Assembly: GCA_012744475.1 (NCBI GenBank)
Contig: JAAYBV010000100.1
Span: 1 to 64,000 of the forward strand
Length of the DNA stretch: 64,000 nt
From: Phycisphaerae bacterium
Lineage (GTDB): Bacteria > Planctomycetota > Phycisphaerae > Sedimentisphaerales > Anaerobacaceae
Reading direction: 5' to 3'
Below are positions 1-64,000 of this stretch, piece by piece. Each line of letters begins with the position of its first letter. The stretch's first letter is position 1. A program made the translations under genes and the position numbers. A model generated the notes under the pieces. That model saw only the letters and a list, made by a program, of their open reading frames with translations. It made no database searches and had not been told where the DNA came from.

Positions 1-90
1 ATCGCCGGCCACACCGTCCGAGGCAGGCTCTTTCGAGCCCGCAAGCAGATCGAACAGACACTCAGACGAAACGGGTTTCCCGAGAGGTAA
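1..90 (+). CDS. ECF-type sigma factor, C-terminal end (5' truncated by window edge)
   Basis: An open frame from base 1 encodes 29 residues and ends at TAA 88-90. The peptide IAGHTVRGRLFRARKQIEQ is the recognition helix and tail of sigma70 region 4, where a VKSRLFRAR-like motif contacts the -35 element. The next gene starts 5 bases downstream and is a membrane-anchored regulator-like protein. The same sigma/regulator arrangement recurs at 3302-6837. The start and region 2 lie outside the window. Confidence 0.8.
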   Translation: MAGHTVRGRLFRARKQIEQTLRRNGFPER

Positions 91-95
91 CGCCC

Positions 96-3044
96 ATGGT
101 ACGCCCCGACAGAGCCAACTGGTTGGATGAGGCAATCGCCCGGACAGCGCCGGGCCGCCCGCCCGAGCCGGACTTTGACGCCTGGCGACGTCGCTATCCC
201 GGCGCCATGGAAACCCTGGCTCAGCGAGCACAGCGGAAAACGCATCGCTCCGGCCCCCTGCCGGCCGCGATCGCGTTCGGGAGAGAACTCATGAGAAACC
301 CAATGATAAGACTGGCTGCGGCCGCCATGCTGGCGGTTGCGGTATTCATCCTGGTCAGGCACCTGAGCGGCCGGGAGACAGCGCCGGACGATCGAACCGC
401 GATCGTGGCCGATGTTGCACGGGCCGAACTGATCCGTGCGGAGGGACTGTTCCGCCAAAACGATGTGTCCGGCCTGCTGACGCTCATGGAGACTGGGCGG
501 TATGGGACCAAGGTGAAGGTCGCCGGCTACCTCGAACGTATCGGCAACGCATCGGCCCTTTCTGCCCTGGAGCCGCTGGCCGCCCACTGGCAGGGCGCGC
601 CGGACACGAATCCTTTCCAGAAGGCCATCGACGCCATTCACCAGCGGGAGCAACCCGCCGCCGAGCGTGAGCCCGCGCGGGCCGAACCGAATGCGGTCTC
701 CGAACACCAGCCCGAAGGGACGCCATCCAGCCGGAGCGAGAGATCGTCTCCGCAATCTCCGGCAGCCCCGACAGAGGCCATTCAGAAAGGCATGCCAACG
801 ACCGAACCGGATGACGTAGGTCGCACCAAGCCAAACAGTATCTCCCTCCGGGAGTCGCCCCCCCTCGACGGGCACAGCACGGTCACCGGCGTTGTGATGG
901 ACAAGAGCACGCATGCACCAATCCGTGGAGCTGAGGTCTCCTTCTCGGCACACGAGATCGCTATTGCAGATGCGCAGGGGCAATTTCACCTGGTCTACGC
1001 AAGGCCCGACTATGAAGCCCATATCTACGTTGTCGCACCAGGATATGCCGTTCAGAGATTCATGGCACCTGTCGCGCAGAGAGACATTCGGGACATCACG
1101 GTTGAACTGGCGCAAGGCTCGACGATTGCCGGCCGGGTCACAGATCAGGCGGGCCGCCCCGTTCCCGGCGCGGAGTTGAGCAGCATCTGCCTGCCACCCC
1201 AGCGTCGGACCGTTGTAACCGATGCAGACGGTCGGTTTGAGATCGATGGATTCGATCCTGTTGTCCACGGGTACGCCATCACAATCGCGCACCCCGACTT
1301 TCCTCTGACCTCGGCCACCGTCCCGCCCGCCCGTGCCGGACAGACCCGCTATCAAGACATCGTGCTCCAGGCGGGCGCGACCATCCTCGGGCAAGTCACC
1401 GATGGCGACGGGAACCCCCTCGAAGGCGTGACCGTCGGCAACACTGGATCGCGCGCCATGTGGGACTGCATCACGGCCCGGACCAATACGCAGGGAGAAT
1501 ACCGACTCGAAAACGTGCCTGTCGGAGAGCTGATTCTCTGGGCCGCTGACTCCAACCACGGCCTGTACGTCGAGCGGGCGGTAATCCAATCGGACACGGC
1601 TGTGAAAGAGATGAACATCCGACTCCGGGAGCCGGTGCCCCTGCACGGTGGGATCGTCGACGAGACGGGAGCCCCTGTGGCAGGCGTTCAGGTCATCATT
1701 CATGCCTACAACGGCGTCTCCAATCTCACCGATGAGCGGTACGCAAGCGACACAAACGGTCGATTCGTGATTCCGAACGCCCCGGCCGAGGGCAGCATCA
1801 CGCTTGCATGTTTGCGTGAAGGAATATGCACCGAGGAGCACAACTTCGACCTTGGACTCGAGGAGTACGTTCTGAGAGTCCGCCGGGCGGGACGCGTGTA
1901 TGGAATGGTCCTTGCCGAGACGACGGGACAGCCGATTCCAGAGTTCACCGTCAAGATGACTGCCAGCGAAATCGGATCCCGTGTGGCCGGCTTCAGAGCG
2001 CAATGGTTGGATGAAGGGTACGCATTCGAATCACCCGAAGGCCTGTTCGACACGGGAATCGACCGCCTGCCTCTGGGCAGCATGGTCCGAATGACGGTAC
2101 AGGCCCCAGGCCACGGTTCTCTGACACTCGACCCCGTTCCGATTCAGCCCGTCTCGACGGATCCCAATCGCACGGTGTTCCGCCTTCAACCGGCGACCGT
2201 CTTTGCCGGGCGGGTCGTTTCCCGCGATGGTCACCCCATTGAGGGAGCAACCGTGCTACTGTTTTCCGACAAGAGCGAGCCGAGGCGAGAGTACTGGCCA
2301 CGTGCAGAAACGGACGTGATGGGCACGTATGTGCTCTCCGATCTGGAACCGGAGCCGTATTGCCTGTTCGTCAGTGCGCCGGGCTTCGCGCCCCGTGTCC
2401 ATGTCATGGCGGACCTGCTCGAACCGGCCAACCAACTGGCGAACCTCGTGCTCGACATCGCGGCCACTGTGACCGGGCGTGTCATCGATGAAAATGGTGA
2501 GGGAATCGGCGGTGTGCGTGTCGGTGCAAGTGTGAGTCTCGGACGAGCAGTGGACGTCCTGACACGCTGGCCGAGTCTCGGGCCCACAACTCACACAGAC
2601 AATGATGGATACTACCAGTTGTCGGAGGTCCCGACCGGATCGGTGGCGCTGTCTCTCTGCGACAGCGATGGCTACGAGTTGGAACGCCAACAAGTGGCGC
2701 TGGAACCAGGTGAATCGAAGGAGGTAGACTTCGGTGGTGAAGGCGGGTATGCAGTCACCGGGATCGTGCGGATTGGCGGTGTCCCCGTTGAAAACGCGCG
2801 CATCTCGCTCCGTCTCGAACCAGCGAGGCAATCCCAGAGGAAGACCGATCCACAGGGCCGCTTCCGCATCCGCAGCGTCACAGAGGGGACCTATTCGCTC
2901 TGGGTCGTGTGGCAGCCAGGCTTTGTCGAGAAACCCACTCAATGGCCGAAAGAGCAACTGTTCCATGTGCGTCGGACCGTACATGTTGACCGCGACACAG
3001 AATTGGACGTCGACCTCGAAACAGGCGGTGGGGAGAACCAGTGA
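96..3044 (+). CDS. Membrane-anchored protein with tandem carboxypeptidase-regulatory-like (Ig-fold) domains, partner of an ECF sigma factor
   Basis: This 982-residue protein starts at ATG with a GAGAGG ribosome site 8 bases upstream and lies 5 bases after a sigma-factor stop. Residues 1-70 are a polar, probably cytoplasmic segment with a DFDAWRRRYPGAMETLAQR motif seen in planctomycete anti-sigma-like proteins. Residues 71-88 form one membrane helix. Residues 110-190 resemble a short HEAT-like helical unit, followed by a Pro/Ser/Glu linker to about 245. From about 260 to the end are at least eight repeated beta-sandwich units of CarboxypepD_reg type, each with G.V.D..G.P..GA and T...G.Y.L..V/L motifs. 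There is no peptidase catalytic domain. The position suggests a surface-sensing anti-sigma role, but no zinc-binding anti-sigma motif is visible. Its N-terminal module is almost identical in DNA to that of the gene at 3850. Confidence 0.85.
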   Translation: MVRPDRANWLDEAIARTAPGRPPEPDFDAWRRRYPGAMETLAQRAQRKTHRSGPLPAAIAFGRELMRNPMIRLAAAAMLAVAVFILVRHLSGRETAPDDRTAIVADVARAELIRAEGLFRQNDVSGLLTLMETGRYGTKVKVAGYLERIGNASALSALEPLAAHWQGAPDTNPFQKAIDAIHQREQPAAEREPARAEPNAVSEHQPEGTPSSRSERSSPQSPAAPTEAIQKGMPTTEPDDVGRTKPNSISLRESPPLDGHSTVTGVVMDKSTHAPIRGAEVSFSAHEIAIADAQGQFHLVYARPDYEAHIYVVAPGYAVQRFMAPVAQRDIRDITVELAQGSTIAGRVTDQAGRPVPGAELSSICLPPQRRTVVTDADGRFEIDGFDPVVHGYAITIAHPDFPLTSATVPPARAGQTRYQDIVLQAGATILGQVTDGDGNPLEGVTVGNTGSRAMWDCITARTNTQGEYRLENVPVGELILWAADSNHGLYVERAVIQSDTAVKEMNIRLREPVPLHGGIVDETGAPVAGVQVIIHAYNGVSNLTDERYASDTNGRFVIPNAPAEGSITLACLREGICTEEHNFDLGLEEYVLRVRRAGRVYGMVLAETTGQPIPEFTVKMTASEIGSRVAGFRAQWLDEGYAFESPEGLFDTGIDRLPLGSMVRMTVQAPGHGSLTLDPVPIQPVSTDPNRTVFRLQPATVFAGRVVSRDGHPIEGATVLLFSDKSEPRREYWPRAETDVMGTYVLSDLEPEPYCLFVSAPGFAPRVHVMADLLEPANQLANLVLDIAATVTGRVIDENGEGIGGVRVGASVSLGRAVDVLTRWPSLGPTTHTDNDGYYQLSEVPTGSVALSLCDSDGYELERQQVALEPGESKEVDFGGEGGYAVTGIVRIGGVPVENARISLRLEPARQSQRKTDPQGRFRIRSVTEGTYSLWVVWQPGFVEKPTQWPKEQLFHVRRTVHVDRDTELDVDLETGGGENQ

Positions 3045-3143
3045 GCCTGCCCTTCCATACGAAGCGGCCACGGTCAACCTGATCGCGCGGCAGGCCGAGG
3101 TCGTCCCTCTGGACGATTGATCCCGAGCGTCAATGCACACCCC

Positions 3144-3174
3144 AGGGCCGAGTCGGAGGGCTCGGCCCTTTTCG
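3144..3174 (+). terminator. Rho-independent terminator
   Basis: A perfect 9-bp stem, AGGGCCGAG with CTCGGCCCT, has an 8-base loop and runs into TTTT. It lies 100 bases after the stop of the upstream gene and isolates the first sigma/regulator locus from the second. Confidence 0.8.
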
Positions 3175-3301
3175 TCTGTTCACGTCAGCCAGCAACCTTC
3201 GAGCGTGCGCACGATTCGACGGATTCTCCTGGATTCCGTATATTACGCGGCGGGACCGCTGTGTCTTTAGGGTGTTGGTGAACGGTGTCAGGAGATGTGA
3301 G

Positions 3302-3853
3302 TTGGCCGACTCGTTCGTGCAGGAGAAGATCTTGGTTCAGCGTTTCAACAGGGGCGACAGGCAGGCCCTGCGCCGGATCTACGACCTGTACAGGGTGGAT
3401 CTGATGACCCTGGCAGCCGCCCTGCTCTTTGACAGGAGTCGTGCTGAGGATACGGTGCACGAGGTCTTCGCCCGGCTGCTTCAGGGCTCGCCGCGGATCA
3501 GGATCACGACCAGTCTGCGGGGGTACCTGCTGCGAGCAGTGGCCAACACCGCGCGGAATGCCAACCGCCAGCGTCGCGGCGGCCCCTTCGCGGATGCCCA
3601 GGCGGAACCGGCCACCACGCCGGAGAGCCCGTCGCCGGAAGGCGCAGCCGTGCGGGCCGAGCGATGCGAGAAACTCACCGCTGCCCTGCAACAGCTACCC
3701 TACGAGCAGCGAGAAGTCGTTCTCCTGCGGCACTATGGCGACCTGCCCTTCAAGGCCATCGCCAAGTGCCAAGGCGTCTCTATCAGCACGGTTCAGGGCC
3801 GTTACCGTTACGGCCTGGACAAATTGCGGTCCTCGTTGGCGGGTGATCTATGA
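3302..3853 (+). CDS. ECF-subfamily RNA polymerase sigma factor
   Basis: This sigma factor of about 183 residues has region 2 near the N terminus (FNRGDRQALRRIYDLYRVDLMTLAAALLF then DRSRAEDTVHEVFARLL, the -10-recognition and core-binding segment). A Pro/Glu-rich linker follows, then region 4 (LQQLPYEQREVVLLRHYGDLPFKAIA with a helix-turn-helix VSISTVQGRYRYGLDKLR). The TTG at 3302 is preferred because AGGAG lies 7 bases upstream. A GTG at 3272 in the same frame would add 10 residues but has no good ribosome site. The stop overlaps the next ATG as ATGA, so the two genes are translationally coupled. It probably directs its own locus, with the downstream membrane protein as regulator; this is inference from context. 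Confidence 0.88.
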   Translation: MADSFVQEKILVQRFNRGDRQALRRIYDLYRVDLMTLAAALLFDRSRAEDTVHEVFARLLQGSPRIRITTSLRGYLLRAVANTARNANRQRRGGPFADAQAEPATTPESPSPEGAAVRAERCEKLTAALQQLPYEQREVVLLRHYGDLPFKAIAKCQGVSISTVQGRYRYGLDKLRSSLAGDL

Positions 3854-6837
3854 AGCCGAACGAACTCGACCAATTGATTAAGAGCCTGCGAACCGCGCCG
3901 AGTGACCGGCTCGACCAGCGGATCTATGCCTTGCTGGACTCGGGTCCGGCGATCCCTTCGGCCGGCGTGTGGAGACGAATCATGAGAAGCCCGATTACGA
4001 AACTGGCGACCGCCGCTATGCTGGCGGTTGCGGTGTTCATCCTGGTCAGGCACCTGAGCGGCCGGGAGACAGCGCCGGACGATCGAACCGCGATCGTGGC
4101 CGATGTTGCACGGGCCGAACTGATCCGTGCGGAGGGGCTGTTCCATCAGGCCGATGTGTCCGGCCTGCTGACGCTCATGGAGACCGGGCGGTATGGAACC
4201 AAGGTGAAGATTGCCGGCTACCTCGGACAGATCGGCGATTCCTCCGCCCTGCCCGCCCTGGAGCCTCTGGCCGCTCAATGGCAGGGCGCGCCGGATACCA
4301 ATCCTTTTCAGAAGGCCATCGACGCCATTCAGCAGCGGGAGCAACCCGCCGCCGAGCCGGAGCCCGCGCGGGCCGAACCCAATGCGGTCTCCGAACGCCA
4401 GCCCGGAGGGACGCCGTCCAGCCGCAGCCAGAGACCGTCTCCGCGATCTCTGACAGCACCGGCGGCACGCCGCGAGCTCGTCACGTATGCGGGCAGAGTC
4501 ATCGACGAAACGGGCCATGCCGTGCCGGGTGTCCATGTGTGGGGACAGGCGCTCAGCAACACCTTCCGGAACTCCGTTCTCGCGCAGGAAACACTGACCG
4601 ATGCAGACGGCACGTTCCGCCTGAGCGATGCTCGCCCGAAGGAAGGCAGCGAAATCTTTCGGGTTCTGTACTTCGACCATGCCGACTATGGCCTGGGTTG
4701 GCACAGTCTGGCCGGCTCGGACGCCGACGGGAACGTCCAAGTGACTCTGTACGCGCCCGGCGCCGTGTCTGGAGTCGTGGTCGACACGCACGGCCAGCCG
4801 ATCGCCAATGCTCGGATCGAGGCAGACGTGCGTCTATCTGCCAACGGGAAGACAGACCAACTGATCCTGTGGGATCTGACCGATATGGCACTGTACGCCA
4901 ACGACCAGGGCGAATTCGTCCTGGACCGTTTGCCCGCGCCGGCCTCGGTGCGTTTGCGTGTCTCAGCCACTGGGTACGCGCTTTTCACGACACCCCCCAA
5001 CTCAGAAGGCGAGGCCTTCCCCGTCGAGGTCGGCGGAGAGAGTCTGCGGATCGTGCTAGAGCCGGGCAGCGCGATAGCTGGCCGGATTGTGTACGAGGAT
5101 GGCACACCCTATGAGCATCGCGCGGTCATCATAGCCGAGGGTCTGGGCATCCACGAACTGGTCTTCGCAACCGAAGACAATGGGACGTTCACATCTTGTG
5201 GACTGCCGGCCGGGCTCTATCATCTCAACGCCATGAAGGACGAGTCCAAACCTCTGTGCGCCCCGGTCGAGGTGCAAGTCGATCTGGCGGCGGGCACATC
5301 TCAGGTTGTGTTGAAGGTGCTCCCGGCCGATCAGCCGGTGGCGGTGCAGGTCGTGGACGAAACCACGGGCGATCCATTGGAGAACGTCTGGGTCCGCGCG
5401 GAGTTTGCCGAAGGCGCAGAGGGCTCGGTCGCCCAGGCGCGAACGGACCGGGCAGGCCACGGCACGCTGGCCATCCCGCCGGGCCGATATCGAATCGTGG
5501 CCCAGGGGTGGCAGAACGGCCGGTTCAACGAGTTCGCCGAAGAGCTCACGCTCGCGAGGGAACAGACCGATGCGGCCGTGGTCATCGCCATGACCGCCCG
5601 GGCGAATGTCACCGGCCGACTCATTGACACGAACGGCAACCCGGTCGAAGGATTTATCCAGATCGATTCCGACCGCCCGGGCCAGACCGATCCGAACGGC
5701 AGGTTCACGATCGAAGAGCCCTTTGGCGACGCGTTCGAATACAAGGGGCTGTGGGCGTACGACAACGCGCAACGAATCGGAAAGACGCTCCTGTTCCGAA
5801 AGGCCGATTACGCCGGCGAACTGGTGATCGTCCTGGAACCCTGCGCGACGCTGGCCGGGCGAATTGTGAACGAGGCGAGCCAGGTTCAACCCGACGTCAC
5901 GCCCAAGCTGGGCATCTGTAAGCCTGGCGGCGGCACGGTATATTACTCCCGTGTGCCCTGGACCGTGACCGTGGACAGGGACGGTCTCTTTGTCGTCGCC
6001 GGAGTTCCAACGGGCCTCGCGATGCGGGTCAGCGCCGAGAGGAAAGGATTGCAGGGCTGGGCAGATGTCAACGATCTGCTGCCGGGGCAGGTCCGTGACG
6101 TGGGGGATATCGTCCTGCGTGGCTACGGCGGAATCGACGAGAAGACCGACTGGACGGGTATGCTGGAAGGGACCATCACCGACGAGAACAACAAACCCGT
6201 CGTTGCGGTGAAGGTCAAGGCTTACACAGGCATCGATCACTTCGAAGCCACTACCGACCGGAGCGGCCACTTCAAGCTGACCGGCCTGCCCCAAGGGGTC
6301 CGGCTGAATTTCAGCCTCTATCTCGCCGGGTACGGACACTGCCACAAGTACGTCTACGCGGACACCGACGACGGCGACATGCAGATCTTCCCGCAGGGTT
6401 GGGAGTTGCTGGGAAAGCAGGCGCCGCCACTATCCGTCGCGAAGTGGTACAACAGCGAGCCGCTGACCCTGGAGGAGCTTCGCGGGAAGGTCGTGTTGCT
6501 GCAGATCGGCGTGCTCGTGCCCCTCTACGGGGAGAATCTGACAACGATGCAGAAGGTGGCGGAGAGGTATGCCGGCCGGGGGCTGGAGATCATCGCAGTC
6601 CATCAGCCCCTGGATGTCACCTGGGGCGGCGAGGTCACCGACGACGACCTCTGGAAGTTTGTGACAGAGGGCCACGTGCCGTTTGCCTTCTGCCTCGATC
6701 AGGAGCGGCAAACCTATAGCGCGTACGCGCCCAAGGCCACGCCGGCTCTGTATCTGATCGACCGCGAGGGACGCGTGGTCATTTCTCCCACGAACGACAA
6801 CCTCGAAGCCTGCATCGACCAACTGCTCGGACGCTGA
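3850..6837 (+). CDS. Membrane-anchored carboxypeptidase-regulatory-domain protein with a C-terminal redoxin-like fold
   Basis: This 995-residue protein is coupled to the sigma factor by a 4-base ATGA overlap. Residues 1-48 are cytoplasmic, about 50-67 are a membrane helix, and 90-170 are a HEAT-like unit. Several CarboxypepD_reg-type beta-sandwich repeats run from about 210 to 840. Residues 853-995 match the thioredoxin/AhpC-TSA (TlpA-like) fold: GKQAPPLSV, then LRGKVVLLQIGV, and the cis-proline segment ATPALYLIDREGRVV. The usual WCxxC active site is replaced by a sequence without cysteine (VLVPLYGENLTT), so thiol-disulfide chemistry is unlikely and the domain may bind instead. The N-terminal module is a near-copy of that at 327-760, while the repeat region has diverged. 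An anti-sigma role is inferred from position. Confidence 0.87.
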   Translation: MKPNELDQLIKSLRTAPSDRLDQRIYALLDSGPAIPSAGVWRRIMRSPITKLATAAMLAVAVFILVRHLSGRETAPDDRTAIVADVARAELIRAEGLFHQADVSGLLTLMETGRYGTKVKIAGYLGQIGDSSALPALEPLAAQWQGAPDTNPFQKAIDAIQQREQPAAEPEPARAEPNAVSERQPGGTPSSRSQRPSPRSLTAPAARRELVTYAGRVIDETGHAVPGVHVWGQALSNTFRNSVLAQETLTDADGTFRLSDARPKEGSEIFRVLYFDHADYGLGWHSLAGSDADGNVQVTLYAPGAVSGVVVDTHGQPIANARIEADVRLSANGKTDQLILWDLTDMALYANDQGEFVLDRLPAPASVRLRVSATGYALFTTPPNSEGEAFPVEVGGESLRIVLEPGSAIAGRIVYEDGTPYEHRAVIIAEGLGIHELVFATEDNGTFTSCGLPAGLYHLNAMKDESKPLCAPVEVQVDLAAGTSQVVLKVLPADQPVAVQVVDETTGDPLENVWVRAEFAEGAEGSVAQARTDRAGHGTLAIPPGRYRIVAQGWQNGRFNEFAEELTLAREQTDAAVVIAMTARANVTGRLIDTNGNPVEGFIQIDSDRPGQTDPNGRFTIEEPFGDAFEYKGLWAYDNAQRIGKTLLFRKADYAGELVIVLEPCATLAGRIVNEASQVQPDVTPKLGICKPGGGTVYYSRVPWTVTVDRDGLFVVAGVPTGLAMRVSAERKGLQGWADVNDLLPGQVRDVGDIVLRGYGGIDEKTDWTGMLEGTITDENNKPVVAVKVKAYTGIDHFEATTDRSGHFKLTGLPQGVRLNFSLYLAGYGHCHKYVYADTDDGDMQIFPQGWELLGKQAPPLSVAKWYNSEPLTLEELRGKVVLLQIGVLVPLYGENLTTMQKVAERYAGRGLEIIAVHQPLDVTWGGEVTDDDLWKFVTEGHVPFAFCLDQERQTYSAYAPKATPALYLIDREGRVVISPTNDNLEACIDQLLGR

Positions 6838-6841
6838 CCGG

Positions 6842-8323
6842 TCAACTCTTGCGGGCGTTAAGAAGGTGGAAGACCAGGGCAACGGCGATCAGGGCGGCGG
6901 TGCCGACGGCGCCGACGAGGATCGGCTCGAACGTGGCCTGCATCCACGAAGGCCAGTCGGGTCCCGGCGCGCCGGGACGGACGAAGGTGCCCCAGGTGAT
7001 GACCGCGATGCTGACGCCGACGGCGACGAGACCTTGCCAGAGCGTCAGCCGGACACGCCAAAGGCTCAGCAGGAACAGCCCGAGGATGCCGCCGCCGAAG
7101 ATGCCGGAGACCTGCCACCAGATGTCCAGGGCGCTCTTGGCCCGGATCATCAGGATCGCGAAGCCCGTCCCCAGCAGGCCCCAGACGACCGTCGTCACGC
7201 GCAGGCACATCAGGCTCGCCCGGTCGCTCACCTGCGGGTTGAAATAGCGCTTGTAGAAGTCGACGAGCAGAACGGTCGCGGAGCAATTCAGGCCGGAATC
7301 GACCGTGCTCATCGCGGCCGCCATAATCGCCGCCAACACGAGTCCCTTCAGACCCACCGGAAGCTGCGTTGCGATGAAGTAAGGAAAGGCCTCGTCGCCC
7401 TTGGTGACCGCCGAACCGGCCTGGCCGGTCGAGTAGAATGCGAACAACGCCGTCCCGATGTACAGGAAGACCGCCGTCATCGGGATGTAGATCAACATCG
7501 CAATCCAGATGGACCGCCGGGCCTGCTGCTCCGTCGATACGGAGGAGTACTTCTGCACGAAGTTCTGGTCGGCCAGCAGATTGCGGAGGTTCTCCGTGAC
7601 GCCGTAGATGATCATCACCCAGATGGTCCGCGACGAGAGCGACAGGTCCCAACTGCCGAGACTGAACTTGTGGGCATCGACAGCCGCCTGGATCAAGGGC
7701 TCGGGACCGGTGCAAACCCGCCACGAGAGGCTCACGACGCAGAAAACCAAGCCACCGATCATGATGACCGATTGCATGACATCGGTCCAGATTACAGCTT
7801 CCATGCCGCCGAGGAGGGTATAGAGGATAGTGACCACCCCCACGACGACGATGATCAGCTCGATCGGCCAGTTCAGGAACTGGTTCAGGAGCAAGCCTAC
7901 GAGGTAGAGGATCACCGCAGTTCGACCCACGATGTAGAGCAGGAAGGACAGCGCCGCATAGACCCGGCCCCAGGCGCCGATCCGCTCTTCGAGAAACTCG
8001 TAAACGCTCAGCAGCTTCATCTTCCGGTAGTACGGTACGGCGTATCGGCAGGCCAGCCAGGCCACCGGGAAGATTGCCAGCGAGAAGATGAACGGATGCC
8101 AGTTGGTGTCGTACGCTTTGCCCGGCGTGGCGATGTACGAGATGCTGCTGGTGTACGTGCTCATGATGGCCAGCCCGGCCGCCCAGGCGGGAATGGATCG
8201 CCCGGCCACCATGAACTCCTCCGCCGTGCGGCACTTGCGGGTGTAGTAGACGCCCATCCCGACGACCACGACGCAGTACGCCGCCAGGATCGCGATGTCG
8301 AAGGCCCCAAGGTTTCCGACCAT
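6842..8323 (-). CDS. Sodium:solute symporter family (SSS) transporter
   Basis: This 493-residue polytopic membrane protein has the SSS/SGLT signature. Its N-terminal helix is followed by AEEFMVAGRSIPAWAAGLAIMSTY, then a long series of hydrophobic helices, TLLGGMEAVIWTDVMQSVIM, and a mid-protein AAIMAAAMSTVDSGLN segment typical of the Na+ site. The size fits the 13-helix family members. The substrate cannot be read from sequence. The next gene in the same direction, 85 bases upstream, is a DapA-family lyase, which suggests uptake of a sugar acid or sialic-acid-like substrate (inference). It converges with the plus-strand gene ending at 6837. Confidence 0.9.
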   Translation of the reverse strand: MVGNLGAFDIAILAAYCVVVVGMGVYYTRKCRTAEEFMVAGRSIPAWAAGLAIMSTYTSSISYIATPGKAYDTNWHPFIFSLAIFPVAWLACRYAVPYYRKMKLLSVYEFLEERIGAWGRVYAALSFLLYIVGRTAVILYLVGLLLNQFLNWPIELIIVVVGVVTILYTLLGGMEAVIWTDVMQSVIMIGGLVFCVVSLSWRVCTGPEPLIQAAVDAHKFSLGSWDLSLSSRTIWVMIIYGVTENLRNLLADQNFVQKYSSVSTEQQARRSIWIAMLIYIPMTAVFLYIGTALFAFYSTGQAGSAVTKGDEAFPYFIATQLPVGLKGLVLAAIMAAAMSTVDSGLNCSATVLLVDFYKRYFNPQVSDRASLMCLRVTTVVWGLLGTGFAILMIRAKSALDIWWQVSGIFGGGILGLFLLSLWRVRLTLWQGLVAVGVSIAVITWGTFVRPGAPGPDWPSWMQATFEPILVGAVGTAALIAVALVFHLLNARKS

Positions 8324-8330
8324 AGTCCCT

Positions 8331-8433
8331 CTCAGTTCACAGTTCTCAGTTATGGGTTCGCAGTTGTCGGTTCTCGGCAGTCAGGACCCTGCTGGCAACC
8401 GGGAACTGTCAACCGGGAACTGTCAGTCCGTTC
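8331..8433. repeat. Intergenic repeat built on GAACTG / CAGTTC units
   Basis: The segment between the symporter and the lyase contains repeated CAGTTCTCAGTT-like words on its left and two direct copies of AACCGGGAACTGTCA on its right, which can pair with the left half. The right end overlaps the lyase stop region. It has no coding potential and resembles a dispersed palindromic intergenic element. Confidence 0.5.
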
Positions 8434-9359
8434 GCCGTGATGCCAAGCTGTTCGATGTATTTCTGTACGATGTCCCGCTCCGGCCCTCGGAAGCGGTGCA
8501 GCGGTTCGGCCATGAAGTCACTGCATATCCCCAGGCACGACAAAGCGCATTTGAGGCCCTTCAAGAAGCTCGATTCGTACCGCCCCACGCGGTAGATCGT
8601 TCGGCCCAGCTCGATCACCGTCCGATGCAGTGTCTGGACGCGGGCCATGTCCCGCGCATGCGCGGCTTCATAGAGATCGACGTACAGACGAGGCAGCAGG
8701 TTGGCGCCGCCGCAGATGCCGCCGTGTCCGCCGAGCAGGACCGTCTCGGCCAGCAGCATCTCCGGGCCCATCAGCAGCGCGAAATCCGGACGGTCGGCCA
8801 TGAGAAACTGGAGGTGGCGGAAGTAGATCATGTTCGTCGAGCTGTCCTTGAGTCCGACGATGCCGGGCATGTCCGACGCGGCCTGGACCGTCTCCGGATC
8901 GAACATCGCTCTGGGATAGTTCGGAAGGTTGTACAGAAACGCCGGCAGCGGCAGTTGCGGCACGAGATGGCGGAGGAATTCGAGCAGCTCCGGCTGGCCC
9001 GCCGGATAGTAGTGCGGCGCCGGCAGCACCAGCCCATCGGCGCCGGCCTCGGCGGCCTTCTGCGCCAGGCTCAACGCCTCGACGAACGACGTGTCGATGA
9101 TGCCCACCAGGACCGGGACGCGATGGTCCACCTGCGCGCAGACCCGACCGACCAGCTCATGCCGCAGGCGATGGCTCAGGCTCGGCGCCTCGCCCATCGT
9201 CCCGAGGATGAACAGGCCGTGAACGCCCCCGGCCAGGATATGCTCGACCAGCCGCTCCAGACCGCGCACGTCGAGCGCATCGCGGTCTTCCAGAGGCGTC
9301 ACCATCGGCGGAATGATCCCGCACAGCGGCCGGGCCAACCTGCCCATATCCGATCCCAT
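8409..9359 (-). CDS. Dihydrodipicolinate synthase (DapA/NanA) family aldolase/lyase
   Basis: This class I aldolase-type TIM barrel has 316 residues from ATG 9359. An upstream in-frame extension to 9503 runs through a palindromic repeat and is rejected. Family motifs are visible: PPMVTP near the start, the phosphate/carboxylate loop GTMGE, the conserved tyrosine segment FLYNLPNYP, and the Schiff-base lysine in GIVGLKDSS. Family members act as DHDP synthase, N-acetylneuraminate lyase or 2-keto-3-deoxy sugar-acid aldolase. The neighbouring symporter favours a catabolic role. The gene is divergent from the aminopeptidase at 9642. Exact substrate unknown. Confidence 0.88.
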   Translation of the reverse strand: MGSDMGRLARPLCGIIPPMVTPLEDRDALDVRGLERLVEHILAGGVHGLFILGTMGEAPSLSHRLRHELVGRVCAQVDHRVPVLVGIIDTSFVEALSLAQKAAEAGADGLVLPAPHYYPAGQPELLEFLRHLVPQLPLPAFLYNLPNYPRAMFDPETVQAASDMPGIVGLKDSSTNMIYFRHLQFLMADRPDFALLMGPEMLLAETVLLGGHGGICGGANLLPRLYVDLYEAAHARDMARVQTLHRTVIELGRTIYRVGRYESSFLKGLKCALSCLGICSDFMAEPLHRFRGPERDIVQKYIEQLGITANGLTVPG

Positions 9360-9403
9360 CGCACATCCGCTCCAAAAAAGGTCCCGTTCGTCGTGTGCCC
9401 GTG

Positions 9404-9425
9404 GGGGCGAATAATCATTCGCCCC
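9404..9425. repeat. Palindromic intergenic element, family A
   Basis: The arms are GGGGCGAAT and ATTCGCCCC around a 4-base centre, followed by TACC. The same palindrome recurs at 14648-14667 and as a nested variant at 14857-14888. Just downstream (9437-9453) is half of family B, and near 9470 is a CCCGATG-TT-CATCGGG hairpin, so this intergenic region is a cluster of palindromes. Confidence 0.7.
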
Positions 9426-9641
9426 TACCTGCTTGCGCTTGAGGCGGCCACCCAGCCTTGTCCCGATGTTCATCGGGATCACTACAAACCGATCCGACAT
9501 CATACCACGAAACCGCCGTCACACCAGCCCCTATCCGCAAAATGACACCGCTTGGCGCTCCGGCGGGATGGGGATATATTCGCCCATGTTCACAGTGAAC
9601 CATTGACGGGACATGGCGCACCGACCGGAAAGGTGGACGAG

Positions 9642-12254
9642 ATGAATGCAAAACGATACACGTGCGGTCGATTCCTGTGTCTTTCGGTGTTGCTGGTCTG
9701 GGGCCTGTCGGGGTTCACGGGCACGGATCGATCCTGTTCGGCGGCACAGACGAAGGACACGCCGGACCGCCAGTATGCACCGGCGCGCGACGTCGATATC
9801 ATCCGGGTGACCATCGACGTGACGCCGGACTTCGAGGAGCGTACGATCCGGGGCGTCACAACTGTCCGCTTTGCGCCGATCTCTCGGCTCCTGACCGAGC
9901 TGAAGCTCAACGCCATTGACCTGAATGTTGCCTCGGTGGTGTCGGACGCCAAGATCGCGGGCTACACGACGACCGACAAAGACATCAAGATCACCTTCCG
10001 TCCGCCCCTGCTGCCCGGCGAGGAACACTCCGTCACGATCATGTACGATGCCGAGCCTCGGCAAGGGCTTTACTTCCGCACGCCTGCAATGGGATACCCG
10101 CCGACGGACGCGCACCTGTTCACGCAGGGCGAGAGTCACGATGCGCCGCACTGGTTCCCGAACTTCGACTACCCGAACGAACGATTCAGCTCCGAGGTCA
10201 TCTGCCACGTTCCGCCCGAGATGACGGTCATTTCGAACGGCCGGCTGGTATCCGAGCGAATCGACCCGGAGACGGGCCTCAAGGCCGTCCACTGGCTCCA
10301 GGAGAAGCCCCACGTCAACTACCTGATCGCGCTGGTCGCCGGGTATTTCGAGAAGCTCGAATCGCGGCACGGAGACATTCCGCTGGGGTTCTACACGCCG
10401 CCTTCGCAATTCGCTCAGGCGGCCAACAGCTTCGAGGGTACCGCCGACATGCTCGCTTTCTACGAGCAGGAAATCGGCATCCCTTACCCCTGGAACAAGT
10501 ACGATCAGGTCGTCGTGGAGGACTTCGTCGCCAGCGGCATGGAGAACACAACGCTGACGATCCTCACCGACGGGACGCTCTTCACCGACGCGTCGGAAAA
10601 TATCCACTCGAGCCAGTACCTGATCGCTCATGAGCTGGTGCACCAGTGGTTCGGCGATTACGTCACCTGTAAGGACTGGAGCCACCTGTGGCTCAATGAA
10701 GGGTTTGCCACCTACTACGAGGCCTTGTACGACGGCCACAAGAACGGCCGCGATTCGTTTCTGTATGGACTATACCAGAGGGCCAAACAGATCGTGTCGC
10801 GCGATGGCAATGCCCTGCCGATCGTCACACGCGACTATGAGAATGCTGACGACCAGTTTGACTACCGCTCGTACGAGAAAGGCAACTGGGTACTGCACAT
10901 GCTCCGCAACCAACTGGGCGAGACGCTGTACCGCCGGATCATCAAGACCTACGTCGAACGGCACGCCCTGAACGTCGTAGTGACCGAGGACCTGCGTTCG
11001 GTCATCGAGGAGTTCTCGGGCCAGTCCTTCGACCGATTCTTCGACCAATGGCTCTACCACTCCGGCTGCCCCGAACTGAAGGTCTCGTACAAGTGGTCGG
11101 AAGAGGACAAGCTCGCCAAGATCGGCGTCGAACAGACGCAGAACGCAGGCGAGCACGGCACCGGGGTCTTCTATCTGCCCGCCAAGGTCCGCTTCTGGCT
11201 CGGCGACAAGCCGACGGACCGGGATGTCGTGATCGACAGCAAGGAGCAGGACTTCTACTTCGCGCTGGCGTCGGAGCCAAACGTCGTGTGCTTCGATCCC
11301 GACCTGACGCTGTTGGCCAAGGTTACGTTCGACAAGCCCAGAGCAATGCTCTACGCGCAGCTCGACAACATGGCGGAGGTGGCCGGCCGGTTCCGCGCGG
11401 TCGATGCGTTGAGAGAGGAGAAGGACAAGAAGACCATCGGCAAGCTCCAGGAAGCACTGAACCAGGACCCCTTCTATGGCGTTCGGATCAAGGCATCGGC
11501 CGCACTGGGACGTATCCACAGCGACGAGGCGTTCGAAGCGCTGGCTGATTCGATGGACCAGAGCGACGCGCGCGTGCGGCAGCGCGTCATTGAAGACCTT
11601 GGCAGGTTCTATCGCTCCGAGGTCCCGTTGCTGATGCAGAGCGTGCTGGCCCGCGAACAGAACCCGGAGGTGTTGGCCGCCGCCATACGCGCCACCGGCC
11701 GCTACACGGGACCGCAGACGCGAGATGTCATCGATAAGTACCTGCGATCGAAGTCTTATCGAAACGAACTGGCCGGCGCCGCCATTGCCGCCTTGCGTAC
11801 GCTCGATGACGCTTCGTACGTCGAGGAACTGATGGCAGCGCTTCGCAGCAGCGAGTGGCAATACCGTTCGTGGGACTTCGCCGCCGCTCTCGACACGCTG
11901 GCCTCCATCGCGCGCAACGAGGAGGACCGCACGCCGGTGCGTCAGTTTCTGGCCGGCTATTTAAACGATTCCCGGCAGTCCATTCAGGCCGGCGCGATCG
12001 CCGCCCTCGCCACGCTCGGCGACCCGAAGGCCATTCCGATCCTCGAGACCTTCCAAGGCCGCGAGCCACGGGACTGGGTCGAGCAACGCGCCGTCGAGGC
12101 AGTCGACAAACTCCGCGAGAAGAAGCCGCTGGTCCCGGAAGAGATTGTCGAGTTGCGAAAGACACTGGATGAACTGAAGGAGCAGACCAACAAGCTCAAG
12201 GAGGAAATCGAGGACCTCAGGAAGAAATCCAGCGCCGGCGAAACAGATTCATAG
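9642..12254 (+). CDS. Secreted M1-family zinc aminopeptidase with C-terminal HEAT repeats
   Basis: The 870-residue protein starts at ATG 9642, with AAGGTGG 6 bases upstream; the longer frame to 9552 is unsupported. An N-terminal signal peptide (hydrophobic CLSVLLVWGLSGF) directs export. The M1 saddle domain is followed by the exopeptidase motif GMEN (299-302) and the zinc site HELVH (330-334) with E353, the exact HExxH-x18-E spacing. After the catalytic part, about 560-830 is a chain of helical HEAT-like repeats (ALGRIHSDEAFEALADS and similar). The last 35 residues are a charged coiled coil. HEAT repeats replace the usual ERAP1-like C-terminal domain. Likely role: periplasmic or surface peptide trimming. 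Confidence 0.92.
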   Translation: MNAKRYTCGRFLCLSVLLVWGLSGFTGTDRSCSAAQTKDTPDRQYAPARDVDIIRVTIDVTPDFEERTIRGVTTVRFAPISRLLTELKLNAIDLNVASVVSDAKIAGYTTTDKDIKITFRPPLLPGEEHSVTIMYDAEPRQGLYFRTPAMGYPPTDAHLFTQGESHDAPHWFPNFDYPNERFSSEVICHVPPEMTVISNGRLVSERIDPETGLKAVHWLQEKPHVNYLIALVAGYFEKLESRHGDIPLGFYTPPSQFAQAANSFEGTADMLAFYEQEIGIPYPWNKYDQVVVEDFVASGMENTTLTILTDGTLFTDASENIHSSQYLIAHELVHQWFGDYVTCKDWSHLWLNEGFATYYEALYDGHKNGRDSFLYGLYQRAKQIVSRDGNALPIVTRDYENADDQFDYRSYEKGNWVLHMLRNQLGETLYRRIIKTYVERHALNVVVTEDLRSVIEEFSGQSFDRFFDQWLYHSGCPELKVSYKWSEEDKLAKIGVEQTQNAGEHGTGVFYLPAKVRFWLGDKPTDRDVVIDSKEQDFYFALASEPNVVCFDPDLTLLAKVTFDKPRAMLYAQLDNMAEVAGRFRAVDALREEKDKKTIGKLQEALNQDPFYGVRIKASAALGRIHSDEAFEALADSMDQSDARVRQRVIEDLGRFYRSEVPLLMQSVLAREQNPEVLAAAIRATGRYTGPQTRDVIDKYLRSKSYRNELAGAAIAALRTLDDASYVEELMAALRSSEWQYRSWDFAAALDTLASIARNEEDRTPVRQFLAGYLNDSRQSIQAGAIAALATLGDPKAIPILETFQGREPRDWVEQRAVEAVDKLREKKPLVPEEIVELRKTLDELKEQTNKLKEEIEDLRKKSSAGETDS

Positions 12255-12290
12255 GTCCTGGTTCTATGGGAGACGCCCGGGCTGTCCGGC

Positions 12291-13745
12291 TCAGACCAGG
12301 CGGGCGAGCACGTCGTCGAGAGGCACGGTCGCGAAGCCGGCGGCCGCATCGCTGATCCCGTAGGGAATCACGAGCAGGCCGTTGTGAACCAGTCCGCCGC
12401 AGGAATAGACGACGTTGGGGACATAGCCTTTGCGTTCCTCGAGGTTGGCCATCAACAGCGGCTCTTGGAGCCGGCCGAGCACCTTCGTCGGATCGTCGCG
12501 GTCCAGCAGTGTCGCACCGATGCAGTAGTGACGCATGGGACCGACCCCGTGCGTCAGCAGCAGCCAGCCGGCCGCCGTCTCGATGGGCGAGCCGCAATTG
12601 CCGATTTGAATGACCTCCCAGGGGAACCAAGGCTCCTGGACTTTGACCGCCTCGTCCCAAATGAGAACGTTGTCGGATCGGAGGATGAACAGGTTCTCCC
12701 CGTCGATGCGGCCGCTCATCATGAAGCACCCGCCCACCTTGCGCGGGAACAGGGCCAGCCCCTTGTTGCGGGCGCAGCGTCCGTGCAGAGTGCGGACGCG
12801 AGCCACGCTCGGCTCGCGCATCTCGACGATCTGCGGGAGGATCTGGCGTCCGTTGTAGGCGGTGTAGGTGCCATAGTAGCGCACCGAGCCGTCGTCGTCG
12901 GTGAAGCGGACGATCCGCATGTCTTCCATGCCCTGGCTCTCGGCTTCGCAAATCGGGAACAGGACGGCATCCGTGATCCGGCCGTCCGGACTGGCCTCGA
13001 TGTCGTAGTCACAGCCGGCCAGCCACTCGAAGCCGGCCGACTCGCTGTCGGGACGCAGCAGGCCTTCGACGACGGCCTGGGGGCCGTTGATCGCCTCGCG
13101 CAGGTCCTCGGCGGTGAACCGCTCGCCCAGCCTCCGCAGGACGACCTCCATGATCGTGTCGCGCACGCCCAGCTCGGCCAGTTTGACGCGAAACTTCGCC
13201 TTGCTGAATCGCTCGTACTCGGCGCGTCGCATGGGTTCCTGGTACGGTCCGGCCGGCTCCAGAGCGATCTCGCCGCCGGCGTTGATTACCCCTCGCCGAA
13301 ACACAATCGAGCTGAGATGCCCTTCGCCGACGGCCCGTAGACTCATGGCAAAGCGAAGAGAGCCTGGTTCCAGACCGCTCTGATCGATCGCAGGCGTCAT
13401 GGACGGATTGAACATGGCCGCCGAGGCGAAGGCGTATTCCATGGTGAAGCACGCGCCGATGTAGAGCTTGCGTTCCTCGCTGGCGTCCGGCGGCATGGCC
13501 ACCCGCTTGGCCGCCTGCTCGTAATGCGCCAGGAAGATGTTGTCCAGGCCCGCGGGAAGGTGGGCGAAGTTTGCCCGTGTCGAGTCCAGCAGACGCCGGA
13601 CCTGCTCGTCGTCCAGCGCGTTGATGCGGGCGATCACATTCTGCGCACGGTCGGCCCCCAGCCAGAAGAAGCGAGTGATCGTCAAGCTGGCATCCGCCTT
13701 CAGTCGCACCGGCGACCGTTTCACCACCAAGGGCCCTGTCCTCAT
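12291..13745 (-). CDS. GH130-family glycoside phosphorylase/hydrolase
   Basis: This 484-residue protein carries segments typical of the five-bladed-propeller GH130 family. These include the N-terminal LTITRFF, a central block with IVRFTDDDGSVRYYGTYTAYNG, and a C-terminal block LLLTHGVGPMRHYCIGATLLDRDDPTKVLGRLQEPLL, where the family binds phosphate and sugar. Known members phosphorolyse beta-mannosides; a subset hydrolyses. The sequence alone does not fix which. There is no signal peptide, so it is cytoplasmic. The start at 13745 has only a weak ribosome site (AGAAGA), and an AT-rich inverted repeat lies directly upstream. Confidence 0.85.
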   Translation of the reverse strand: MRTGPLVVKRSPVRLKADASLTITRFFWLGADRAQNVIARINALDDEQVRRLLDSTRANFAHLPAGLDNIFLAHYEQAAKRVAMPPDASEERKLYIGACFTMEYAFASAAMFNPSMTPAIDQSGLEPGSLRFAMSLRAVGEGHLSSIVFRRGVINAGGEIALEPAGPYQEPMRRAEYERFSKAKFRVKLAELGVRDTIMEVVLRRLGERFTAEDLREAINGPQAVVEGLLRPDSESAGFEWLAGCDYDIEASPDGRITDAVLFPICEAESQGMEDMRIVRFTDDDGSVRYYGTYTAYNGRQILPQIVEMREPSVARVRTLHGRCARNKGLALFPRKVGGCFMMSGRIDGENLFILRSDNVLIWDEAVKVQEPWFPWEVIQIGNCGSPIETAAGWLLLTHGVGPMRHYCIGATLLDRDDPTKVLGRLQEPLLMANLEERKGYVPNVVYSCGGLVHNGLLVIPYGISDAAAGFATVPLDDVLARLV

Positions 13746-13767
13746 TCTTCTGCCCTATTCGAATTCA

Positions 13768-13853
13768 CGATTTATGATTTATGATTTGCGATTGAGCCAC
13801 GCCTGAGGCGCACGACGCCAGATAGTAAACTGTAAATCGTAAATCGTAAATCC
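13768..13853. repeat. AT-rich imperfect inverted repeat, family C
   Basis: The left arm carries GATTTATGATTTATGATTTG. The right arm is its imperfect reverse complement, with two GTAAATC direct repeats, separated by a GC-rich centre. Within a 62-65% GC context this AT-rich hairpin stands out. A similar AT-rich set of TCAATAATCAATAGTCAAT words lies at 30037-30078. Confidence 0.6.
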
Positions 13854-13866
13854 CAAGGTGGAGCGG

Positions 13867-14193
13867 TCAGTAGGTGAACAGGTCGGTGCGGCGGTACTGT
13901 TGCTGCGTCGCGCCGTTCAGGGCGGCCAGAACCTTGGCTTGGGCGTTCGGGGTCAGACGGCGGCCCTTGCACGCGCGGGCGACCATCTTGTGCGTGAGCT
14001 GCTCGGTCGAAGCGGCCACGAGGTCGTGCGGCGTGAGACCGTGCTCGGCCATGATCCGCCCGATCGGCTGCGGGCCCAGGTTTCTGACGATCTCGTCGCA
14101 CATCGGACAAAAGGCTTTCAAGAAGGCCTCGGACGTTGGTTCGGACTCGATCCGCTCGCAGGACGCAAAGGCCGTTTGCCTGACTTGAGCCAT
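13867..14193 (-). CDS. Small predicted DNA-binding-like protein of unknown function
   Basis: This 108-residue protein has a CPMC motif around residues 29-32. Its C-terminal half (HGLTPHDLVAASTEQLTHKMVARACKGRRLTPNAQAKVLAAL) has the spacing of a helix-turn-helix XRE-like fold with a basic KGRRLTPN turn. Its 5' end overlaps the 3' end of the STAS-like gene by 76 bases in another frame, so the pair is probably cotranscribed and coupled. The start is uncertain; a later start would remove the Cys pair. No firm function can be assigned. Confidence 0.6.
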   Translation of the reverse strand: MAQVRQTAFASCERIESEPTSEAFLKAFCPMCDEIVRNLGPQPIGRIMAEHGLTPHDLVAASTEQLTHKMVARACKGRRLTPNAQAKVLAALNGATQQQYRRTDLFTY

Positions 14194-14549
14194 TTCAGAG
14201 CCGCGGTCACCTCCGTGAAGAGGCGAACGGGAAAACCCCGATTGAAGAACACGGTTTCGACGAACAGGAAGCTGTCCATCTGTTCCGAGTTGTCTGCGAT
14301 CACCACCGCGACCCGGTGGGACCGCGTCAGCCCGAGTCCACCAACGATCTCGGGCAGACGATAGAGTTCTGTCGTCTGGGCGGCGAGCTTCATCTGGCGA
14401 GCATCAATCAGGATCGCACCGGTGGCGCGTTCGCCGGCCACCACAAGGCCTCGCGCGACCGCTTCCGAGATCTCCCCGATTCCCACCGTGGCGGAAACCG
14501 TCGCCGCCACGACCTGCTGCTCTGCCAGGTAATCGACCTGCCATGTCAT
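14118..14549 (-). CDS. STAS / SpoIIAA-like domain protein
   Basis: This 143-residue cytoplasmic protein has alternating strands and helices. EISEAVARGLVVAGERATGAILIDARQMKL, then HRVAVVIADNSEQMDSFLFVETVFFNRGFPVRLF and EVTAALKWL, match the SpoIIAA-like (STAS/SEC14-like) family of small regulators. The start at 14549 has a purine-rich AAGAAGAG site. The C-terminal 20 residues, rich in Pro/Arg/Ser, overlap the next gene. Family members are often signalling adaptors; no kinase or phosphatase partner is nearby. Confidence 0.6.
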   Translation of the reverse strand: MTWQVDYLAEQQVVAATVSATVGIGEISEAVARGLVVAGERATGAILIDARQMKLAAQTTELYRLPEIVGGLGLTRSHRVAVVIADNSEQMDSFLFVETVFFNRGFPVRLFTEVTAALKWLKSGKRPLRPASGSSPNQRPRPS

Positions 14550-14888
14550 TACTCTTCTTGCTCCATTTCAGGACCGCCGCGCAATTCGATACCACCGCCA
14601 ACGTCTGCCGTGCGCCCGCAGGAGCACGGGGTGATTGACGACCGCAGGGGCGAATGATGATTCGCCCGTACTCCCGAAGGATGCCGGGATCGCTGCGACG
14701 CGTGACCATATGTTGGGATCAAATGTCTATTGCCCACCCCAGACGAAATGACTGCAACTTCGCCGAAAAGGCGCATCGTATACAACCGCGCGGGCACAGC
14801 CGTCAAGAAGAAAACTCTCGGGACGCAAAAGGCCGCCGGCGATCCGACGGGAGTACGGGCGAATGATTCCGCCAGAGGCGGATCGCCC
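14550..14888. other. Gene-free interval with palindromic repeats
   Basis: No convincing gene is present in 339 bases; plus-strand frames here are shadows of the gntP-like gene. A family A palindrome is at 14648-14667 (GGGCGAAT / ATTCGCCC). A nested hairpin at 14857-14888 (GGGCGA enclosing TCCGCC-AGA-GGCGGA, closed by TCGCCC) abuts the stop of the permease and could act as its terminator. Confidence 0.6.
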
Positions 14889-16229
14889 CTACAGCAAGAA
14901 GGCGCCGAGGACCCACACGGCCATCGCCGCGGCGAGGCCTTCGACCAGAGTCCCGAGCGTCTGGAGCCTGTAACCCTGGCGAACCGTCATCGTAGACAGT
15001 TGGGTGACGATCCAGAAGTAGCTGTCGTTCACGTGGCTGACAACCATGGACCCGGCGCCGACGGCCACAACGGCCAGCGCCCTGCCGGTGGGCGTCGCCA
15101 GGCCGAGCGGATCGAGCATCGGTGCGACAATGCCGGCGGTCGTGATCATCGAGACCGTGGAGGAGCCCTGAGCGGTCTTGATCGCGGCGGCGAGCACAAA
15201 CGGCAGCCAAAGGCCCCATGCAGAGGCATCGCCCAGGACCTGCGAGACGACGTCGGCGATATGCGAGTTCTGGAGGACTCTGCCGAAAGCGCCGCCGCAG
15301 CCGGTGATGAGGATGATCGTCGCGGCCGCCAGCACCGCCTCGCCGACCCAGCCTGACGTCGAGAGCATGTTCGTCGTCAGTCTGGCCGGAAGCAGAAAGG
15401 CCAGAAACGCCCCGATCAGCAACGCCACCACCGGCTGCCCGAGAAAACCGATCACCTCGGCAACCCACCCCTCGACCAACGGAGCGCCCTGGAGCATGCA
15501 GACAGACCGGAGCAGGATCAGCACAATCGGCGTCAGGATTGGAGCAAGGGACTTGGCCACTGACGGTCCATCAGTTGCCAACAGCGGCGCATCGGATTCC
15601 AACGACTCATCGGGCGCCAGCTTGACCCGCGCCGCGATCTTGACGCTGAACAACCACGAGACCACCAGCGTCGGAACGCCAACGATCAGACCGAAGAGGA
15701 TCACACGTCCCAGGTCGGCCGCCAGCACAGCCGCGGCCGCCACGGGACCGGGTGTGGGAGGAACCATCGTGTGCGTCGCATAGAGACCGAGACTGAGCGA
15801 CATCACGCCGGCCGCCAGCGGGACCCGGGCCTTTGACGAGAGCGACCGGGCCAGGGGAGCCAGGAGGATGAACCCCGAATCGCAGAAGACGGGGATGCTC
15901 ACGACAAAGCCGATCAGTCCCATCGCCAACGGAACGCGTCGCGGGCCGACCAGGTCCACCGTCCGCTGGGCCAGCCGGGCAGCGCCGCCCGACTTCTCCA
16001 GGAAAGTGCCGATGATCGAGCCGGCCAGAATGACGATGCCGATCTGGCCGATGGTAGCGCCGAAACCGTCGTTGACCGAATCGACGACGCCCTTCAGGGA
16101 CATCTGCCGGCTGAGAATCCCATAACCGAACGCCGCGATCAGCAGCGCCAGAAACGGATGCAGCTTTAGTTTGCTCGTGGCCAGGACAATGAACGCTATC
16201 GCAACCACAAGCAGCACGATCCGCCACAT
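14889..16229 (-). CDS. GntP-family permease (gluconate/sugar-acid:H+ symporter type)
   Basis: The 446-residue polytopic membrane protein starts at ATG 16229, giving MWRIVLL, with GGGAGG 10 bases upstream. The frame also opens at TTG 16265, which adds 12 polar residues and is less likely. Family features include LHPFLALLIAAFGYGIL, NDGFGATIGQIGIVILAGSIIG, IPVFCDSGFILLAPLARSL and THTMVPPTPGPVAAA, the conserved GntP core. The substrate is probably a hexonate or similar sugar acid. It lies 37 bases after a PQQ-propeller gene in the same direction and may share its transcript. Confidence 0.92.
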   Translation of the reverse strand: MWRIVLLVVAIAFIVLATSKLKLHPFLALLIAAFGYGILSRQMSLKGVVDSVNDGFGATIGQIGIVILAGSIIGTFLEKSGGAARLAQRTVDLVGPRRVPLAMGLIGFVVSIPVFCDSGFILLAPLARSLSSKARVPLAAGVMSLSLGLYATHTMVPPTPGPVAAAAVLAADLGRVILFGLIVGVPTLVVSWLFSVKIAARVKLAPDESLESDAPLLATDGPSVAKSLAPILTPIVLILLRSVCMLQGAPLVEGWVAEVIGFLGQPVVALLIGAFLAFLLPARLTTNMLSTSGWVGEAVLAAATIILITGCGGAFGRVLQNSHIADVVSQVLGDASAWGLWLPFVLAAAIKTAQGSSTVSMITTAGIVAPMLDPLGLATPTGRALAVVAVGAGSMVVSHVNDSYFWIVTQLSTMTVRQGYRLQTLGTLVEGLAAAMAVWVLGAFLL

Positions 16230-16265
16230 CGCCGAAGAACCTCCCATCATCCCCGAAGCGCGCAA

Positions 16266-17507
16266 TCAGCGGGCCTGTATATCGTAACAGAGCAGTTGGT
16301 TCTGATCGCGCAGGTAGAGCTTCTTTCCGGCCACGACCGGATGCGGCCACGTCTTGGGTTTGCCGAAACCGGGCTGTACGAAACGCCCGGTCTCCTTGTA
16401 GCCGTCCGGCGTCGCCTCGATCAGAGCGACGATCCCATCGTCTTCGGCACGCAAGTACAAGCGTCCGTCGGCACACATCACGGAGCCTTTGCCGACCTGC
16501 CTCTTCTCGGTCCACGTCAGTTTGCCCGTCGCCAGCTCCTGGCAGACCCAGCCTCGGCTGTCGCAGTAGCCGTACACGTGATCGCCCACCAGCACCGCGC
16601 CGCCGTGATGGCTGGCGATGCTCCGCTCGGCGTAGACCTGCCGAACCTGGAGCTTTCCGCCGGCGCGCTCGACCACAAACAGATGGCTGCCGGCTCCATA
16701 CCCGCTGGTTACATACACCTTGTCGCCCTTGACAACGGGCGTGGGAATCACGGCGGTCTTGCCCTTCCGCTCGATGCGCCACAGCACTTCGCCCTTCGGA
16801 CTGACGCCTACGACGCTATCGGCGGTCAATTGGACGTACTGCTTGACGCCGGCGATCTCGGCACAGACGAGCGAGGAGTAGTGAGCCGGATCGGTGAAGT
16901 CCTTCGTCTGCCACAGGAGCCGGCCGGTGCGCTTGTCGAGGGCCACGATCGCACCCTTGGACCCGCCGGGGGTGCAAACCGCCTGATCGCCATCGATCAG
17001 CACCGATTCGCTGTAGCCCCACTCGGGCCGCTCGCCCCCGAAATCCTTGGACAGGTGTTTGGCCCATACTTTGACGCCGTCGGCGGTCTTGAGGCAGGCC
17101 AGCTCGCCATACTGCCCCATGACGTACAACAAATCGCCATCGACGGTGGGCGTGCCGCGTGGTCCGGCGAACCCGCCCCAGCCGGGGGCCCCGGCCTTGC
17201 CGAGCGGCGTGCTCCACAGCAGCTTGCCGTCCGCCCGATTGAGCCCATGCACGTAGCACACGTCACCTTTGTCGCCGGTGGTGTAGATCCGGTCGCCAAC
17301 GACCGAGACGCTGGAGAATCCCTCACCGAGGCCTGTGGCCCTCCAAGCGAGCGCCGGCCCGCCTTGGGGCCACTGCTGGAGCAAGCCGGTCTCCGGCGAC
17401 AGACCGTCGCGTTTGGGCCCTCGCCATTGGGGCCAATCGTCTGCCCGGCACAGGGTGGAAACCAGCGTCAGGGCACACACGCATCCGATCGTCAGTCTCA
17501 GTCGCAT
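16266..17507 (-). CDS. Secreted PQQ-like beta-propeller repeat protein
   Basis: This 413-residue protein starts at ATG 17507 with AGGAGA 8 bases upstream. Residues 1-22 are a signal peptide (RLRLTIGCVCALTLVSTLCRA). The mature part begins DDWPQWRGPKRDGLSPETG, the usual opening of planctomycete PQQ-like propellers. Blades repeat G.LLW and GDRIYTTG-type motifs (GKLLWSTPLG, GRLLWQTKD, GEVLWRIER). No PQQ-ligand cysteine pair typical of true quinoprotein dehydrogenases is evident, so a binding or scaffold role is as likely as catalysis. Confidence 0.85.
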   Translation of the reverse strand: MRLRLTIGCVCALTLVSTLCRADDWPQWRGPKRDGLSPETGLLQQWPQGGPALAWRATGLGEGFSSVSVVGDRIYTTGDKGDVCYVHGLNRADGKLLWSTPLGKAGAPGWGGFAGPRGTPTVDGDLLYVMGQYGELACLKTADGVKVWAKHLSKDFGGERPEWGYSESVLIDGDQAVCTPGGSKGAIVALDKRTGRLLWQTKDFTDPAHYSSLVCAEIAGVKQYVQLTADSVVGVSPKGEVLWRIERKGKTAVIPTPVVKGDKVYVTSGYGAGSHLFVVERAGGKLQVRQVYAERSIASHHGGAVLVGDHVYGYCDSRGWVCQELATGKLTWTEKRQVGKGSVMCADGRLYLRAEDDGIVALIEATPDGYKETGRFVQPGFGKPKTWPHPVVAGKKLYLRDQNQLLCYDIQAR

Positions 17508-17827
17508 CACACATTCTCCTGTAGTTGAGGTCAGAATTCTTCGATTCGGTCCAGTCTACCGCAAGCGGTACCGAGCGACAACGTTTATCGCGCCATGGCG
17601 CGGAATCTCGTCTGCACGGATTTTGCCGCAAACCCTACTGTCGTGTGTGGCAGGGTGTTTTCACACACACGGAACGCGGCCCGACCCCGAGGCCCGACGC
17701 CGGCCGGCGACCGGCGTCGATCTGCGACCGCACAAAACACCTCCAGTTGGCGTATAAGAGAAACGAGCAATGGAACAGCGTTATTGCACGTATGTTTCCA
17801 GTCGAGGGCAAATACGGGAGGCATGGG
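17508..17827. other. Divergent intergenic region with two hairpins
   Basis: No gene is seen. Hairpins occur at 17642-17671 (CGTGTGTG with CACACACG) and 17696-17718 (GACGCCGG with CCGGCGTC, 7-base loop). A TATAAG hexamer near 17751 could be the -10 of the hibernation-factor gene, but no good -35 accompanies it. Confidence 0.5.
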
Positions 17828-18253
17828 ATGCGGGTTCCACTACAGCTATCGTTCAAGGGTATCCCCAACACCACCGTACTTGAAGGGCTGATCCGGCAGA
17901 AGGCCTACAAGCTCGAACAGGTCTGCGACCATTTGTCGAGCTGCCGCGTGGCCGTGGAGAAGCCACCGAAACGCCCGGAGGACGGCAATCCGTATCGGGT
18001 GCGGATCGAAATGACCGTCCCGCCGGGACACAAAGTAGCCGTCAGGAATGAGCCGGGAAGAGGCAAGACGAAGGACCCTCTCGACGTCGTGATTCGAGAC
18101 GCCTTCGACACAGCCTCGCGCCGTCTGAGAAAGGTCGTCTCGTTACAGCAAGGCCGAAGCAAAGGCCGTTTCCGTCGTCAGCCGACCGGGAACCGCGCCA
18201 GCGTAGACAGCCCGTTCCGGGCGTACGTCCCGCCTGTGGCAAGGCGCCGATGA
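17828..18253 (+). CDS. hpf: Ribosome hibernation promotion factor (HPF/RaiA, sigma-54 modulation family)
   Basis: The 141-residue protein starts at ATG 17828, with GGGAGG 6 bases upstream; the frame's longer opening to 17525 is unsupported. The beta-alpha-beta-beta-beta-alpha core of the RaiA/HPF family is readable: VPLQLSFKGIPNTTVLEGLIRQKAYKLEQ, then CRVAVEKP, NPYRVRIEMTVPPGHKVAVRNEPG, and DVVIRDAFDTASRRLRKV. A basic Arg-rich tail of about 35 residues replaces the long-form dimerisation domain. It probably binds the 30S decoding region in slow growth. A related architecture also occurs in standalone RaiA-like proteins. Confidence 0.82.
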   Translation: MRVPLQLSFKGIPNTTVLEGLIRQKAYKLEQVCDHLSSCRVAVEKPPKRPEDGNPYRVRIEMTVPPGHKVAVRNEPGRGKTKDPLDVVIRDAFDTASRRLRKVVSLQQGRSKGRFRRQPTGNRASVDSPFRAYVPPVARRR

Positions 18254-18270
18254 CGGCTTGCCTTGTGCGC

Positions 18271-18840
18271 TCACTCGACGGCGATCTTGAGCACCGCCTT
18301 GTGGATCTGTCCGGCGCCTGCCAGAGGCGCATGGGCGTCACGCGGGAAGAAGATGGCGAATGAGCCGGCCCGAACCGGCGTCCAACGTTCGGGCGCGTCC
18401 TTGAAGAATTCGATGTCCTTCTCGGGGTCGTAGCTCACAGCGGAGATGGAGCATGTCCCGGTGGGCTTCCACCCCATTCCGTCCGTCCCGCTGATGACGT
18501 ATTGGATGTCGATGTACTTGCGGTGCGCTTCCAGCGGCGCCTCGGCACGCCGGCGAGCCGGGCTGTGGCTCATCAGACAGAACAGACGGTCTCCGTCGAT
18601 CTCGTGACGGCCGTCGGGCAGCTCCGCCAGATCGCCGCGACGCAGGAACGCGAAGGCCCTCTCGAACGCCGGGTGCATATCATAGTATTCCTCCGCGTTC
18701 GCCAGACGATCGACAATCATACGCTCCCGTTCCATAGACCGCGACACCTCCTTGTCTGTCGAACAGCCGATCAGGCTCCCGATGGCGACCCACACGACCA
18801 GCCCAATCCACACGATGCGAACCATCCAGTCCTTGCTCAT
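18271..18840 (-). CDS. YhcH/YjgK/YiaL-family protein with a lipoprotein signal
   Basis: The 189-residue protein starts at ATG 18840, with AAGGAG 7 bases upstream. Residues 1-25 form a hydrophobic signal ending in a lipobox (IGSLIGC). The rest matches the YhcH (DUF386) cupin-like family: RHEIDGDRLFCLMSHSPARRR, then the metal-site-like LEAHRKYIDIQYVISG and FFPRDAHAPL. Family members are usually cytoplasmic and linked to sialic-acid or sugar-acid metabolism, so an export signal is unusual. It converges with hpf (17 bases apart). Confidence 0.85.
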   Translation of the reverse strand: MSKDWMVRIVWIGLVVWVAIGSLIGCSTDKEVSRSMERERMIVDRLANAEEYYDMHPAFERAFAFLRRGDLAELPDGRHEIDGDRLFCLMSHSPARRRAEAPLEAHRKYIDIQYVISGTDGMGWKPTGTCSISAVSYDPEKDIEFFKDAPERWTPVRAGSFAIFFPRDAHAPLAGAGQIHKAVLKIAVE

Positions 18841-19150
18841 AGCCATTCTCCTTGGTGACTCCGAAAAACGCCATTATGGACCGGATCGCCCGAAAGGGCA
18901 AGGAAGATGCCCGACACGGGTGGCAGCCTCAAACGCCTTGGCGTTTGGGAATGGCTCGACACCTTGAGATTTCTCCTGCCATCTATGCCACAGAGAGGTC
19001 CGCCATCCCCAAGCTTCGCTTGAGGCTGCCACCCAGTTCCACACATTGGACGCGTGCTTGACGCCTCTCGAAGGCCCGATACAATGCGCCGATGTCGTGC
19101 GTTCGCGTTGAGCTGCCAATCGGCACGCAAACAATGAGGAGCGTCCTACC
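18841..19150. other. Gene-free interval carrying an inverted family B repeat pair
   Basis: No gene is supported. Most of the interval is occupied by the inverted repeat pair at 18918-19034. The remainder holds the leader of the secreted propeller-like protein gene at 19151. Confidence 0.6.
18918..19034. repeat. Family B inverted-repeat doublet (REP/MITE-like)
   Basis: The left unit, 18918-18954, starts GGGTGGCAGCCTCAA, contains the perfect hairpin AAACGCC-TT-GGCGTTT and ends GGGAATGG. The right unit, 19003-19034, is an inverted copy from CCATCCCC to GAGGCTGCCACCC. A 48-base spacer separates them. The same two-unit layout, in opposite orientation, occurs at 26913-27025. Confidence 0.75.
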
Positions 19151-20527
19151 ATGAGAACGTCTCTTATCGTCAGTCTGTGTCTGATTCTCGCAACCGTTGC
19201 GGCCACGGGCGCTGTTCGTCCGGTCATGGAGGTCGAAGAGGACGTCTATAGCTACAACTCGGCCGACAACGGCGCCGGACCTATGTGGTGCCACGGGTCG
19301 ACCTGCCTGGTGCGCATCGGCGAAGCGGTGTTCGCCGGCGGGTTGGAGACCATCGCGGACGCCAAGCCGCTGAACAACTGCCGCTGGATGCTGTTTGTTC
19401 GCGGGGACCGGGGCTGGGAGAAGACCTGCTTCGACGAATCCGGGCGGACGCGCGAGCCCTGCCCGCTGGTCGGCTTTCCCGACGGGCGGTTGTTCCTGTC
19501 GTCCAACCCGACGCTGGATGCCGAGGCTTATGCCGGTCCGGCTCGGCCCGAGGTGCTCCAGTTCGACGCGAGCAACCCGCGCGCGCCGGCGCGCACTCTA
19601 CTGCCGACCTGGTCGGGCCAACCGAGGTTCACCGAGCATTCCTATCGCAGCTTCGCCGCCGATGGACCGAACCACGAGCTGATCCTGTTGCAGAACGTCG
19701 GCTATACGCACGCCGAGTGGTCATTCCTCGACCGCGATGGACGATGGAGCGCGCAGGGGCGGCTTGCGTGGCCGTGGGGCACCGAATACAGCAAGCCGCA
19801 ACCGATCCGCGTGTGCTATCCCAACGTCGCGTTGAAGGACCGGGCGGTCCACTTCTGCGGAGTCAGCGACATTATTGAGCCGAACGAGACCTGGCGGGCG
19901 TTCAAGCAGGAGCTGACCGGCCGCGAGTGGGACTACGATTTCCGCCGGCTGTTCTACACGTGGACGCCCGATATCACGAGCGAGCCGTTCCGGCCGTGGG
20001 TCGAGATCGCCAGCCGCGAGAAGACCTGCGGCTGGGTCACGCCGGGCGACATGTGGATCGCCCCCAATGGCGATGTGCACCTGCTCTGGACCGAGCGGGC
20101 CCTCGACGAGCGGCTCCGCGAGAAGTTCTTTCCGAGCGTCCGGCAGAGCCACACACTGAACTATGCCGTCGTGCGCGATGGGCAGGTGCAGTCTCGTCGC
20201 ACCCTGCTGGCGGCCGAAGAGGGCCAATCCGACGAGCGGCCGGGCCGGGGCCGGTTCCACGTCACGCCGGACCATCGACTGTTCGTGTTCTTCTACGTCA
20301 GCGGGTCGGACGCGGGCGGCAAGAGCGTCTCGGAGAACCGCCTGCTGGAGATCGGACCCGACGCAGACGTCGGTCCGGCGGTCCGCGTGCCATTGCAGAA
20401 GCCGTTCACCGATTCCTTCACCGCGACCGTCCGCGCCGGGTCGCCTCCGTCCCGAACGCTGGAACTGCTTGGGATCAGACAGGGTTCCGGCAACACCATC
20501 AGCTACGCACGAATCCGAATCGACTGA
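19151..20527 (+). CDS. Secreted BNR/sialidase-like propeller protein, function unknown
   Basis: This 458-residue protein has an N-terminal signal peptide (LIVSLCLILATVAATGAVRP). The mature chain shows repeated short beta-strand blocks with turns such as DGRLFLSSNP, GDMWIAPNGDVHLLWTE and TPDHRLFVFFYVSG, typical of six-bladed propeller BNR-like proteins of planctomycetes. Canonical Asp-box (SxDxGxTW) motifs are not clear. No catalytic residues could be assigned. The MarC gene follows 27 bases downstream. Confidence 0.65.
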   Translation: MRTSLIVSLCLILATVAATGAVRPVMEVEEDVYSYNSADNGAGPMWCHGSTCLVRIGEAVFAGGLETIADAKPLNNCRWMLFVRGDRGWEKTCFDESGRTREPCPLVGFPDGRLFLSSNPTLDAEAYAGPARPEVLQFDASNPRAPARTLLPTWSGQPRFTEHSYRSFAADGPNHELILLQNVGYTHAEWSFLDRDGRWSAQGRLAWPWGTEYSKPQPIRVCYPNVALKDRAVHFCGVSDIIEPNETWRAFKQELTGREWDYDFRRLFYTWTPDITSEPFRPWVEIASREKTCGWVTPGDMWIAPNGDVHLLWTERALDERLREKFFPSVRQSHTLNYAVVRDGQVQSRRTLLAAEEGQSDERPGRGRFHVTPDHRLFVFFYVSGSDAGGKSVSENRLLEIGPDADVGPAVRVPLQKPFTDSFTATVRAGSPPSRTLELLGIRQGSGNTISYARIRID

Positions 20528-20554
20528 CGCGCGCCCCCGTTTGAAGGAATGCAC

Positions 20555-21157
20555 ATGGGCCTGTTTCTGGACATCTTCACGAAGGTGTTCTTTATCCTCT
20601 CGCCGTTCTTCTCGGTCTCGATGTTCCTGCTGCTGTCGGGCGACATGGACCGGCGCACCCGCAACTACTGCGCCCTTCGAACCAGCGTGGCGATCCTGGT
20701 CATCTGCTTCGTGGTCTACTTCTTCGGCAACCTGATCTTCAAGGTGCTGGGGATCACGGTGCCGGCCTTTCAGGTCGGCGCCGGCACGCTGCTGTTCCTG
20801 ACCGCGATCAGCATGGTCTCAGGCAAGCGGTCGGAGGTCGGGCCGGACCGGGAGAGCGATTTCGCGGTGGTCCCGCTGGCGATCCCGATGATCGTCGGGC
20901 CCGGCACGATCGGCACGGTCCTCGTGCTCGGCATGGAGATCGGCGATGCACGCGAGAAGGTCGTCGCCGCCGCCGCGATCCTGCTGGCGGTGCTGATGAT
21001 CTCGCTGTTCCTGTTCCTGGCGGTGCCCATCGGCCGGCTGCTGGGCCAGAAGGGCCTGCAGATGATGATGAAGCTCACCGGCCTGATCCTGACCGCCATC
21101 GCCGCCCAGATCATCTTCACCGGCGTCCGCACCTTCCTGAACATCCCCACCCCCTGA
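20555..21157 (+). CDS. MarC-family integral membrane protein
   Basis: The 200-residue protein has six predicted helices. The start at ATG 20555 is chosen because GAAGGA lies 6 bases upstream; the ATG at 20549 touches that site. Family motifs include FILSPFFSVSMFLLL near the N terminus, RTSVAILVICFVVYFFGNLIFKVLGI, and VPLAIPMIVGPGTIGTVLVLG in the middle, characteristic of MarC/UPF0056. The transport substrate of the family is not established. Confidence 0.9.
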   Translation: MGLFLDIFTKVFFILSPFFSVSMFLLLSGDMDRRTRNYCALRTSVAILVICFVVYFFGNLIFKVLGITVPAFQVGAGTLLFLTAISMVSGKRSEVGPDRESDFAVVPLAIPMIVGPGTIGTVLVLGMEIGDAREKVVAAAAILLAVLMISLFLFLAVPIGRLLGQKGLQMMMKLTGLILTAIAAQIIFTGVRTFLNIPTP

Positions 21158-21263
21158 GACCTGCCGCCGTTTGTTGTGACACCGTCAGGCGTCAAACACG
21201 CCCGTTTGTGGCGATCCGCATGCACGGCATTCAGAATGGCCTTATGGACTCGCTGCGGGCGGT

Positions 21264-21737
21264 TCACTCGCGAGGGATTTCGTAGGGGTGGCAGCGGATG
21301 TCGGCATAGGCGAAGCCGGTGCCGGCACGTTCGCGCTGTTCCGCCAGCCAGGCGTCCAGGCCGATTTGTTTCATCCGCTTGCCGTCGGCGATCAGCGTCG
21401 GGTAACCCTTGGCGATCGCCTCGATCCGATGGCACGGATAGTCCTGGCAGTCAACGCACACATCGACGCCTCGCTCACGGGCGCACTTGCGGATGCCGCA
21501 GAACGGCGGGCCGCCCCCCTGCCGGCAACCAGGACAGGCCTTGCTCAGGTCGCTCAGTCGCGTCAGGAACGCCCAGAACTCCTGGAACCCAGGCATGTCC
21601 TTGGCCCAGAATTCGTAGCCGTCTCTGGCCATCGTGCGTCGAAGCGCCTCGGCCTGACGAGGCGTTCGCGCGCGGGCCGTACACAGTCCGCAATACAGGC
21701 CGCAATACGTCACCAACTCGTGTCCATTTTCGCTCAT
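21264..21737 (-). CDS. DUF3795-type cysteine-rich protein
   Basis: The 157-residue cytoplasmic protein starts at ATG 21737 with AAGAAGAG upstream. An N-terminal YCGLYCGLC motif and a second cluster (ACPGCRQGGGPPFCGIRKCARERGVDVCVDCQDYPC) are the pattern of the DUF3795 family, with cysteines probably binding zinc or an Fe-S cluster. Function unknown. It is single, between MarC (convergent) and the CinA-like gene. Confidence 0.78.
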   Translation of the reverse strand: MSENGHELVTYCGLYCGLCTARARTPRQAEALRRTMARDGYEFWAKDMPGFQEFWAFLTRLSDLSKACPGCRQGGGPPFCGIRKCARERGVDVCVDCQDYPCHRIEAIAKGYPTLIADGKRMKQIGLDAWLAEQRERAGTGFAYADIRCHPYEIPRE

Positions 21738-21767
21738 GGTGTTCACTCTTCTTTCTCCGCACAGGTT

Positions 21768-23090
21768 CTATTTTGATTCGACCGACTGCTGCATCTTGCG
21801 GCGGAGGCGGTCCAACAGGTGCGTGACGAATCGCGAACGGGCCAGCTCACCGACGCCGCGAAGCGCGACGCGCTCGCTTTCGATCGCTCCGGCCGGCCGT
21901 CGGAAGGCCACCTCCACAAAGCCATCCTCCTGCAATGGCCCGACGGCGACCGCCCACTGGCTGGTGGCTGCACGAGCGGCCGCAGCAGCCAACCGCTCCA
22001 CCGCATCCCGGCCGGATGCACGCTGGGCCCAGTTCGCATCGTGAACGTCGAGCAGATGGTGCAGTCGCTCCATGGTCGGCGCGACGTAAGCGCCGAGCAC
22101 GGCGTCGCCCGCGCCCTCGGCGCCGTTCAGTGCGGCCGCCACGGTCCCGCCGCTGCCCACTTCCGCCAGCGCCAGCGTGGCGCCTCGCGCCCGCAGCAGG
22201 CCGATCACGACCTGCTCCAGCGACGTCTCGTCGGCGGCGTAGATGTATTCGCCCAGGTGCGCAACGATCTTCTGTCTGAGCGCATCGAGTCGTTCCTTCT
22301 CTCGCGGCGTGTCGTCGGGCAGCGTGAACATGAAATCGACGCGGCCGCCCTGGAACTGCGACCCGGTCACAATGTCCGGGTCCAGTGTCACGTGCTCCTT
22401 GATTCGCTGATCGATTTCCGATTGGCCGAGTCCGACGAAACGCAGCGTCAGCGAGCGTCCGGGAAGCCGCGTGCCGAATCGCCGGCTCAGATAAGGGATC
22501 AGCTCATCGCGGACCATCGGCTGCAATTCGCCCGGCGGTCCCGGTAGCGCTACGATCGCGCCCCTGGTCAGTTCAAAGACCAGGCCGACCGCCGTGCCGC
22601 CAGCGTTGTCGAGGTACGATCCGCCTGCGGGCGTCCGGACCTGGCGGCGCAGGTTCGCACGAAGCTGCTCGGGCGCGACACCGAAACGCCTCGCCATCCT
22701 TTGAACCAAGTCCGGATGCTCGGCCAGCGAAATTCCCGTGAATTCGGAGATCGCCTCGCGCGTCACGTCATTGTCCGTGGGACCGAGCCCTCCCGTGACG
22801 ATCACCAGCGGCGCCTTGCCCATGGCGAAACGCAGAGCCTCCTTCAGATCGTCCCGCTTGTCGTCGACACACATCGACCCGACGCAGTGCAGGCCCAGCG
22901 GATACAGCGTTCGCGTGAGAAAATGCGTATGCCCATCGGCGTAGCCGCCGGAAAGCAACTCGCCCCCGGTGACAACAATCATGTAGCGGACCGCTTCGGC
23001 CGTCCCGGTTGCCGCCGCCCCGGCCCCAGGCAGCACAGCCAACGCCAACAGAAACCACAGCAATCTCCGTCGGACCATTCGCTCTCGCAT
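21768..23090 (-). CDS. CinA-like protein with an export signal
   Basis: The 440-residue protein starts at ATG 23090, with AGGAGG about 8 bases upstream. The first 28 residues (RRRLLWFLLALAVLPGAGAAA) form a clear signal peptide. The MoCF/COG1058 nucleotide-pyrophosphatase-type domain follows: TGGELLSGGYADGHTHFL, VTGGLGPTDNDVTREAIS, and ALPGPPGELQPM. The C-terminal PncC/CinA-C-like domain carries LALAEVGSGGTVAAAL where active NMN deamidases have AESxTGG, so the nucleophile position is altered. The family is normally cytoplasmic. The gene follows the DUF4056 gene by 43 bases and may be cotranscribed. Confidence 0.85.
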   Translation of the reverse strand: MRERMVRRRLLWFLLALAVLPGAGAAATGTAEAVRYMIVVTGGELLSGGYADGHTHFLTRTLYPLGLHCVGSMCVDDKRDDLKEALRFAMGKAPLVIVTGGLGPTDNDVTREAISEFTGISLAEHPDLVQRMARRFGVAPEQLRANLRRQVRTPAGGSYLDNAGGTAVGLVFELTRGAIVALPGPPGELQPMVRDELIPYLSRRFGTRLPGRSLTLRFVGLGQSEIDQRIKEHVTLDPDIVTGSQFQGGRVDFMFTLPDDTPREKERLDALRQKIVAHLGEYIYAADETSLEQVVIGLLRARGATLALAEVGSGGTVAAALNGAEGAGDAVLGAYVAPTMERLHHLLDVHDANWAQRASGRDAVERLAAAAARAATSQWAVAVGPLQEDGFVEVAFRRPAGAIESERVALRGVGELARSRFVTHLLDRLRRKMQQSVESK

Positions 23091-23133
23091 CCTTCGACCT
23101 CCTACGATCATGCATGCGCCATTGGATCGGCCG

Positions 23134-24294
23134 TCATCCCCCGAGGGCATCGCCTCCCGCAGAGGAGAACCCCCGAGCCACGGCATCCCGCTCGATGTAA
23201 CCGATCAGCAGCGGGAAGTGGATCGCCGGATCGAGCCTTCTCGGTCTCCCATCGTACTGCGGGAACACGAGTGTCATGATGCGGCGTTCCTCCCACACCC
23301 TCGGTTCGATCTCCAGTTGCATCGCGAACCCATGCCGCGCGAGGCTGTCGAGAGCAGGAACCGGTAAAGGCCGGGGCTCCGGCTCTTCGCAGGCGGCCAA
23401 GGACGGGACCAGACGCGGCGTCACATAGCCGTCGTCGATCCCCACGTCGAAGTTCCTCTCGTAAATCCACGTGTAATGCCACTGGTGTGAGAACCACCGG
23501 CCCCTCAGCGCCTCGGTGGTTTCGACGGCCATCTGTGCCGGCTGGACTCCGAGTTCCGCCAGCCGGACCCCAAGCAAGTGTGTCACCGTTTCGCTGAACG
23601 GACGGGTCTCGTCTTGGAGAGCGGCCACCGCGATGTGGGTCCCGAGCAGATTGGAATAGTTGTCTTCCCAGGAGAATGCCGACGGGAACTCGGACTGCCA
23701 GACCTTGAACCGGTAGCCGAACCACGTGAGAATCTCGTGCCAAGTCAGTCCTGTCCAGGCAAGATACTGACCGAGATCACACGAGACCTCCCTTGCGATC
23801 CGCTCGCGTTCGGCGCTGTCGAGGTCGTTCCAGTTCTCCGGGTACGTCAGCTCAACATAGTACAGCGACGGCTCGACCTGCTTGACCTGAAACGAAGTCC
23901 TACCTTTCTCCAGATTTTCGAGCGCGACCGCCGCAAGGTACCCCGTCCAGTCGGCGGCCTTGCGAACGTGGGAGACATCGACGTGTCCGGCCCGGCAGGT
24001 GTACACGATGCCGCTCTGCTCGGACGCGCTGAACCGGTAACCGTGGGGTCCGAGGTCGGCGGCGCCGAGGAACCGCACGCCGCGTGTGGCGGTGGCATAC
24101 GAGCCGGGCCGAAGTCGCGGCAACACTCGCGCATCCAGTCCGTTGTAGGTCCAGTCGGCGGACGGCCCCATGCTGCGCAGCGGATTCTGACGCACCGCCG
24201 CTCCGGCAAACCGGACGGTCTGCCGGCACCCGACCGCGCCGAACAGGAACACCGACAACGTGCAGATCAGAAGGACACGCAGACCGCCAGACAT
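23134..24294 (-). CDS. DUF4056-family lipoprotein
   Basis: The 386-residue protein starts at ATG 24294; an upstream GTG at 24300 is also possible. The signal ends in a lipobox (LFGAVGC). Segments such as CDLGQYLAWTGLTWHEILTWFGY, FSWEDNYSNLLGTHIAVAAL and NFDVGIDDGYVTPRLVP match the DUF4056 family, whose function is unknown. It is probably cotranscribed with the CinA-like gene downstream. Confidence 0.75.
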   Translation of the reverse strand: MSGGLRVLLICTLSVFLFGAVGCRQTVRFAGAAVRQNPLRSMGPSADWTYNGLDARVLPRLRPGSYATATRGVRFLGAADLGPHGYRFSASEQSGIVYTCRAGHVDVSHVRKAADWTGYLAAVALENLEKGRTSFQVKQVEPSLYYVELTYPENWNDLDSAERERIAREVSCDLGQYLAWTGLTWHEILTWFGYRFKVWQSEFPSAFSWEDNYSNLLGTHIAVAALQDETRPFSETVTHLLGVRLAELGVQPAQMAVETTEALRGRWFSHQWHYTWIYERNFDVGIDDGYVTPRLVPSLAACEEPEPRPLPVPALDSLARHGFAMQLEIEPRVWEERRIMTLVFPQYDGRPRRLDPAIHFPLLIGYIERDAVARGFSSAGGDALGG

Positions 24295-24404
24295 CGACAC
24301 CCCAAACCAATACCATCAAGACGGTTGTTTCATGATCGAAGCGCGTATCGTAACCCGGCGCGCTGCCGATGGCAATAGACTCACGGAGTGTACCGTCAGC
24401 CGCT

Positions 24405-25148
24405 TCACGACGAATGGCGCGCTTCAGGACGCCGGTTGTCCCACATCTGATTGACGCGCTGGATGTACTGCGCGGCGTCGGCCTGGATGGGAGCCAGAGG
24501 TTCTTCGAGCCGGGCGACCGTTTGTTCGGAGAGCCGGCCGGCGGTAACCACCTGGCGTCCGGCGTCTCGCAGCAGCCGCCCGTAGGCCTCGACGGCCGGA
24601 CGGAGCTCACGGATTGGCAACGTCAGAAGCGCCCCGCCACCCCGGTAGATCTCGCCGATCAGCTCGCAGTGGAGGTTCCGCGCCATCCGCCGATACAGCA
24701 GACGCAGGACCTGGAAGTGGCTCTGCTCGGGATATCCACAATTGGAAATCGCGACGATGCGTGTCGGCCTGTCGTGGTTGCGCCGGTGTCGCGTCTCCCC
24801 GGCCGGATCCGCTTCCATGTGCGGGTCGGCAACCGGGATCAGCCGGTCCATGAACATCTTCATCGGCCCGGTGACATTGTCCACGTACACCGGACTGGCG
24901 AACACGACGGTATCCGAAGCCAGAAACTTCGCCAGCAGACCGGCCATGTCGTCGGTCAGACGGCAACGGCCCGGCGTAGCCGTCCAGCAGCTATAGCAGC
25001 CGGTGCAGGGCTTGATCTCATGGTCGCAGAGAAACACGTTCTCCACCTCCGCGCCTGCCTCCCGCGCCCCGGCAAGAAACTCTCTCACCATGACGTGCGT
25101 ATTGCCCCGGTCCTTCCTCGGACTGCTGTTGAATGCCGTGATTCGCAT
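24405..25148 (-). CDS. NADPH-dependent FMN reductase / flavodoxin-family protein
   Basis: The 247-residue protein starts at ATG 25148. The FMN phosphate loop is NSSPRKDRGNTHVMVREFL. Then come CDHEIKPCTGCYSCW, a CxxCxxC-like segment common in iron-sulfur flavoprotein-related reductases, and VVFASPVYVDNVTGPMKMFMDRLIP, the flavin-facing loop. The cysteines may bind a cluster or be redox active. Cytoplasmic; electron donor and substrate unknown. The gene is divergent from the Gfo/Idh/MocA gene at 25410. Confidence 0.87.
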   Translation of the reverse strand: MRITAFNSSPRKDRGNTHVMVREFLAGAREAGAEVENVFLCDHEIKPCTGCYSCWTATPGRCRLTDDMAGLLAKFLASDTVVFASPVYVDNVTGPMKMFMDRLIPVADPHMEADPAGETRHRRNHDRPTRIVAISNCGYPEQSHFQVLRLLYRRMARNLHCELIGEIYRGGGALLTLPIRELRPAVEAYGRLLRDAGRQVVTAGRLSEQTVARLEEPLAPIQADAAQYIQRVNQMWDNRRPEARHSS

Positions 25149-25332
25149 ATTCTTACGTTCTCCCAAGTCGCGCCCCGAAATGCGATCTCTCTGCTATGTC
25201 GTTCAAGGTCTTCATGTCCGCTTCAAGTTAGTGCAGTGTGCCAACATCGCCCGCCCAAAGCAAGGGAAAACCTTGTCTCACCGCCATTACCCGAGCACGA
25301 CGATGAGAACGCCCTGGCGGAATTGGGAGGGC

Positions 25333-25361
25333 TTGTTCGGCAGAGGTGGCAGGGGTATGAT
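25333..25361 (+). promoter_or_regulatory. Predicted sigma70-type promoter of the Gfo/Idh/MocA gene
   Basis: TTGTTC at 25333-25338 and TATGAT at 25356-25361 are separated by 17 bases. The start codon lies about 48 bases downstream. Read by eye only. Confidence 0.4.
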
Positions 25362-25409
25362 GTTCCGAGGTCCATGGAACCAGTCCATTGTTCAGCATGA
25401 GAGGGTATC

Positions 25410-26828
25410 ATGAGTGGCAAGCGATCGAGATTGACACGGCGGCAGTTCCTCGGTTCGGCAGCAGGCGTAGCGGCGGGATTCACGGTCGTGCCGCGATTCG
25501 TCTTGGGAGGTCCGAAATTCGTTGCGCCCAGCGAGAAGGTGTACATCGCGGTCATCGGCTGCGGCGGACAGGGACGCAGCAACGCCCGAGGGCTGTTCGC
25601 CCACGACGATGCGCAGATCGTCGCGGTGGCCGATCCGATGGACCGGGCGGACTATAGCCAGTGGTACTATCAAGGCGTCGCCGGGCGTCTGCCGGTCAAG
25701 GCGGAGGTCGAGAAGCACTACCGCCAGGGCAATCCCGCCTTCCGGTGCAACGACTATCTCGATTTCCGGGAATTGTTGGACAAGGAGAAGAACGTCGACG
25801 CCGTGCTGTGCGCGACGCCGGACCACGTTCACGCCTATGTGACGGTCTCGGCGCTGCATCGCGGCAAGCACGTCTATTGCGAGAAGCCCCTGACGCTCAA
25901 TATCTACGAGGCCCGCACCGTTGCCAGGGCGGCCGCCGAGGCGGGCGTGGCCACGCAGATGGGCAACCAGGGCCGCAGCGACGACGGCAACCGTCTGACC
26001 TGCGAGATGGTTTGGGACGGCGCGATCGGCAAGGTCCGCGAGGTTCACGCCTGGAGCAATACCGGCGGCTGGTCGAGCGGTCGCGGACGCCCGACGGGTC
26101 GGCCCCCGGTGCCGGCTGGATTCGACTGGAGACTCTGGCTCGGACCCAAGCCGGACCGCCCCTACCATCCCGCTTACGCCCCGTACAACTGGCGCGGCTG
26201 GTGGGCGTTCGGCACCGGCGCCGTCGGCGACATGTCGGTCCACAACCTCGATCCGGCGTTCGCCGCCCTGAAGCTGGGCCATCCGATCAGCGTCGAAGCC
26301 CTCCAGACCGACTTCGTCGACACCGAGGTCATCGGCGGCAACAACCACGTCGTCTGGCAGTTCGACGCCGAAGGCGATCGCGGCCCGGTGACAGTCCACT
26401 GGTACGATGGGGACCTGACGCCGCCACGCCCGAAGGAGTTGGAGGAAGGCCGGCGGCTGGGCGAAGACAGCAACGGCATCCTGCTCATCGGCGACAAGGG
26501 CACGATCATGGGCGGCGGCTGGAGTCACTCGCCCCGCATCATCCCCGAATCGAAGATGCGCGCCTACGGCCGCCCTCCGCAGGTGCTGCCGCGAAGCAAG
26601 GGCCACCATCGCGACTGGCTCGATGCCTGCAAAGGCGGGCCGAAGGCGTGCAGCGATTTCAGCTACGCCGCCCGCCTGACCGAATTCGTCCTGTTGGGCA
26701 ACGTCGCCGTGCGCGCGGGCCGCAAGATTCTCTGGGACGGTCCCAACATGAAAGTCACCAACGCGCCCGAGGCACAGGCGTTCGTCGAAGCCCAGTACCG
26801 CGACGGTTTCGACCTGACGAGGGTCTGA
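25410..26828 (+). CDS. Tat-exported Gfo/Idh/MocA-family oxidoreductase
   Basis: The 472-residue protein starts at ATG 25410 with GAGAGGG upstream. Residues 1-33 carry a twin-arginine signal (RLTRRQFLGSAAGVAAG). The Rossmann domain begins VYIAVIGCGGQGRSNARG. The family lysine motif is in KHVYCEKPLTLNI, followed by GVATQMGNQGRS and the C-terminal alpha/beta domain with GDKGTIMGGG. Planctomycetes carry many such exported paralogs, probably NAD(P)-dependent sugar or inositol oxidoreductases or glycosidases; the substrate is not readable here. Confidence 0.92.
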   Translation: MSGKRSRLTRRQFLGSAAGVAAGFTVVPRFVLGGPKFVAPSEKVYIAVIGCGGQGRSNARGLFAHDDAQIVAVADPMDRADYSQWYYQGVAGRLPVKAEVEKHYRQGNPAFRCNDYLDFRELLDKEKNVDAVLCATPDHVHAYVTVSALHRGKHVYCEKPLTLNIYEARTVARAAAEAGVATQMGNQGRSDDGNRLTCEMVWDGAIGKVREVHAWSNTGGWSSGRGRPTGRPPVPAGFDWRLWLGPKPDRPYHPAYAPYNWRGWWAFGTGAVGDMSVHNLDPAFAALKLGHPISVEALQTDFVDTEVIGGNNHVVWQFDAEGDRGPVTVHWYDGDLTPPRPKELEEGRRLGEDSNGILLIGDKGTIMGGGWSHSPRIIPESKMRAYGRPPQVLPRSKGHHRDWLDACKGGPKACSDFSYAARLTEFVLLGNVAVRAGRKILWDGPNMKVTNAPEAQAFVEAQYRDGFDLTRV

Positions 26829-26912
26829 TCTGCAACAGCGATCTCGACCGCGGGGGCGGTGATGCGAGCGCAAGACCACCTGCATCGCGGCCTCTGCTCG
26901 CGTCACTGGAAT

Positions 26913-27025
26913 GGGTGGCAGCCTCAAGCGAAGCTTGGGGATGGCGGGTTTGTCTTGGGCGTGGATAGCGAGGAGTTCCTCTGTCTTCAAACCATCCCCA
27001 AGTCCTGCGGACTTGAGGCTACCAC
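26913..27025. repeat. Family B inverted-repeat doublet, second copy
   Basis: Unit 26913-26944 (GGGTGGCAGCCTCAA to GGGGATGG) and unit 26992-27025 (CCATCCCC to GAGGCTACCA) are inverted around a 47-base spacer. The second unit has an inner AAGTCC-TGC-GGACTT hairpin. Compared with 18918-19034 the whole element is in the opposite orientation. It sits between convergent genes. Confidence 0.75.
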
Positions 27026-27055
27026 GCAAGACCCTCCGCCGTGTCGAACCACACC

Positions 27056-27709
27056 CTACGACGCATGGCGGCGGAGAAATCTCTCGGCCTTCTTGACGAC
27101 GGGTTTGCGGGTGTTCTTGAGCTGGCTTTTCACGAACTCGAGAACGGACGCCTTGTCGCTGATCTGGTCGAAGAACCCGTCGAACGCCTCGACGGCGTGT
27201 CCGATGGCCACATTGCGGCACTCGGGTGAAGGGCGACCGTGGCTTTCGTATTTCGCCTTGCGGACCCTGAGAACCTCCCGGGCGATCCGCTCGGCAAGGT
27301 GCGGCTTGGCCCGCGCGATCTTTGGTGAGCTGCCGATGATGTTGGCCGCCGTGACCATGACCGGCCCGCGGATCGGCGCATAGTACTTCTCGAAGATCGC
27401 GTCGAACTTACCCTCCGAATCGACCGATGCCAAGTTGGCGATCGTCATGATCGCACCCCACTTCAGGAAGCTGTTGTCGTGGTTGAGCATCGCAGCGAAC
27501 ACGTCGAACCAGGGATACACCAACTCGGGTCGGCGCTCGCTGACCCGACGCAGCACCTTCTCGTACGTGTATCGAGCGGTGCCCTTCTCGCTCTGCAGAG
27601 CCTCCACCAATTCGCCGATGCATTCGGGATGCTCGACCACCTGTTCAGCGACGGCCTCGATGTCGGCCCCCTTGTGAACAAGTTGCCCGAAAATATCCGC
27701 CTTCGCCAT
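27056..27709 (-). CDS. HEAT-like helical repeat protein
   Basis: The 217-residue protein starts at ATG 27709, with GAGGGGC just upstream; the much longer frame to 28255 overlaps a divergent gene and is rejected. It is all helical, with repeated units (VLRRVSERRPELVYPWFDVFAAML, FLKWGAIMTIANLAS, KPHLAERIAREVLRV) typical of HEAT/armadillo-like proteins. There is no signal peptide. The C terminus is basic. Such proteins are usually protein-interaction scaffolds; the partner is unknown. Confidence 0.72.
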   Translation of the reverse strand: MAKADIFGQLVHKGADIEAVAEQVVEHPECIGELVEALQSEKGTARYTYEKVLRRVSERRPELVYPWFDVFAAMLNHDNSFLKWGAIMTIANLASVDSEGKFDAIFEKYYAPIRGPVMVTAANIIGSSPKIARAKPHLAERIAREVLRVRKAKYESHGRPSPECRNVAIGHAVEAFDGFFDQISDKASVLEFVKSQLKNTRKPVVKKAERFLRRHAS

Positions 27710-27917
27710 AGCCCCTCTGTGTCTCCAAAACCGGATCAAAACCGCACTGGATTCGCTCTGAACGCCCGCATTATAATCAAAGCCCTGCGAAGGAACCAGT
27801 CCAAAGAGTCCTGGAGCACGGGTGACAAACGTCGGCTTGACGGTGAGACGCAGACACTGATGATCGTGGTAGGTCCTGCATGGATAGAAAACGAAGACCA
27901 GGACAAGGGAGGCACGA

Positions 27918-29195
27918 ATGATACACAGACGACTTCTCAGATCGGTATGTGCCGCAGCAGCGATGGGGCTGGTGTGGGCCGGGACGGCGGCAGGCGAATT
28001 TCGCGCCGCGATTGCGGTACGCAACGTGACGCCCGAGCCGCTGCTGCCGGTCTCAGGCGGGGTTGGACCATCCAGTCCTACAACGAGGAAGATGGGCGAG
28101 CTGACCGTCCGCGCGCTGGTGCTGGAGCAGAATGGGACCTGCGTCGCGATTTGCAGCACCGACTTCCTCGGCTTCCCGGGCGTGTTGTGCGAGAAGGTTC
28201 GCGCGCAGGTCTCGCGTGTGCCGGCCGACAACATCCTGATCGGCGCGACGCACACGCACAGCGCCCCCGACTGCTACGGTTTTCCCGACGAGTCGGGCAA
28301 CACCTCGTGTGACCTCGCCTATCTCGACACGGCTTGCGCTGCGATGGCTCAGGCGATCGACGCCGCAGCAGCCAACCTGCAATCGGCGGCAGTCAAGATC
28401 GCCACAGGAATTGCTCGAGGCAGGATCGCCTATAACTACTATGCCGAGAAGCTCTACGATCCGCGATGTCACGTCCTACAGGTGGTCGGCCGAGACCGCA
28501 AACCGATCGCCACCCTTGTCAACTACGCATGCCATCCCGAAGTGCTCGGCTCGGACCAGGGCATCCTCAGTCCCGATTTCGTCGGGCCTCTGTACCAGCG
28601 GATCGAGGCGAAGGGAGGCGGCACGGGAATCTTCGTGAATTCCGCACAAGGCGGCATGGTCACCGCCGACTGCCGCGGGCCGGACGGCAAAGACATTCGG
28701 ACGTGGGACGAGTGCATTCGAATCGGCAATTTGCTGGCCGATGAGGCGCTGCGCATCGTGGGCGATGCGCCGATCCAGGACGATCCATCGCTGCTATGCG
28801 CAAGCACGACCGTCCGCTTGCCGGTCGAGAATGACATGCTGCGCGCCGTCGTGCAGCTTTCGCCGCTGGGCTTCAAGCTCGACGAGGAAGGCGGCGTCGC
28901 GACGCGAATCCACGTCGTGAACCTCGGCGACGCCCAGATGGTGACGATCCCGGGCGAGGCGCTGCCCAACATCGGTTACTACCTCAAGCGTAAGATGCAC
29001 GGCCGGCACAACTTCCTGCTCGGCCTGACCAACGACGCCTTCGGCTACATCCTGACCAAGGAAGACTTCGACAGCTTCGACCGCTACGACTACATCACCC
29101 GCACGTGTCTGGGAGAGCGAACCGGCGAGATCCTCGTCACGCACATCCTCGAACTTGTCAACGCTAGTCCGCGTCCGGCGGCCGCGTCGCACTGA
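27918..29195 (+). CDS. Secreted neutral/alkaline ceramidase-like hydrolase
   Basis: This 425-residue protein has an N-terminal signal peptide (RLLRSVCAAAAMGLVWAGTAAG). The family core is visible: FRAAIAVRNVTPE at the start, the metal-binding segment GATHTHSAPDC, NYACHPEVLG, and GGMVTADCRGPDG. The length fits single-domain planctomycete members that lack the C-terminal domain of true ceramidases. Predicted zinc amidase/hydrolase; whether it acts on sphingolipids is unknown. It is convergent with the aldolase gene. Confidence 0.87.
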   Translation: MIHRRLLRSVCAAAAMGLVWAGTAAGEFRAAIAVRNVTPEPLLPVSGGVGPSSPTTRKMGELTVRALVLEQNGTCVAICSTDFLGFPGVLCEKVRAQVSRVPADNILIGATHTHSAPDCYGFPDESGNTSCDLAYLDTACAAMAQAIDAAAANLQSAAVKIATGIARGRIAYNYYAEKLYDPRCHVLQVVGRDRKPIATLVNYACHPEVLGSDQGILSPDFVGPLYQRIEAKGGGTGIFVNSAQGGMVTADCRGPDGKDIRTWDECIRIGNLLADEALRIVGDAPIQDDPSLLCASTTVRLPVENDMLRAVVQLSPLGFKLDEEGGVATRIHVVNLGDAQMVTIPGEALPNIGYYLKRKMHGRHNFLLGLTNDAFGYILTKEDFDSFDRYDYITRTCLGERTGEILVTHILELVNASPRPAAASH

Positions 29196-29221
29196 ATGTC
29201 CCGTGGTCGATCGCCCGCAAT

Positions 29222-29875
29222 TCAAACGGGCGCACACGCAGCTTTCTGGCCGAGGTCGATCAACTCCCGGGCGGCTTCCTCCGACAATGGCGTCACCTTG
29301 TCACCGCCTTCGATGATGATCCGGCAGGCCAGCTCGAAGAACTCGGCGTTCTGGATCGCGCGATCGAGGTCGCGAGCGACCGTCACCTGTCCGTGGTTGG
29401 CCATCAGCGCCAGGTTGCGACTCCGCATGACCTCGACGACCGCACTCGCCAGCTCCTGCGAACCCGGTGGAAGATACGGCACGTGTCCGATCGGGCCGAT
29501 GTAAAACGGAACCTCGACAATCACAAAGTAGTTGACGTCCCGCGCATTGCGGCAGGCCAACGTCGTCGCGTGCGGCGACTGGAAGTGCAGCACCACATTC
29601 ATTTCCGGCCGGGCGCGGAGGATGCCGGCGTGGAGGTTCACTTCCACCGTGGGCCGTCTGCCGTCCAGAGACGCACCGTCCTCGATGTGGCATAGCGCCA
29701 CATCGTCGCTCGTCAGTCGGCCCAGCCAACTCCGCGTCGCGGTCACGAGCATACGCCCGTTGTCGATGCGCTGCGAAAGGTTTCCACTGCTGCACCGCAC
29801 CAGCCCGCGCCGGCCCACCTCCCGGCAAGCCTCCACGAACCGCGTCACTACATCCTGCGACACCCCTGTCACCAT
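29222..29875 (-). CDS. Class II aldolase/adducin-domain protein with an altered metal site
   Basis: The 217-residue protein starts at ATG 29875; the longer frame to 30049 lacks similarity. Motifs of the family are VRCSSGNLSQR (phosphate-binding SGN), TSDDVALCHI, PTVEVNLHAGIL, and NHGQVTVARDLDRA with the last zinc histidine. The usual HxH zinc pair is LHFQSPHAT here, so the second histidine is replaced by glutamine. Family members cleave or dehydrate sugar phosphates; the altered site leaves the activity open. Confidence 0.85.
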   Translation of the reverse strand: MVTGVSQDVVTRFVEACREVGRRGLVRCSSGNLSQRIDNGRMLVTATRSWLGRLTSDDVALCHIEDGASLDGRRPTVEVNLHAGILRARPEMNVVLHFQSPHATTLACRNARDVNYFVIVEVPFYIGPIGHVPYLPPGSQELASAVVEVMRSRNLALMANHGQVTVARDLDRAIQNAEFFELACRIIIEGGDKVTPLSEEAARELIDLGQKAACAPV

Positions 29876-30036
29876 AGTCCGTGCCGACCCCACAAAACGA
29901 CCACGCCTGTACCGCCCTCTCGTCCCACGCGCCAAGCATGATAACCCGCCCGCCCGTTGCAGGCCAGCCCAATGGACCGTATCCGCGAAATGACGATTGA
30001 TTTCGGACGATTGACTGTCCCGGATACCCGTCGCTC

Positions 30037-30078
30037 TTCGAATCGCCAATCATCAATAATCAATAGTCAATCATCAAC
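30037..30078. repeat. AT-rich direct-repeat cluster upstream of lnt (family C-like)
   Basis: Repeated ATCAATAATCAATAGTCAAT-type words occur in a short AT-rich block, similar in character to 13768-13853. It lies in the 273-base divergent interval between the aldolase and lnt. No other gene is seen there except a possible 17-codon leader ORF. Confidence 0.5.
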
Positions 30079-30098
30079 TCCAAAGATAGAATGTCTCC

Positions 30099-30152
30099 AT
30101 GATTGAACTGCGAAATCGAACCCTGAGCAACGACGGCGGCGATCTACGATGA
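30099..30152 (+). CDS. Possible 17-codon leader ORF overlapping the lnt start
   Basis: ATG 30099 opens MIELRNRTLSNDGGDLR and stops at TGA 30150-30152, which overlaps the lnt ATG as ATGA. The lnt start has only a weak ribosome site of its own, so coupling is plausible. The ribosome site of the leader ORF is itself weak. Treat as speculative. Confidence 0.3.
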   Translation: MIELRNRTLSNDGGDLR

Positions 30153-31972
30153 CCAGGAAGCTATTGTCTCTGGCCGTTCCGCTCGCCGCCTCGGCGGCGC
30201 TGCTGAGTATGATTCAGGCGCCCGTCGACTGGTCGTTCCTGGCGTGGGCGGCGATGGTTCCGTTCGCCCTGGCGTGCCGGCCGGAGGTGCAACCACGGAC
30301 GCTGGCGCTCGTGGCCATGCTCGTCGGCACGATCTACTGGCTGGCGAATATCTATTGGATCGCGCCGATCACCGTTGCCGGCTGGCTGGCGATGGGCATC
30401 TACCTAGCCGTGCTCTGGCCCCTGCTGGCCCTGGCGATCCGCTTCTGCCGTGCCCGGAATATCCCAATGGCGCTGGCGTTGCCCATTCTGGTGGTCGGCG
30501 CCGAACGGCTCCAGGGCTTTCCGCTGGGCGGCTTCTTCTGGCGTCTATTGGGGCACAGCCAGCACGCGAACATCACACTGATCCAGATCGCCGACCTCTT
30601 TGGCGTCGCGGGCGTCTCGTTTCTGGTCGCGGTGGTCAACGGCGTCCTGGCGGACTGGGTCATGTGGTGGATAGCAGGCGGGTGGCAGCCTCAAGCACAG
30701 CTTGGGGATGGTTTGTCGAACACACCATCACTGAAGGACGCAGGGCAACCACGGGGGGTTGCCCCTACACGCACGCTCATCGTGACGACGGCAAGCGTCA
30801 TTGCCATGATGGTCGCGGCGTGGTTGTACGGGCACTGGCGCATCGGGCAGGCCGCCGAAGCTGTCACGGACGGTCCGCTGGTGGCGGCGCTTCAGTCGAA
30901 CGTGCCCCAGTCGGTCAAGATCAGCCACGCGGCCAGCGATGAGCTGTTCGCGGAGCTGCTGGAGATGAGCCGAGCGGCCGCGGCGGCCGGCGCCGAGCTG
31001 ATCGCCTCGCCCGAGACGATGGTCCAGGCCTACCTCCAGCCGGAGCTTTGGCGTTACTTCGAAGACCCCAACGAGGACAGGGCCTTCCATGAAGCCCTGA
31101 TCGCCCACGCGACCGACACCGCCTATCTGCTCGTCGGCGCCTACGGCGGCGAGATCATGAAGGACCCCCAAGGCAAGCTTTACATAGGCCAGTACAACGC
31201 GGCCTATCTTTATCGGCCCGACGGGACGAAGGACCCGAACCGCTACGACAAGATTCACCTGGTCCTGTTCGGCGAGTACATCCCCTTCCGGCGGAGCTTC
31301 AACTGGCTCTACCAGCAGCTCAAACGCTTCGCGCCCGAGGAGTACAACTACGACTACTCGCTCGAACACGGCAGACACTACACCGTCTATGAAATGACCA
31401 CGCCGGTTCGCGGCACAGAGCCGAACGTCGCATCGCAGACGTCCGAATCGACGTATCGCTTCGGCACCATCATCTGTTATGAGGACGCAATCCCTTACGT
31501 CGCCCGGAATTTCACCCTCGACGACAAGGGCCGAAAACGCGTCGACTGGCTCGTGAATATCAGCAACGACGGCTGGTTCGTCCGCTTTCTGGACGCGCCG
31601 CCCCGCGTGGTCCCAAGCACCGAACTGCCCCAACACGCCGCGATTTGCGTGTTTCGAGCGGTGGAAAACCGTCTGCCCGTGCTGCGCAGCGTCAACACGG
31701 GCATCAGTTGCCTGATCGACTCTTCCGGCCGCATCCGCAATGCCCCAATCGCATCGAGCGAGGGATTCCCTCCGGAGGCGATGCGAAGAACCGGTTTGTC
31801 CGGATGGTTCCTCGAAAAAATGCCGATAGACAGCAGGGTGACGTTCTACAGCCGTCACGGCCAGTGGTTGGACACCGGCTGTGCGGTCGCGTTCGTCACG
31901 GTCCTGATCGTACCGGCCGTGATCGGCCTGGCGCGACGCAGGGCCCGAAAGCCGGCGAAGAAGCCGGCCTGA
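30149..31972 (+). CDS. lnt: Apolipoprotein N-acyltransferase, with an in-frame palindromic-repeat insertion
   Basis: This 607-residue inner-membrane enzyme N-acylates the diacylglyceryl-cysteine of lipoproteins. The N-terminal half has hydrophobic helices with NIYWIAPITVAGWLAMG and the LGG..W motif (FPLGGFFWRLLGHSQH). The C-terminal nitrilase domain has the catalytic triad: E289 (ASPETM), K368 (YDKIHLVLFGEYIPF) and C443 (IICYED). Residues about 178-208 (GGWQPQAQLGDG to QPRGVAPTR) are encoded by intergenic-type repeat DNA (30680-30770) inserted between two membrane helices without breaking the frame. The protein is about 80-90 residues longer than common homologs. A HEAT lipoprotein gene follows. 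Confidence 0.93.
   Translation: MTRKLLSLAVPLAASAALLSMIQAPVDWSFLAWAAMVPFALACRPEVQPRTLALVAMLVGTIYWLANIYWIAPITVAGWLAMGIYLAVLWPLLALAIRFCRARNIPMALALPILVVGAERLQGFPLGGFFWRLLGHSQHANITLIQIADLFGVAGVSFLVAVVNGVLADWVMWWIAGGWQPQAQLGDGLSNTPSLKDAGQPRGVAPTRTLIVTTASVIAMMVAAWLYGHWRIGQAAEAVTDGPLVAALQSNVPQSVKISHAASDELFAELLEMSRAAAAAGAELIASPETMVQAYLQPELWRYFEDPNEDRAFHEALIAHATDTAYLLVGAYGGEIMKDPQGKLYIGQYNAAYLYRPDGTKDPNRYDKIHLVLFGEYIPFRRSFNWLYQQLKRFAPEEYNYDYSLEHGRHYTVYEMTTPVRGTEPNVASQTSESTYRFGTIICYEDAIPYVARNFTLDDKGRKRVDWLVNISNDGWFVRFLDAPPRVVPSTELPQHAAICVFRAVENRLPVLRSVNTGISCLIDSSGRIRNAPIASSEGFPPEAMRRTGLSGWFLEKMPIDSRVTFYSRHGQWLDTGCAVAFVTVLIVPAVIGLARRRARKPAKKPA
30680..30770. repeat. Family B half-unit plus GGGCAACC/GGTTGCCC hairpin inside lnt
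   Basis: The left part (GGGTGGCAGCCTCAAGC to TTGGGGATGG) is a family B unit matching 26913-26944. The right part has a hairpin at 30743-30764 (GGGCAACC with GGTTGCCC) followed by CCTAC, similar to other intergenic palindromes. The whole is in frame with lnt. Confidence 0.8.
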
Positions 31973-32009
31973 CCCCAGAGGAACAGTCCAGGTTTGCAGG
32001 GTGTTCGAC

Positions 32010-33050
32010 ATGCACATACGCGCGTTGCTGCGGTTCGTATCCATCACTTGCGTTCTTACAGCGGCCTGCGGATGCCAACCGGCGGCGCAGAACCCCTCCT
32101 CAGGCCAGAGCGATATCATCTCGCCGCCCTTTCAGCCCATACCGGGCGACCCTCCGACGGTAGCGCGGCAGATCGTCTTCGACGGCCTGATGCACCCGGA
32201 CCCTCGCATCCGCTCGAACGCGGCCGAGGTGGTCGCCATGACGGGCGAGGTGCGCTTCATGCCAAGGGTCCAGCCGCTGCTGCGTGACCCCACTGTCCCT
32301 GTTCGCTTCCTTGCGGCCCTGGCGGTGGGCGACCTCCAGTACAGTCTGGCCAGAGATGATGTCGGTGTGCTGCTGAACGACCAGGACCAGAACGTGCGGA
32401 TCGCGGCCGCCTACGCCCTGATGAAGCTGGGTCAGCCGGGGTACTTCCAGGTGATTCGCGATGCGGCTGCCAGCCCGGACCAGACCGTCCGCGCCAACGC
32501 CGTCCTCCTGCTCGGCAAGAGTGGCCAGCAAGAGGCTTTGCGATACCTCTACTGGACCTTGCAGAGCACGGACTCGGCCGACAAGGTCATGCTCCAGGCA
32601 GTCGAATCGATCGCCATGCTCAAAGACGTTCAGATCTACCCCAAGCTCTGGGCGCAGTTGATCAGTGCCTACGCCGACGACCGGATCGTGGGGATTCGTG
32701 GGATGGGCGCTCTGGGCACGGAGGAGGCCAGGAACGCGATCGCCACGCTGCTCGACGATGCGGTGCTGGAGGTGCGTCTGGCGGCCGCCGCCCAGCTCGG
32801 CAAGCTCGGCCAGACCACCGGCGAGCCCCAGGTTCAGGCAGTGTTCGACAAGAACCTTCTGGCCAACATGGATCCGACCAGCGCCGAGCGGGTCCGCGTC
32901 TGGACCGCCCTGGCCATCGGCGAGATCGCTACGACCAACCTCCTGCGGCGTCTTCCCGACATGCTCCAGGACCCGTCCAACGCGGTCCGCCTGGCCGCCG
33001 CCAAAGGCGTCCTCCTCGTCGAACGCCGCCGCCAGCCGAGAATGCCATAG
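32010..33050 (+). CDS. HEAT-repeat lipoprotein
   Basis: The 346-residue protein starts at ATG 32010, with AGGGTG upstream; GTG 32001 is also in frame. The signal ends in a lipobox-like TAACGC at about residues 18-23, so it is probably acylated. The mature part is a chain of HEAT units: HPDPRIRSNAAEVVAMTG, DQDQNVRIAAAYALMKLG, SPDQTVRANAVLLLGKSG, DAVLEVRLAAAAQLGKLG and DPSNAVRLAAAKG. It follows lnt by 37 bases in the same direction and is itself a likely Lnt substrate. Confidence 0.83.
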   Translation: MHIRALLRFVSITCVLTAACGCQPAAQNPSSGQSDIISPPFQPIPGDPPTVARQIVFDGLMHPDPRIRSNAAEVVAMTGEVRFMPRVQPLLRDPTVPVRFLAALAVGDLQYSLARDDVGVLLNDQDQNVRIAAAYALMKLGQPGYFQVIRDAAASPDQTVRANAVLLLGKSGQQEALRYLYWTLQSTDSADKVMLQAVESIAMLKDVQIYPKLWAQLISAYADDRIVGIRGMGALGTEEARNAIATLLDDAVLEVRLAAAAQLGKLGQTTGEPQVQAVFDKNLLANMDPTSAERVRVWTALAIGEIATTNLLRRLPDMLQDPSNAVRLAAAKGVLLVERRRQPRMP

Positions 33051-33432
33051 TAGGGGCTGCCCCGAGCCCTACGCAGGTCGGCGGGAAGCTGTACCACACC
33101 TTTCACTTGCGCAACCACCTTGACACAAACCACCCTTGCGTCCTATAATGAGACTGTCCTTGGCGGAGATCGGCGACGGCCCACGCACCAGTGCGGTCCG
33201 AATCGCATAAACCCGTTCTATTTGGGCGATTTAGGAAAAATGACTTGACCTTTGGTGGCCTCGGACGTAAAATTATAGTACGCAGTTGTAGCATCGGGAC
33301 GTGGGCCGGAGTTAGTGAACTCTTGCAGTAACAAGGCTCTCCCAACTGCCCTGAGGAACATGGCCCCAACGTCCGATAGCATGGGGCCTCGCAGCTATGC
33401 AAGAACGTACTGATTGGTGAAAGGAGCCTGTC
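33051..33432. other. Gene-free interval: repeat, promoter and structured leader of the mre operon
   Basis: There is no gene in 382 bases. A palindrome (GTAGGG with CCCTAC) follows the upstream stop at about 33050. A sigma70-like promoter lies at 33245-33273. The roughly 150-base leader contains hairpins at 33309-33322 (GAGTT-AGTG-AACTC) and 33362-33388 (GGCCCCA with TGGGGCC). A competing stem (ATAGC with GCTAT, near 33376-33397) contains the right arm of the latter in its loop. Confidence 0.6.
33245..33273 (+). promoter_or_regulatory. Predicted sigma70 promoter of the mre/mrdA operon
   Basis: TTGACC at 33245-33250 and TAAAAT at 33268-33273 are spaced by exactly 17 bases, each one mismatch from consensus. 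The nearby TATAGT at 33274 would give a 23-base spacer and is less likely. It would start a leader of about 150 bases before the TTG start of the coiled-coil gene. Confidence 0.6.
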
Positions 33433-34305
33433 TTGAGTACCCTTACGAAGGTTCTGATTGTCTTGCTGACGGTCTTTTCCATCTTCCTCTGCGGCATTGT
33501 GGTAACCTACGTCGCCAATGCGGACAACCAGAAGAAGATTGCTCAAGATGCCACTCGGGACCTGCGGGCCGCCCGGACCGCGCGGGAGGCCGCTCAGAAC
33601 GACCTGGCCGCCGCCAAGGAACAGGCCGATCAGATGCGGCGGGACCTGGAAGCCCAGATGAACCAGTTGACGGTGACCATCACCGATCTCCAGGCCAAGC
33701 TCGAAAGCGTCCAGCGGGAGAACACCCAGATGAGCCAGCGGGTGCGGGACATGGGCGCCTCGGTCCAGCAGGCCAACGAATTGCAGGCCAGTCAGATGCA
33801 GCAGGCCCAGGCCGCCCAACAGCAGGTGGCCGCCCTCGAGGCAGAACGCACGCGACTGGAGAAGGAGTTGGCGGAGACCGACCAGACGCTGATGGAGAAG
33901 ATGGCCATCGTCGCGCAGTTGGAAGAGAAGACCCGGCAACTGATCGAGGCCAATCAGGAGCTGGAGATGCGGTTCAACCAATACCTGCGGCCGTCCGGCA
34001 TGACGACCGCCGCCCCGGCGACGGTCACCGCACAGACGGGAATTGCGGTCCCGGCCGCCCCGGTCGCCAGGGACATCGGCCTGAACGCACGCGTCTCCGC
34101 CGTCGATATCAAGAATGCTCTGGCCGAGCTGTCCATCGGTTCGGCGGCCGGTGTCCGGCCCGATATGAGGTTCCACGTCACCCGAGACCAGCAGTTCGTC
34201 TGTGACATTCGAATCCTGGACGTCGGTCCCGATCAGTCGGTCGGCATTCTCGAAAAGATCCAGGTGGCGCCTCGCGTCGGCGACGTGGCCGCAACCAATC
34301 TGTGA
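33433..34305 (+). CDS. Single-pass membrane protein with a long coiled coil, first gene of the mre operon
   Basis: The 290-residue protein starts at TTG 33433, chosen because AAGGAG lies 6 bases upstream. Residues 5-28 are a membrane helix (VLIVLLTVFSIFLCGIVVTYVA). Residues 30-185 are a continuous heptad coiled coil rich in Ala/Gln/Glu. After a Thr/Ala/Pro linker, residues 215-290 form a compact beta-rich domain (LNARVSAVDIKNALAELSIGSAAGVRPDMRFHVTR, then ILDVGPDQSVGILEKI). The same C-terminal pattern is seen in proteins linked to surface appendages, but no family can be named firmly. It lies directly before mreB, so a role in cell shape or envelope scaffolding is inferred. Confidence 0.75.
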   Translation: MSTLTKVLIVLLTVFSIFLCGIVVTYVANADNQKKIAQDATRDLRAARTAREAAQNDLAAAKEQADQMRRDLEAQMNQLTVTITDLQAKLESVQRENTQMSQRVRDMGASVQQANELQASQMQQAQAAQQQVAALEAERTRLEKELAETDQTLMEKMAIVAQLEEKTRQLIEANQELEMRFNQYLRPSGMTTAAPATVTAQTGIAVPAAPVARDIGLNARVSAVDIKNALAELSIGSAAGVRPDMRFHVTRDQQFVCDIRILDVGPDQSVGILEKIQVAPRVGDVAATNL

Positions 34306-34367
34306 TGGGAACCATTCGCGAGCCGGCCCGCCGGGGCCCTCGCGTTGAACCGGGAGGTTGATCCACC

Positions 34368-34526
34368 ATGAGTCCGATGCCTCAACGCTCAGCGAAGCTG
34401 TCCGTGCCCAGCAATCTCTACACGGCCATCCTGGCCGTCGCGCTCGGAGCCGTGGTGGCGACAGCGGCCTTCGTCGCCTTCCAGTGCTACAGCCAATACG
34501 GCACGATTTTTGGCATGCCCCAATAG
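34368..34526 (+). CDS. 52-residue single-span membrane protein
   Basis: ATG 34368 has GGGAGG 10 bases upstream and ends at TAG 34524-34526. The peptide has a short basic N terminus (MSPMPQRSAKLSVPSNLY), a membrane helix of about 22 residues (TAILAVALGAVVATAAFVAF) and a short polar tail (YSQYGTIFGMPQ). It lies 62 bases after the coiled-coil gene and 69 bases before mreB, all in the same direction. Too small for similarity-based naming; probably part of the elongation-machinery operon. Confidence 0.65.
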   Translation: MSPMPQRSAKLSVPSNLYTAILAVALGAVVATAAFVAFQCYSQYGTIFGMPQ

Positions 34527-34595
34527 AATCCTCTTGACGATTTCGCCCCCGGGCCACGACAATATCCAATGGCCAACTGAGAAAGGAGTCGCTTC

Positions 34596-35651
34596 GTGCT
34601 ATTGGATTCAATCCTCGGCATGTTCAGTATGGATATGGGTATCGACCTGGGTACCTGTTCCACCCTGGTATGCGTCCGGGACAAGGGCATCGTTCTGAAC
34701 GAACCGTCCGTGGTCGCGGTCCGTAAAGGGACCAATATCGTTCTGAACGACGGGGAAGCGGTCGGCCTGGTGGCCCGTGAGATGCTCGGCAAGACTCCCG
34801 GCTCGATCAGCGCCATCCGTCCCCTCAAGGACGGGGTCATCAGCGACTTCGAAGTCACCGAGGCGATGCTGAGCTACTTCATCCGAAAGGTCCACGGCCG
34901 GGGCGGCCTGGTGCGTCCCCGTGTGGTCATCGCGGTCCCGAGCGGCATCACGGCCGTCGAGCGTCGCGCCGTGGTCGACAGCGCTGAGCGTGCGGGGGCC
35001 CGCAAGGTCTACCTGGTGGATGAGCCTATGGCGGCCGGGATCGGGGCGGGCCTTCCCATCACCGAACCGACTGCCTCGATGATCGTCGACATCGGAGGCG
35101 GAACCACGGAAGTGGCCATCATGAGCCTGGCCGACATCGCCACTGCCGAGTCGATCCGCATCGGCGGCGACGACATGGACGAGGCGGTGATCAACCATCT
35201 CAAGAAAACCTACAACCTCCTGATCGGCGAGGCGAGAGCCGAAAAGGTCAAGATCGCCATCGGCTCGGCCGCCCCACTGAGCGAAGAGCTGACGATGGAG
35301 ATCGCCGGACGAGACACCATCTCGGGCCTGCCCAGGAAGATCGTCATCACCAGCGAGGAGATTCGCGAGGCCCTGAAGGACCCCATCACCGCGATCATCG
35401 ACGCGGTGACGGCTACGCTGGAGAAGGCCGAGCCGGAACTGGCGGCCGACCTGATCGAGAACGGAATCCATATCTGCGGCGGGGGCTCCTGCCTGCGCGG
35501 GCTGGACATCGTTCTGACCAACGCCACCGGACTGAAGGTCCACACCGTTGAGGATCCGCTCAGTTGCGTGGCCAGAGGCACGAGCGTCTATCTCGAAAAC
35601 CTGGAGATCTGGAAGGACACGATGGATCACAGCGAACGAGGATGGGAGTAG
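34596..35651 (+). CDS. mreB: Rod-shape-determining actin homolog MreB
   Basis: The 351-residue protein starts at GTG 34596 with AAAGGAG 7 bases upstream. The actin-fold signatures are all present: phosphate-1 MGIDLGTCSTLVCVRDKG, the connect segment VVIAVPSGITAVERRAVVDSA, phosphate-2 IVDIGGGTTEVAIMSL, and the adenosine motif ICGGGSCLRGLD. It polymerises under the membrane and guides lateral wall synthesis. It is followed by mreC, mreD and mrdA, the classical order. Confidence 0.97.
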   Translation: MLLDSILGMFSMDMGIDLGTCSTLVCVRDKGIVLNEPSVVAVRKGTNIVLNDGEAVGLVAREMLGKTPGSISAIRPLKDGVISDFEVTEAMLSYFIRKVHGRGGLVRPRVVIAVPSGITAVERRAVVDSAERAGARKVYLVDEPMAAGIGAGLPITEPTASMIVDIGGGTTEVAIMSLADIATAESIRIGGDDMDEAVINHLKKTYNLLIGEARAEKVKIAIGSAAPLSEELTMEIAGRDTISGLPRKIVITSEEIREALKDPITAIIDAVTATLEKAEPELAADLIENGIHICGGGSCLRGLDIVLTNATGLKVHTVEDPLSCVARGTSVYLENLEIWKDTMDHSERGWE

Positions 35652-35729
35652 CCTCGTAGTGGTATCGGTTTCCCTCCATGGGCTGGGGTTTCTTCGGGGC
35701 TGTTCACAGCCCCCAATGAGTCGAGCGTT

Positions 35730-36590
35730 ATGAAAAACAAGTGGGTCAAGACATCCAAGCGAATGATGTTCCTCTACCTCACGCTGGGAGGCTTGATCTT
35801 TCTCTTTTCGCCGGCGCATCTGACGGGCAAGCTCCAGTTGGCCTATGCGCGCGTCTTCAGTTGGCCTCTGTCGACGGGCCGACAGTTGACGCTCGCCTCT
35901 CGAACCGCCCTGCCGGCCGAGGTGAGCAGTCCGAGCGACTACGCGCAGGCCATCGAGGTCCATCGGCAGTTGCAGGACAGACTGGCGAGTCTGGAGACCC
36001 AGCACCGCAAGTTGCAGAATCATCTGGCCAACCGCGAAGCCCAGTTGCAGGAGGCGCAGCGCAAGATCGACGAACTGGCCCGTCTTCGGACGGTCCCAGA
36101 GTGGGGCCGCATGCGATTCCAGCAGGCCGGCATCATCTCCGTCAGCGGGCAGGGCCAGAGCGAACTGATTGTGGACCGAGGGCAGCAGGACAGCCTGGTG
36201 GTCGGGCAGTACGTGCTGGGTGACCTGAGCATGATCGGAATCGTGTCGGACGTCTCGCCGCAGACGGCGAGGATCAAGCTGATCACCGATCCGACGTCGA
36301 GGATCCCGGTTCGTCTGGCCGAACTGGACGCCGGCGGCGTCATGCAAGGCACGGGGTCTGGAATGGCCGAGATCGCCAACGTTGACACCAAGCGAAAGAC
36401 GCCGCGGGCGGGCGAGCGTGTGTATGCGGTGAAGACGCCGGGATTCCCAGGTGTCCCGATCGTCGTGGCCGAGGTGGTCGATTCGCGCCGCGATCCGGAC
36501 AACCCGATACTGTGGACCATCCGGGTCAAGCCGGTCTGTGATATCGCCAGCCTGACGGACGTGGCTGTCATCATCTCCGACAGGCCATGA
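35730..36590 (+). CDS. mreC: Rod-shape-determining protein MreC
   Basis: The 286-residue protein has an N-terminal membrane helix (RMMFLYLTLGGLIFLFSPAHLTG), a coiled coil at about 70-115 (VHRQLQDRLASLETQHRKLQNHL) and two periplasmic beta-barrel halves (AGIISVSGQGQSELIVDRGQQDSLVVGQYVL, then IGIVSDVSPQTARIKLITDPTSRIPVRL). This is the MreC layout. It bridges MreB/MreD and the PBP2 elongasome in the periplasm. It begins 78 bases after mreB with a weak ribosome site. Confidence 0.92.
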   Translation: MKNKWVKTSKRMMFLYLTLGGLIFLFSPAHLTGKLQLAYARVFSWPLSTGRQLTLASRTALPAEVSSPSDYAQAIEVHRQLQDRLASLETQHRKLQNHLANREAQLQEAQRKIDELARLRTVPEWGRMRFQQAGIISVSGQGQSELIVDRGQQDSLVVGQYVLGDLSMIGIVSDVSPQTARIKLITDPTSRIPVRLAELDAGGVMQGTGSGMAEIANVDTKRKTPRAGERVYAVKTPGFPGVPIVVAEVVDSRRDPDNPILWTIRVKPVCDIASLTDVAVIISDRP

Positions 36591-36643
36591 TTCCTGACGC
36601 TTCCAACACAACCCCGACGTCGACCAGCGAGAGGTGCGACTGA

Positions 36644-37171
36644 ATGCGTTGGTTTCGGTTTGCGGTGCTTGTTCTGGTGGCAGCCATCCTGCAAACGACG
36701 TTCGTGGATATGGTCTGGATCCTCAACGCCAACATCAAGCCCGATCTGCTGCTGATCCTTCTGGTGTTCTTCGCGGTGCGATGCGAGCCGACCGACGCCG
36801 TGATCGCGTCGTTCGCCATCGGCTTCGCCGCCGACCTGGCCAGCCCGGCCACGGGGTTCATGGGACCGAGGATCATCAGCTTCGGCGTGTTTGGGACCCT
36901 GTTGAACGATCTGCACAACGTGATCTCGATCCGGCGGCTGCCTTACCAGGCGGCCGCCATCTTCGTCATGGGCATCGTCACCGCGATTGCCAGCCATCTG
37001 CTGGCCTATCTGCGGGCCGAGCCGGCCGCGTTCAGCGTCGCCCGACAGTGCTTCTGGCAGCCGGCCCTTTCGGCGATCATCGGGCCTTTTCTATTCTTGC
37101 CCTTAGCCTGGCTGATGCGCATGGACAGGTTGAGGCGCAGGCGTCACGCATCCGTGGCAAGGACAAGATGA
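36644..37171 (+). CDS. mreD: Rod-shape-determining membrane protein MreD
   Basis: The 175-residue protein starts at ATG 36644 with GAGAGGTG upstream. It is hydrophobic with five or six predicted helices. MRWFRFAVLVLVAAILQTTFVDM at the N terminus and IKPDLLLILLVFFAVRCEPTDAVIASFAIGFAADLASPATGFMG in the middle match MreD. The position between mreC and mrdA confirms the call. Confidence 0.88.
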   Translation: MRWFRFAVLVLVAAILQTTFVDMVWILNANIKPDLLLILLVFFAVRCEPTDAVIASFAIGFAADLASPATGFMGPRIISFGVFGTLLNDLHNVISIRRLPYQAAAIFVMGIVTAIASHLLAYLRAEPAAFSVARQCFWQPALSAIIGPFLFLPLAWLMRMDRLRRRRHASVARTR

Positions 37172-37205
37172 AGCCGCCACCGGCCTGACGCAAGCGAGTA
37201 AGGTT

Positions 37206-39419
37206 ATGTCCGCACGACGAGACTATCAACCGTTTGGAATGTCGAATCGAGTCGGCATGTACGACAGACGGGTCAAGATATTCATTGCGGTGAGTCTGTC
37301 GTTACTGTTGATCTGCGTGCTGCGGCTGGCACAGATGCAGTTGCTCGCCAGCTCCTCCCTCCAGGACGAGATCGCCGCACTGAAGCTGCAGCGCGGCAGG
37401 TCCAGGCAGCTCAACACCCTTCGCGGCCAGATCCTCGACCGACACGGCAACGTCCTGGCCACCGACAGCCCCCAGTTCCAGATCGCCATCGACTACCGTC
37501 TGACTCGCTTCTGGGACGACCGCATCGTTGAGGCCATGAGACTGCTCGCCAGGGACAAGACCGCCAACCCATCCCTGTACGACCTCGAAGAAGAGATCGA
37601 GACCAAGCGGAGCGATCTGCGGCGCATCATCCACGATTGCAGCGCGTTCGGCGCCAGCGCCACCGACATAGAGAGTCGAATCAGGGAACTCAACGATACC
37701 AGATGGGATTTTCGAACCTTCATCGCCTGGTACCGCAGCGGGCCCGACCCCAACCTCATTGCCCGCTACCAGGGGCGTGTCAACAGCATCCCCCTGTCCG
37801 AGGCGCAAGCCGACTTCGAGCGACGTTTCCCCGACCGAACCGAGAGGCTCAAGCGCATCGTCCGCGTCGACGATCTCGCCGGCCTGTATGGCAGCCAGCC
37901 ACTGCTCGACCTCAAGAGCGAAGACGACATCTTCGCCGCCCAGATCGAGTTCATGGACATCAACGACGTGAGCGTGGTCCCCAAGGGCCAGCGGCAGTAC
38001 CCGTATGGCTCCGTCGCCGCCCAGACGATCGGCTGGGTCGGGCCGGCCACCCGGGACGACGACAAAGAGCTGTTCAAGCACGACCGCCTGGCCAAGTATC
38101 TCGAAGGCGAGGTCTGCGGCCGCCGGCCGGGCGTCGAGTACGTCTGCGAGGCCATCCTGCGAGGCCGGCGAGGAGAGCTGGTCTACGACATCGACCGCAA
38201 GCTCATCCGCCAAAGCGAGACGGTCTTTGGACAGGACGTCCAACTGACCCTCGACATCAAACTCCAGCAACGCATCGAGAACTACCTCACCGACCGCACG
38301 CTCAACCCCAACTACTCAGCCCCGTCGGCAGTCGTGGTGATCGAGATCCGTTCCGGTGACATCCTGGCCCTGGTCTCGACCCCCACGTACGACCTCAACC
38401 ACGTTCGTTATGACTATGGCACATTACGCAATGACCCGAACGAGCCACTGTGGAACCGGGCGATCAGCCAGCAGTATCTGCCCGGCTCGTCCGTCAAGCC
38501 CATCATCCTGGTCGCCGGACTCGAGGAAAAGGTTGTCGCCGCCGACGAGATCATCCATTGCCCCTCGGCGGCGCCGCCTCAGGGCTGGCCCCGCTGCTTG
38601 ATCTACAGGGACCATCATGTCGGCCACGACACCAAATGGGACAACAACGGCCGCAACGCACTCAAGGGAAGCTGCAACATCTACTTCTCGCGTCTGGCCG
38701 ACCGGATCGAACCGGAAGTGCTCCAGCGGTGGCTCTATCTTTTCGGCTACGGGCACGAAGTGCCGCTGAATTACCCGCCTGTGGAGTCGGACGAGATCAG
38801 GCCACGTCAGTTGATCCAGGCCCAGGGTCAGATCAGCAGCACGCGGATTCCGGCAGGGACACAGATCGATTCGCTGGCGCAGATCCCTCCTCTTACCAAG
38901 GGCAACCGAAGACTGTTCGGCATCGGGCAAGGCAACCTCTGGGCCAGCCCGCTCCAGGTGGCCAACTCCTTCGCTACGCTCGCGCGCGGCGGTCTTGCCC
39001 GCCCGGCGCGCCTGTTTCTGCAGCCCGAAACACCCGGACGGCTCGAAGAAGCCGTCGATCTGAACATCTCGCCCGAGACCTTGCAGGTGGTCTACGATGG
39101 CATGGACGCCGTCGTCAACGAGGCTGGAGGCAGCGCACACAACGCGTTCCGACCGAGCGGCCTGGTGGCACAAGGTGTGAAGGTCCTGGGCAAGACCGGA
39201 TCGACGGAAAAGCCGTACAACGCATGGTTTGCCGGTTTCGCCGAGGACAACGACGGCGCCAAGATCGCCATCGCCGTCCTCATCGAAGGCGGCCAGCACG
39301 GTTCGAGCGATGCGGCCCCCCTCGCGCGGGACGTCATCCAGTTCTGCGTCGATGCCGGTTACGTGGGAAAGCCATCGGACCTGACGATTCCGATCCGCGC
39401 CGACGCCATCGGCCGCTAG
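37206..39419 (+). CDS. mrdA: Penicillin-binding protein 2 (elongation-specific transpeptidase)
   Basis: This 737-residue class B PBP has an N-terminal anchor (IFIAVSLSLLLICVLRLAQMQLL) and a dimerisation domain starting LRGQILDRHGNVLATDSPQFQIAIDY. The transpeptidase domain has S428 in the SxxK motif (LPGSSVKPII), the SxN motif in GSCNIYFSRL, and KTG in LGKTGSTEKPYNAWFAG. The pedestal region is about 100 residues longer than common PBP2s, with a helical insert (LYDLEEEIETKRSDLRRIIHD to FIAWYRSGPDPNLIARY). It is the last gene of the mre operon; its stop overlaps the convergent glycosyltransferase stop by 4 bases. Confidence 0.93.
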   Translation: MSARRDYQPFGMSNRVGMYDRRVKIFIAVSLSLLLICVLRLAQMQLLASSSLQDEIAALKLQRGRSRQLNTLRGQILDRHGNVLATDSPQFQIAIDYRLTRFWDDRIVEAMRLLARDKTANPSLYDLEEEIETKRSDLRRIIHDCSAFGASATDIESRIRELNDTRWDFRTFIAWYRSGPDPNLIARYQGRVNSIPLSEAQADFERRFPDRTERLKRIVRVDDLAGLYGSQPLLDLKSEDDIFAAQIEFMDINDVSVVPKGQRQYPYGSVAAQTIGWVGPATRDDDKELFKHDRLAKYLEGEVCGRRPGVEYVCEAILRGRRGELVYDIDRKLIRQSETVFGQDVQLTLDIKLQQRIENYLTDRTLNPNYSAPSAVVVIEIRSGDILALVSTPTYDLNHVRYDYGTLRNDPNEPLWNRAISQQYLPGSSVKPIILVAGLEEKVVAADEIIHCPSAAPPQGWPRCLIYRDHHVGHDTKWDNNGRNALKGSCNIYFSRLADRIEPEVLQRWLYLFGYGHEVPLNYPPVESDEIRPRQLIQAQGQISSTRIPAGTQIDSLAQIPPLTKGNRRLFGIGQGNLWASPLQVANSFATLARGGLARPARLFLQPETPGRLEEAVDLNISPETLQVVYDGMDAVVNEAGGSAHNAFRPSGLVAQGVKVLGKTGSTEKPYNAWFAGFAEDNDGAKIAIAVLIEGGQHGSSDAAPLARDVIQFCVDAGYVGKPSDLTIPIRADAIGR

Positions 39420-40540
39420 CAGCCGGACGCGACCGGCTCGGCCGCACCTGGACTTCGAGCGGACGCCGGCACGATACTCAGCGGGCGGGCCAGATGTCCC
39501 AGCACTCCTTCCAGCACGTCGAAGAACCCCTCGTTGTCGGGCCATAGAATGCGGTCGTCGTGCGGCATCGGCTCATCAAGCCGGCCGAGGAAACGACCCA
39601 GCGTCGCCTCGTCCAGTCGCCGAGCCGACTGGCCCAGGCCGAGCTGGTCGATGTAATGCGCGTTGATCGTCTGCTCGTACTGCCCAGGTAAAGGCAGAAT
39701 GAGCATCTTCTTCCTCAGGTACATGCACTCGCTAATCAGCGACAATCCTGCCGAGGCCACCACACCCCGCGCCGACGCCAGGTCTTCGAGAAAACCTTCC
39801 GTCGATGCCCGCTTGAACACGCAGTTGCCGACCCTGAACTTCCTATCGAAGCCGTAGACGTAGAACAACTGATCGGGGAACCTCCTGAGCACGGCTCGAA
39901 GGCGCGACTCCTCGGTCCCGGTCGTCCAGTAAACGATCACGTGCCCGCCATCGGACGCCGTCAGCTTCATCACCGCCGGGCGGACGATCGGCGGCGCCAG
40001 AATCGCCCGATCCGTCTTCAGAGGAGCTTTGAAGAAATTGGGCACCACGTACGTCGCCGCCCGGATACCGACACACCGGGTTACTGCGGTGGCGCTGGCC
40101 CGTGACACAATGTGCCGCCAGCGATGCTGCAACCGGCAGACCGTCAGGATGTGCTCGTTATCGAGGCTGATAAACGGAACGCGATGGCGCCAGGCCCACC
40201 AGCCGGTGAACGGCTCGAAATCCGTCACGACCAGATCGGGATCGAACGGCTCGAACGCGTACTTGAATAGCCGGTGGTTGCCGCTGTGGGATTGCATCGA
40301 CTTCAGCAGGTTTCGCAGAAACGTCCGCGGGGCATCGATGCGGCCCCGGCGATAAGTGAAAGACAAGCCGAAGATCTCCCGGACCCGCTCGCCATAGATC
40401 GACCGCAGATAGAGCAAGGCCTTGTGCGAGGCCACGAACATCACCTCGTGACCCGCATCGAGAAACCGCTGGCCGATCAGATGCGCCCGGCTGCTGTGGC
40501 CGAACCCCTCTCCCGCCACCGCATAGATGATCCTGGCCAT
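39416..40540 (-). CDS. MurG-like / GT1-type glycosyltransferase
   Basis: The 374-residue protein starts at ATG 40540 with GAGGG upstream; the frame's extension to 40639 is rejected. The N-terminal GT-B Rossmann domain begins MARIIYAVAGEGFGHSSRAHLIGQRFLDAGHEVMFVAS. The C-terminal nucleotide-binding domain has ARGVVASAGLSLISECMYLRKKMLILPLPGQYEQTINAHYIDQLGLG, the donor-site pattern of MurG/UGT-like enzymes. It lies downstream of ftsI in the dcw segment but is not MurG by length or N-terminal motif. It may modify a cell-wall or surface glycan; donor and acceptor unknown. Confidence 0.82.
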   Translation of the reverse strand: MARIIYAVAGEGFGHSSRAHLIGQRFLDAGHEVMFVASHKALLYLRSIYGERVREIFGLSFTYRRGRIDAPRTFLRNLLKSMQSHSGNHRLFKYAFEPFDPDLVVTDFEPFTGWWAWRHRVPFISLDNEHILTVCRLQHRWRHIVSRASATAVTRCVGIRAATYVVPNFFKAPLKTDRAILAPPIVRPAVMKLTASDGGHVIVYWTTGTEESRLRAVLRRFPDQLFYVYGFDRKFRVGNCVFKRASTEGFLEDLASARGVVASAGLSLISECMYLRKKMLILPLPGQYEQTINAHYIDQLGLGQSARRLDEATLGRFLGRLDEPMPHDDRILWPDNEGFFDVLEGVLGHLARPLSIVPASARSPGAAEPVASGC

Positions 40541-40686
40541 CCCTCGATCTGCTCCTGTCCGTCGACGGCCGCCCCGACCCCATGCCAGAGACCCTGAACC
40601 GCCGGTGCTCAGTGTACCACAACTGCCCGGCAACGCCACCCCGGCAACCGCGAAATGTCATGGCTACGGACGCAATGAGGTGAGGT

Positions 40687-42486
40687 TCAGCGGGCGCGGG
40701 CGACGGTCTCAGAGGGAGTGGGTTTTGGGGGGCCTTCGAGGTAGGTCAGGGTGCGTTCGATGATCGCGCCGGCCACAGGGGCCGCGATGGTGCCGCCGGT
40801 ATAGCCCTTGCGGAGGGCGTAGTTGGGCCGCCGGAAGGAGACGAGCACGACGATTCGCGGGTCCTCGGCCGGTGCGCCGCCCATGAAGGAGGCCACATAG
40901 GCACGTTCCTCGTAGCCCCGGCCATCCTTCTTGGCCAATTGAGCGGTGCCGGTCTTGCCGAAGACCTGCCATCTTTCGAGCTTGGCTCTCTTGCCCGTCC
41001 CGTCGTTGACCACGGCGGTCATGGCGTCCTGGACGATCCACCTGGCCACTTCGGGCTTGATGATATACCCGACGCGAAGCGCGGGAGGCCGGATGTCAAC
41101 CACCGAGCCATCGGGCTTGACCACCGCCTTGATCGCGTGCGGGCGGATCAGACGGCCTCCGTTTGCCAGCATACACAGGGCCCGAAGGAGCTGAATGGCG
41201 GTAACCGAGATCTCCTGGCCGAACGGGATACGCGTAACGCTGTAGCCGGTCCATTCCGAGGGCGGTCGCAACAAGCCCTCCGCCTCACCAGGCAGGTCAA
41301 TGCCCACCTTCTTGCCGAATCCGAACAAAGTCAGGCCTTCATAGAGCCGCTCAGCGCCTACCCGCTGGCCGACCTTGGCCATCCCGATATTGCTGGAATT
41401 CTGGATGATTTCGCGAAGAGTCAGATCGCCGAAACCCTGGCGGTACTCGCCGATGTGGCCGAATCCCCGTCCCGAGTAGTGACCGTTCTCGCAGAAGATC
41501 GTCTCGTGCGTATTGACCGCTCCGGTATCGAGGGCAATCGAGGCGGTAAACGGTTTGATGATGCTGCCCGGCTCGTACTGATCGGTGAGGACCCGATTGA
41601 GGAAGTTGTTTGGATCGGTGCGGCTGAAATTCTCCGGTTCAAAATCCGGCAACGAAACCATCGCCAGGATGGCCCCCGAGCGCGGGTCGGCCACCACTGC
41701 CAGGCCGGCCTCGGCTTCGAAGGCCTTGTACTGCTTGAGCAACTCTTCCCGGACGAACTGCTGGATCGTGGCGTCGATCGTCAGGATGATGCCGTCGCCG
41801 TTGACGGGCATGCCGTTGTCGCCGCTCTTCTGCTCGACGCAGAACGACAGCGGGCGACGGTGCACATCGACGAAGAAGACGTGCCGGGCCCCCTCCCCGC
41901 GCAGTTCGCGGTCGAATTCGTATTCGATGCCGCCGAGCCCGCGATTGTCCACACTGGTGTAGCCGACCACATGCGCGGCCAGCCGGCCCATCGGATAGTG
42001 TCGCTGCCAACCATACTCGATGCCGATGCCCTCAATGGCCCGCGCCGACTCGGCCTGTTCCGCTTCGACTCCGACGGCAACGGGCGCGTAGCGGGAGCCG
42101 GCACGATCCAGGATCATCTTGCAGATTTCGTGGGCAGGCAGATCGAGAACCGACGCCAGAGAGTTGGCCGTCTCCTTGGGGTCCTGGATGATTCGCGGAT
42201 CGGCGAAGACGGTGCGAATCTGATTGCTGGCCGCCAGCACGCGTCCTCGACAATCCAGGATCGCGCCGCGCTGAGGTTCCAGAGGCAAATAGGCGCATTG
42301 CTGTCGCAGACTCAACTGGGCGTAGTGGTCGGCCGATGCGTATTGCAGATGGTAGCACCGCCAGCCCAGACCCAGGAAGGCGCAGAGGATCAGCACGCCG
42401 AACACGCTGATGGCGATCCGCTCGCGTCGCGCATCGGTGCTGTCGGCTGTGGCGAGCGCCGCCTTGCCGGCCTCTTTCGTTCCCAT
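40687..42486 (-). CDS. ftsI: Division-specific transpeptidase FtsI (PBP3)
   Basis: The 599-residue class B PBP starts at ATG 42486. It has a membrane anchor (IAISVFGVLILCAFLGLGWRCYHL), a dimerisation domain (PQRGAILDCRGRVLAASNQIRTVFADP), S308 in the SxxK motif (EPGSIIKPF, the same position as E. coli S307), the SxN motif in QNSSNIGMAKV and KTG in FGKTGTAQLAKKDG. It forms septal peptidoglycan cross-links. It follows ftsL-like by 69 bases. There is no PASTA domain. Confidence 0.94.
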   Translation of the reverse strand: MGTKEAGKAALATADSTDARRERIAISVFGVLILCAFLGLGWRCYHLQYASADHYAQLSLRQQCAYLPLEPQRGAILDCRGRVLAASNQIRTVFADPRIIQDPKETANSLASVLDLPAHEICKMILDRAGSRYAPVAVGVEAEQAESARAIEGIGIEYGWQRHYPMGRLAAHVVGYTSVDNRGLGGIEYEFDRELRGEGARHVFFVDVHRRPLSFCVEQKSGDNGMPVNGDGIILTIDATIQQFVREELLKQYKAFEAEAGLAVVADPRSGAILAMVSLPDFEPENFSRTDPNNFLNRVLTDQYEPGSIIKPFTASIALDTGAVNTHETIFCENGHYSGRGFGHIGEYRQGFGDLTLREIIQNSSNIGMAKVGQRVGAERLYEGLTLFGFGKKVGIDLPGEAEGLLRPPSEWTGYSVTRIPFGQEISVTAIQLLRALCMLANGGRLIRPHAIKAVVKPDGSVVDIRPPALRVGYIIKPEVARWIVQDAMTAVVNDGTGKRAKLERWQVFGKTGTAQLAKKDGRGYEERAYVASFMGGAPAEDPRIVVLVSFRRPNYALRKGYTGGTIAAPVAGAIIERTLTYLEGPPKPTPSETVARAR

Positions 42487-42555
42487 CACGTGCAATCCTG
42501 CTGTATTGCCCCCGGCATTCTCACAGGTCCTATCAATCCAATAGGTCCCATCCTC

Positions 42556-42771
42556 CTATTGCCCCAACCGCTGAGACACCGACGCGGGATTCGTCAGCAC
42601 TTCGATCTGGAGCTGTTTGCGCCACAGCTCCTGCTGGAGCCGGCGTTGTTCGGTCGTGCAGGTCCGCAGCGTGTAGAAGGCCCGGCGGTTGGCGCCGCGC
42701 ATGTAGACGGCCAGAATCAGCGTGGCCGCAAAGAAGAAGATGACCAGTGCAAAACACAGTCGAGAAGCCAT
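42556..42771 (-). CDS. ftsL: FtsL-like small division protein
   Basis: The 71-residue protein has an N-terminal membrane helix (LCFALVIFFFAATLILAVYM) and a short coiled coil (RAFYTLRTCTTEQRRLQQELWRKQLQIEVL), ending in a motif like VLTNPASVSQRLG that recalls the FtsL/DivIC tail. Size, topology and position directly before ftsI fit FtsL, which is too divergent for a firm sequence match. Confidence 0.75.
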   Translation of the reverse strand: MASRLCFALVIFFFAATLILAVYMRGANRRAFYTLRTCTTEQRRLQQELWRKQLQIEVLTNPASVSQRLGQ

Positions 42772-42832
42772 AGGTCAGCACCGCCGGGGCCGGGATTCCC
42801 ATGTCGTTCGGAAGACTCTCCGCTTGCCGACC

Positions 42833-43840
42833 TCACTTGGCGGGCATCCTCAGCTTCATCCCAATCACCAGGACAGCATCTTTGCTCTTGAGCGTGTCCG
42901 CATTGAGCTTGATGATTTCTTCCCAACGGGCACCGTTGCCAAGCTGGCCGGCGGCGATCTTCCACAGGCTGTCGCCATCCTGGACGACGTACAGAGGTCC
43001 TTCCGGCTTGCTGCTGGTCTGCTTGACCTCGGCCACATTCTTCTTGCCGATCTGCTCGACCTTCTCGAACAAGGCCGCGGAGAGCTTGCCATCGTCGGCC
43101 TTGCCGACTTCGGGTTTGGCGGCCGGCAGAGGTGGAATCACCAGTGTCTGACCGGCGAAGATCTCGTCGGGCGTCTTCAGGGTGCTGCGATTGGCCTCGA
43201 AGATGCGATTGATATTGACCAGACGGTTGCCCTCTTCGGGTCCATAGGCCTTCTTGGCCACCGTAGCCAGGACATCGCCCGCCTGGACCACGTAGGTCTT
43301 TGCGGGCGCCCCGGCCGCCGGCTTCTGGGGTGGCGTACCGGTGGGCTTGGCCGGCGTCGACTGGACCGCGGCCACCTCGACCGGCGCGGTCCGGCTCGGT
43401 TCGGCCGGAGCCGTCTCCGGCGTAGACGACTCGATCAGCGGGGCCGGTTCCGTTGCCGTTTCCTGGGTCGGCACCGTCTCGATCAGACTCCGGACCACAT
43501 CCTGGATCTTGCCCGATACGCCTCCCACCCAGCCGTCCAACGTATAGATGCGGCGAACTCCACCCGCGTCGGCGACCGGCGTGCTGTCCGTCGACGCCGC
43601 GGGCGATTCCGGTTCACCGGCCGTCTCCGGAAGCGCCACGAGGTCCTCGCCCTCCTGGTCGATCAGGTCATCCCAATCAAGCCGCGCGTCGCCTGCGACA
43701 TCGAGCTTCTCGGTAGTCATCATCTGGGCCGCTTCCGCTTTGGAACGATCGCCGAAATTGGGCAGGCCGTTGATAATGAAGGCGATGACAAAGATGAACA
43801 CCAGTCCCAGGAGCAAGCCGATCTTCGCATCTGACGTCAT
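42833..43840 (-). CDS. Membrane-anchored protein with two LysM peptidoglycan-binding domains
   Basis: The 335-residue protein starts at ATG 43840 with GGAG 8 bases upstream; the longer frame to 43972 is rejected. A helix at about 8-25 (IGLLLGLVFIFVIAFIING) anchors it. A low-complexity Pro/Thr/Ala region spans about 100-200. LysM 1 starts TYVVQAGDVLATVAKKAYG and LysM 2 starts LYVVQDGDSLWKIAAGQLG. It lies between rsmH and ftsL, so it is probably a wall-binding division or septum protein in the dcw operon, in an unusual position for such a gene. Confidence 0.87.
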   Translation of the reverse strand: MTSDAKIGLLLGLVFIFVIAFIINGLPNFGDRSKAEAAQMMTTEKLDVAGDARLDWDDLIDQEGEDLVALPETAGEPESPAASTDSTPVADAGGVRRIYTLDGWVGGVSGKIQDVVRSLIETVPTQETATEPAPLIESSTPETAPAEPSRTAPVEVAAVQSTPAKPTGTPPQKPAAGAPAKTYVVQAGDVLATVAKKAYGPEEGNRLVNINRIFEANRSTLKTPDEIFAGQTLVIPPLPAAKPEVGKADDGKLSAALFEKVEQIGKKNVAEVKQTSSKPEGPLYVVQDGDSLWKIAAGQLGNGARWEEIIKLNADTLKSKDAVLVIGMKLRMPAK

Positions 43841-43895
43841 GGTAGCACTCCGTTTCTCTTTTTCCACTGAACGCGCGGGTGAGGAACCCACCCCG

Positions 43896-44804
43896 CTAAT
43901 TTCTCTGCGCGATCCTGAGCTTGGCGCTTCGGGCGCGTCGGTTCTCGGCGATTTCCTTCGGGTCGGCGACAATGGGTTTCCTGGTCAGCAGCCGGTACAC
44001 GCCTTCCTGCTGATTTCGCTTGAAATCCCATTTGACTCGCCCGTCTTCGAGACTGTGAAAGCTGATGACGGCCAGATGCCCGCCGGTCTTCAACACTCTC
44101 GGAGCCATCGCGAGCAGCCGATCCAGGTTCTCCAACTCGCGGTTGACCGCAATCCGCAGCGCCTGAAACGTCCGTGTGGCCGGATGCTTCCGCGGCCGAT
44201 GCTTTCCCCCAGGTGTTCTCAAGGCGCTGCAAACGATTTCCACCAACTGACCCGTCGTGGTGATCCGCTCTTGTTGCCGCCGCCGAACGATGTACCTGGC
44301 AATCCGTCGAGAAGCCCGATCCTGGCCGTATTCGAAGATCAGGTCGGCCAGAGACTTCTCGTCGTATCCATTCACTATATCGGCAGCCGTCGTCGTTAAG
44401 CTTTCGTCAATTCTCATATCCAGCGGCATATCCTCAGCCCGAAAGCTCAATCCCATCTCCTCGTCCGCCAGTTGGGCCGAGTTGAAACCCAAATCCGCCA
44501 GGATGAAGTCCGCCTTCTCAATGCCCAATTCGCCCAGACGCTCAGCGAGGCAGGCGAAGTTGGATTTGACCAGGAACACCTTGCAGGTCAGCGATGCCAG
44601 TCGTTCACGGGCCCGCTCCAGCGCCAGCGGATCGACGTCCAAGCCCACCAGCATCCCCTGGGGGCCCAGACTCTTGCCGAACAGAAGACTATGACCACCG
44701 TGTCCAACGGTCGCATCGACCATCACCCCATCCTGAGGTAAGTCTATCTGTTCGGCCAGAGCTTTCGACAGAACCGGAACGTGTTCCACATCCGAGCGAT
44801 CCAC
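43896..44804 (-). CDS. rsmH: 16S rRNA m4C1402 methyltransferase RsmH (MraW)
   Basis: The 302-residue protein starts at GTG 44804; GTG 44789 is an alternative. Family motifs include HVPVLSKALAEQI, the SAM loop VDATVGHGGHSLLFGKSL, VGLDVDPLALERA, DFILADLGFNSAQLAD, and the C-terminal GGHLAVISFHSLEDGRVKWDFK. It methylates C1402 in the ribosomal P site. It sits between the small ORF and the LysM gene. Confidence 0.95.
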   Translation of the reverse strand: MDRSDVEHVPVLSKALAEQIDLPQDGVMVDATVGHGGHSLLFGKSLGPQGMLVGLDVDPLALERARERLASLTCKVFLVKSNFACLAERLGELGIEKADFILADLGFNSAQLADEEMGLSFRAEDMPLDMRIDESLTTTAADIVNGYDEKSLADLIFEYGQDRASRRIARYIVRRRQQERITTTGQLVEIVCSALRTPGGKHRPRKHPATRTFQALRIAVNRELENLDRLLAMAPRVLKTGGHLAVISFHSLEDGRVKWDFKRNQQEGVYRLLTRKPIVADPKEIAENRRARSAKLRIAQRN

Positions 44805-44822
44805 CCCTGTCCTGCACGCCTC

Positions 44823-45023
44823 TCAGCCGACCGACACCGGCTCACAGCGTCTCCTGAGCTTCTGAACGTGGGGTGAGAATTCTATCGCGGAAAAAAGCCC
44901 TCCCTGGCTCCTGAGCCGTTCCAGGCGGTCGGCCAGCACCGACAACGACAGATGGGTCTGCTCGTCAATGGGCCTTTGGCCGGCCAACGTCCTGGCCACT
45001 ACTTGGCAATGGCTTCCGTTCAT
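44823..45023 (-). CDS. 66-residue ORF between mraZ and rsmH
   Basis: ATG 45023 is preceded by a strong AGGAGG about 12 bases upstream and ends at TGA 44823. It lies 26 bases after mraZ and 18 bases before rsmH in the same direction, so it is almost certainly an operon member. The peptide is soluble and mixed-charge with a helical middle (HLSLSVLADRLERLRSQGGLFSAIEF) and a basic end (VQKLRRRCEP). No membrane helix or known domain. The frame continues to 45161 inside mraZ, but the start with a ribosome site is preferred. Confidence 0.62.
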   Translation of the reverse strand: MNGSHCQVVARTLAGQRPIDEQTHLSLSVLADRLERLRSQGGLFSAIEFSPHVQKLRRRCEPVSVG

Positions 45024-45049
45024 CCGTGTCTGTTGCCTCCTGTGCAGCG

Positions 45050-45523
45050 CTAAAGCTCCTTGTGTTGTTTCTGCAGCACCAACTGCCGCGCCTGGGTCAT
45101 CTGTTTCTGGTACTGGCCCATGTGGTCCGACAGGTACTGTTCCCAGTCTTCGCTGTTCCACAGCTCGATGTGGTCTCTGACGCCGACGAGCGTGATGTCG
45201 TCCTTGAGACCCGCCCGTTTGCGCAGTCTCTCGTTGAGCAGGATTCGCCCCTGGCCGTCCAGCTCGATCTTGCTGGCCATGGCGAAGCTGATCCGCTCGA
45301 AGGCGACCGCCTCATCGGGAGCCGTCGCCCCCGGGGCCACCGACAGCACGATCTGCTCGAAATATCGCTCCGGATACAGGCACAACACCCCGTTGGCGCC
45401 GAGAACGAGATAGAAGTCGCTGCCATGCTCGTCAGCGTCAATCTGGTTCCGTAGCTTGTTGGAGACGAGCACTCTTCCTTTGCCGTCGACAACGTGCTGG
45501 TACTCACCTGTTAATAACAGCAT
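45050..45523 (-). CDS. mraZ: Transcriptional regulator MraZ
   Basis: The 157-residue protein starts at ATG 45523. Two SpoVT/AbrB-type swapped-hairpin domains are visible: GEYQHVVDGKGRVLVSNKLRNQI and ASKIELDGQGRILLNERLRKRAGL. MraZ binds repeated TGGGN boxes before its own operon and regulates the dcw cluster; such boxes lie in its promoter here. It is the first gene of the plus-35-kb dcw half. Confidence 0.94.
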   Translation of the reverse strand: MLLLTGEYQHVVDGKGRVLVSNKLRNQIDADEHGSDFYLVLGANGVLCLYPERYFEQIVLSVAPGATAPDEAVAFERISFAMASKIELDGQGRILLNERLRKRAGLKDDITLVGVRDHIELWNSEDWEQYLSDHMGQYQKQMTQARQLVLQKQHKEL

Positions 45524-45918
45524 GGCCACTGCTCCACTCGTCTGTCACCATTTGGGAGATCATACCACTTCTCCCCACTACGTCAATCTTCAAAACCACT
45601 TTCTGCGGATTTTTTTCGCAACGCAGATCGCCACCACGTCACAGGGCATTGCCTAACTCTTTGAAATGAAGACATTTACAGAACCAATGCGCGATGCGCG
45701 TCCTATAATCTCTTCCTAACAGCCGGCCTATCATCGAAGAGGCATGCCCCAAGGGGGAGGCGGCCCTGCGACTTCAATGAAGGGACTGTCACCACCTACC
45801 AGCAGGCAAAAGACATGTCACACGTGACCCGAGGCGCTGCGCCAAGCCGTCTGCCGGATATCCAACAACGGGCCTGTGACTTTCGGTCGATAGCAGATGG
45901 AGCCAATAGCGTGCAGGC
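45524..45918. other. Gene-free interval: mraZ promoter and structured DNA
   Basis: There is no gene in 395 bases. The mraZ promoter lies at 45559-45586 (minus). A TATAAT hexamer on the plus strand at 45704-45709 is followed by about 200 bases dense in short stems (GTCAC-AC-GTGAC, GGCG-CTG-CGCC, CTTC-AAT-GAAG), a possible structured RNA. A 9-bp hairpin at 45918-45942 (CTCAAGTCG with CGACTTGAG) spans the dGTPase stop. Confidence 0.5.
45559..45586 (-). promoter_or_regulatory. mraZ promoter with MraZ-box repeats in the spacer
   Basis: On the minus strand, TTGACG (45586-45581) and TATGAT (45564-45559) are spaced by 16 bases. The spacer holds GTGGGG and, 10 bases later, GTGGT, the periodic TGGGN-type boxes MraZ binds. 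Binding there would block polymerase. The leader to the ATG is about 30 bases. Confidence 0.6.
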
Positions 45919-45942
45919 TCAAGTCGTCTGGAGCGACTTGAG
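45918..45942 (-). terminator. Hairpin at the end of the dGTPase gene
   Basis: A perfect 9-bp stem (CTCAAGTCG with CGACTTGAG, 7-base loop) covers the last codons and stop of the dGTPase gene. There is no U-tract on either strand, so termination is uncertain. Confidence 0.35.
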
Positions 45943-47013
45943 GGCAAAACGGTCGGTCATGCCGGCGATGTAGTCGCACACGGCACGTTCGAGGCCGTGT
46001 TGGGGAATGAACCGCTGGAAGTAGCCCGGCATCAGGTCGGGCCTGGCGCACAGGCGCTCAAACAGCTCGGCCAACCAGTCACGAGCCTTCTGGGCGTTGC
46101 GGATGAGCGACTCGTGGTGATAGAACCGATCCAGGAGAAACGTCTCCAGCTCCTCCAGCTTGCGGTCGCACTCGGGCGACAGGCCAATCACATCCTGCGG
46201 ACTGTCGCAGGCCTCGTGCGGCGTTCTTATACCTGCAGCGGCGATGTTGCCGGCGCTGGTGTCGATGCAATCGCCAACGAGGGCGTCGATAATGGCCTTG
46301 GCGATCCGGGTGCGTCGAATCGTCCGGTCCTCGATCGCATCGGCGCCGATCTGCCGAGTCGCCCTCGTGAAAATCTCGATGTGCTGCATCTGCTCGCTGT
46401 CGAGCAGTCGAGCCTTCATCCCGTCTTCGAGATCGTGGCAGTTGTAGGCGATGCGGTCGGCCAGATCGACGATCTGGCCCTCCAGCGTGCAGTTGGCCTC
46501 CGGGAAGAGGTCGCCCTGCGGCACGTCGTAGCGGCTCTTGTGTTTGGCCAGGCCCAGCCGGGTCTCGTACATGAGGTTCAGGCCCATGAAGGCCGGATAG
46601 GGGTGTTCGAGCAATTCGACGATGCGCAGCGACTGAGCGTTGTGCTCGAACCCCCCGTACTGCGCCATCAGCTCGTTGAGGGCCGCTTCGCCCGCATGCC
46701 CGAACGGCGGATGCCCGAGGTCGTGTGCCAGACAGATCGCCTCGGTCAGCGCTTCATTGAGCCCCAGGGCTTTGGCGATGGTCCGGCCGATCTGAGCGAC
46801 CTCGATGCTGTGCGTCAGGCGGGTGCGATAGTAGTCGTCGAGCCCCGGCGTGAAGACCTGCGTCTTGCCCTCCAGCCGGCGAAACGCCGAGCAGTGAATG
46901 ATCCGATCCCGATCCCGCTCGAAGTCCGAGCGATACCGATGAGGCGTCTCCGCGAACGCCCGCCCCCGGCTGGCCCCCTCCGTCACCGCATACGATCGAA
47001 GTCCGTCCGTCAT
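45919..47013 (-). CDS. dgt: dGTP triphosphohydrolase-like HD-domain protein
   Basis: The 364-residue protein starts at ATG 47013, overlapping the HIT stop as ATGA, with GGAGAG upstream. The dGTPase opening DRDRIIHCSAFRRLEGKTQVF is present, followed by the HD-domain metal residues: LTHSIEVAQIGR, then AICLAHDLGHPPFGHAGE, and GQIVDLADRIAYNCHDLED. It matches the short dNTPase type rather than the long enterobacterial Dgt. It probably controls dNTP levels. Confidence 0.9.
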   Translation of the reverse strand: MTDGLRSYAVTEGASRGRAFAETPHRYRSDFERDRDRIIHCSAFRRLEGKTQVFTPGLDDYYRTRLTHSIEVAQIGRTIAKALGLNEALTEAICLAHDLGHPPFGHAGEAALNELMAQYGGFEHNAQSLRIVELLEHPYPAFMGLNLMYETRLGLAKHKSRYDVPQGDLFPEANCTLEGQIVDLADRIAYNCHDLEDGMKARLLDSEQMQHIEIFTRATRQIGADAIEDRTIRRTRIAKAIIDALVGDCIDTSAGNIAAAGIRTPHEACDSPQDVIGLSPECDRKLEELETFLLDRFYHHESLIRNAQKARDWLAELFERLCARPDLMPGYFQRFIPQHGLERAVCDYIAGMTDRFALKSLQTT

Positions 47014-47525
47014 CTCTCCAATCCGGGAAGCCCGTGTTCGGCACTGACGGCTTTCAATTCCGCCAGCAGGTCGATCAGCGACTGACTGACCACGTCGGTG
47101 TCGCTGCAGACGCTCATGAAGTTCGTGTCGCCGTCCCATCGCGGCACCACGTGGATGTGCATGTGGCCGGGCAGGCCGGCCCCGGCACAGCGGCCGAAGT
47201 TCAGGCCCACGTTGAAACCGTGCGGACGGATCGTCATCGACAAAGCTCGTTGCGACTCACGCACCAGCTTCATCAGCTCCACCATTTCCTGCTCGGTCGT
47301 GTCGTCAAGATCGGCGATGTGCCGGGCGGGTGAGACCAGCAGATGACCGTTGTTGTATGGAAACCGGTTCAGCACGACCAGAGACCGCTCCGTCCGCCAC
47401 AGCAGTAGATTCTCGTCGTCGGCCTCCGGATGGGCAAAGTCGTGACAAAGGAAACAGCCTTCGCTCTTCTCAAGTCCTCGGATGTATGGGATGCGCCACG
47501 GCGCCCAGATGTTGTTCCGTTCCAA
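47010..47525 (-). CDS. HIT-family nucleotide hydrolase/transferase
   Basis: The 171-residue protein starts at TTG 47525, chosen because GGAGG lies 9 bases upstream and this gives the typical ERNNIWAPWR opening; TTG 47555 is in frame but precedes that site. The CxxC pair (GCFLCHD) and histidine triad (GLPGHMHIHVVPRW) are intact. It probably hydrolyses or transfers AMP from dinucleotide polyphosphates. It is coupled to the dGTPase gene by a 4-base overlap, a nucleotide-housekeeping pair. Confidence 0.9.
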   Translation of the reverse strand: MERNNIWAPWRIPYIRGLEKSEGCFLCHDFAHPEADDENLLLWRTERSLVVLNRFPYNNGHLLVSPARHIADLDDTTEQEMVELMKLVRESQRALSMTIRPHGFNVGLNFGRCAGAGLPGHMHIHVVPRWDGDTNFMSVCSDTDVVSQSLIDLLAELKAVSAEHGLPGLER

Positions 47526-47560
47526 GATGGGATGCCTCCAAAATATCGTCAACATCAGAC

Positions 47561-48559
47561 CTAAGGGGCCAGTAGTTCCGTCGTAAGAGTCTGCTCAATC
47601 GTCAGATGCGGATCGGCCCGAATTCCCATCGGCGGCAGCGACGCCTTCATCCGCACCGTGTACTTCTGGCGGTCAACGACAACGCGGCCGTCGTCCACAT
47701 CGAACGATTCCTGTCCGGCCCCTTCGAGGGCAAGCACCCGGTAGCTGCCGAGAAACCCGAAGGTCCCGCTCATCTGGAACCGCCCGGAATAGGGGATGGG
47801 CCAGTCGGTTGGAGCAGCATCCGCGGGCGAGTAGACGCTGTCGATGATCGCCAGAGGCTTGTCCTTGTCGGTGCGGATCTCGCTGAGGCGGTACGTGACA
47901 TCGCGGGCTCTGCGCGCGACCATCGGCAGAGGCACCGGCAGTCTCGACCGCCAGGTCCGGCCGACCGCGACACCGGAAGCCGGAGCCTCCACGCTCGACA
48001 TCGCATCCCACAGGAAGTACTGTCCTGCGATGAAATCTCCGATCATGTCGGGACCCTTGACGCGTCCGCCGGAAGGCCCCGAGCGAAACGCCTTGGCGCC
48101 CATCTCCTGCACGAGCGCGTCCAGTTCCGTTCGGTCGACGATCTTGCCTCGCGGATCGATCGTGAACGAGAAGGTCTTTCCAGCCGCCGATTCGGCGGCA
48201 TCGACGCCGTATTGGCGCCCACTGCGCTCCACCGTCACCGACTCACATACCACCCGGATCGTGCTGACACCGTAAGGGTCCACCATCACAGGCGTGTAGG
48301 CATTCACCATCTCCAGACGCTCGAATCGCTTCTCCGTCTGGTCTGCTCCGAGGGCATTCGGGTCCCAATCCAGCACCATGTCCCGATGCGAGACGAATTT
48401 GTACCGAAGCGTCTGCCCGGGCTCGAAATCCACGGTCAGGAAGATGCGTTCGCTGTCACGAGAGCCTGGCGACTCGTCCGGAACGCCGGCGCTTCGACAT
48501 CCTGCGAAAAGCAGAAGGACCGCCACAAACCCCACGGCGGATTGGGCTTTCGCTGCCAT
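47561..48559 (-). CDS. Lipoprotein of unknown function (first of two related)
   Basis: The 332-residue protein starts at ATG 48559; the longer frame to 48685 is rejected. The signal ends in a lipobox (LLLFAGC). The mature chain is beta-rich with LTVDFEPGQTLRYKFVSHRDM and FSFTIDPRGKIVDRTELDALVQEM, a pattern shared with the next gene upstream ([18 protein letters not shown] and [15 protein letters not shown]). It resembles the DUF6263-like group of planctomycete lipoproteins. It follows its paralog by 23 bases. Confidence 0.7.
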   Translation of the reverse strand: MAAKAQSAVGFVAVLLLFAGCRSAGVPDESPGSRDSERIFLTVDFEPGQTLRYKFVSHRDMVLDWDPNALGADQTEKRFERLEMVNAYTPVMVDPYGVSTIRVVCESVTVERSGRQYGVDAAESAAGKTFSFTIDPRGKIVDRTELDALVQEMGAKAFRSGPSGGRVKGPDMIGDFIAGQYFLWDAMSSVEAPASGVAVGRTWRSRLPVPLPMVARRARDVTYRLSEIRTDKDKPLAIIDSVYSPADAAPTDWPIPYSGRFQMSGTFGFLGSYRVLALEGAGQESFDVDDGRVVVDRQKYTVRMKASLPPMGIRADPHLTIEQTLTTELLAP

Positions 48560-48582
48560 GATTTTCTTCTCACGCGGCCGCA

Positions 48583-49677
48583 CTACGGAATCCGTTCGAG
48601 CCTGTACAACTGGGTCCTGTTCATCCTCACGGCTGCCGGACGGTCCGCACCGTCCTGGACCGCCGCCTGGTCGACCGCTACCCATTCCGTGTTGAATCGC
48701 TCGACATACGTGTCGATACAGCCGGTGTCCAGATCGAATTCGAACTGCCCTTCGTACGTGTCTACGTTGTCGAACATGCCGGCCGGAACAGTGTCCGTCT
48801 GTCCCTCGTGCAACTGCTTGGCCGCGGCGGACGAAGGAATGCCTTTCATCGTCACGTGGGCGACACGGCCGCCTCCGTCGGCTTCGACCCGGTCGAGACT
48901 GTAGAGCCGTTCATAGGCCTTGGCGCCCATTCGCCCGAACGACATGATCGTGACATTGCTCCACGTCTCACCTGGACGAACGATCTTGCCTTCGGAGGCC
49001 GTCAGAGCCGGGACTTCATGCCGGTCCCGAATCTCCTTGTCGCTGATCAGTCTCAGAGCCGTCTGGTGTTCGGGCGAACTGCCCTGGATGGAATCACGGA
49101 TCGTCGCGAGCCCTGCGACAGACAAGACCGCCCCCTTGGACGTCATCTCCACCTCGTAGCTGGTGCCGACAAGCTGCGACAGGGGACTTTCGCGATTGCG
49201 GTCGCGCGAACTGTCGAAATCCAGGACCACCGTTTCCCGCGAGCGGCCCAGGTATTTCAGCGCCAGGATCGTGATCTTGAGCATCGCGTGGCCGTTGTCG
49301 CTGACGCGGTCGAGGCGCTGCTCGAAGGTAACCTCCACCCGGTTGCCGATCGCACCGCCTCGAAAAGCGGCCGGCTTGCCGGATTCATCCCCTTCCCATC
49401 GGACGGAGGCTTCGGTCTCCGTAGTCACCCTGTAGGTAACGAGCCGATCGGGAACGAACCTCAGGAGCAGGTCAATTCCCCCATCGGACGGCATCGGAGC
49501 GTTGCTCCCGTCGTCCGCAGGCCGGTCGGCCGAAGCCGTCGGCTCGTTGGCTTGAGTCGTGACGGGTTCATGTGACGAGTCCGGGTGCGTTCCCGCACTC
49601 TCACAGCCGGGCAAGAGCACAATCAGGCAGAACACGATGCCTGTCGCAACAACGCAAATGTCTGTTCTTCGTCTCAT
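48583..49677 (-). CDS. Lipoprotein of unknown function (second of two related)
   Basis: The 364-residue protein has a signal ending in a lipobox (IVLLPGC) and a low-complexity linker (residues 28-65). A beta-rich domain follows with repeated strands like [32 protein letters not shown] and [26 protein letters not shown]. It is distantly similar to the protein encoded just downstream; the two are a tandem paralog pair. Function unknown. It is divergent from ilvD. Confidence 0.68.
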
Positions 49678-49852
49678 CTGGGCCCCTGACTGGGAGTCGG
49701 ATCATCGCACGATTCTTCTACCATGCCCCGGCAGGCAATTATATGGCCCGCAGCGGTCCGAACAACGATTTTCCTTTATTTATGTCCGCCTGCGAGCTAA
49801 ACTTAGGTGTTTTGATCCTCACGATTCCGATCGACGGCTATGGAGAAAGACA

Positions 49853-51520
49853 ATGAGAAGTGACACCGTCAAGAAGGGCTTTCAGCGGGCGCCCCATCGC
49901 GGCCTGCTTCGCGCGTGCGGCTTGAAGGACGTGGACATCGACAAACCGTTCATCGGCGTGGCCAACAGCTTCTGCGAAGTCGTTCCCGGCCATGTCCATC
50001 TCAACGAGGTGGCCCGCGTGGTGAAGGAGGCCATCCGCCAGGCCGGTGGCGTGCCGTTCGAGTTCAATACGATTGCCGTCTGCGACGGCGTCGCGATGGG
50101 CCACACGGGCATGAAGTACTCGCTGGCCTCGCGGGAGATCGTCGCCGATTCGGTCGAGACGATGGTGCGGGCCCACTGTTTCGACGGTTTGATCTGCATT
50201 CCGAACTGCGACAAGATCATCCCCGGGATGTTCATGGGCGCCGTGAGGCTCAACGTCCCGACCCTATTCGTCTCGGGCGGACCGATGAAGGCGGGCAAGA
50301 CCAGGGACGGCAAGACCGTCGACCTGATCAGTATCTTTGAGGGCGTCGCCCAGTTCAACGCCGGCAAGATCAGCGAAGAGGAACTCAAGGAACTCGAATG
50401 CGCCGGCTGCCCCACGCAGGGAAGCTGCTCGGGCATGTTCACCGCCAACTCCATGAACTGCCTGTCCGAAGCGATCGGCATGGCCCTGCCCGGCAATGGG
50501 ACGACCCTGGCAGTCGATCCGCGCCGACAGGACCTGTACAAGGCCGCAGGCAGGCAAATCGTCGAACTGGTGAAGAAGGACATTAAGCCGCTCGATATCA
50601 TCAGCGTCAAATCGATGGACAACGCCCTGGCCCTCGACATGGCCATGGGCGGCTCGACCAACACGGTACTGCACACGCTGGCCATCGCCAGCGAAGCGAA
50701 AATCGAATACGACCTGGACCGCATCAACGCCATCTCCGCCAAGTGTCCGAATATCTGCAAGGTTTCGCCATCGAGCAAGGTTCACGTCGAGGATGTCGAC
50801 CGTGCCGGCGGGATCAGCGCGATCCTCAACGAGATCAGCAAGATCCCGAACCTGCTGAACCTCGACTGTCTGACCGTCACGGGTAAGACGCTGGGCCAGA
50901 ACATCGCCGAGGCGAAGATCAAGGACCCGGAAGTGATCCACTCGCTCGATAAGGCCTACTCCAAGACGGGCGGGCTGTCGATCCTGCGTGGCAACCTCGC
51001 TCCCAACGGCAGCGTCGTCAAGAGCGCCGGGGTCGCCCAGGCGATGCTGACGCACACCGGTCCGGCGGTCATCTTCGAGAGCCAAGAGGACGCCTGCGAG
51101 GGCATCTTGGCCGGCAAGGTCAAGGCTGGCGACGTCGTCATCATCCGCTATGAAGGCCCCAAGGGCGGGCCGGGCATGCAGGAGATGCTCAGCCCGACCA
51201 GCTATATCATGGGCGCCGGGTTGGGTGAATCGGTCGCGCTGATTACCGACGGGCGTTTCAGCGGCGGCACGCGCGGCGCCTGCATCGGCCACGTCAGCCC
51301 GGAAGCGGCGGTCGGCGGTCCCATCGGCCTGCTCAAGAACGGCGATGTCATTGAGATCGATATCCCCCACAACACGATCAATGCCAAGCTGTCCAAGACC
51401 GAATGGGCCAAGCGGAAGAAGGCCTGGAAGGCCCCCGAGCCGCGGATCAAAGAAGGCTACCTCGCCAAGTACGCCGCCATGGCCACCAGCGCCGACACCG
51501 GCGCCGTCCTGAAATGGTAG
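49853..51520 (+). CDS. ilvD: Dihydroxy-acid dehydratase
   Basis: The 555-residue protein starts at ATG 49853 with GGAG 8 bases upstream; the frame's opening at 49559 overlaps the divergent lipoprotein and is rejected. The length is typical. Fe-S and substrate motifs include C119 in [11 protein letters not shown]192 in [23 protein letters not shown], and [11 protein letters not shown]. It dehydrates dihydroxyacids in valine, isoleucine and pantothenate synthesis. The N-terminal segment has VPGHVHL where many bacterial enzymes have a cysteine (PCN), the form common in archaeal-type IlvD. It is alone, with no other ilv gene near. Confidence 0.95.
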
Positions 51521-51657
51521 CACGCAGCCCAGGAGCAGCCATTCCGTGCCATTGAGGCGCACCTGAGACCTCACTGGAACTCGCCTGCGAGGTTCGGTAC
51601 AATAGGAGTGGCTTTGAGCGATCCATCGGGGAACCCGTCGGCACAGGAGAAGGCAGC

Positions 51658-51888
51658 ATGAACGGACGAATCACGACAGACCCCAACATCTGTCACGGCC
51701 AGGCATGCGTGAAAGGCACAAGGATTCCAGTCCACCAGATCGTGCGCATGCTCGCCAACGGCGATGCGGTTGAGGACCTCCTCCAAGAGTACCCGTCGTT
51801 GACGCAGGACGATATCTTGGCCTGTCTCAATTACGCCGCCTCTCTGGCGGAAGAAGAGATATCTCCCATCGCGGACACGACAACGTGA
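51658..51888 (+). CDS. DUF433-family putative antitoxin
   Basis: The 76-residue protein starts at ATG 51658 with GGAG upstream. The DUF433 motif is clear: ITTDPNICHGQACVKGTRIPVHQIVRMLANG, then EEYP-like LLQEYPSLTQDDILACLNYA. Its stop overlaps the next GTG start as GTGA, so the two are coupled. DUF433 proteins pair with PIN-like DUF5615 proteins in putative toxin-antitoxin modules. Confidence 0.85.
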   Translation: MNGRITTDPNICHGQACVKGTRIPVHQIVRMLANGDAVEDLLQEYPSLTQDDILACLNYAASLAEEEISPIADTTT

Positions 51889-52244
51889 AGATACTCGCGG
51901 ACGAGAACATCCCCCTGATCTGCGTGGAGCTTCTTCGTAAGATGGGCCACGACGTCGCTGACGTTCGGCGCACGTCGGAGGAAGGTCTCTCCGACGAGAA
52001 GCTCTGGGACAAGGCTCAGCAGGAAGGCCGCCTGTTGATAACAACCGACAAGGGGTTTGCGCGTCGTCGCTATGCGAGGCACCATGGCATCTTGATCGTC
52101 CGCCTCGGGCAGCCGAACCGCCGTCGCATCACACAACGTGCCATTGAAGCAATCGGTTTGTTCTCTCCTACCGAATGGCCCGGCCTTCTGGTGACCATGC
52201 GAGACACTGTCATGAGCACATGGCGGGAGGCCAGGGAGTCGTGA
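51885..52244 (+). CDS. DUF5615-family PIN-like putative toxin
   Basis: The 119-residue protein starts at GTG 51885 inside the antitoxin stop. The acidic PIN-like residues are in ILADENIPL and the downstream ITTDKGFARRRYARHHGILIVRL. Predicted RNase toxin of a DUF433/DUF5615 module. Its own stop overlaps the next gene's GTG (GTGA). Confidence 0.83.
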   Translation: MKILADENIPLICVELLRKMGHDVADVRRTSEEGLSDEKLWDKAQQEGRLLITTDKGFARRRYARHHGILIVRLGQPNRRRITQRAIEAIGLFSPTEWPGLLVTMRDTVMSTWREARES

Positions 52245-52717
52245 ATAAGGAGACCGTTCAAGAATGGTATGCGGCGGGGCTGCACTTTGAGTGCACCGGG
52301 TGCGGGGCGTGCTGCTCGGGGCCGGGTGAGGGGTACATCTGGGTGTCGCGGCCGGAGATCGAACTGATCGGGCGGCACCTGAACATGACGCCGGGGCAGC
52401 TACGACAGAAGTATCTGCGCCGGGTGGGCTTACGCACTACGATCATCGAACACGAAACGACCAAAGACTGTATCTTTCTCAGGAAGATCGACGGCAAGAA
52501 GCAGTGCGCGATCTATCCGGTCCGGCCGAGCCAGTGCCGCTCGTGGCCGTTCTGGCCGGACAATCTCTCCGGGCCCAGCGACTGGAACCGAGCCGGACTG
52601 CGATGCCCGGGAATCAACCGGGGACGGCACTATGGTGCCAAACAAATCGAGAGGATCAAGAGAAACAGACGATGGTGGGAGAATCAGAAAGACATCGCCG
52701 AGTCGTCGCTGAAGTAG
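52241..52717 (+). CDS. YkgJ-family cysteine-cluster protein, first copy
   Basis: The 158-residue protein starts at GTG 52241, overlapping the toxin stop by 4 bases; an upstream start at 52175 lacks similarity. The family cluster CTGCGACCSGPGEGYIWVS near the N terminus, and CAIYPVRPSQCRSWPFWPD later, form the eight-cysteine YkgJ pattern, probably binding zinc or Fe-S. Function of the family is poorly known. Confidence 0.82.
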   Translation: MNKETVQEWYAAGLHFECTGCGACCSGPGEGYIWVSRPEIELIGRHLNMTPGQLRQKYLRRVGLRTTIIEHETTKDCIFLRKIDGKKQCAIYPVRPSQCRSWPFWPDNLSGPSDWNRAGLRCPGINRGRHYGAKQIERIKRNRRWWENQKDIAESSLK

Positions 52718-53157
52718 CCGTCCTCTACGACTGGATCGATACACAGCTTCAGCAGGACCGCGAACTGGTGGGAGAGTGTGCCGCCTGCGGGGCCTGCTGC
52801 GACTTCGTGAGTTACGACCACCTGCTTTTCGTGACGCCGCCCGAGCTGATCTATCTCGCAGCCAAGCTGAATGCCTCGAGTCTCAGGCAGATGACCGGCG
52901 AACGATGCCCCTACCAGGAGGAGGAACGATGCGCGATTCACCGGCATCGGTTCACCGGCTGTCGCATCTTCTGCTGCGACGGCGATCGGGACTTCCAGGC
53001 GGAACTGACGGAAACCGTCCTGAGAAAGCTCAAGAGCATCTGCCAGCGCTATCAGATCGCCTATCAGTACGCCGATCTGGGAACGGCCCTGGCGACGTTC
53101 TCTACCGGTATTTGTCAATCGGCTGCGGGACCTTGTCCTGAGGATCGTAGAGATTGA
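52672..53157 (+). CDS. YkgJ-family cysteine-cluster protein, second copy
   Basis: The 161-residue protein starts at ATG 52672, overlapping the first copy by 46 bases. The cluster ECAACGACCDFVSYDHLLFVT and then RCAIHRHRFTGCRIFCCDGD follow the YkgJ layout. The 3' end overlaps the convergent ftsQ stop by 56 bases. The pair may act as a heterodimer; this is inference. Confidence 0.75.
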   Translation: MVGESERHRRVVAEVAVLYDWIDTQLQQDRELVGECAACGACCDFVSYDHLLFVTPPELIYLAAKLNASSLRQMTGERCPYQEEERCAIHRHRFTGCRIFCCDGDRDFQAELTETVLRKLKSICQRYQIAYQYADLGTALATFSTGICQSAAGPCPEDRRD

Positions 53158-54031
53158 TGTACTTGACCCCGGCGCTGAGCGAGCCGGATTCCTTGTAGTA
53201 CGTGTACAGCTTGGCCAGCTTCTGCTCGTCTTTGGCCTCCAGGTGCTTGGCCCACTCTCCGATCTCGGCACCCCAGTAGATCAGCGTCCCGTCCTTGCTG
53301 TTGAGCACGATGTGCGGGTCGCGGTGGTTTCTCCGTCCCTTGTAGTTGGTCACATCGATGTTGGCGATCTGCTCCAGCAGCGGGCTCTTGGGCGTTACCT
53401 CGGCATCCATGCGATTCAGCAGGATGATGAGCTTGACCGCCGCCGCAAGATCATCCCGATCGAACAACGCTCCGGGCGAAGGGGGAAGCCCTTGGGAGAC
53501 GCCCTCGACCTTCACGATCGGCAGGTGCGCCATCGGCATGTAGTCCAGCACAACCAGGTCGGCGTCGACGTAGAACTTCGACGGACCTCGTTCGATCAAC
53601 GCCACCGGCTTGCGCCAGCGGGCCTGGACGCATACGGAATCATACGTAACGTGAACGCTGACATCGTCCAGCCAGGACATTTGGGCGAGATTGCGGGCGA
53701 CCACCTCGGCGGTCTCCTCCTGCACCGGAAATCGATCCCCTCCGGCGGCGGCCACGACCCTGGCCTTCAGGTCCCAGTTGGCCCACGCCGGCACACCGAC
53801 GAGCACCAGACGCCCTTCCTCCGTCGGCCTGGCCGCGCCGACGTAACCCTCGGCATAGCGAAGAAATGCGCCCGCGGCCACCAGAACGAACATCACCGCC
53901 GCCACCTTCACGGCGGTCGTCAGCGTCTGTTTCCGGGCTTGTGCCTCTCTCTTGGTCCGCGTCCCCCACCAGGAGGAAAATCGCTCCGAAAGACTGATTC
54001 TCTGCTTCTTTCTGGCCACTGATCGCCTCAA
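53102..54031 (-). CDS. ftsQ: Cell division protein FtsQ-like (POTRA domain)
   Basis: The 309-residue protein starts at TTG 54031, with GAGG 7 bases upstream; GTG 54019 is equally plausible. A basic cytoplasmic segment precedes a membrane helix at about 40-58 (VKVAAVMFVLVAAGAFLRYA). A POTRA-like domain then has EETAEVVARNLAQMSWLDDVSVHVTYDSVCVQARWRKPVALIE. The C-terminal beta domain ends with INLYDPQDKVPQPIDKYR. Position after ddl matches FtsQ in dcw clusters. ftsA and ftsZ, normally next, are absent here. Confidence 0.8.
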   Translation of the reverse strand: MRRSVARKKQRISLSERFSSWWGTRTKREAQARKQTLTTAVKVAAVMFVLVAAGAFLRYAEGYVGAARPTEEGRLVLVGVPAWANWDLKARVVAAAGGDRFPVQEETAEVVARNLAQMSWLDDVSVHVTYDSVCVQARWRKPVALIERGPSKFYVDADLVVLDYMPMAHLPIVKVEGVSQGLPPSPGALFDRDDLAAAVKLIILLNRMDAEVTPKSPLLEQIANIDVTNYKGRRNHRDPHIVLNSKDGTLIYWGAEIGEWAKHLEAKDEQKLAKLYTYYKESGSLSAGVKYINLYDPQDKVPQPIDKYR

Positions 54032-54075
54032 TCACTGCCTCATTTGTGTCGTTCCAGACGCATCCGCCCTGAATC

Positions 54076-55035
54076 TCAGAAACAGACACTATCAGAATCG
54101 ACCGTTCGGACGTTTTGCTGCACTGGTTTTCGGTAAAAACTCGTCTGGACGATACGCACGCACAACTGGCTCATCGACAGGCCGGCCCGGGCGGCGGCCT
54201 TTGGCAGCAGCGAATGCGTGGTGAAGCCGGGGATCGTGTTGATCTCCAGCGCATAGGGCACCCCATCGTCGCTCAAGATGAAATCGACTCGGGCGAAATC
54301 CCGGCAGCCGAGCGCATCGAAACAGGCGCTGGCATCGCGGCTGATGCGTGCCCTGACCTGGGCATCTGCCACCGTATCGAACAAGTATTCGGTCCGGTCA
54401 TCCACGTACTTGGCGTGGTAGTCGTAGAACCCCGTTTTGCTTCGAATCTCGATAATCGGCAGGGTCTCGTGTCCCAGCACCCCCACCGTGATCTCACGAC
54501 CGCGAACGAACGGCTCGATCATGCAGTCGCCGAACTCCTCGCACACCTTCAAGGCACAGGCGGCCACCGTGGGCAGACCATCCACCACGTAGACCCCCAC
54601 GCTGCTGCCCTGCCGGACCGGCTTGACGACGAAACGCTCGCCCAGACCAGCGAGTTGCGCCTCGATGTCGCCACGCGGCATCCCCCGGCTGACCTCAATC
54701 GTGGGCGCCACGGCCACACCGGCCGCAGCAAATCGATTCTTGCTCACGATCTTGTCAAACGCCATCCGGCTGGCTTCCGGGCCGCAGCCCGTGTAGACCA
54801 AGCCCCGGTCCTCCAGAATCTGCTGAAGCTGACCGTCTTCGCCGAACTGGCCGTGCAGGGCCACGAAAAACACGTCGATATCGGACCTGTCGAGCACGCT
54901 CATGTCATCGGGCGTGATATCCGAGGCAACGACTTCCATTCCACCTTCGCGAAGTGCCTCGGCAATACACCGGCCGCTCTGAAGGCTCACCTCGCGCTCA
55001 CGACCGACTCCTCCCTGCAGAACCACCACCTTCAT
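54076..55035 (-). CDS. ddl: D-alanine--D-alanine ligase
   Basis: The 319-residue protein starts at ATG 55035 with GAGGA upstream; the longer frame is rejected. ATP-grasp motifs are present: GGVGREREVSLQSG, FVALHGQFGEDGQLQQILE, YTGCGPEASRMAFDKIVSKNRF, FVVKPVRQGSSVGVYVV, and the metal site ARVDFILSDDGVPYALEINTIPGFT. It makes the D-Ala-D-Ala end of peptidoglycan precursors in the cytoplasm. It lies between murB and ftsQ. Confidence 0.95.
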   Translation of the reverse strand: MKVVVLQGGVGREREVSLQSGRCIAEALREGGMEVVASDITPDDMSVLDRSDIDVFFVALHGQFGEDGQLQQILEDRGLVYTGCGPEASRMAFDKIVSKNRFAAAGVAVAPTIEVSRGMPRGDIEAQLAGLGERFVVKPVRQGSSVGVYVVDGLPTVAACALKVCEEFGDCMIEPFVRGREITVGVLGHETLPIIEIRSKTGFYDYHAKYVDDRTEYLFDTVADAQVRARISRDASACFDALGCRDFARVDFILSDDGVPYALEINTIPGFTTHSLLPKAAARAGLSMSQLCVRIVQTSFYRKPVQQNVRTVDSDSVCF

Positions 55036-55126
55036 GGAATCCTCGACTTTCGCTGCATGAGACGACTTGACCGACCGGCCCACGCCCATCCGGCCGACGC
55101 GTCCGAAGAACAGACGCACCGCCGTT

Positions 55127-56008
55127 CTACTTCCAAATCTCGATCTCGGGCTGCAATTCAACGCCGGCGTGCTCGCGGACCCGCTTGCGGACCGATTCGA
55201 TGAGCCGCATGACGTCCCGGCTCGTGCAACCCTCGTTGGCCACGATGAAATTCGCGTGTTTTTCGCTGACCACCGCCCCTCCGATCTGGAGCCCTTTGAG
55301 ACCCGCGCGGTCGATCAGCGCTCCGGCCGATGCTTCGGGCGGGTTCTTGAAGACACACCCGCAGTTCCTCGTGTTGAGCGGCTGGTTGTTCTTCTTGTAG
55401 ATCCAGTTCTCCTTCAGCGTCCGCATGATCTGTTTCGGATCGCCCGGACTGAGCGTCAGTGTCGCATTCAAGATGAACGGAGCCCGGATGTTGACGCAAC
55501 GGTAATCGAAGATCAGCTCCGGCCTGCTCTTCTCGAAGATGGTCCCCTGGCCGTCCATCAACGTCACCGAATCGACCACCGAACCGATGTCACCGAATCG
55601 CCCTCCCGCGTTCATCTTCACGGCGCCGCCGATGGACCCGGGGATGCCCGTCAGGATCTCCAGACCCGCGAGCCCCTTCTCGACGCAGTCCAGCACAAGC
55701 TTGCTCAACTCGGCTCCTGCCCAGGCGGTGATCTGCGCCCCATCGAACTGGACCGCGCTGAACACCGGCCCTTCCAGCTTGACGACGGCCCCTCGGACCC
55801 CTTCATCGCTGACCAGCAAGTTCGATCCGAGTCCCATCACGTGGATGCGGATATGGTTGTCGTTGCACCGCTTGACCACGTCCTGCAACTGCTCGACCGT
55901 CTGCGGCCGAATGAAGTAGTCGGCCGGACCGCCCAACCGATACCACGTGTGCGGCGCCATCGCATGGTTGGGCTCAACGATTTCCGCCAAGTCGCCGAAT
56001 ATATTCAT
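55127..56008 (-). CDS. murB: UDP-N-acetylenolpyruvoylglucosamine reductase MurB
   Basis: The 293-residue protein starts at ATG 56008 with AAGGTGG upstream, overlapping the murC 3' end by 35 bases. FAD-binding and active-site motifs are YRLGGPADYF, GLGSNLLVSDEGVRGAVV, GIPGSIGGAVKMNAGG, and NCGCVFKNP. In the last motif the usual proton-donor serine is a cysteine, a conservative change. It belongs to the short type of MurB. Confidence 0.94.
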   Translation of the reverse strand: MNIFGDLAEIVEPNHAMAPHTWYRLGGPADYFIRPQTVEQLQDVVKRCNDNHIRIHVMGLGSNLLVSDEGVRGAVVKLEGPVFSAVQFDGAQITAWAGAELSKLVLDCVEKGLAGLEILTGIPGSIGGAVKMNAGGRFGDIGSVVDSVTLMDGQGTIFEKSRPELIFDYRCVNIRAPFILNATLTLSPGDPKQIMRTLKENWIYKKNNQPLNTRNCGCVFKNPPEASAGALIDRAGLKGLQIGGAVVSEKHANFIVANEGCTSRDVMRLIESVRKRVREHAGVELQPEIEIWK

Positions 56009-57446
56009 CTGCCACCTTCCACACATCGCCGGCGCCCATGGTGACCAGCAGATCGCCGGCGCCGAGTTCTCTTTCCAGGTAATCACACACCGCGTCGAAG
56101 GCTCCGATGTATTCGGCATCGGCTCCAGCGGCGCGAATTCGGTCCGCCAGGATCTTGGCATTCACTTCGCTGCGGCTGATGTCCGTGTCCCGAACGAAAT
56201 AGATCTCGGGAATGATCGCCTTGTCGGCCTGGGCAAAACTGGCCGCAAACGCATCCAGGAAGAATCGCGTGCGGCTGTATTGGTGCGCCTGATAGACGCA
56301 CCAGAGCCGCCGGGGGTGGTACTTCTGGCGAATGGCCTTCAGGCTGGCCCGGATTTCCGTCGGGTGATGGGCGTAGTCGTCGAGAACGGTCACCCCGTTG
56401 ACCTGTCCTTTGAACATCAGACGCCGATCCACTCCGGTGAACCGATCCAGCACGCCGAGAATCGCATCCGGTTCCACGCCGATACTTACGGCGACCGCAA
56501 TGACCGCAAGGGAGTTGAGGATGTTGTGTCGCCCCGGAAGGGACAGCTTCGTAGCCCCCAGTCGACGGCCTTCTCGATAAACGTCAAAGCCGTACGAGCC
56601 CTGATCCGGCCGGACGTGGCGCGGATAGAAGCTGCACTTCGTGCCGAAACCGAACGTAACGATCCGCCGTTCGCCGCCCAGCCGGTCAAGGACGCTGGCC
56701 ACATTCGCATCCTGGCCGTTGGCCACGATGAATCCATCCGGCTTACAGCCCCTGGCAAACTGATAAAACGCCTCTACAATATCGGCCTCGTCGCGATAGC
56801 AGTCCAGGTGATCTGCCTCGATGTTCAGAATGCACGCCACCTGTGGCTTGAGATTCAGAAAGCTCCGATCGTATTCGCAGGCTTCCGCGACGAAGAAACT
56901 GCTGTCGCCGCTGCCGGAGGAGGCCCCCAGTTGGCTGACCTCGGCGCCGACCACGAAGTTCGTATCCACCCCTGCCTGCTTGAGGCAGTAGGCCAGCCAT
57001 CCGCTCGTGGTGCTCTTGCCGTGCGTGCCGCTGACGGCAATGCTCTCGAAGTGGTTCATCAACTCGCCGAGCAGTTGGGCGTATTTGTACACGCGGCAGC
57101 CCTGCCGGCGCGCCTGCTGCAACTCCGGGTTGCTCTCCTGGATGGCCGCCGAGACGACCACCGCTTCCGTGTCGGGCCGGATGTGATCGCCGCTGTGGCC
57201 GACGCAGATGTCGGCCCCCAGACGCGCCAGACGCGACGTGACCGCTGTGGCCGACTGGTCCGATCCGCTGACGATCGCGTGCTTCTCGATGAGGAATTGC
57301 GCCAGGCCGCTCATGCCGACGCCGCCGGCTCCGATGAAATGAAACCGCGCACCCGCAATCTTCGGTCGATTCACGGCATTGACCACCTCATAACGATGGG
57401 CTGCCCTGACCCTGGCTGAATAGGCTCCGATTTCCGCTCGACTCAT
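55974..57446 (-). CDS. murC: UDP-N-acetylmuramate--L-alanine ligase MurC
   Basis: The 490-residue protein starts at ATG 57446 with AAGGG upstream. The Mur ligase signatures are FHFIGAGGVGMSGLAQFL, the ATP P-loop VSGTHGKSTTSGWLAYCL, the ADHLDCY segment (NIEADHLDCYRDEADIVEAF), DDYAHHPTEIRASLKAIR, and the C-terminal YQAHQYSRTRFF. It adds L-Ala to UDP-MurNAc. It starts the murC-murB-ddl-ftsQ operon, which reads toward ftsQ. Confidence 0.96.
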   Translation of the reverse strand: MSRAEIGAYSARVRAAHRYEVVNAVNRPKIAGARFHFIGAGGVGMSGLAQFLIEKHAIVSGSDQSATAVTSRLARLGADICVGHSGDHIRPDTEAVVVSAAIQESNPELQQARRQGCRVYKYAQLLGELMNHFESIAVSGTHGKSTTSGWLAYCLKQAGVDTNFVVGAEVSQLGASSGSGDSSFFVAEACEYDRSFLNLKPQVACILNIEADHLDCYRDEADIVEAFYQFARGCKPDGFIVANGQDANVASVLDRLGGERRIVTFGFGTKCSFYPRHVRPDQGSYGFDVYREGRRLGATKLSLPGRHNILNSLAVIAVAVSIGVEPDAILGVLDRFTGVDRRLMFKGQVNGVTVLDDYAHHPTEIRASLKAIRQKYHPRRLWCVYQAHQYSRTRFFLDAFAASFAQADKAIIPEIYFVRDTDISRSEVNAKILADRIRAAGADAEYIGAFDAVCDYLERELGAGDLLVTMGAGDVWKVADEYIRRLGGNR

Positions 57447-57778
57447 TGCATCCCTTCTTGTCGAACACCTTCCGTAGAAGCATCCGGGCAGTGTAGCAGA
57501 AACCCATCGTCAAAGAAAGCCAAATCATACTGGGATATCGGAAAAACAGGGCAAGTCGCACAGCTTCGTTGCGACGCCGCCAAGTTTCACTGCCTCCACA
57601 ACGCCAAGCACAAGCGCGCATCGCACATGCACTGACCGGGCCGGGAGGATTCGGGGAGGAATGCCGTCCTGGAATGACAACGTCCGAGAATACAGCGGGC
57701 CGGCGAGCAAACGTCGCTCGCCGCCGGTCGTGCGTCCCCGTCGCGACAGTCGAATGCCCTCGTCGATCGAATGGCCCG
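57447..57778. other. Gene-free interval upstream of murC
   Basis: There is no gene in 332 bases. A 7-bp hairpin at 57702-57722 (GGCGAGC with GCTCGCC) lies about 57 bases past the ACT-protein stop and may terminate it, though no U-tract follows. A TACACT hexamer on the minus strand near 57486-57491 is a possible murC -10. Confidence 0.45.
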
Positions 57779-58228
57779 TTACCCGCGGCCGGCAGCGGGA
57801 CGACGCGCACTAGTCTCTGCCCTGCTCTCCTTATTGTGGTCCTGGAGGAGCTTCATGGCCTTCTTGACATCGGAGACCTTCAGAACGCCGGTGGTTCGTC
57901 CGCCCTTGCCTCCGGCGGTGCAATAGGCATAGGAGATGTTGATGTGCCCTTTGGAGAGCTTCTCGGCCACGGTCGCCAACGCACCGGATTTGTTGGCCAA
58001 ATCGACACACAGCACATCCGTCTCGTTGTACGGCATGTTCAGCTTCGTCAGGACTTCTCTGGCAGCCTCCGGTTTCTCGAATACGACCCGCATGACGCCA
58101 TGCTCGGCCGAATCCATCATGGTGATTGCGGTGATGTTGATTCTTGCCCTGGCAAACTCCCCCAGAACTCGGGCCAGCACACCAGGCTTGTTGACCATGA
58201 AAACCGAAAACTGCGGTGCAGTGTACAT
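57779..58228 (-). CDS. Tandem ACT-domain protein
   Basis: The 149-residue protein has two ACT domains. The first is QFSVFMVNKPGVLARVLGEFARARINITAITMMDSAEHGVMRVVFE. The second is VLCVDLANKSGALATVAEKLSKGHINISYAYCTAGGKGGRTTGVLKV. Both keep the G-V/A-L-A ligand loop, so it probably binds amino acids as a small regulator. It has no enzyme domain attached. A charged tail follows. It is single, downstream of the S8 protease. Confidence 0.88.
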   Translation of the reverse strand: MYTAPQFSVFMVNKPGVLARVLGEFARARINITAITMMDSAEHGVMRVVFEKPEAAREVLTKLNMPYNETDVLCVDLANKSGALATVAEKLSKGHINISYAYCTAGGKGGRTTGVLKVSDVKKAMKLLQDHNKESRAETSARRPAAGRG

Positions 58229-58541
58229 CCTCTTCGCCTTTCAATGCGTTATTGCACCAGTCTTCTGTTTGTGCTGCGATACTCGCGGTCCGTCTCCGCC
58301 CATGCCGAAAGGAAACGGTTTCCTGGAAGTCATCCGCATTATGCACAGCCTCCACGTATCGTTCAACCCTACTGTTACGCAGACTGGATGTGCACGTTCG
58401 CTGGTTCGGCTGCGAATGCCTGTCCCACACATGCCACCTTCAAGGTGGCCAGACGGCCACGCAGAAAATGACAATCCGGACGCGTTGGCATCCGGATTGT
58501 GGTTTCAAACTGCCTGAGACTGTGTTTCCGCGCCTTTCCGT
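58229..58541. other. Gene-free interval with the S8 protease terminator
   Basis: There is no gene in 313 bases. It holds the terminator hairpin at 58472-58499 and the promoter/leader region of the ACT-protein gene, where no clear hexamers were found. Confidence 0.5.
58472..58499 (-). terminator. Rho-independent terminator of the S8 protease gene
   Basis: A perfect 9-bp stem (CAATCCGGA with TCCGGATTG, 10-base loop) lies about 43 bases past the protease stop. On the minus strand it runs into TCATTTTC. Confidence 0.6.
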
Positions 58542-61500
58542 CTACGGTTGATAGACGATCACCAGTTCGGCCGCCTTGGCGGGACTGCCTTCGTAGGCCC
58601 AGAACTTGCGGTCGCTGCCATCGTAATCACTGGCAACATAGGCAATTACGATCGCGTTGCCCGGCGACCACCCGGGTCGGTCGATCACTTCCTGGATCAA
58701 TGAGCCGATGTCGGGGCTCTCATACCATGCGTCGGCCTCCCACGCAGCGCCGTCCCAACTCCAATCCTGCGAGGCGGTGGTCATTGTCAGGGCGTTCGTA
58801 CGGTGCACACTGGTGAACGAACCAGGGTTATCCGCCGCTTCGGCGCGGAGCCCGGCCGTGACCTGGCCAGAAAGTCCGCTCGAATGGGCACAGATCCTCA
58901 ACGTCGCCCGAACGATCTGGCCGCCCTGAGGCACCTCGACGTTGCAGAAACGCATTCCTGCGGTGTACTGGCCCACCGCCAGCGTCTCGTCGCCGAGTTT
59001 CTGGTAGGTGCTCCACCTGCTGGAGTGCGCATCGTCCTCGCCGGCCGCCACCTTGCAGACTTGCTCCACCTCGCTCACAACCGAGATGCTCACCGTCGCC
59101 ACGTTCGACGGTCCGCCAAAGGGAGCGACGCCGCCATCGTCAGCACGGAACGTGAAGCTGTCGTCTCCGATCCAGCTTTCGTCGGGCCGATAGACCACCT
59201 GATTGCTCCCCTGGGCCAGCGCAGCCGGAACGGTCGTGATGGCCGAACCGCTGCCGGGGCGCTCCAGCTTGCCATGTCGGGGCAGGGACAGAATGCTGTA
59301 CGTCAGTTGCCCGGGCGGATTGGGCGCGCCGTCATCGACCGCCGCAAGCGTAATCGTCACGGGCGAGCCGGCGCCGGTGCTGACCGCCGTGTTCTGGGCC
59401 GTCGGCGGACCGACCTGTAGAGATTTCAGCGTGAATGTCCCGGAGCCGGAGATGCGTTTGACCACCACCAGGACGGACGTATCGGACTGCGGCGTATAAC
59501 TGACCGTCTCGGCGCCGCCCGCCTGAGCCGACGTGCTCGCCGCCAGAACGACGGGCGTTCCCGTGTCGCTGGGCGTCATGCTGTAAAGATACAGGTCGAA
59601 GTCGGCTGTGGCCGGATTGTCCAGCGACAGGTCGATGCCGGCGCCGGCGCTGAGATGAATCGTGCCGGCCCAGGCGCGACGATCCGTGGTGCCCCCGCCC
59701 AGCGCGACCGTAACGATCGATCCGGGGGTATAGACGGAACCGGCGGCCTCCACGGCCGCATCCACGTTGATCAGGCCGTATCCCTCGTATCGATCCTTTC
59801 CGGCCGGAAAGCCCTCAGCGCCAGGGGCATTGCGCTCCAGCGATGGATTGCGCTGGCCCCCCTGGCGGATGTCATTTGTCTCGGTCGCGGTGGCGCACAG
59901 CAGCATTTTCACCAGTCGCGGATGCCGGTTGGACGTGAAATCCCATGTGAGGCCCGTCCGCTCCAAGGCCTCGATGACGAGACCGGCGGCGCCGGCGACA
60001 AAGGGGCTCGCAAACGACGTCCCCACGCCGCTGGCGTAGTCGTTGGGCACCGTGTCCAGATGGCCCATCCCATCGCACGTGCCGCTGTCAACCGACATGA
60101 TGGCCGTGTAGTAGTAATCGCCTCCGGGCGCAATCAGGTCGGGCTTGAAGTCCTCCGACGCATACTCTCGGGGACTGATGTAGCCGTAGGTGGAATAGTC
60201 CGCCAGTCGATGCTCGTCGTTGGACGCCCCCACGGTAATGGCCAGAGCAGCCCGTGCCGGATCCGCCATCTTGCGGAAAAGCTCAATGGAATCGTCCGCA
60301 CTGTTCCCGGTGGCTGCGACCACGACCACGCCGCTGCGCGCGGCGGACGTGACCTTGTCGCGAAGAGACGCGTCCTCAAGGGGCAACCCCAGGCTGTCCG
60401 TCAGTCCGGCGCTGATGTTGATGACTTTGATCTTCTTGGAGACCCGCTGGGCCACCAAGGCGTCAATCCCCGTCCCAAATCCGTCCTGGTACGCCAGTCC
60501 GTCGCGGGTCGACACCTTGACGGCCGCGTAGTTGCAGCCGGGGGCGACGCCGCTGAATTTGTTGAACCCGTCGCCCACACCGGGATATGCCGCCACCGAC
60601 GTCGTGATGACCACGTTGTCGAGCGACAGGTCGTCGTAGTTGGCCAAGACGGGGGAATACACCTTCTGCGCGATCGCGTGAAACGTATTGCTCAGGGAGA
60701 TCCCGGAAAGCCCTTCTCGGCCGTCTCCGATCCATTCGAAGCCCTGCATCTCGCCATCGCCCCTGAGCCAGGACACGTGATCCAGCCATGCGACCGGACC
60801 GCTCCAGTATGCCCACGAGGTTACCGTAGCCATACCGTTAGGAAGGCAGACCGGGTCCACAATGTGAGCCCAGGACGGCCAGTCCTCCACGTAGGTGTAC
60901 CGCAGCTCCGAGGTGTCGGCGCCGGCGCTCTGGCCGGTCCCGACAGCAACACCGATGACGCGGCTGCCATGCCCGGAGTAGTCCACGGGGTTGGGCTCCT
61001 GCTCTCCACTGACATCGCTCCAATAGACGCTTCGTCCGGCCAGATCGGAATGCGACTTGTCGACGCCGGTGTCGATGAAGCCGATCGTGGTGTTCGTGTT
61101 GCCTTTGAATCCCTGCACGTGGCCGGCAAAGCCGCCCTTCCAGACGGGACGGACACGTCCAGTCTGTGACGCCAGGTCCATGTACAACTGGACTTCGCGA
61201 GCGGTGGGCGCCACCAGAACCAGCGATGGTCCCATAGCCACAGGCAGCGACTCGACCTTGCCCAGGGCGATTCGCCCGTTCCAGCCGTACGAAACAGCCT
61301 GGTAGATGTAGCTGATCTGGCCGCCCATCACCAGGAACGTGTCGATCTGCTCCTGGGTCACCGGCTCGTCAAACACCAGCTCGACGTCGACCATCTTTTC
61401 GCTCGCCAGCTCCCCGCCAAGTGATTTGGTTTCTGCATACAGCGACGAGGGCAGCGTTGCCAGCTCGAAACCGCTTTCCAGCTCATCGTCAATGCGATTG

Positions 61501-61712
61501 CCGTCAAGGTCGCTTTCGTAGGCCCCGCTGATCGTCGGCGGCACATCGGGCCAGGGCGGAGGCGTCAGGGACTGACCACTCGCCATCGGCGCCGCGGCTG
61601 CCAGAAACAGCACCACCGACAGCACGAGGGGCCAGGTCCGATAGGAACGATTCTTCCGCATCTGCAATGCGGCACCTCCGGAATGATTCTCGCATGACCT
61701 GTGCAGACTCAT
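58542..61712 (-). CDS. Secreted S8-family (subtilisin-like) serine protease
   Basis: The 1056-residue protein starts at ATG 61712, chosen because AAAGGAGGGAGT directly precedes it; ATG 61661 would give a shorter signal. A signal peptide ends at about residue 46 (VLSVVLFLAAAAPMASG). An EF-hand-like calcium motif follows (SDLDGNRIDDELE). The catalytic triad is D214 (FIDTGVDKSH), H248 (YSGHGSRV) and S566 (GVGTSFASPF). About 120 extra residues lie between the His region and the substrate-binding strands. C-terminal parts are a pre-peptidase-like domain, a cadherin/VCBS-like beta domain (TYSILSLPRHGKL, DDSFTFRADDGG) and a DNRLRE-like domain to the end. A paralog is encoded just upstream. Confidence 0.92.
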   Translation of the reverse strand: MSLHRSCENHSGGAALQMRKNRSYRTWPLVLSVVLFLAAAAPMASGQSLTPPPWPDVPPTISGAYESDLDGNRIDDELESGFELATLPSSLYAETKSLGGELASEKMVDVELVFDEPVTQEQIDTFLVMGGQISYIYQAVSYGWNGRIALGKVESLPVAMGPSLVLVAPTAREVQLYMDLASQTGRVRPVWKGGFAGHVQGFKGNTNTTIGFIDTGVDKSHSDLAGRSVYWSDVSGEQEPNPVDYSGHGSRVIGVAVGTGQSAGADTSELRYTYVEDWPSWAHIVDPVCLPNGMATVTSWAYWSGPVAWLDHVSWLRGDGEMQGFEWIGDGREGLSGISLSNTFHAIAQKVYSPVLANYDDLSLDNVVITTSVAAYPGVGDGFNKFSGVAPGCNYAAVKVSTRDGLAYQDGFGTGIDALVAQRVSKKIKVINISAGLTDSLGLPLEDASLRDKVTSAARSGVVVVAATGNSADDSIELFRKMADPARAALAITVGASNDEHRLADYSTYGYISPREYASEDFKPDLIAPGGDYYYTAIMSVDSGTCDGMGHLDTVPNDYASGVGTSFASPFVAGAAGLVIEALERTGLTWDFTSNRHPRLVKMLLCATATETNDIRQGGQRNPSLERNAPGAEGFPAGKDRYEGYGLINVDAAVEAAGSVYTPGSIVTVALGGGTTDRRAWAGTIHLSAGAGIDLSLDNPATADFDLYLYSMTPSDTGTPVVLAASTSAQAGGAETVSYTPQSDTSVLVVVKRISGSGTFTLKSLQVGPPTAQNTAVSTGAGSPVTITLAAVDDGAPNPPGQLTYSILSLPRHGKLERPGSGSAITTVPAALAQGSNQVVYRPDESWIGDDSFTFRADDGGVAPFGGPSNVATVSISVVSEVEQVCKVAAGEDDAHSSRWSTYQKLGDETLAVGQYTAGMRFCNVEVPQGGQIVRATLRICAHSSGLSGQVTAGLRAEAADNPGSFTSVHRTNALTMTTASQDWSWDGAAWEADAWYESPDIGSLIQEVIDRPGWSPGNAIVIAYVASDYDGSDRKFWAYEGSPAKAAELVIVYQP

Positions 61713-62018
61713 ACTCCCTCCTTTGCACTATGAAATGGGATAAATGCGAACCGGGCTTGGACCCGGGCCGTCTCCGAGAAAAGCGGTCTCCCCATCCGGA
61801 TTGTGGTGTCTTCGCCAGCCAAAAGGGCCTGTCTTCTCACTCTTCCTGTATCGCCAAGATCGTCCTGATACAAACCATCCGCCGTCGCCTCACCGAGTAT
61901 GATACCTTTTTCGACCCCTCCAGGTCAAGGCGAATTTCACCTGCGCAGGTGGGAAATCGCCCCCTCGATAAGGGGAGTTTCGTCCCGGCGCGCCGGGATG
62001 CTGCCACCGCCGCTCGGC
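61713..62018. other. Gene-free interval with three consecutive hairpins
   Basis: There is no gene in 306 bases. Hairpins lie at 61929-61962 (core CACCTGCGCAGGTG, extended by GGCGA/TCGCC arms), 61961-61975 (CCCCT with AGGGG) and 61983-61998 (TCCCGGCG with CGCCGGGA). They follow the stop of the right-hand protease gene on the minus strand and may terminate it. A CATCCGGATTGTGG word near 61794 repeats one near the terminator at 58488. Confidence 0.6.
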
Positions 62019-64000
62019 CTACTGGTCCTCGAGAACCTCAGGCTCCGTCCGGACGGAGGCGAGGTCAAACGTCCCGGAGCCCGAGACACGTTTGACGACG
62101 AGCAGCACAGCGGCATCCGAGCCGGACGTATAACTGAGGGTTTCACCCACTCCGGCCCCCGGACTGGCGCTCGACGCCAGCAGAATTGGAGTCCCGGAGG
62201 CACTGGGCGTCATACTGTAGAGATAGAGATCGAAATCACCCTCTGCCGGGTTCTCCAGCGTCACGTCCATGCCGGTTCCCGCGGCGAGCTGAACCGTCCG
62301 CGCCCAGACCCGCCGGTCGGTCAAGGTCGGCCCGAGCTCCCCACCGGCCGAGGTTCCAGGGGTATACGTCAGGCTGACCGCCTCCACTGCCGCATCCGCA
62401 TTGACCAGCCCGTACCCCTCATGGCGATCCTTGCCGGCGGGAAAACCGTCCGGCCCGCGAGAGGCACGCTGGAGCGTGGGATTGAACTGCCCGTTCTCGC
62501 GACGGGCGTTCGTCTCCGAGGCCGTGGCGCACAGGAGCATCTTCACCAGCCTGGGATGGCGGTCCGAGTTGAAGTCCCACTGAAGCCCCTGGCGTTCCAG
62601 GGCCTCGATGACCAGAGCCGCACAGCCGGCGATGAATGGGCTGGAGAAAGACGTACCCTGTGCGGCCGTGTAGTCGTCCGGTTCGCGGTCCGGGCCAAGA
62701 CCGCCATCGGTCGTGCCGGTGTCCGCGGACATGACCGCTGTATAGTAGTATGACCCTCCCGGCGCCACGAGGTCCGGCTTGTAGTCCTCCCCGGTGTACT
62801 TGCGGGGATCGCGAAATCCGTAGGTGGTGTACTCCGTCAGGGCGTTGTTGTCGTTGGAGGCTCCGGCGGTAATCGCCAGAGCGGCCCGGGCGGGGTCGCC
62901 CATCCCCCGGGCCTCTTCGGAGGACTCGTTGGCGCTGTTCCCGGCCGAAACAACGACGATCACTCCATTGCGAACGGCCGAGGTGACCTTGTCGCGCAGA
63001 GACATGCTCTGGACGGGCAGTCCCCAGGCGTCCACCAGTCCGGCGCTGAAGTTGATGATCTTGACGTTCTTCTCCGTGCGGCGGACCACGAGGTCATCGA
63101 CGGCGGTATCGAACGCATCCCCATAGGTCATCCCGTCCTTCATGGCCATCTTGATGGCGGCAAACCGGCAACCCGGCGCTACGCCGCAGAACGTGTTGAA
63201 CCCGTCGCCCACCGCCGGATACGGAGACACCCGACTGACGATGGAGACATTGTAGAGATAGTCGTCGTCATAGTCCGCCAGGATCGGGGCGAATGTTTGC
63301 CCCTCACTGGCGTCGAATGTGTGGCTCACCGTCAATCCGGAGGTTCCTTCTCCGCCCGTCCCAATCCACTGCGGGCTGTCCAACAGGGTACCTGCGCGCC
63401 AATAGATGTGATCCAGCCAGGCGGACGGCCCATCCCAATAGGCCGCCGATGTCACGGTGACCGGACCGGCCGGAAGCGAAATCGGCTCGACCACGTGAAG
63501 CCAACTGAACGATTCCAGCGAGTAGGTATAACGAAGATCGAACGTCTCGGCGCCGCCACTGGCGCCTGTACCCAGGGCCACGCCGGCAACCAAGCTGCCG
63601 TGCCCGTAGTAGTCGACCGGATCGGGCTCATAATCGCCGCTGATGTCGTTCCAGTAGACACACCGACCGGCGAGGTCCACGTGCGTATCGTCCACGCCGG
63701 TATCCACGATGGCGATGGTGGTGTTCGGATCGCCCTGGAAGCCGGCGACGCTGCCGGCGAATCCCGGTTGCCAGACCGGGCGCACCCGGGCGATTTGTGT
63801 GGCCAGATCCATGTGCAGGCGGATCTCGCAGGTCCTGGGCGCCACCAGAACAAGCGTCGGCCCCATGGCCGAAGGAAGCAGGCTGACACGGTCCAACGGG
63901 ATGCAACCGTTCCAGCCGTAGGAGACGGCCCGGAACATGTGGGTGATCTCGCCGCCCAGTTGGCCGAACGCATCGATCTGTTCCTGGGTCACCGGCTCGC
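62019..64000 (-). CDS. S8-family serine protease, paralog of the adjacent gene (5' truncated by window edge)
   Basis: The frame stays open through base 64000, where GAG-CCG-GTG encodes EPV as in the paralog (DEPVTQEQ), so the true start is outside. The visible 660 residues match the adjacent protease over its catalytic part: D in IVDTGVDDTH, H in YYGHGSLVAGVALG, S in AQGTSFSSPFIAG, with the same 120-residue insert. It ends after the pre-peptidase-like domain (VKRVSGSGTFDLASVRTEPEVLEDQ) and lacks the cadherin-like and DNRLRE-like domains of its neighbour. Confidence 0.9.
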   Translation of the reverse strand, partial: EPVTQEQIDAFGQLGGEITHMFRAVSYGWNGCIPLDRVSLLPSAMGPTLVLVAPRTCEIRLHMDLATQIARVRPVWQPGFAGSVAGFQGDPNTTIAIVDTGVDDTHVDLAGRCVYWNDISGDYEPDPVDYYGHGSLVAGVALGTGASGGAETFDLRYTYSLESFSWLHVVEPISLPAGPVTVTSAAYWDGPSAWLDHIYWRAGTLLDSPQWIGTGGEGTSGLTVSHTFDASEGQTFAPILADYDDDYLYNVSIVSRVSPYPAVGDGFNTFCGVAPGCRFAAIKMAMKDGMTYGDAFDTAVDDLVVRRTEKNVKIINFSAGLVDAWGLPVQSMSLRDKVTSAVRNGVIVVVSAGNSANESSEEARGMGDPARAALAITAGASNDNNALTEYTTYGFRDPRKYTGEDYKPDLVAPGGSYYYTAVMSADTGTTDGGLGPDREPDDYTAAQGTSFSSPFIAGCAALVIEALERQGLQWDFNSDRHPRLVKMLLCATASETNARRENGQFNPTLQRASRGPDGFPAGKDRHEGYGLVNADAAVEAVSLTYTPGTSAGGELGPTLTDRRVWARTVQLAAGTGMDVTLENPAEGDFDLYLYSMTPSASGTPILLASSASPGAGVGETLSYTSGSDAAVLLVVKRVSGSGTFDLASVRTEPEVLEDQ

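Follow-up and report, generated by a model that had tools for sequence, protein, structure and literature searches.

In-frame palindromic repeats are already known from Rickettsia and several other bacteria, among them Opitutus, which shares the superphylum of the Planctomycetota. Rickettsia RPEs (Ogata et al. 2000, 2002, as reviewed in PMC10969869 and PMC3733652) are described as short mobile palindromes that sit in frame within genes of unrelated function, where the protein fold can accommodate them. Further cited sections report that REP monomers and dimers tagged with GTAG or CGTC are read through in ORFs, including those of the PVC bacterium Opitutus terrae, and that GTAG REPs often supply a TAG stop (PMC3733652). 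The same sections report genes with intragenic REPs for single species and mention no recurrent hits to one loop across a family. REPIN/RAYT systems are characterized by inverted pairs of REP units (PMC3116915, PMC8049555, PMC8266576). None of the papers searched reports palindromes in lnt, and that a single loop should repeatedly exchange unrelated repeats seems to be new.

The window, by which we mean the whole 64,000-nucleotide stretch of Phycisphaerae DNA analysed, contains an lnt gene that encodes two palindromes as protein (Table 1). Its product matches the Pfam families LNT_N (7.8e-30) and CN_hydrolase (3.8e-18), and an lnt match is present in 39 of 41 related genomes; by analogy with other bacteria, we assume the gene to be essential in the source organism. 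The palindromes are two adjacent elements that belong to different REP families. The first, GGGTGGCAGCCTCAAGCACAGCTTGGGGATGG in full and GGGTGGCAGCCTCAAGC-ACA-GCTTGGGGATGG by parts, is read as GWQPQAQLGDG at residues 178–188. The second, GGGCAACCACGGGGGGTTGCCCCTAC with arms GGGCAACC/GGTTGCCC, is read as GQPRGVAPT at residues 199–207. A preliminary description had assigned residues 178–208 to just such a pair of repeats and had stated that the frame was kept; both palindromes lie where it placed them, and the lnt ORF runs unbroken through both domains. It is highly probable that a family B unit and a GTAG-type REP landed in a permissive inter-helix linker that repeatedly absorbs repeats, most likely neutrally.

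Table 1. Positions in the window of lnt, its palindromes and the family B copies used for comparison.
Feature	Position	Strand	Description	Match or source
lnt, apolipoprotein N-acyltransferase	30149..31972	+	607 codons plus stop, uninterrupted	ORF list
Family B REP-like unit	30680..30711	+	foot GGTGGCAG, stem CCTCAAGC/GCTTGGGG, tail ATGG	94% match to 26913-26944
Spacer between both palindromes	30712..30742	+	31 nt	
GTAG-type REP hairpin	30743..30768	-	GTAGGGGCAACCCCCCGTGGTTGCCC on minus strand	2 genome copies; identical 25-mers in G005, G007
Second length-variable Lnt loop	31382..31456	+	residues 412-436	
Family B inverted pair, comparator	18919..19033	.		
Family B unit and start of inverted partner, comparator	26913..27001	.		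best in-window DNA match to lnt unit

The insert in lnt is best classed as an RPE-like element rather than a REPIN. It sits in frame in an otherwise conserved gene and is missing from orthologues, and on the evidence of sequence it is a protein-coding palindromic element whose presence in the mature protein is putative. A REPIN comprises two inverted units of one family; the window lnt pairs a family B unit with a GTAG unit, and inverted units of one family do occur in relatives L002–L004, L084–L087 and L101. No eroded inverted family B partner was found behind the lnt unit, as alignment to the partner halves of other copies scored at or below shuffles.

The catalytic triad, previously described as intact, is so in its own three residues. 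Glu289, Lys368 and Cys443, which correspond to the triad of E. coli Lnt, are all present. Two residues before Glu289, however, residue 287 is Ser (TCG, window 31007–31009), at a position occupied by Trp in 77 of the 78 sequences aligned; this is either a real substitution or a sequencing error. With the unique Trp287Ser, this copy of Lnt may be impaired. Upstream of the gene, at window 29984–30095, lies an AT-rich stretch with ATTGAT/AATCATCAAT-like repeats.

Family B is a dispersed repeat of the source genome and of its bacterial family. The pattern GGTGGCAGCCTCAA-n-TTGGGGATG has 76 exact copies in the 5.75 Mb source genome and none in a reversed-pattern control, which rules out chance. Within the bacterial family, 39 of 89 genomes contain it: G014 has 61 copies and three congeneric species have 15–24 each, whereas it is absent from some others. 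Units are 30–49 nt long with variable complementary stems, short many-copy palindromes as REPs are, and 36 of the 55 with enough downstream sequence are followed within 140 nt by an inverted partner, in most cases 46 nt on. Because GCAG adjoins the stem in place of a GTAG or CGTC end tag, we call the family REP-like and not a GTAG/CGTC REP.

A sister form of family B accompanies a transposase gene. On both sides of ORF L253:1614-2213, the single Y1-transposase (RAYT-like) match in the source genome, stands GGTGGCAGCGGCAAGC-n-GCTTGCCGATGG, which has the family B foot and tail with the stem triplets alone changed (CGG/CCG). No exact-type family B unit touches this gene. Bracketing of a RAYT-like gene by a near-identical form, together with the inverted pairs, gives family B its resemblance to a REP. 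The bracketed region spans L253:1491-2250 (G000:C22), and one inverted pair in L172 mixes family B with its CGG/CCG-stem sister form. Many contigs of the source assembly, G000, end near a near-identical family B form with a AAAGCGTAGTGCAACGGAGCTTT stem (C8, C10, C12, C19, C24, C30, C50, C55, C85, C86, C91, C103, C104, C112 and C117); recent family B copies seem to break the assembly.

Could an assembly or binning error have joined a repeat into lnt? Family B pairs break this assembly, many contigs ending inside near-identical copies, and metagenome assemblies make up most of the set to which the source genome belongs. Yet the unit in lnt is single and diverged, its ACA loop unique among the listed copies, and is not a recent identical one. 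Neither of the two palindromes closes the frame, and the sequence on either side matches the same relatives; from the four-sequence DNA alignment we drew on the rows of the window, L248 and L249. Many other assemblies also have comparable inserts of independent occurrence. We regard an artefact as very unlikely indeed.

The second palindrome has the features of a GTAG-type REP. On the minus strand it bears a GTAG tag beside the stem-loop (GTAGGGGCAACC...GGTTGCCC), and it has dispersed copies. The GGGCAACC hairpin is rare in the source genome, with two copies including that in lnt, and has copies in six of nine genomes; further GTAGGGG hairpins lie in the window at 9428 and 14892. Both repeats had been described as otherwise intergenic. 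For the hairpin this has a thin basis in the source genome, where the one other copy gives a TAG stop to an upstream open frame, but its dispersal holds up in related genomes.

For family B the intergenic description fails in part, as about eight of 69 units lie in frame in genes. We judged coding context on stretches around the copies, examining 69 of the 76 units; we did not accept as genes the open frames that cross many of the other units, since this G+C-rich genome has numerous antisense and spurious frames. Besides lnt, the hosts are a sulfatase, the tail of a ParA-like protein, an ABC-2 permease, a zf-HC2/DUF4139 protein and endonuclease V. Weaker cases are a nucleoside-hydrolase-like protein below the Pfam cut-off and one protein without a Pfam match. 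Like RPEs, then, family B is read in frame in several unrelated genes, and its captures outside lnt sit at linkers, termini or a beta-hairpin turn. In endonuclease V (L192:1533-2318, G000:C47), an in-frame family B insertion of 27 residues separates strands of the catalytic domain, so that a stretch of 4 residues in the Thermotoga enzyme (2w35) is 31 residues long here. In the sulfatase (L158:295-1875, G000:C3), the unit is read as GGSLNPGAPGLGM and lies after the N-terminal signal region and before the domain.

In Lnt, the insert lies in a linker between two predicted helices, one ending near residue 176 and the other starting near residue 206. Query residues 81–179 align to chain residues 98–194 of the solved Lnt 5vrh, in keeping with the earlier placement of the insertion between membrane helices. 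A weak AlphaFold model (six sequences) gave coil between two helices at a mean pLDDT of 38, too poor to place the loop. The linker would face the cytoplasm if, as we presume, the topology of E. coli Lnt applies.

Lnt relatives differ widely at this linker. We aligned Lnt across the bacterial family, whose genomes are mostly metagenome assemblies, and measured the segment from query residue 164 to 232 in 76 usable sequences. The segment has 43 residues in 36 of them, 44 in four and at least 48 in 30; in the window it has 69, an excess of about 26 residues over the usual 43 of insert-free relatives. Long linkers differ from one another in sequence, length and frame. Species with lengthened linkers have a median genome of about 5.8 Mb versus 3.4 Mb (p 0.0003, kinship ignored).

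Several kinds of repeat fill these longer linkers. The closest relatives, G001, G004 and G005 (76–81% identity), carry a head-to-head GTAGGGTGTGC pair, with 20–44 matches to that repeat in their genomes. Five species of one other genus (G091, G092, G094, G096 and G097) carry GTAGGGTGGG pairs, with 33–383 genome matches. In the G014 linker, family B comes with nested hairpins and is read in a different frame (GGSLK, not GWQPQ). An ATTTCAG repeat occupies the G062 linker (27 genome matches, up to 3 mismatches allowed), and CTCGAT repeats those of G099 and G101 (16 and 52 overlapping genome matches). Rarer are a CTTCGCTGAAGC repeat in G079, with four genome matches, two of them inside lnt, and weakly supported CCTGAGCG repeats in G018 and G041, with two to three matches including lnt. 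Several other longer linkers, those of L005, L083 and L096 among them, could not be assigned to a repeat.

These comparisons bear out the reading of a mobile palindrome turned protein-coding, since a dispersed repeat is in frame and most relatives have no such segment. At residues 178–208, where the preliminary description had proposed aligning close relatives, the three closest carry different sequence. Their segment is an inverted pair of another REP family, rather than conserved protein with no match to repeats. As far as sequence comparison can tell, the uptake of repeats by the Lnt linker is recurrent across the bacterial family and not a one-off. On an Lnt tree from which both variable loops were left out, parsimony requires at least nine changes of insert type and at least six of presence, when limited to types whose copies were counted in the host genome. 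Higher counts of 19 type and nine presence changes had taken in unmatched inserts as well and were set aside.

A second loop of Lnt is variable too. Among 566 gaps between well-filled columns, the slot at query residues 419–431 and the linker are the two with the most long insertions. No repeat was identified in this loop in the window. In relatives, G021 (L010) has a family B unit there read as AAWQPQAKLGDGAA, and G091 (L101) has GQPQGVAPT, the GGGCAACC hairpin as in the window.

Recurrence at one linker raises the question of whether the site is chosen by the mobile element. Were the linker the sequence-specific target of a RAYT transposase, it would be a true insertion hotspot. GTAG REPs do lie in the linker in two genera, each with RAYT genes, and the RAYT genes of G001 and G004 are flanked by GTAGGGTGTGC REPs as in their linkers. 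In-species replacement is possible as well, because the window groups with L002 (98) inside the species carrying the GTAGGGTGTGC pair. However, a clade of L002–L004 without the window is not rejected (p 0.40), and replacement of the relatives' pair in the window lineage is thus possible but not forced by the data. Moreover, unrelated repeat types with no known RAYT link occupy the same loop, and the second loop is used too. In this comparison, which covers Lnt alone, inserts of several unrelated types favour a permissive loop over the target site of one transposase, and we consider a RAYT target quite improbable. That the linker is a true capture-and-exchange site, with REPs replaced by a specific process such as RAYT targeting or repeat recombination, we hold to be unlikely.

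The inserts might instead be kept for a function, their mRNA hairpins slowing translation between membrane helices or the peptide itself being useful. Repeated use of the site and strong folding of the inserted DNA, along with the near-perfect inverted pairs kept in several species, would fit such a role. On the other hand, 40 of 76 relatives, with segments of 43–44 residues, do without an insert; its sequence, length and frame vary between lineages; and some inserts are AT-rich or tandem-like repeats and not palindromic pairs. We give a functional role little credence, and neutral tolerance of the insert is likeliest.

Uptake by a permissive linker would follow from repeat mobility and loss. 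RAYT-type single-strand transposition, or repeat mobility of a related kind, would insert or copy REP-like elements at many places in these genomes. Within genes, most insertions would break the frame or the fold and be lost, and a few in surface loops and linkers would stay where the frame is open. The Lnt linker may accept almost any peptide with an open frame, so that repeats would accumulate and be exchanged there. In-frame REP capture is usually seen as isolated cases in single genomes; the Lnt loop can be compared across about 76 species, in a series that includes sites with no insert, repeats of several unrelated families and more than one reading frame. This series lets the birth and turnover of protein sequence from non-coding repeats be dated and tested.

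The Lnt inserts combine features of several known systems. As in REPIN/RAYT systems, RAYT-like genes are flanked by matching REPs in G001 and G004, and by the sister form of family B in the source genome; unlike in a classic REPIN, the lnt units of the window come from different families. The 30743–30768 hairpin and the GTAGGG units of relatives bear the GTAG tag, whereas family B has GCAG beside the stem, and the second copy of the hairpin in the source genome supplies a TAG stop as GTAG REPs often do. RPEs are alike in their in-frame insertion into unrelated genes, tolerated where the fold allows. The host here belongs to the Planctomycetota and the elements are REP units of 26–32 nt (pairs elsewhere); that of the window adds a new case of the same kind. 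What sets Lnt apart from the RPEs is that a single loop of the protein is filled by different repeat families depending on the species.
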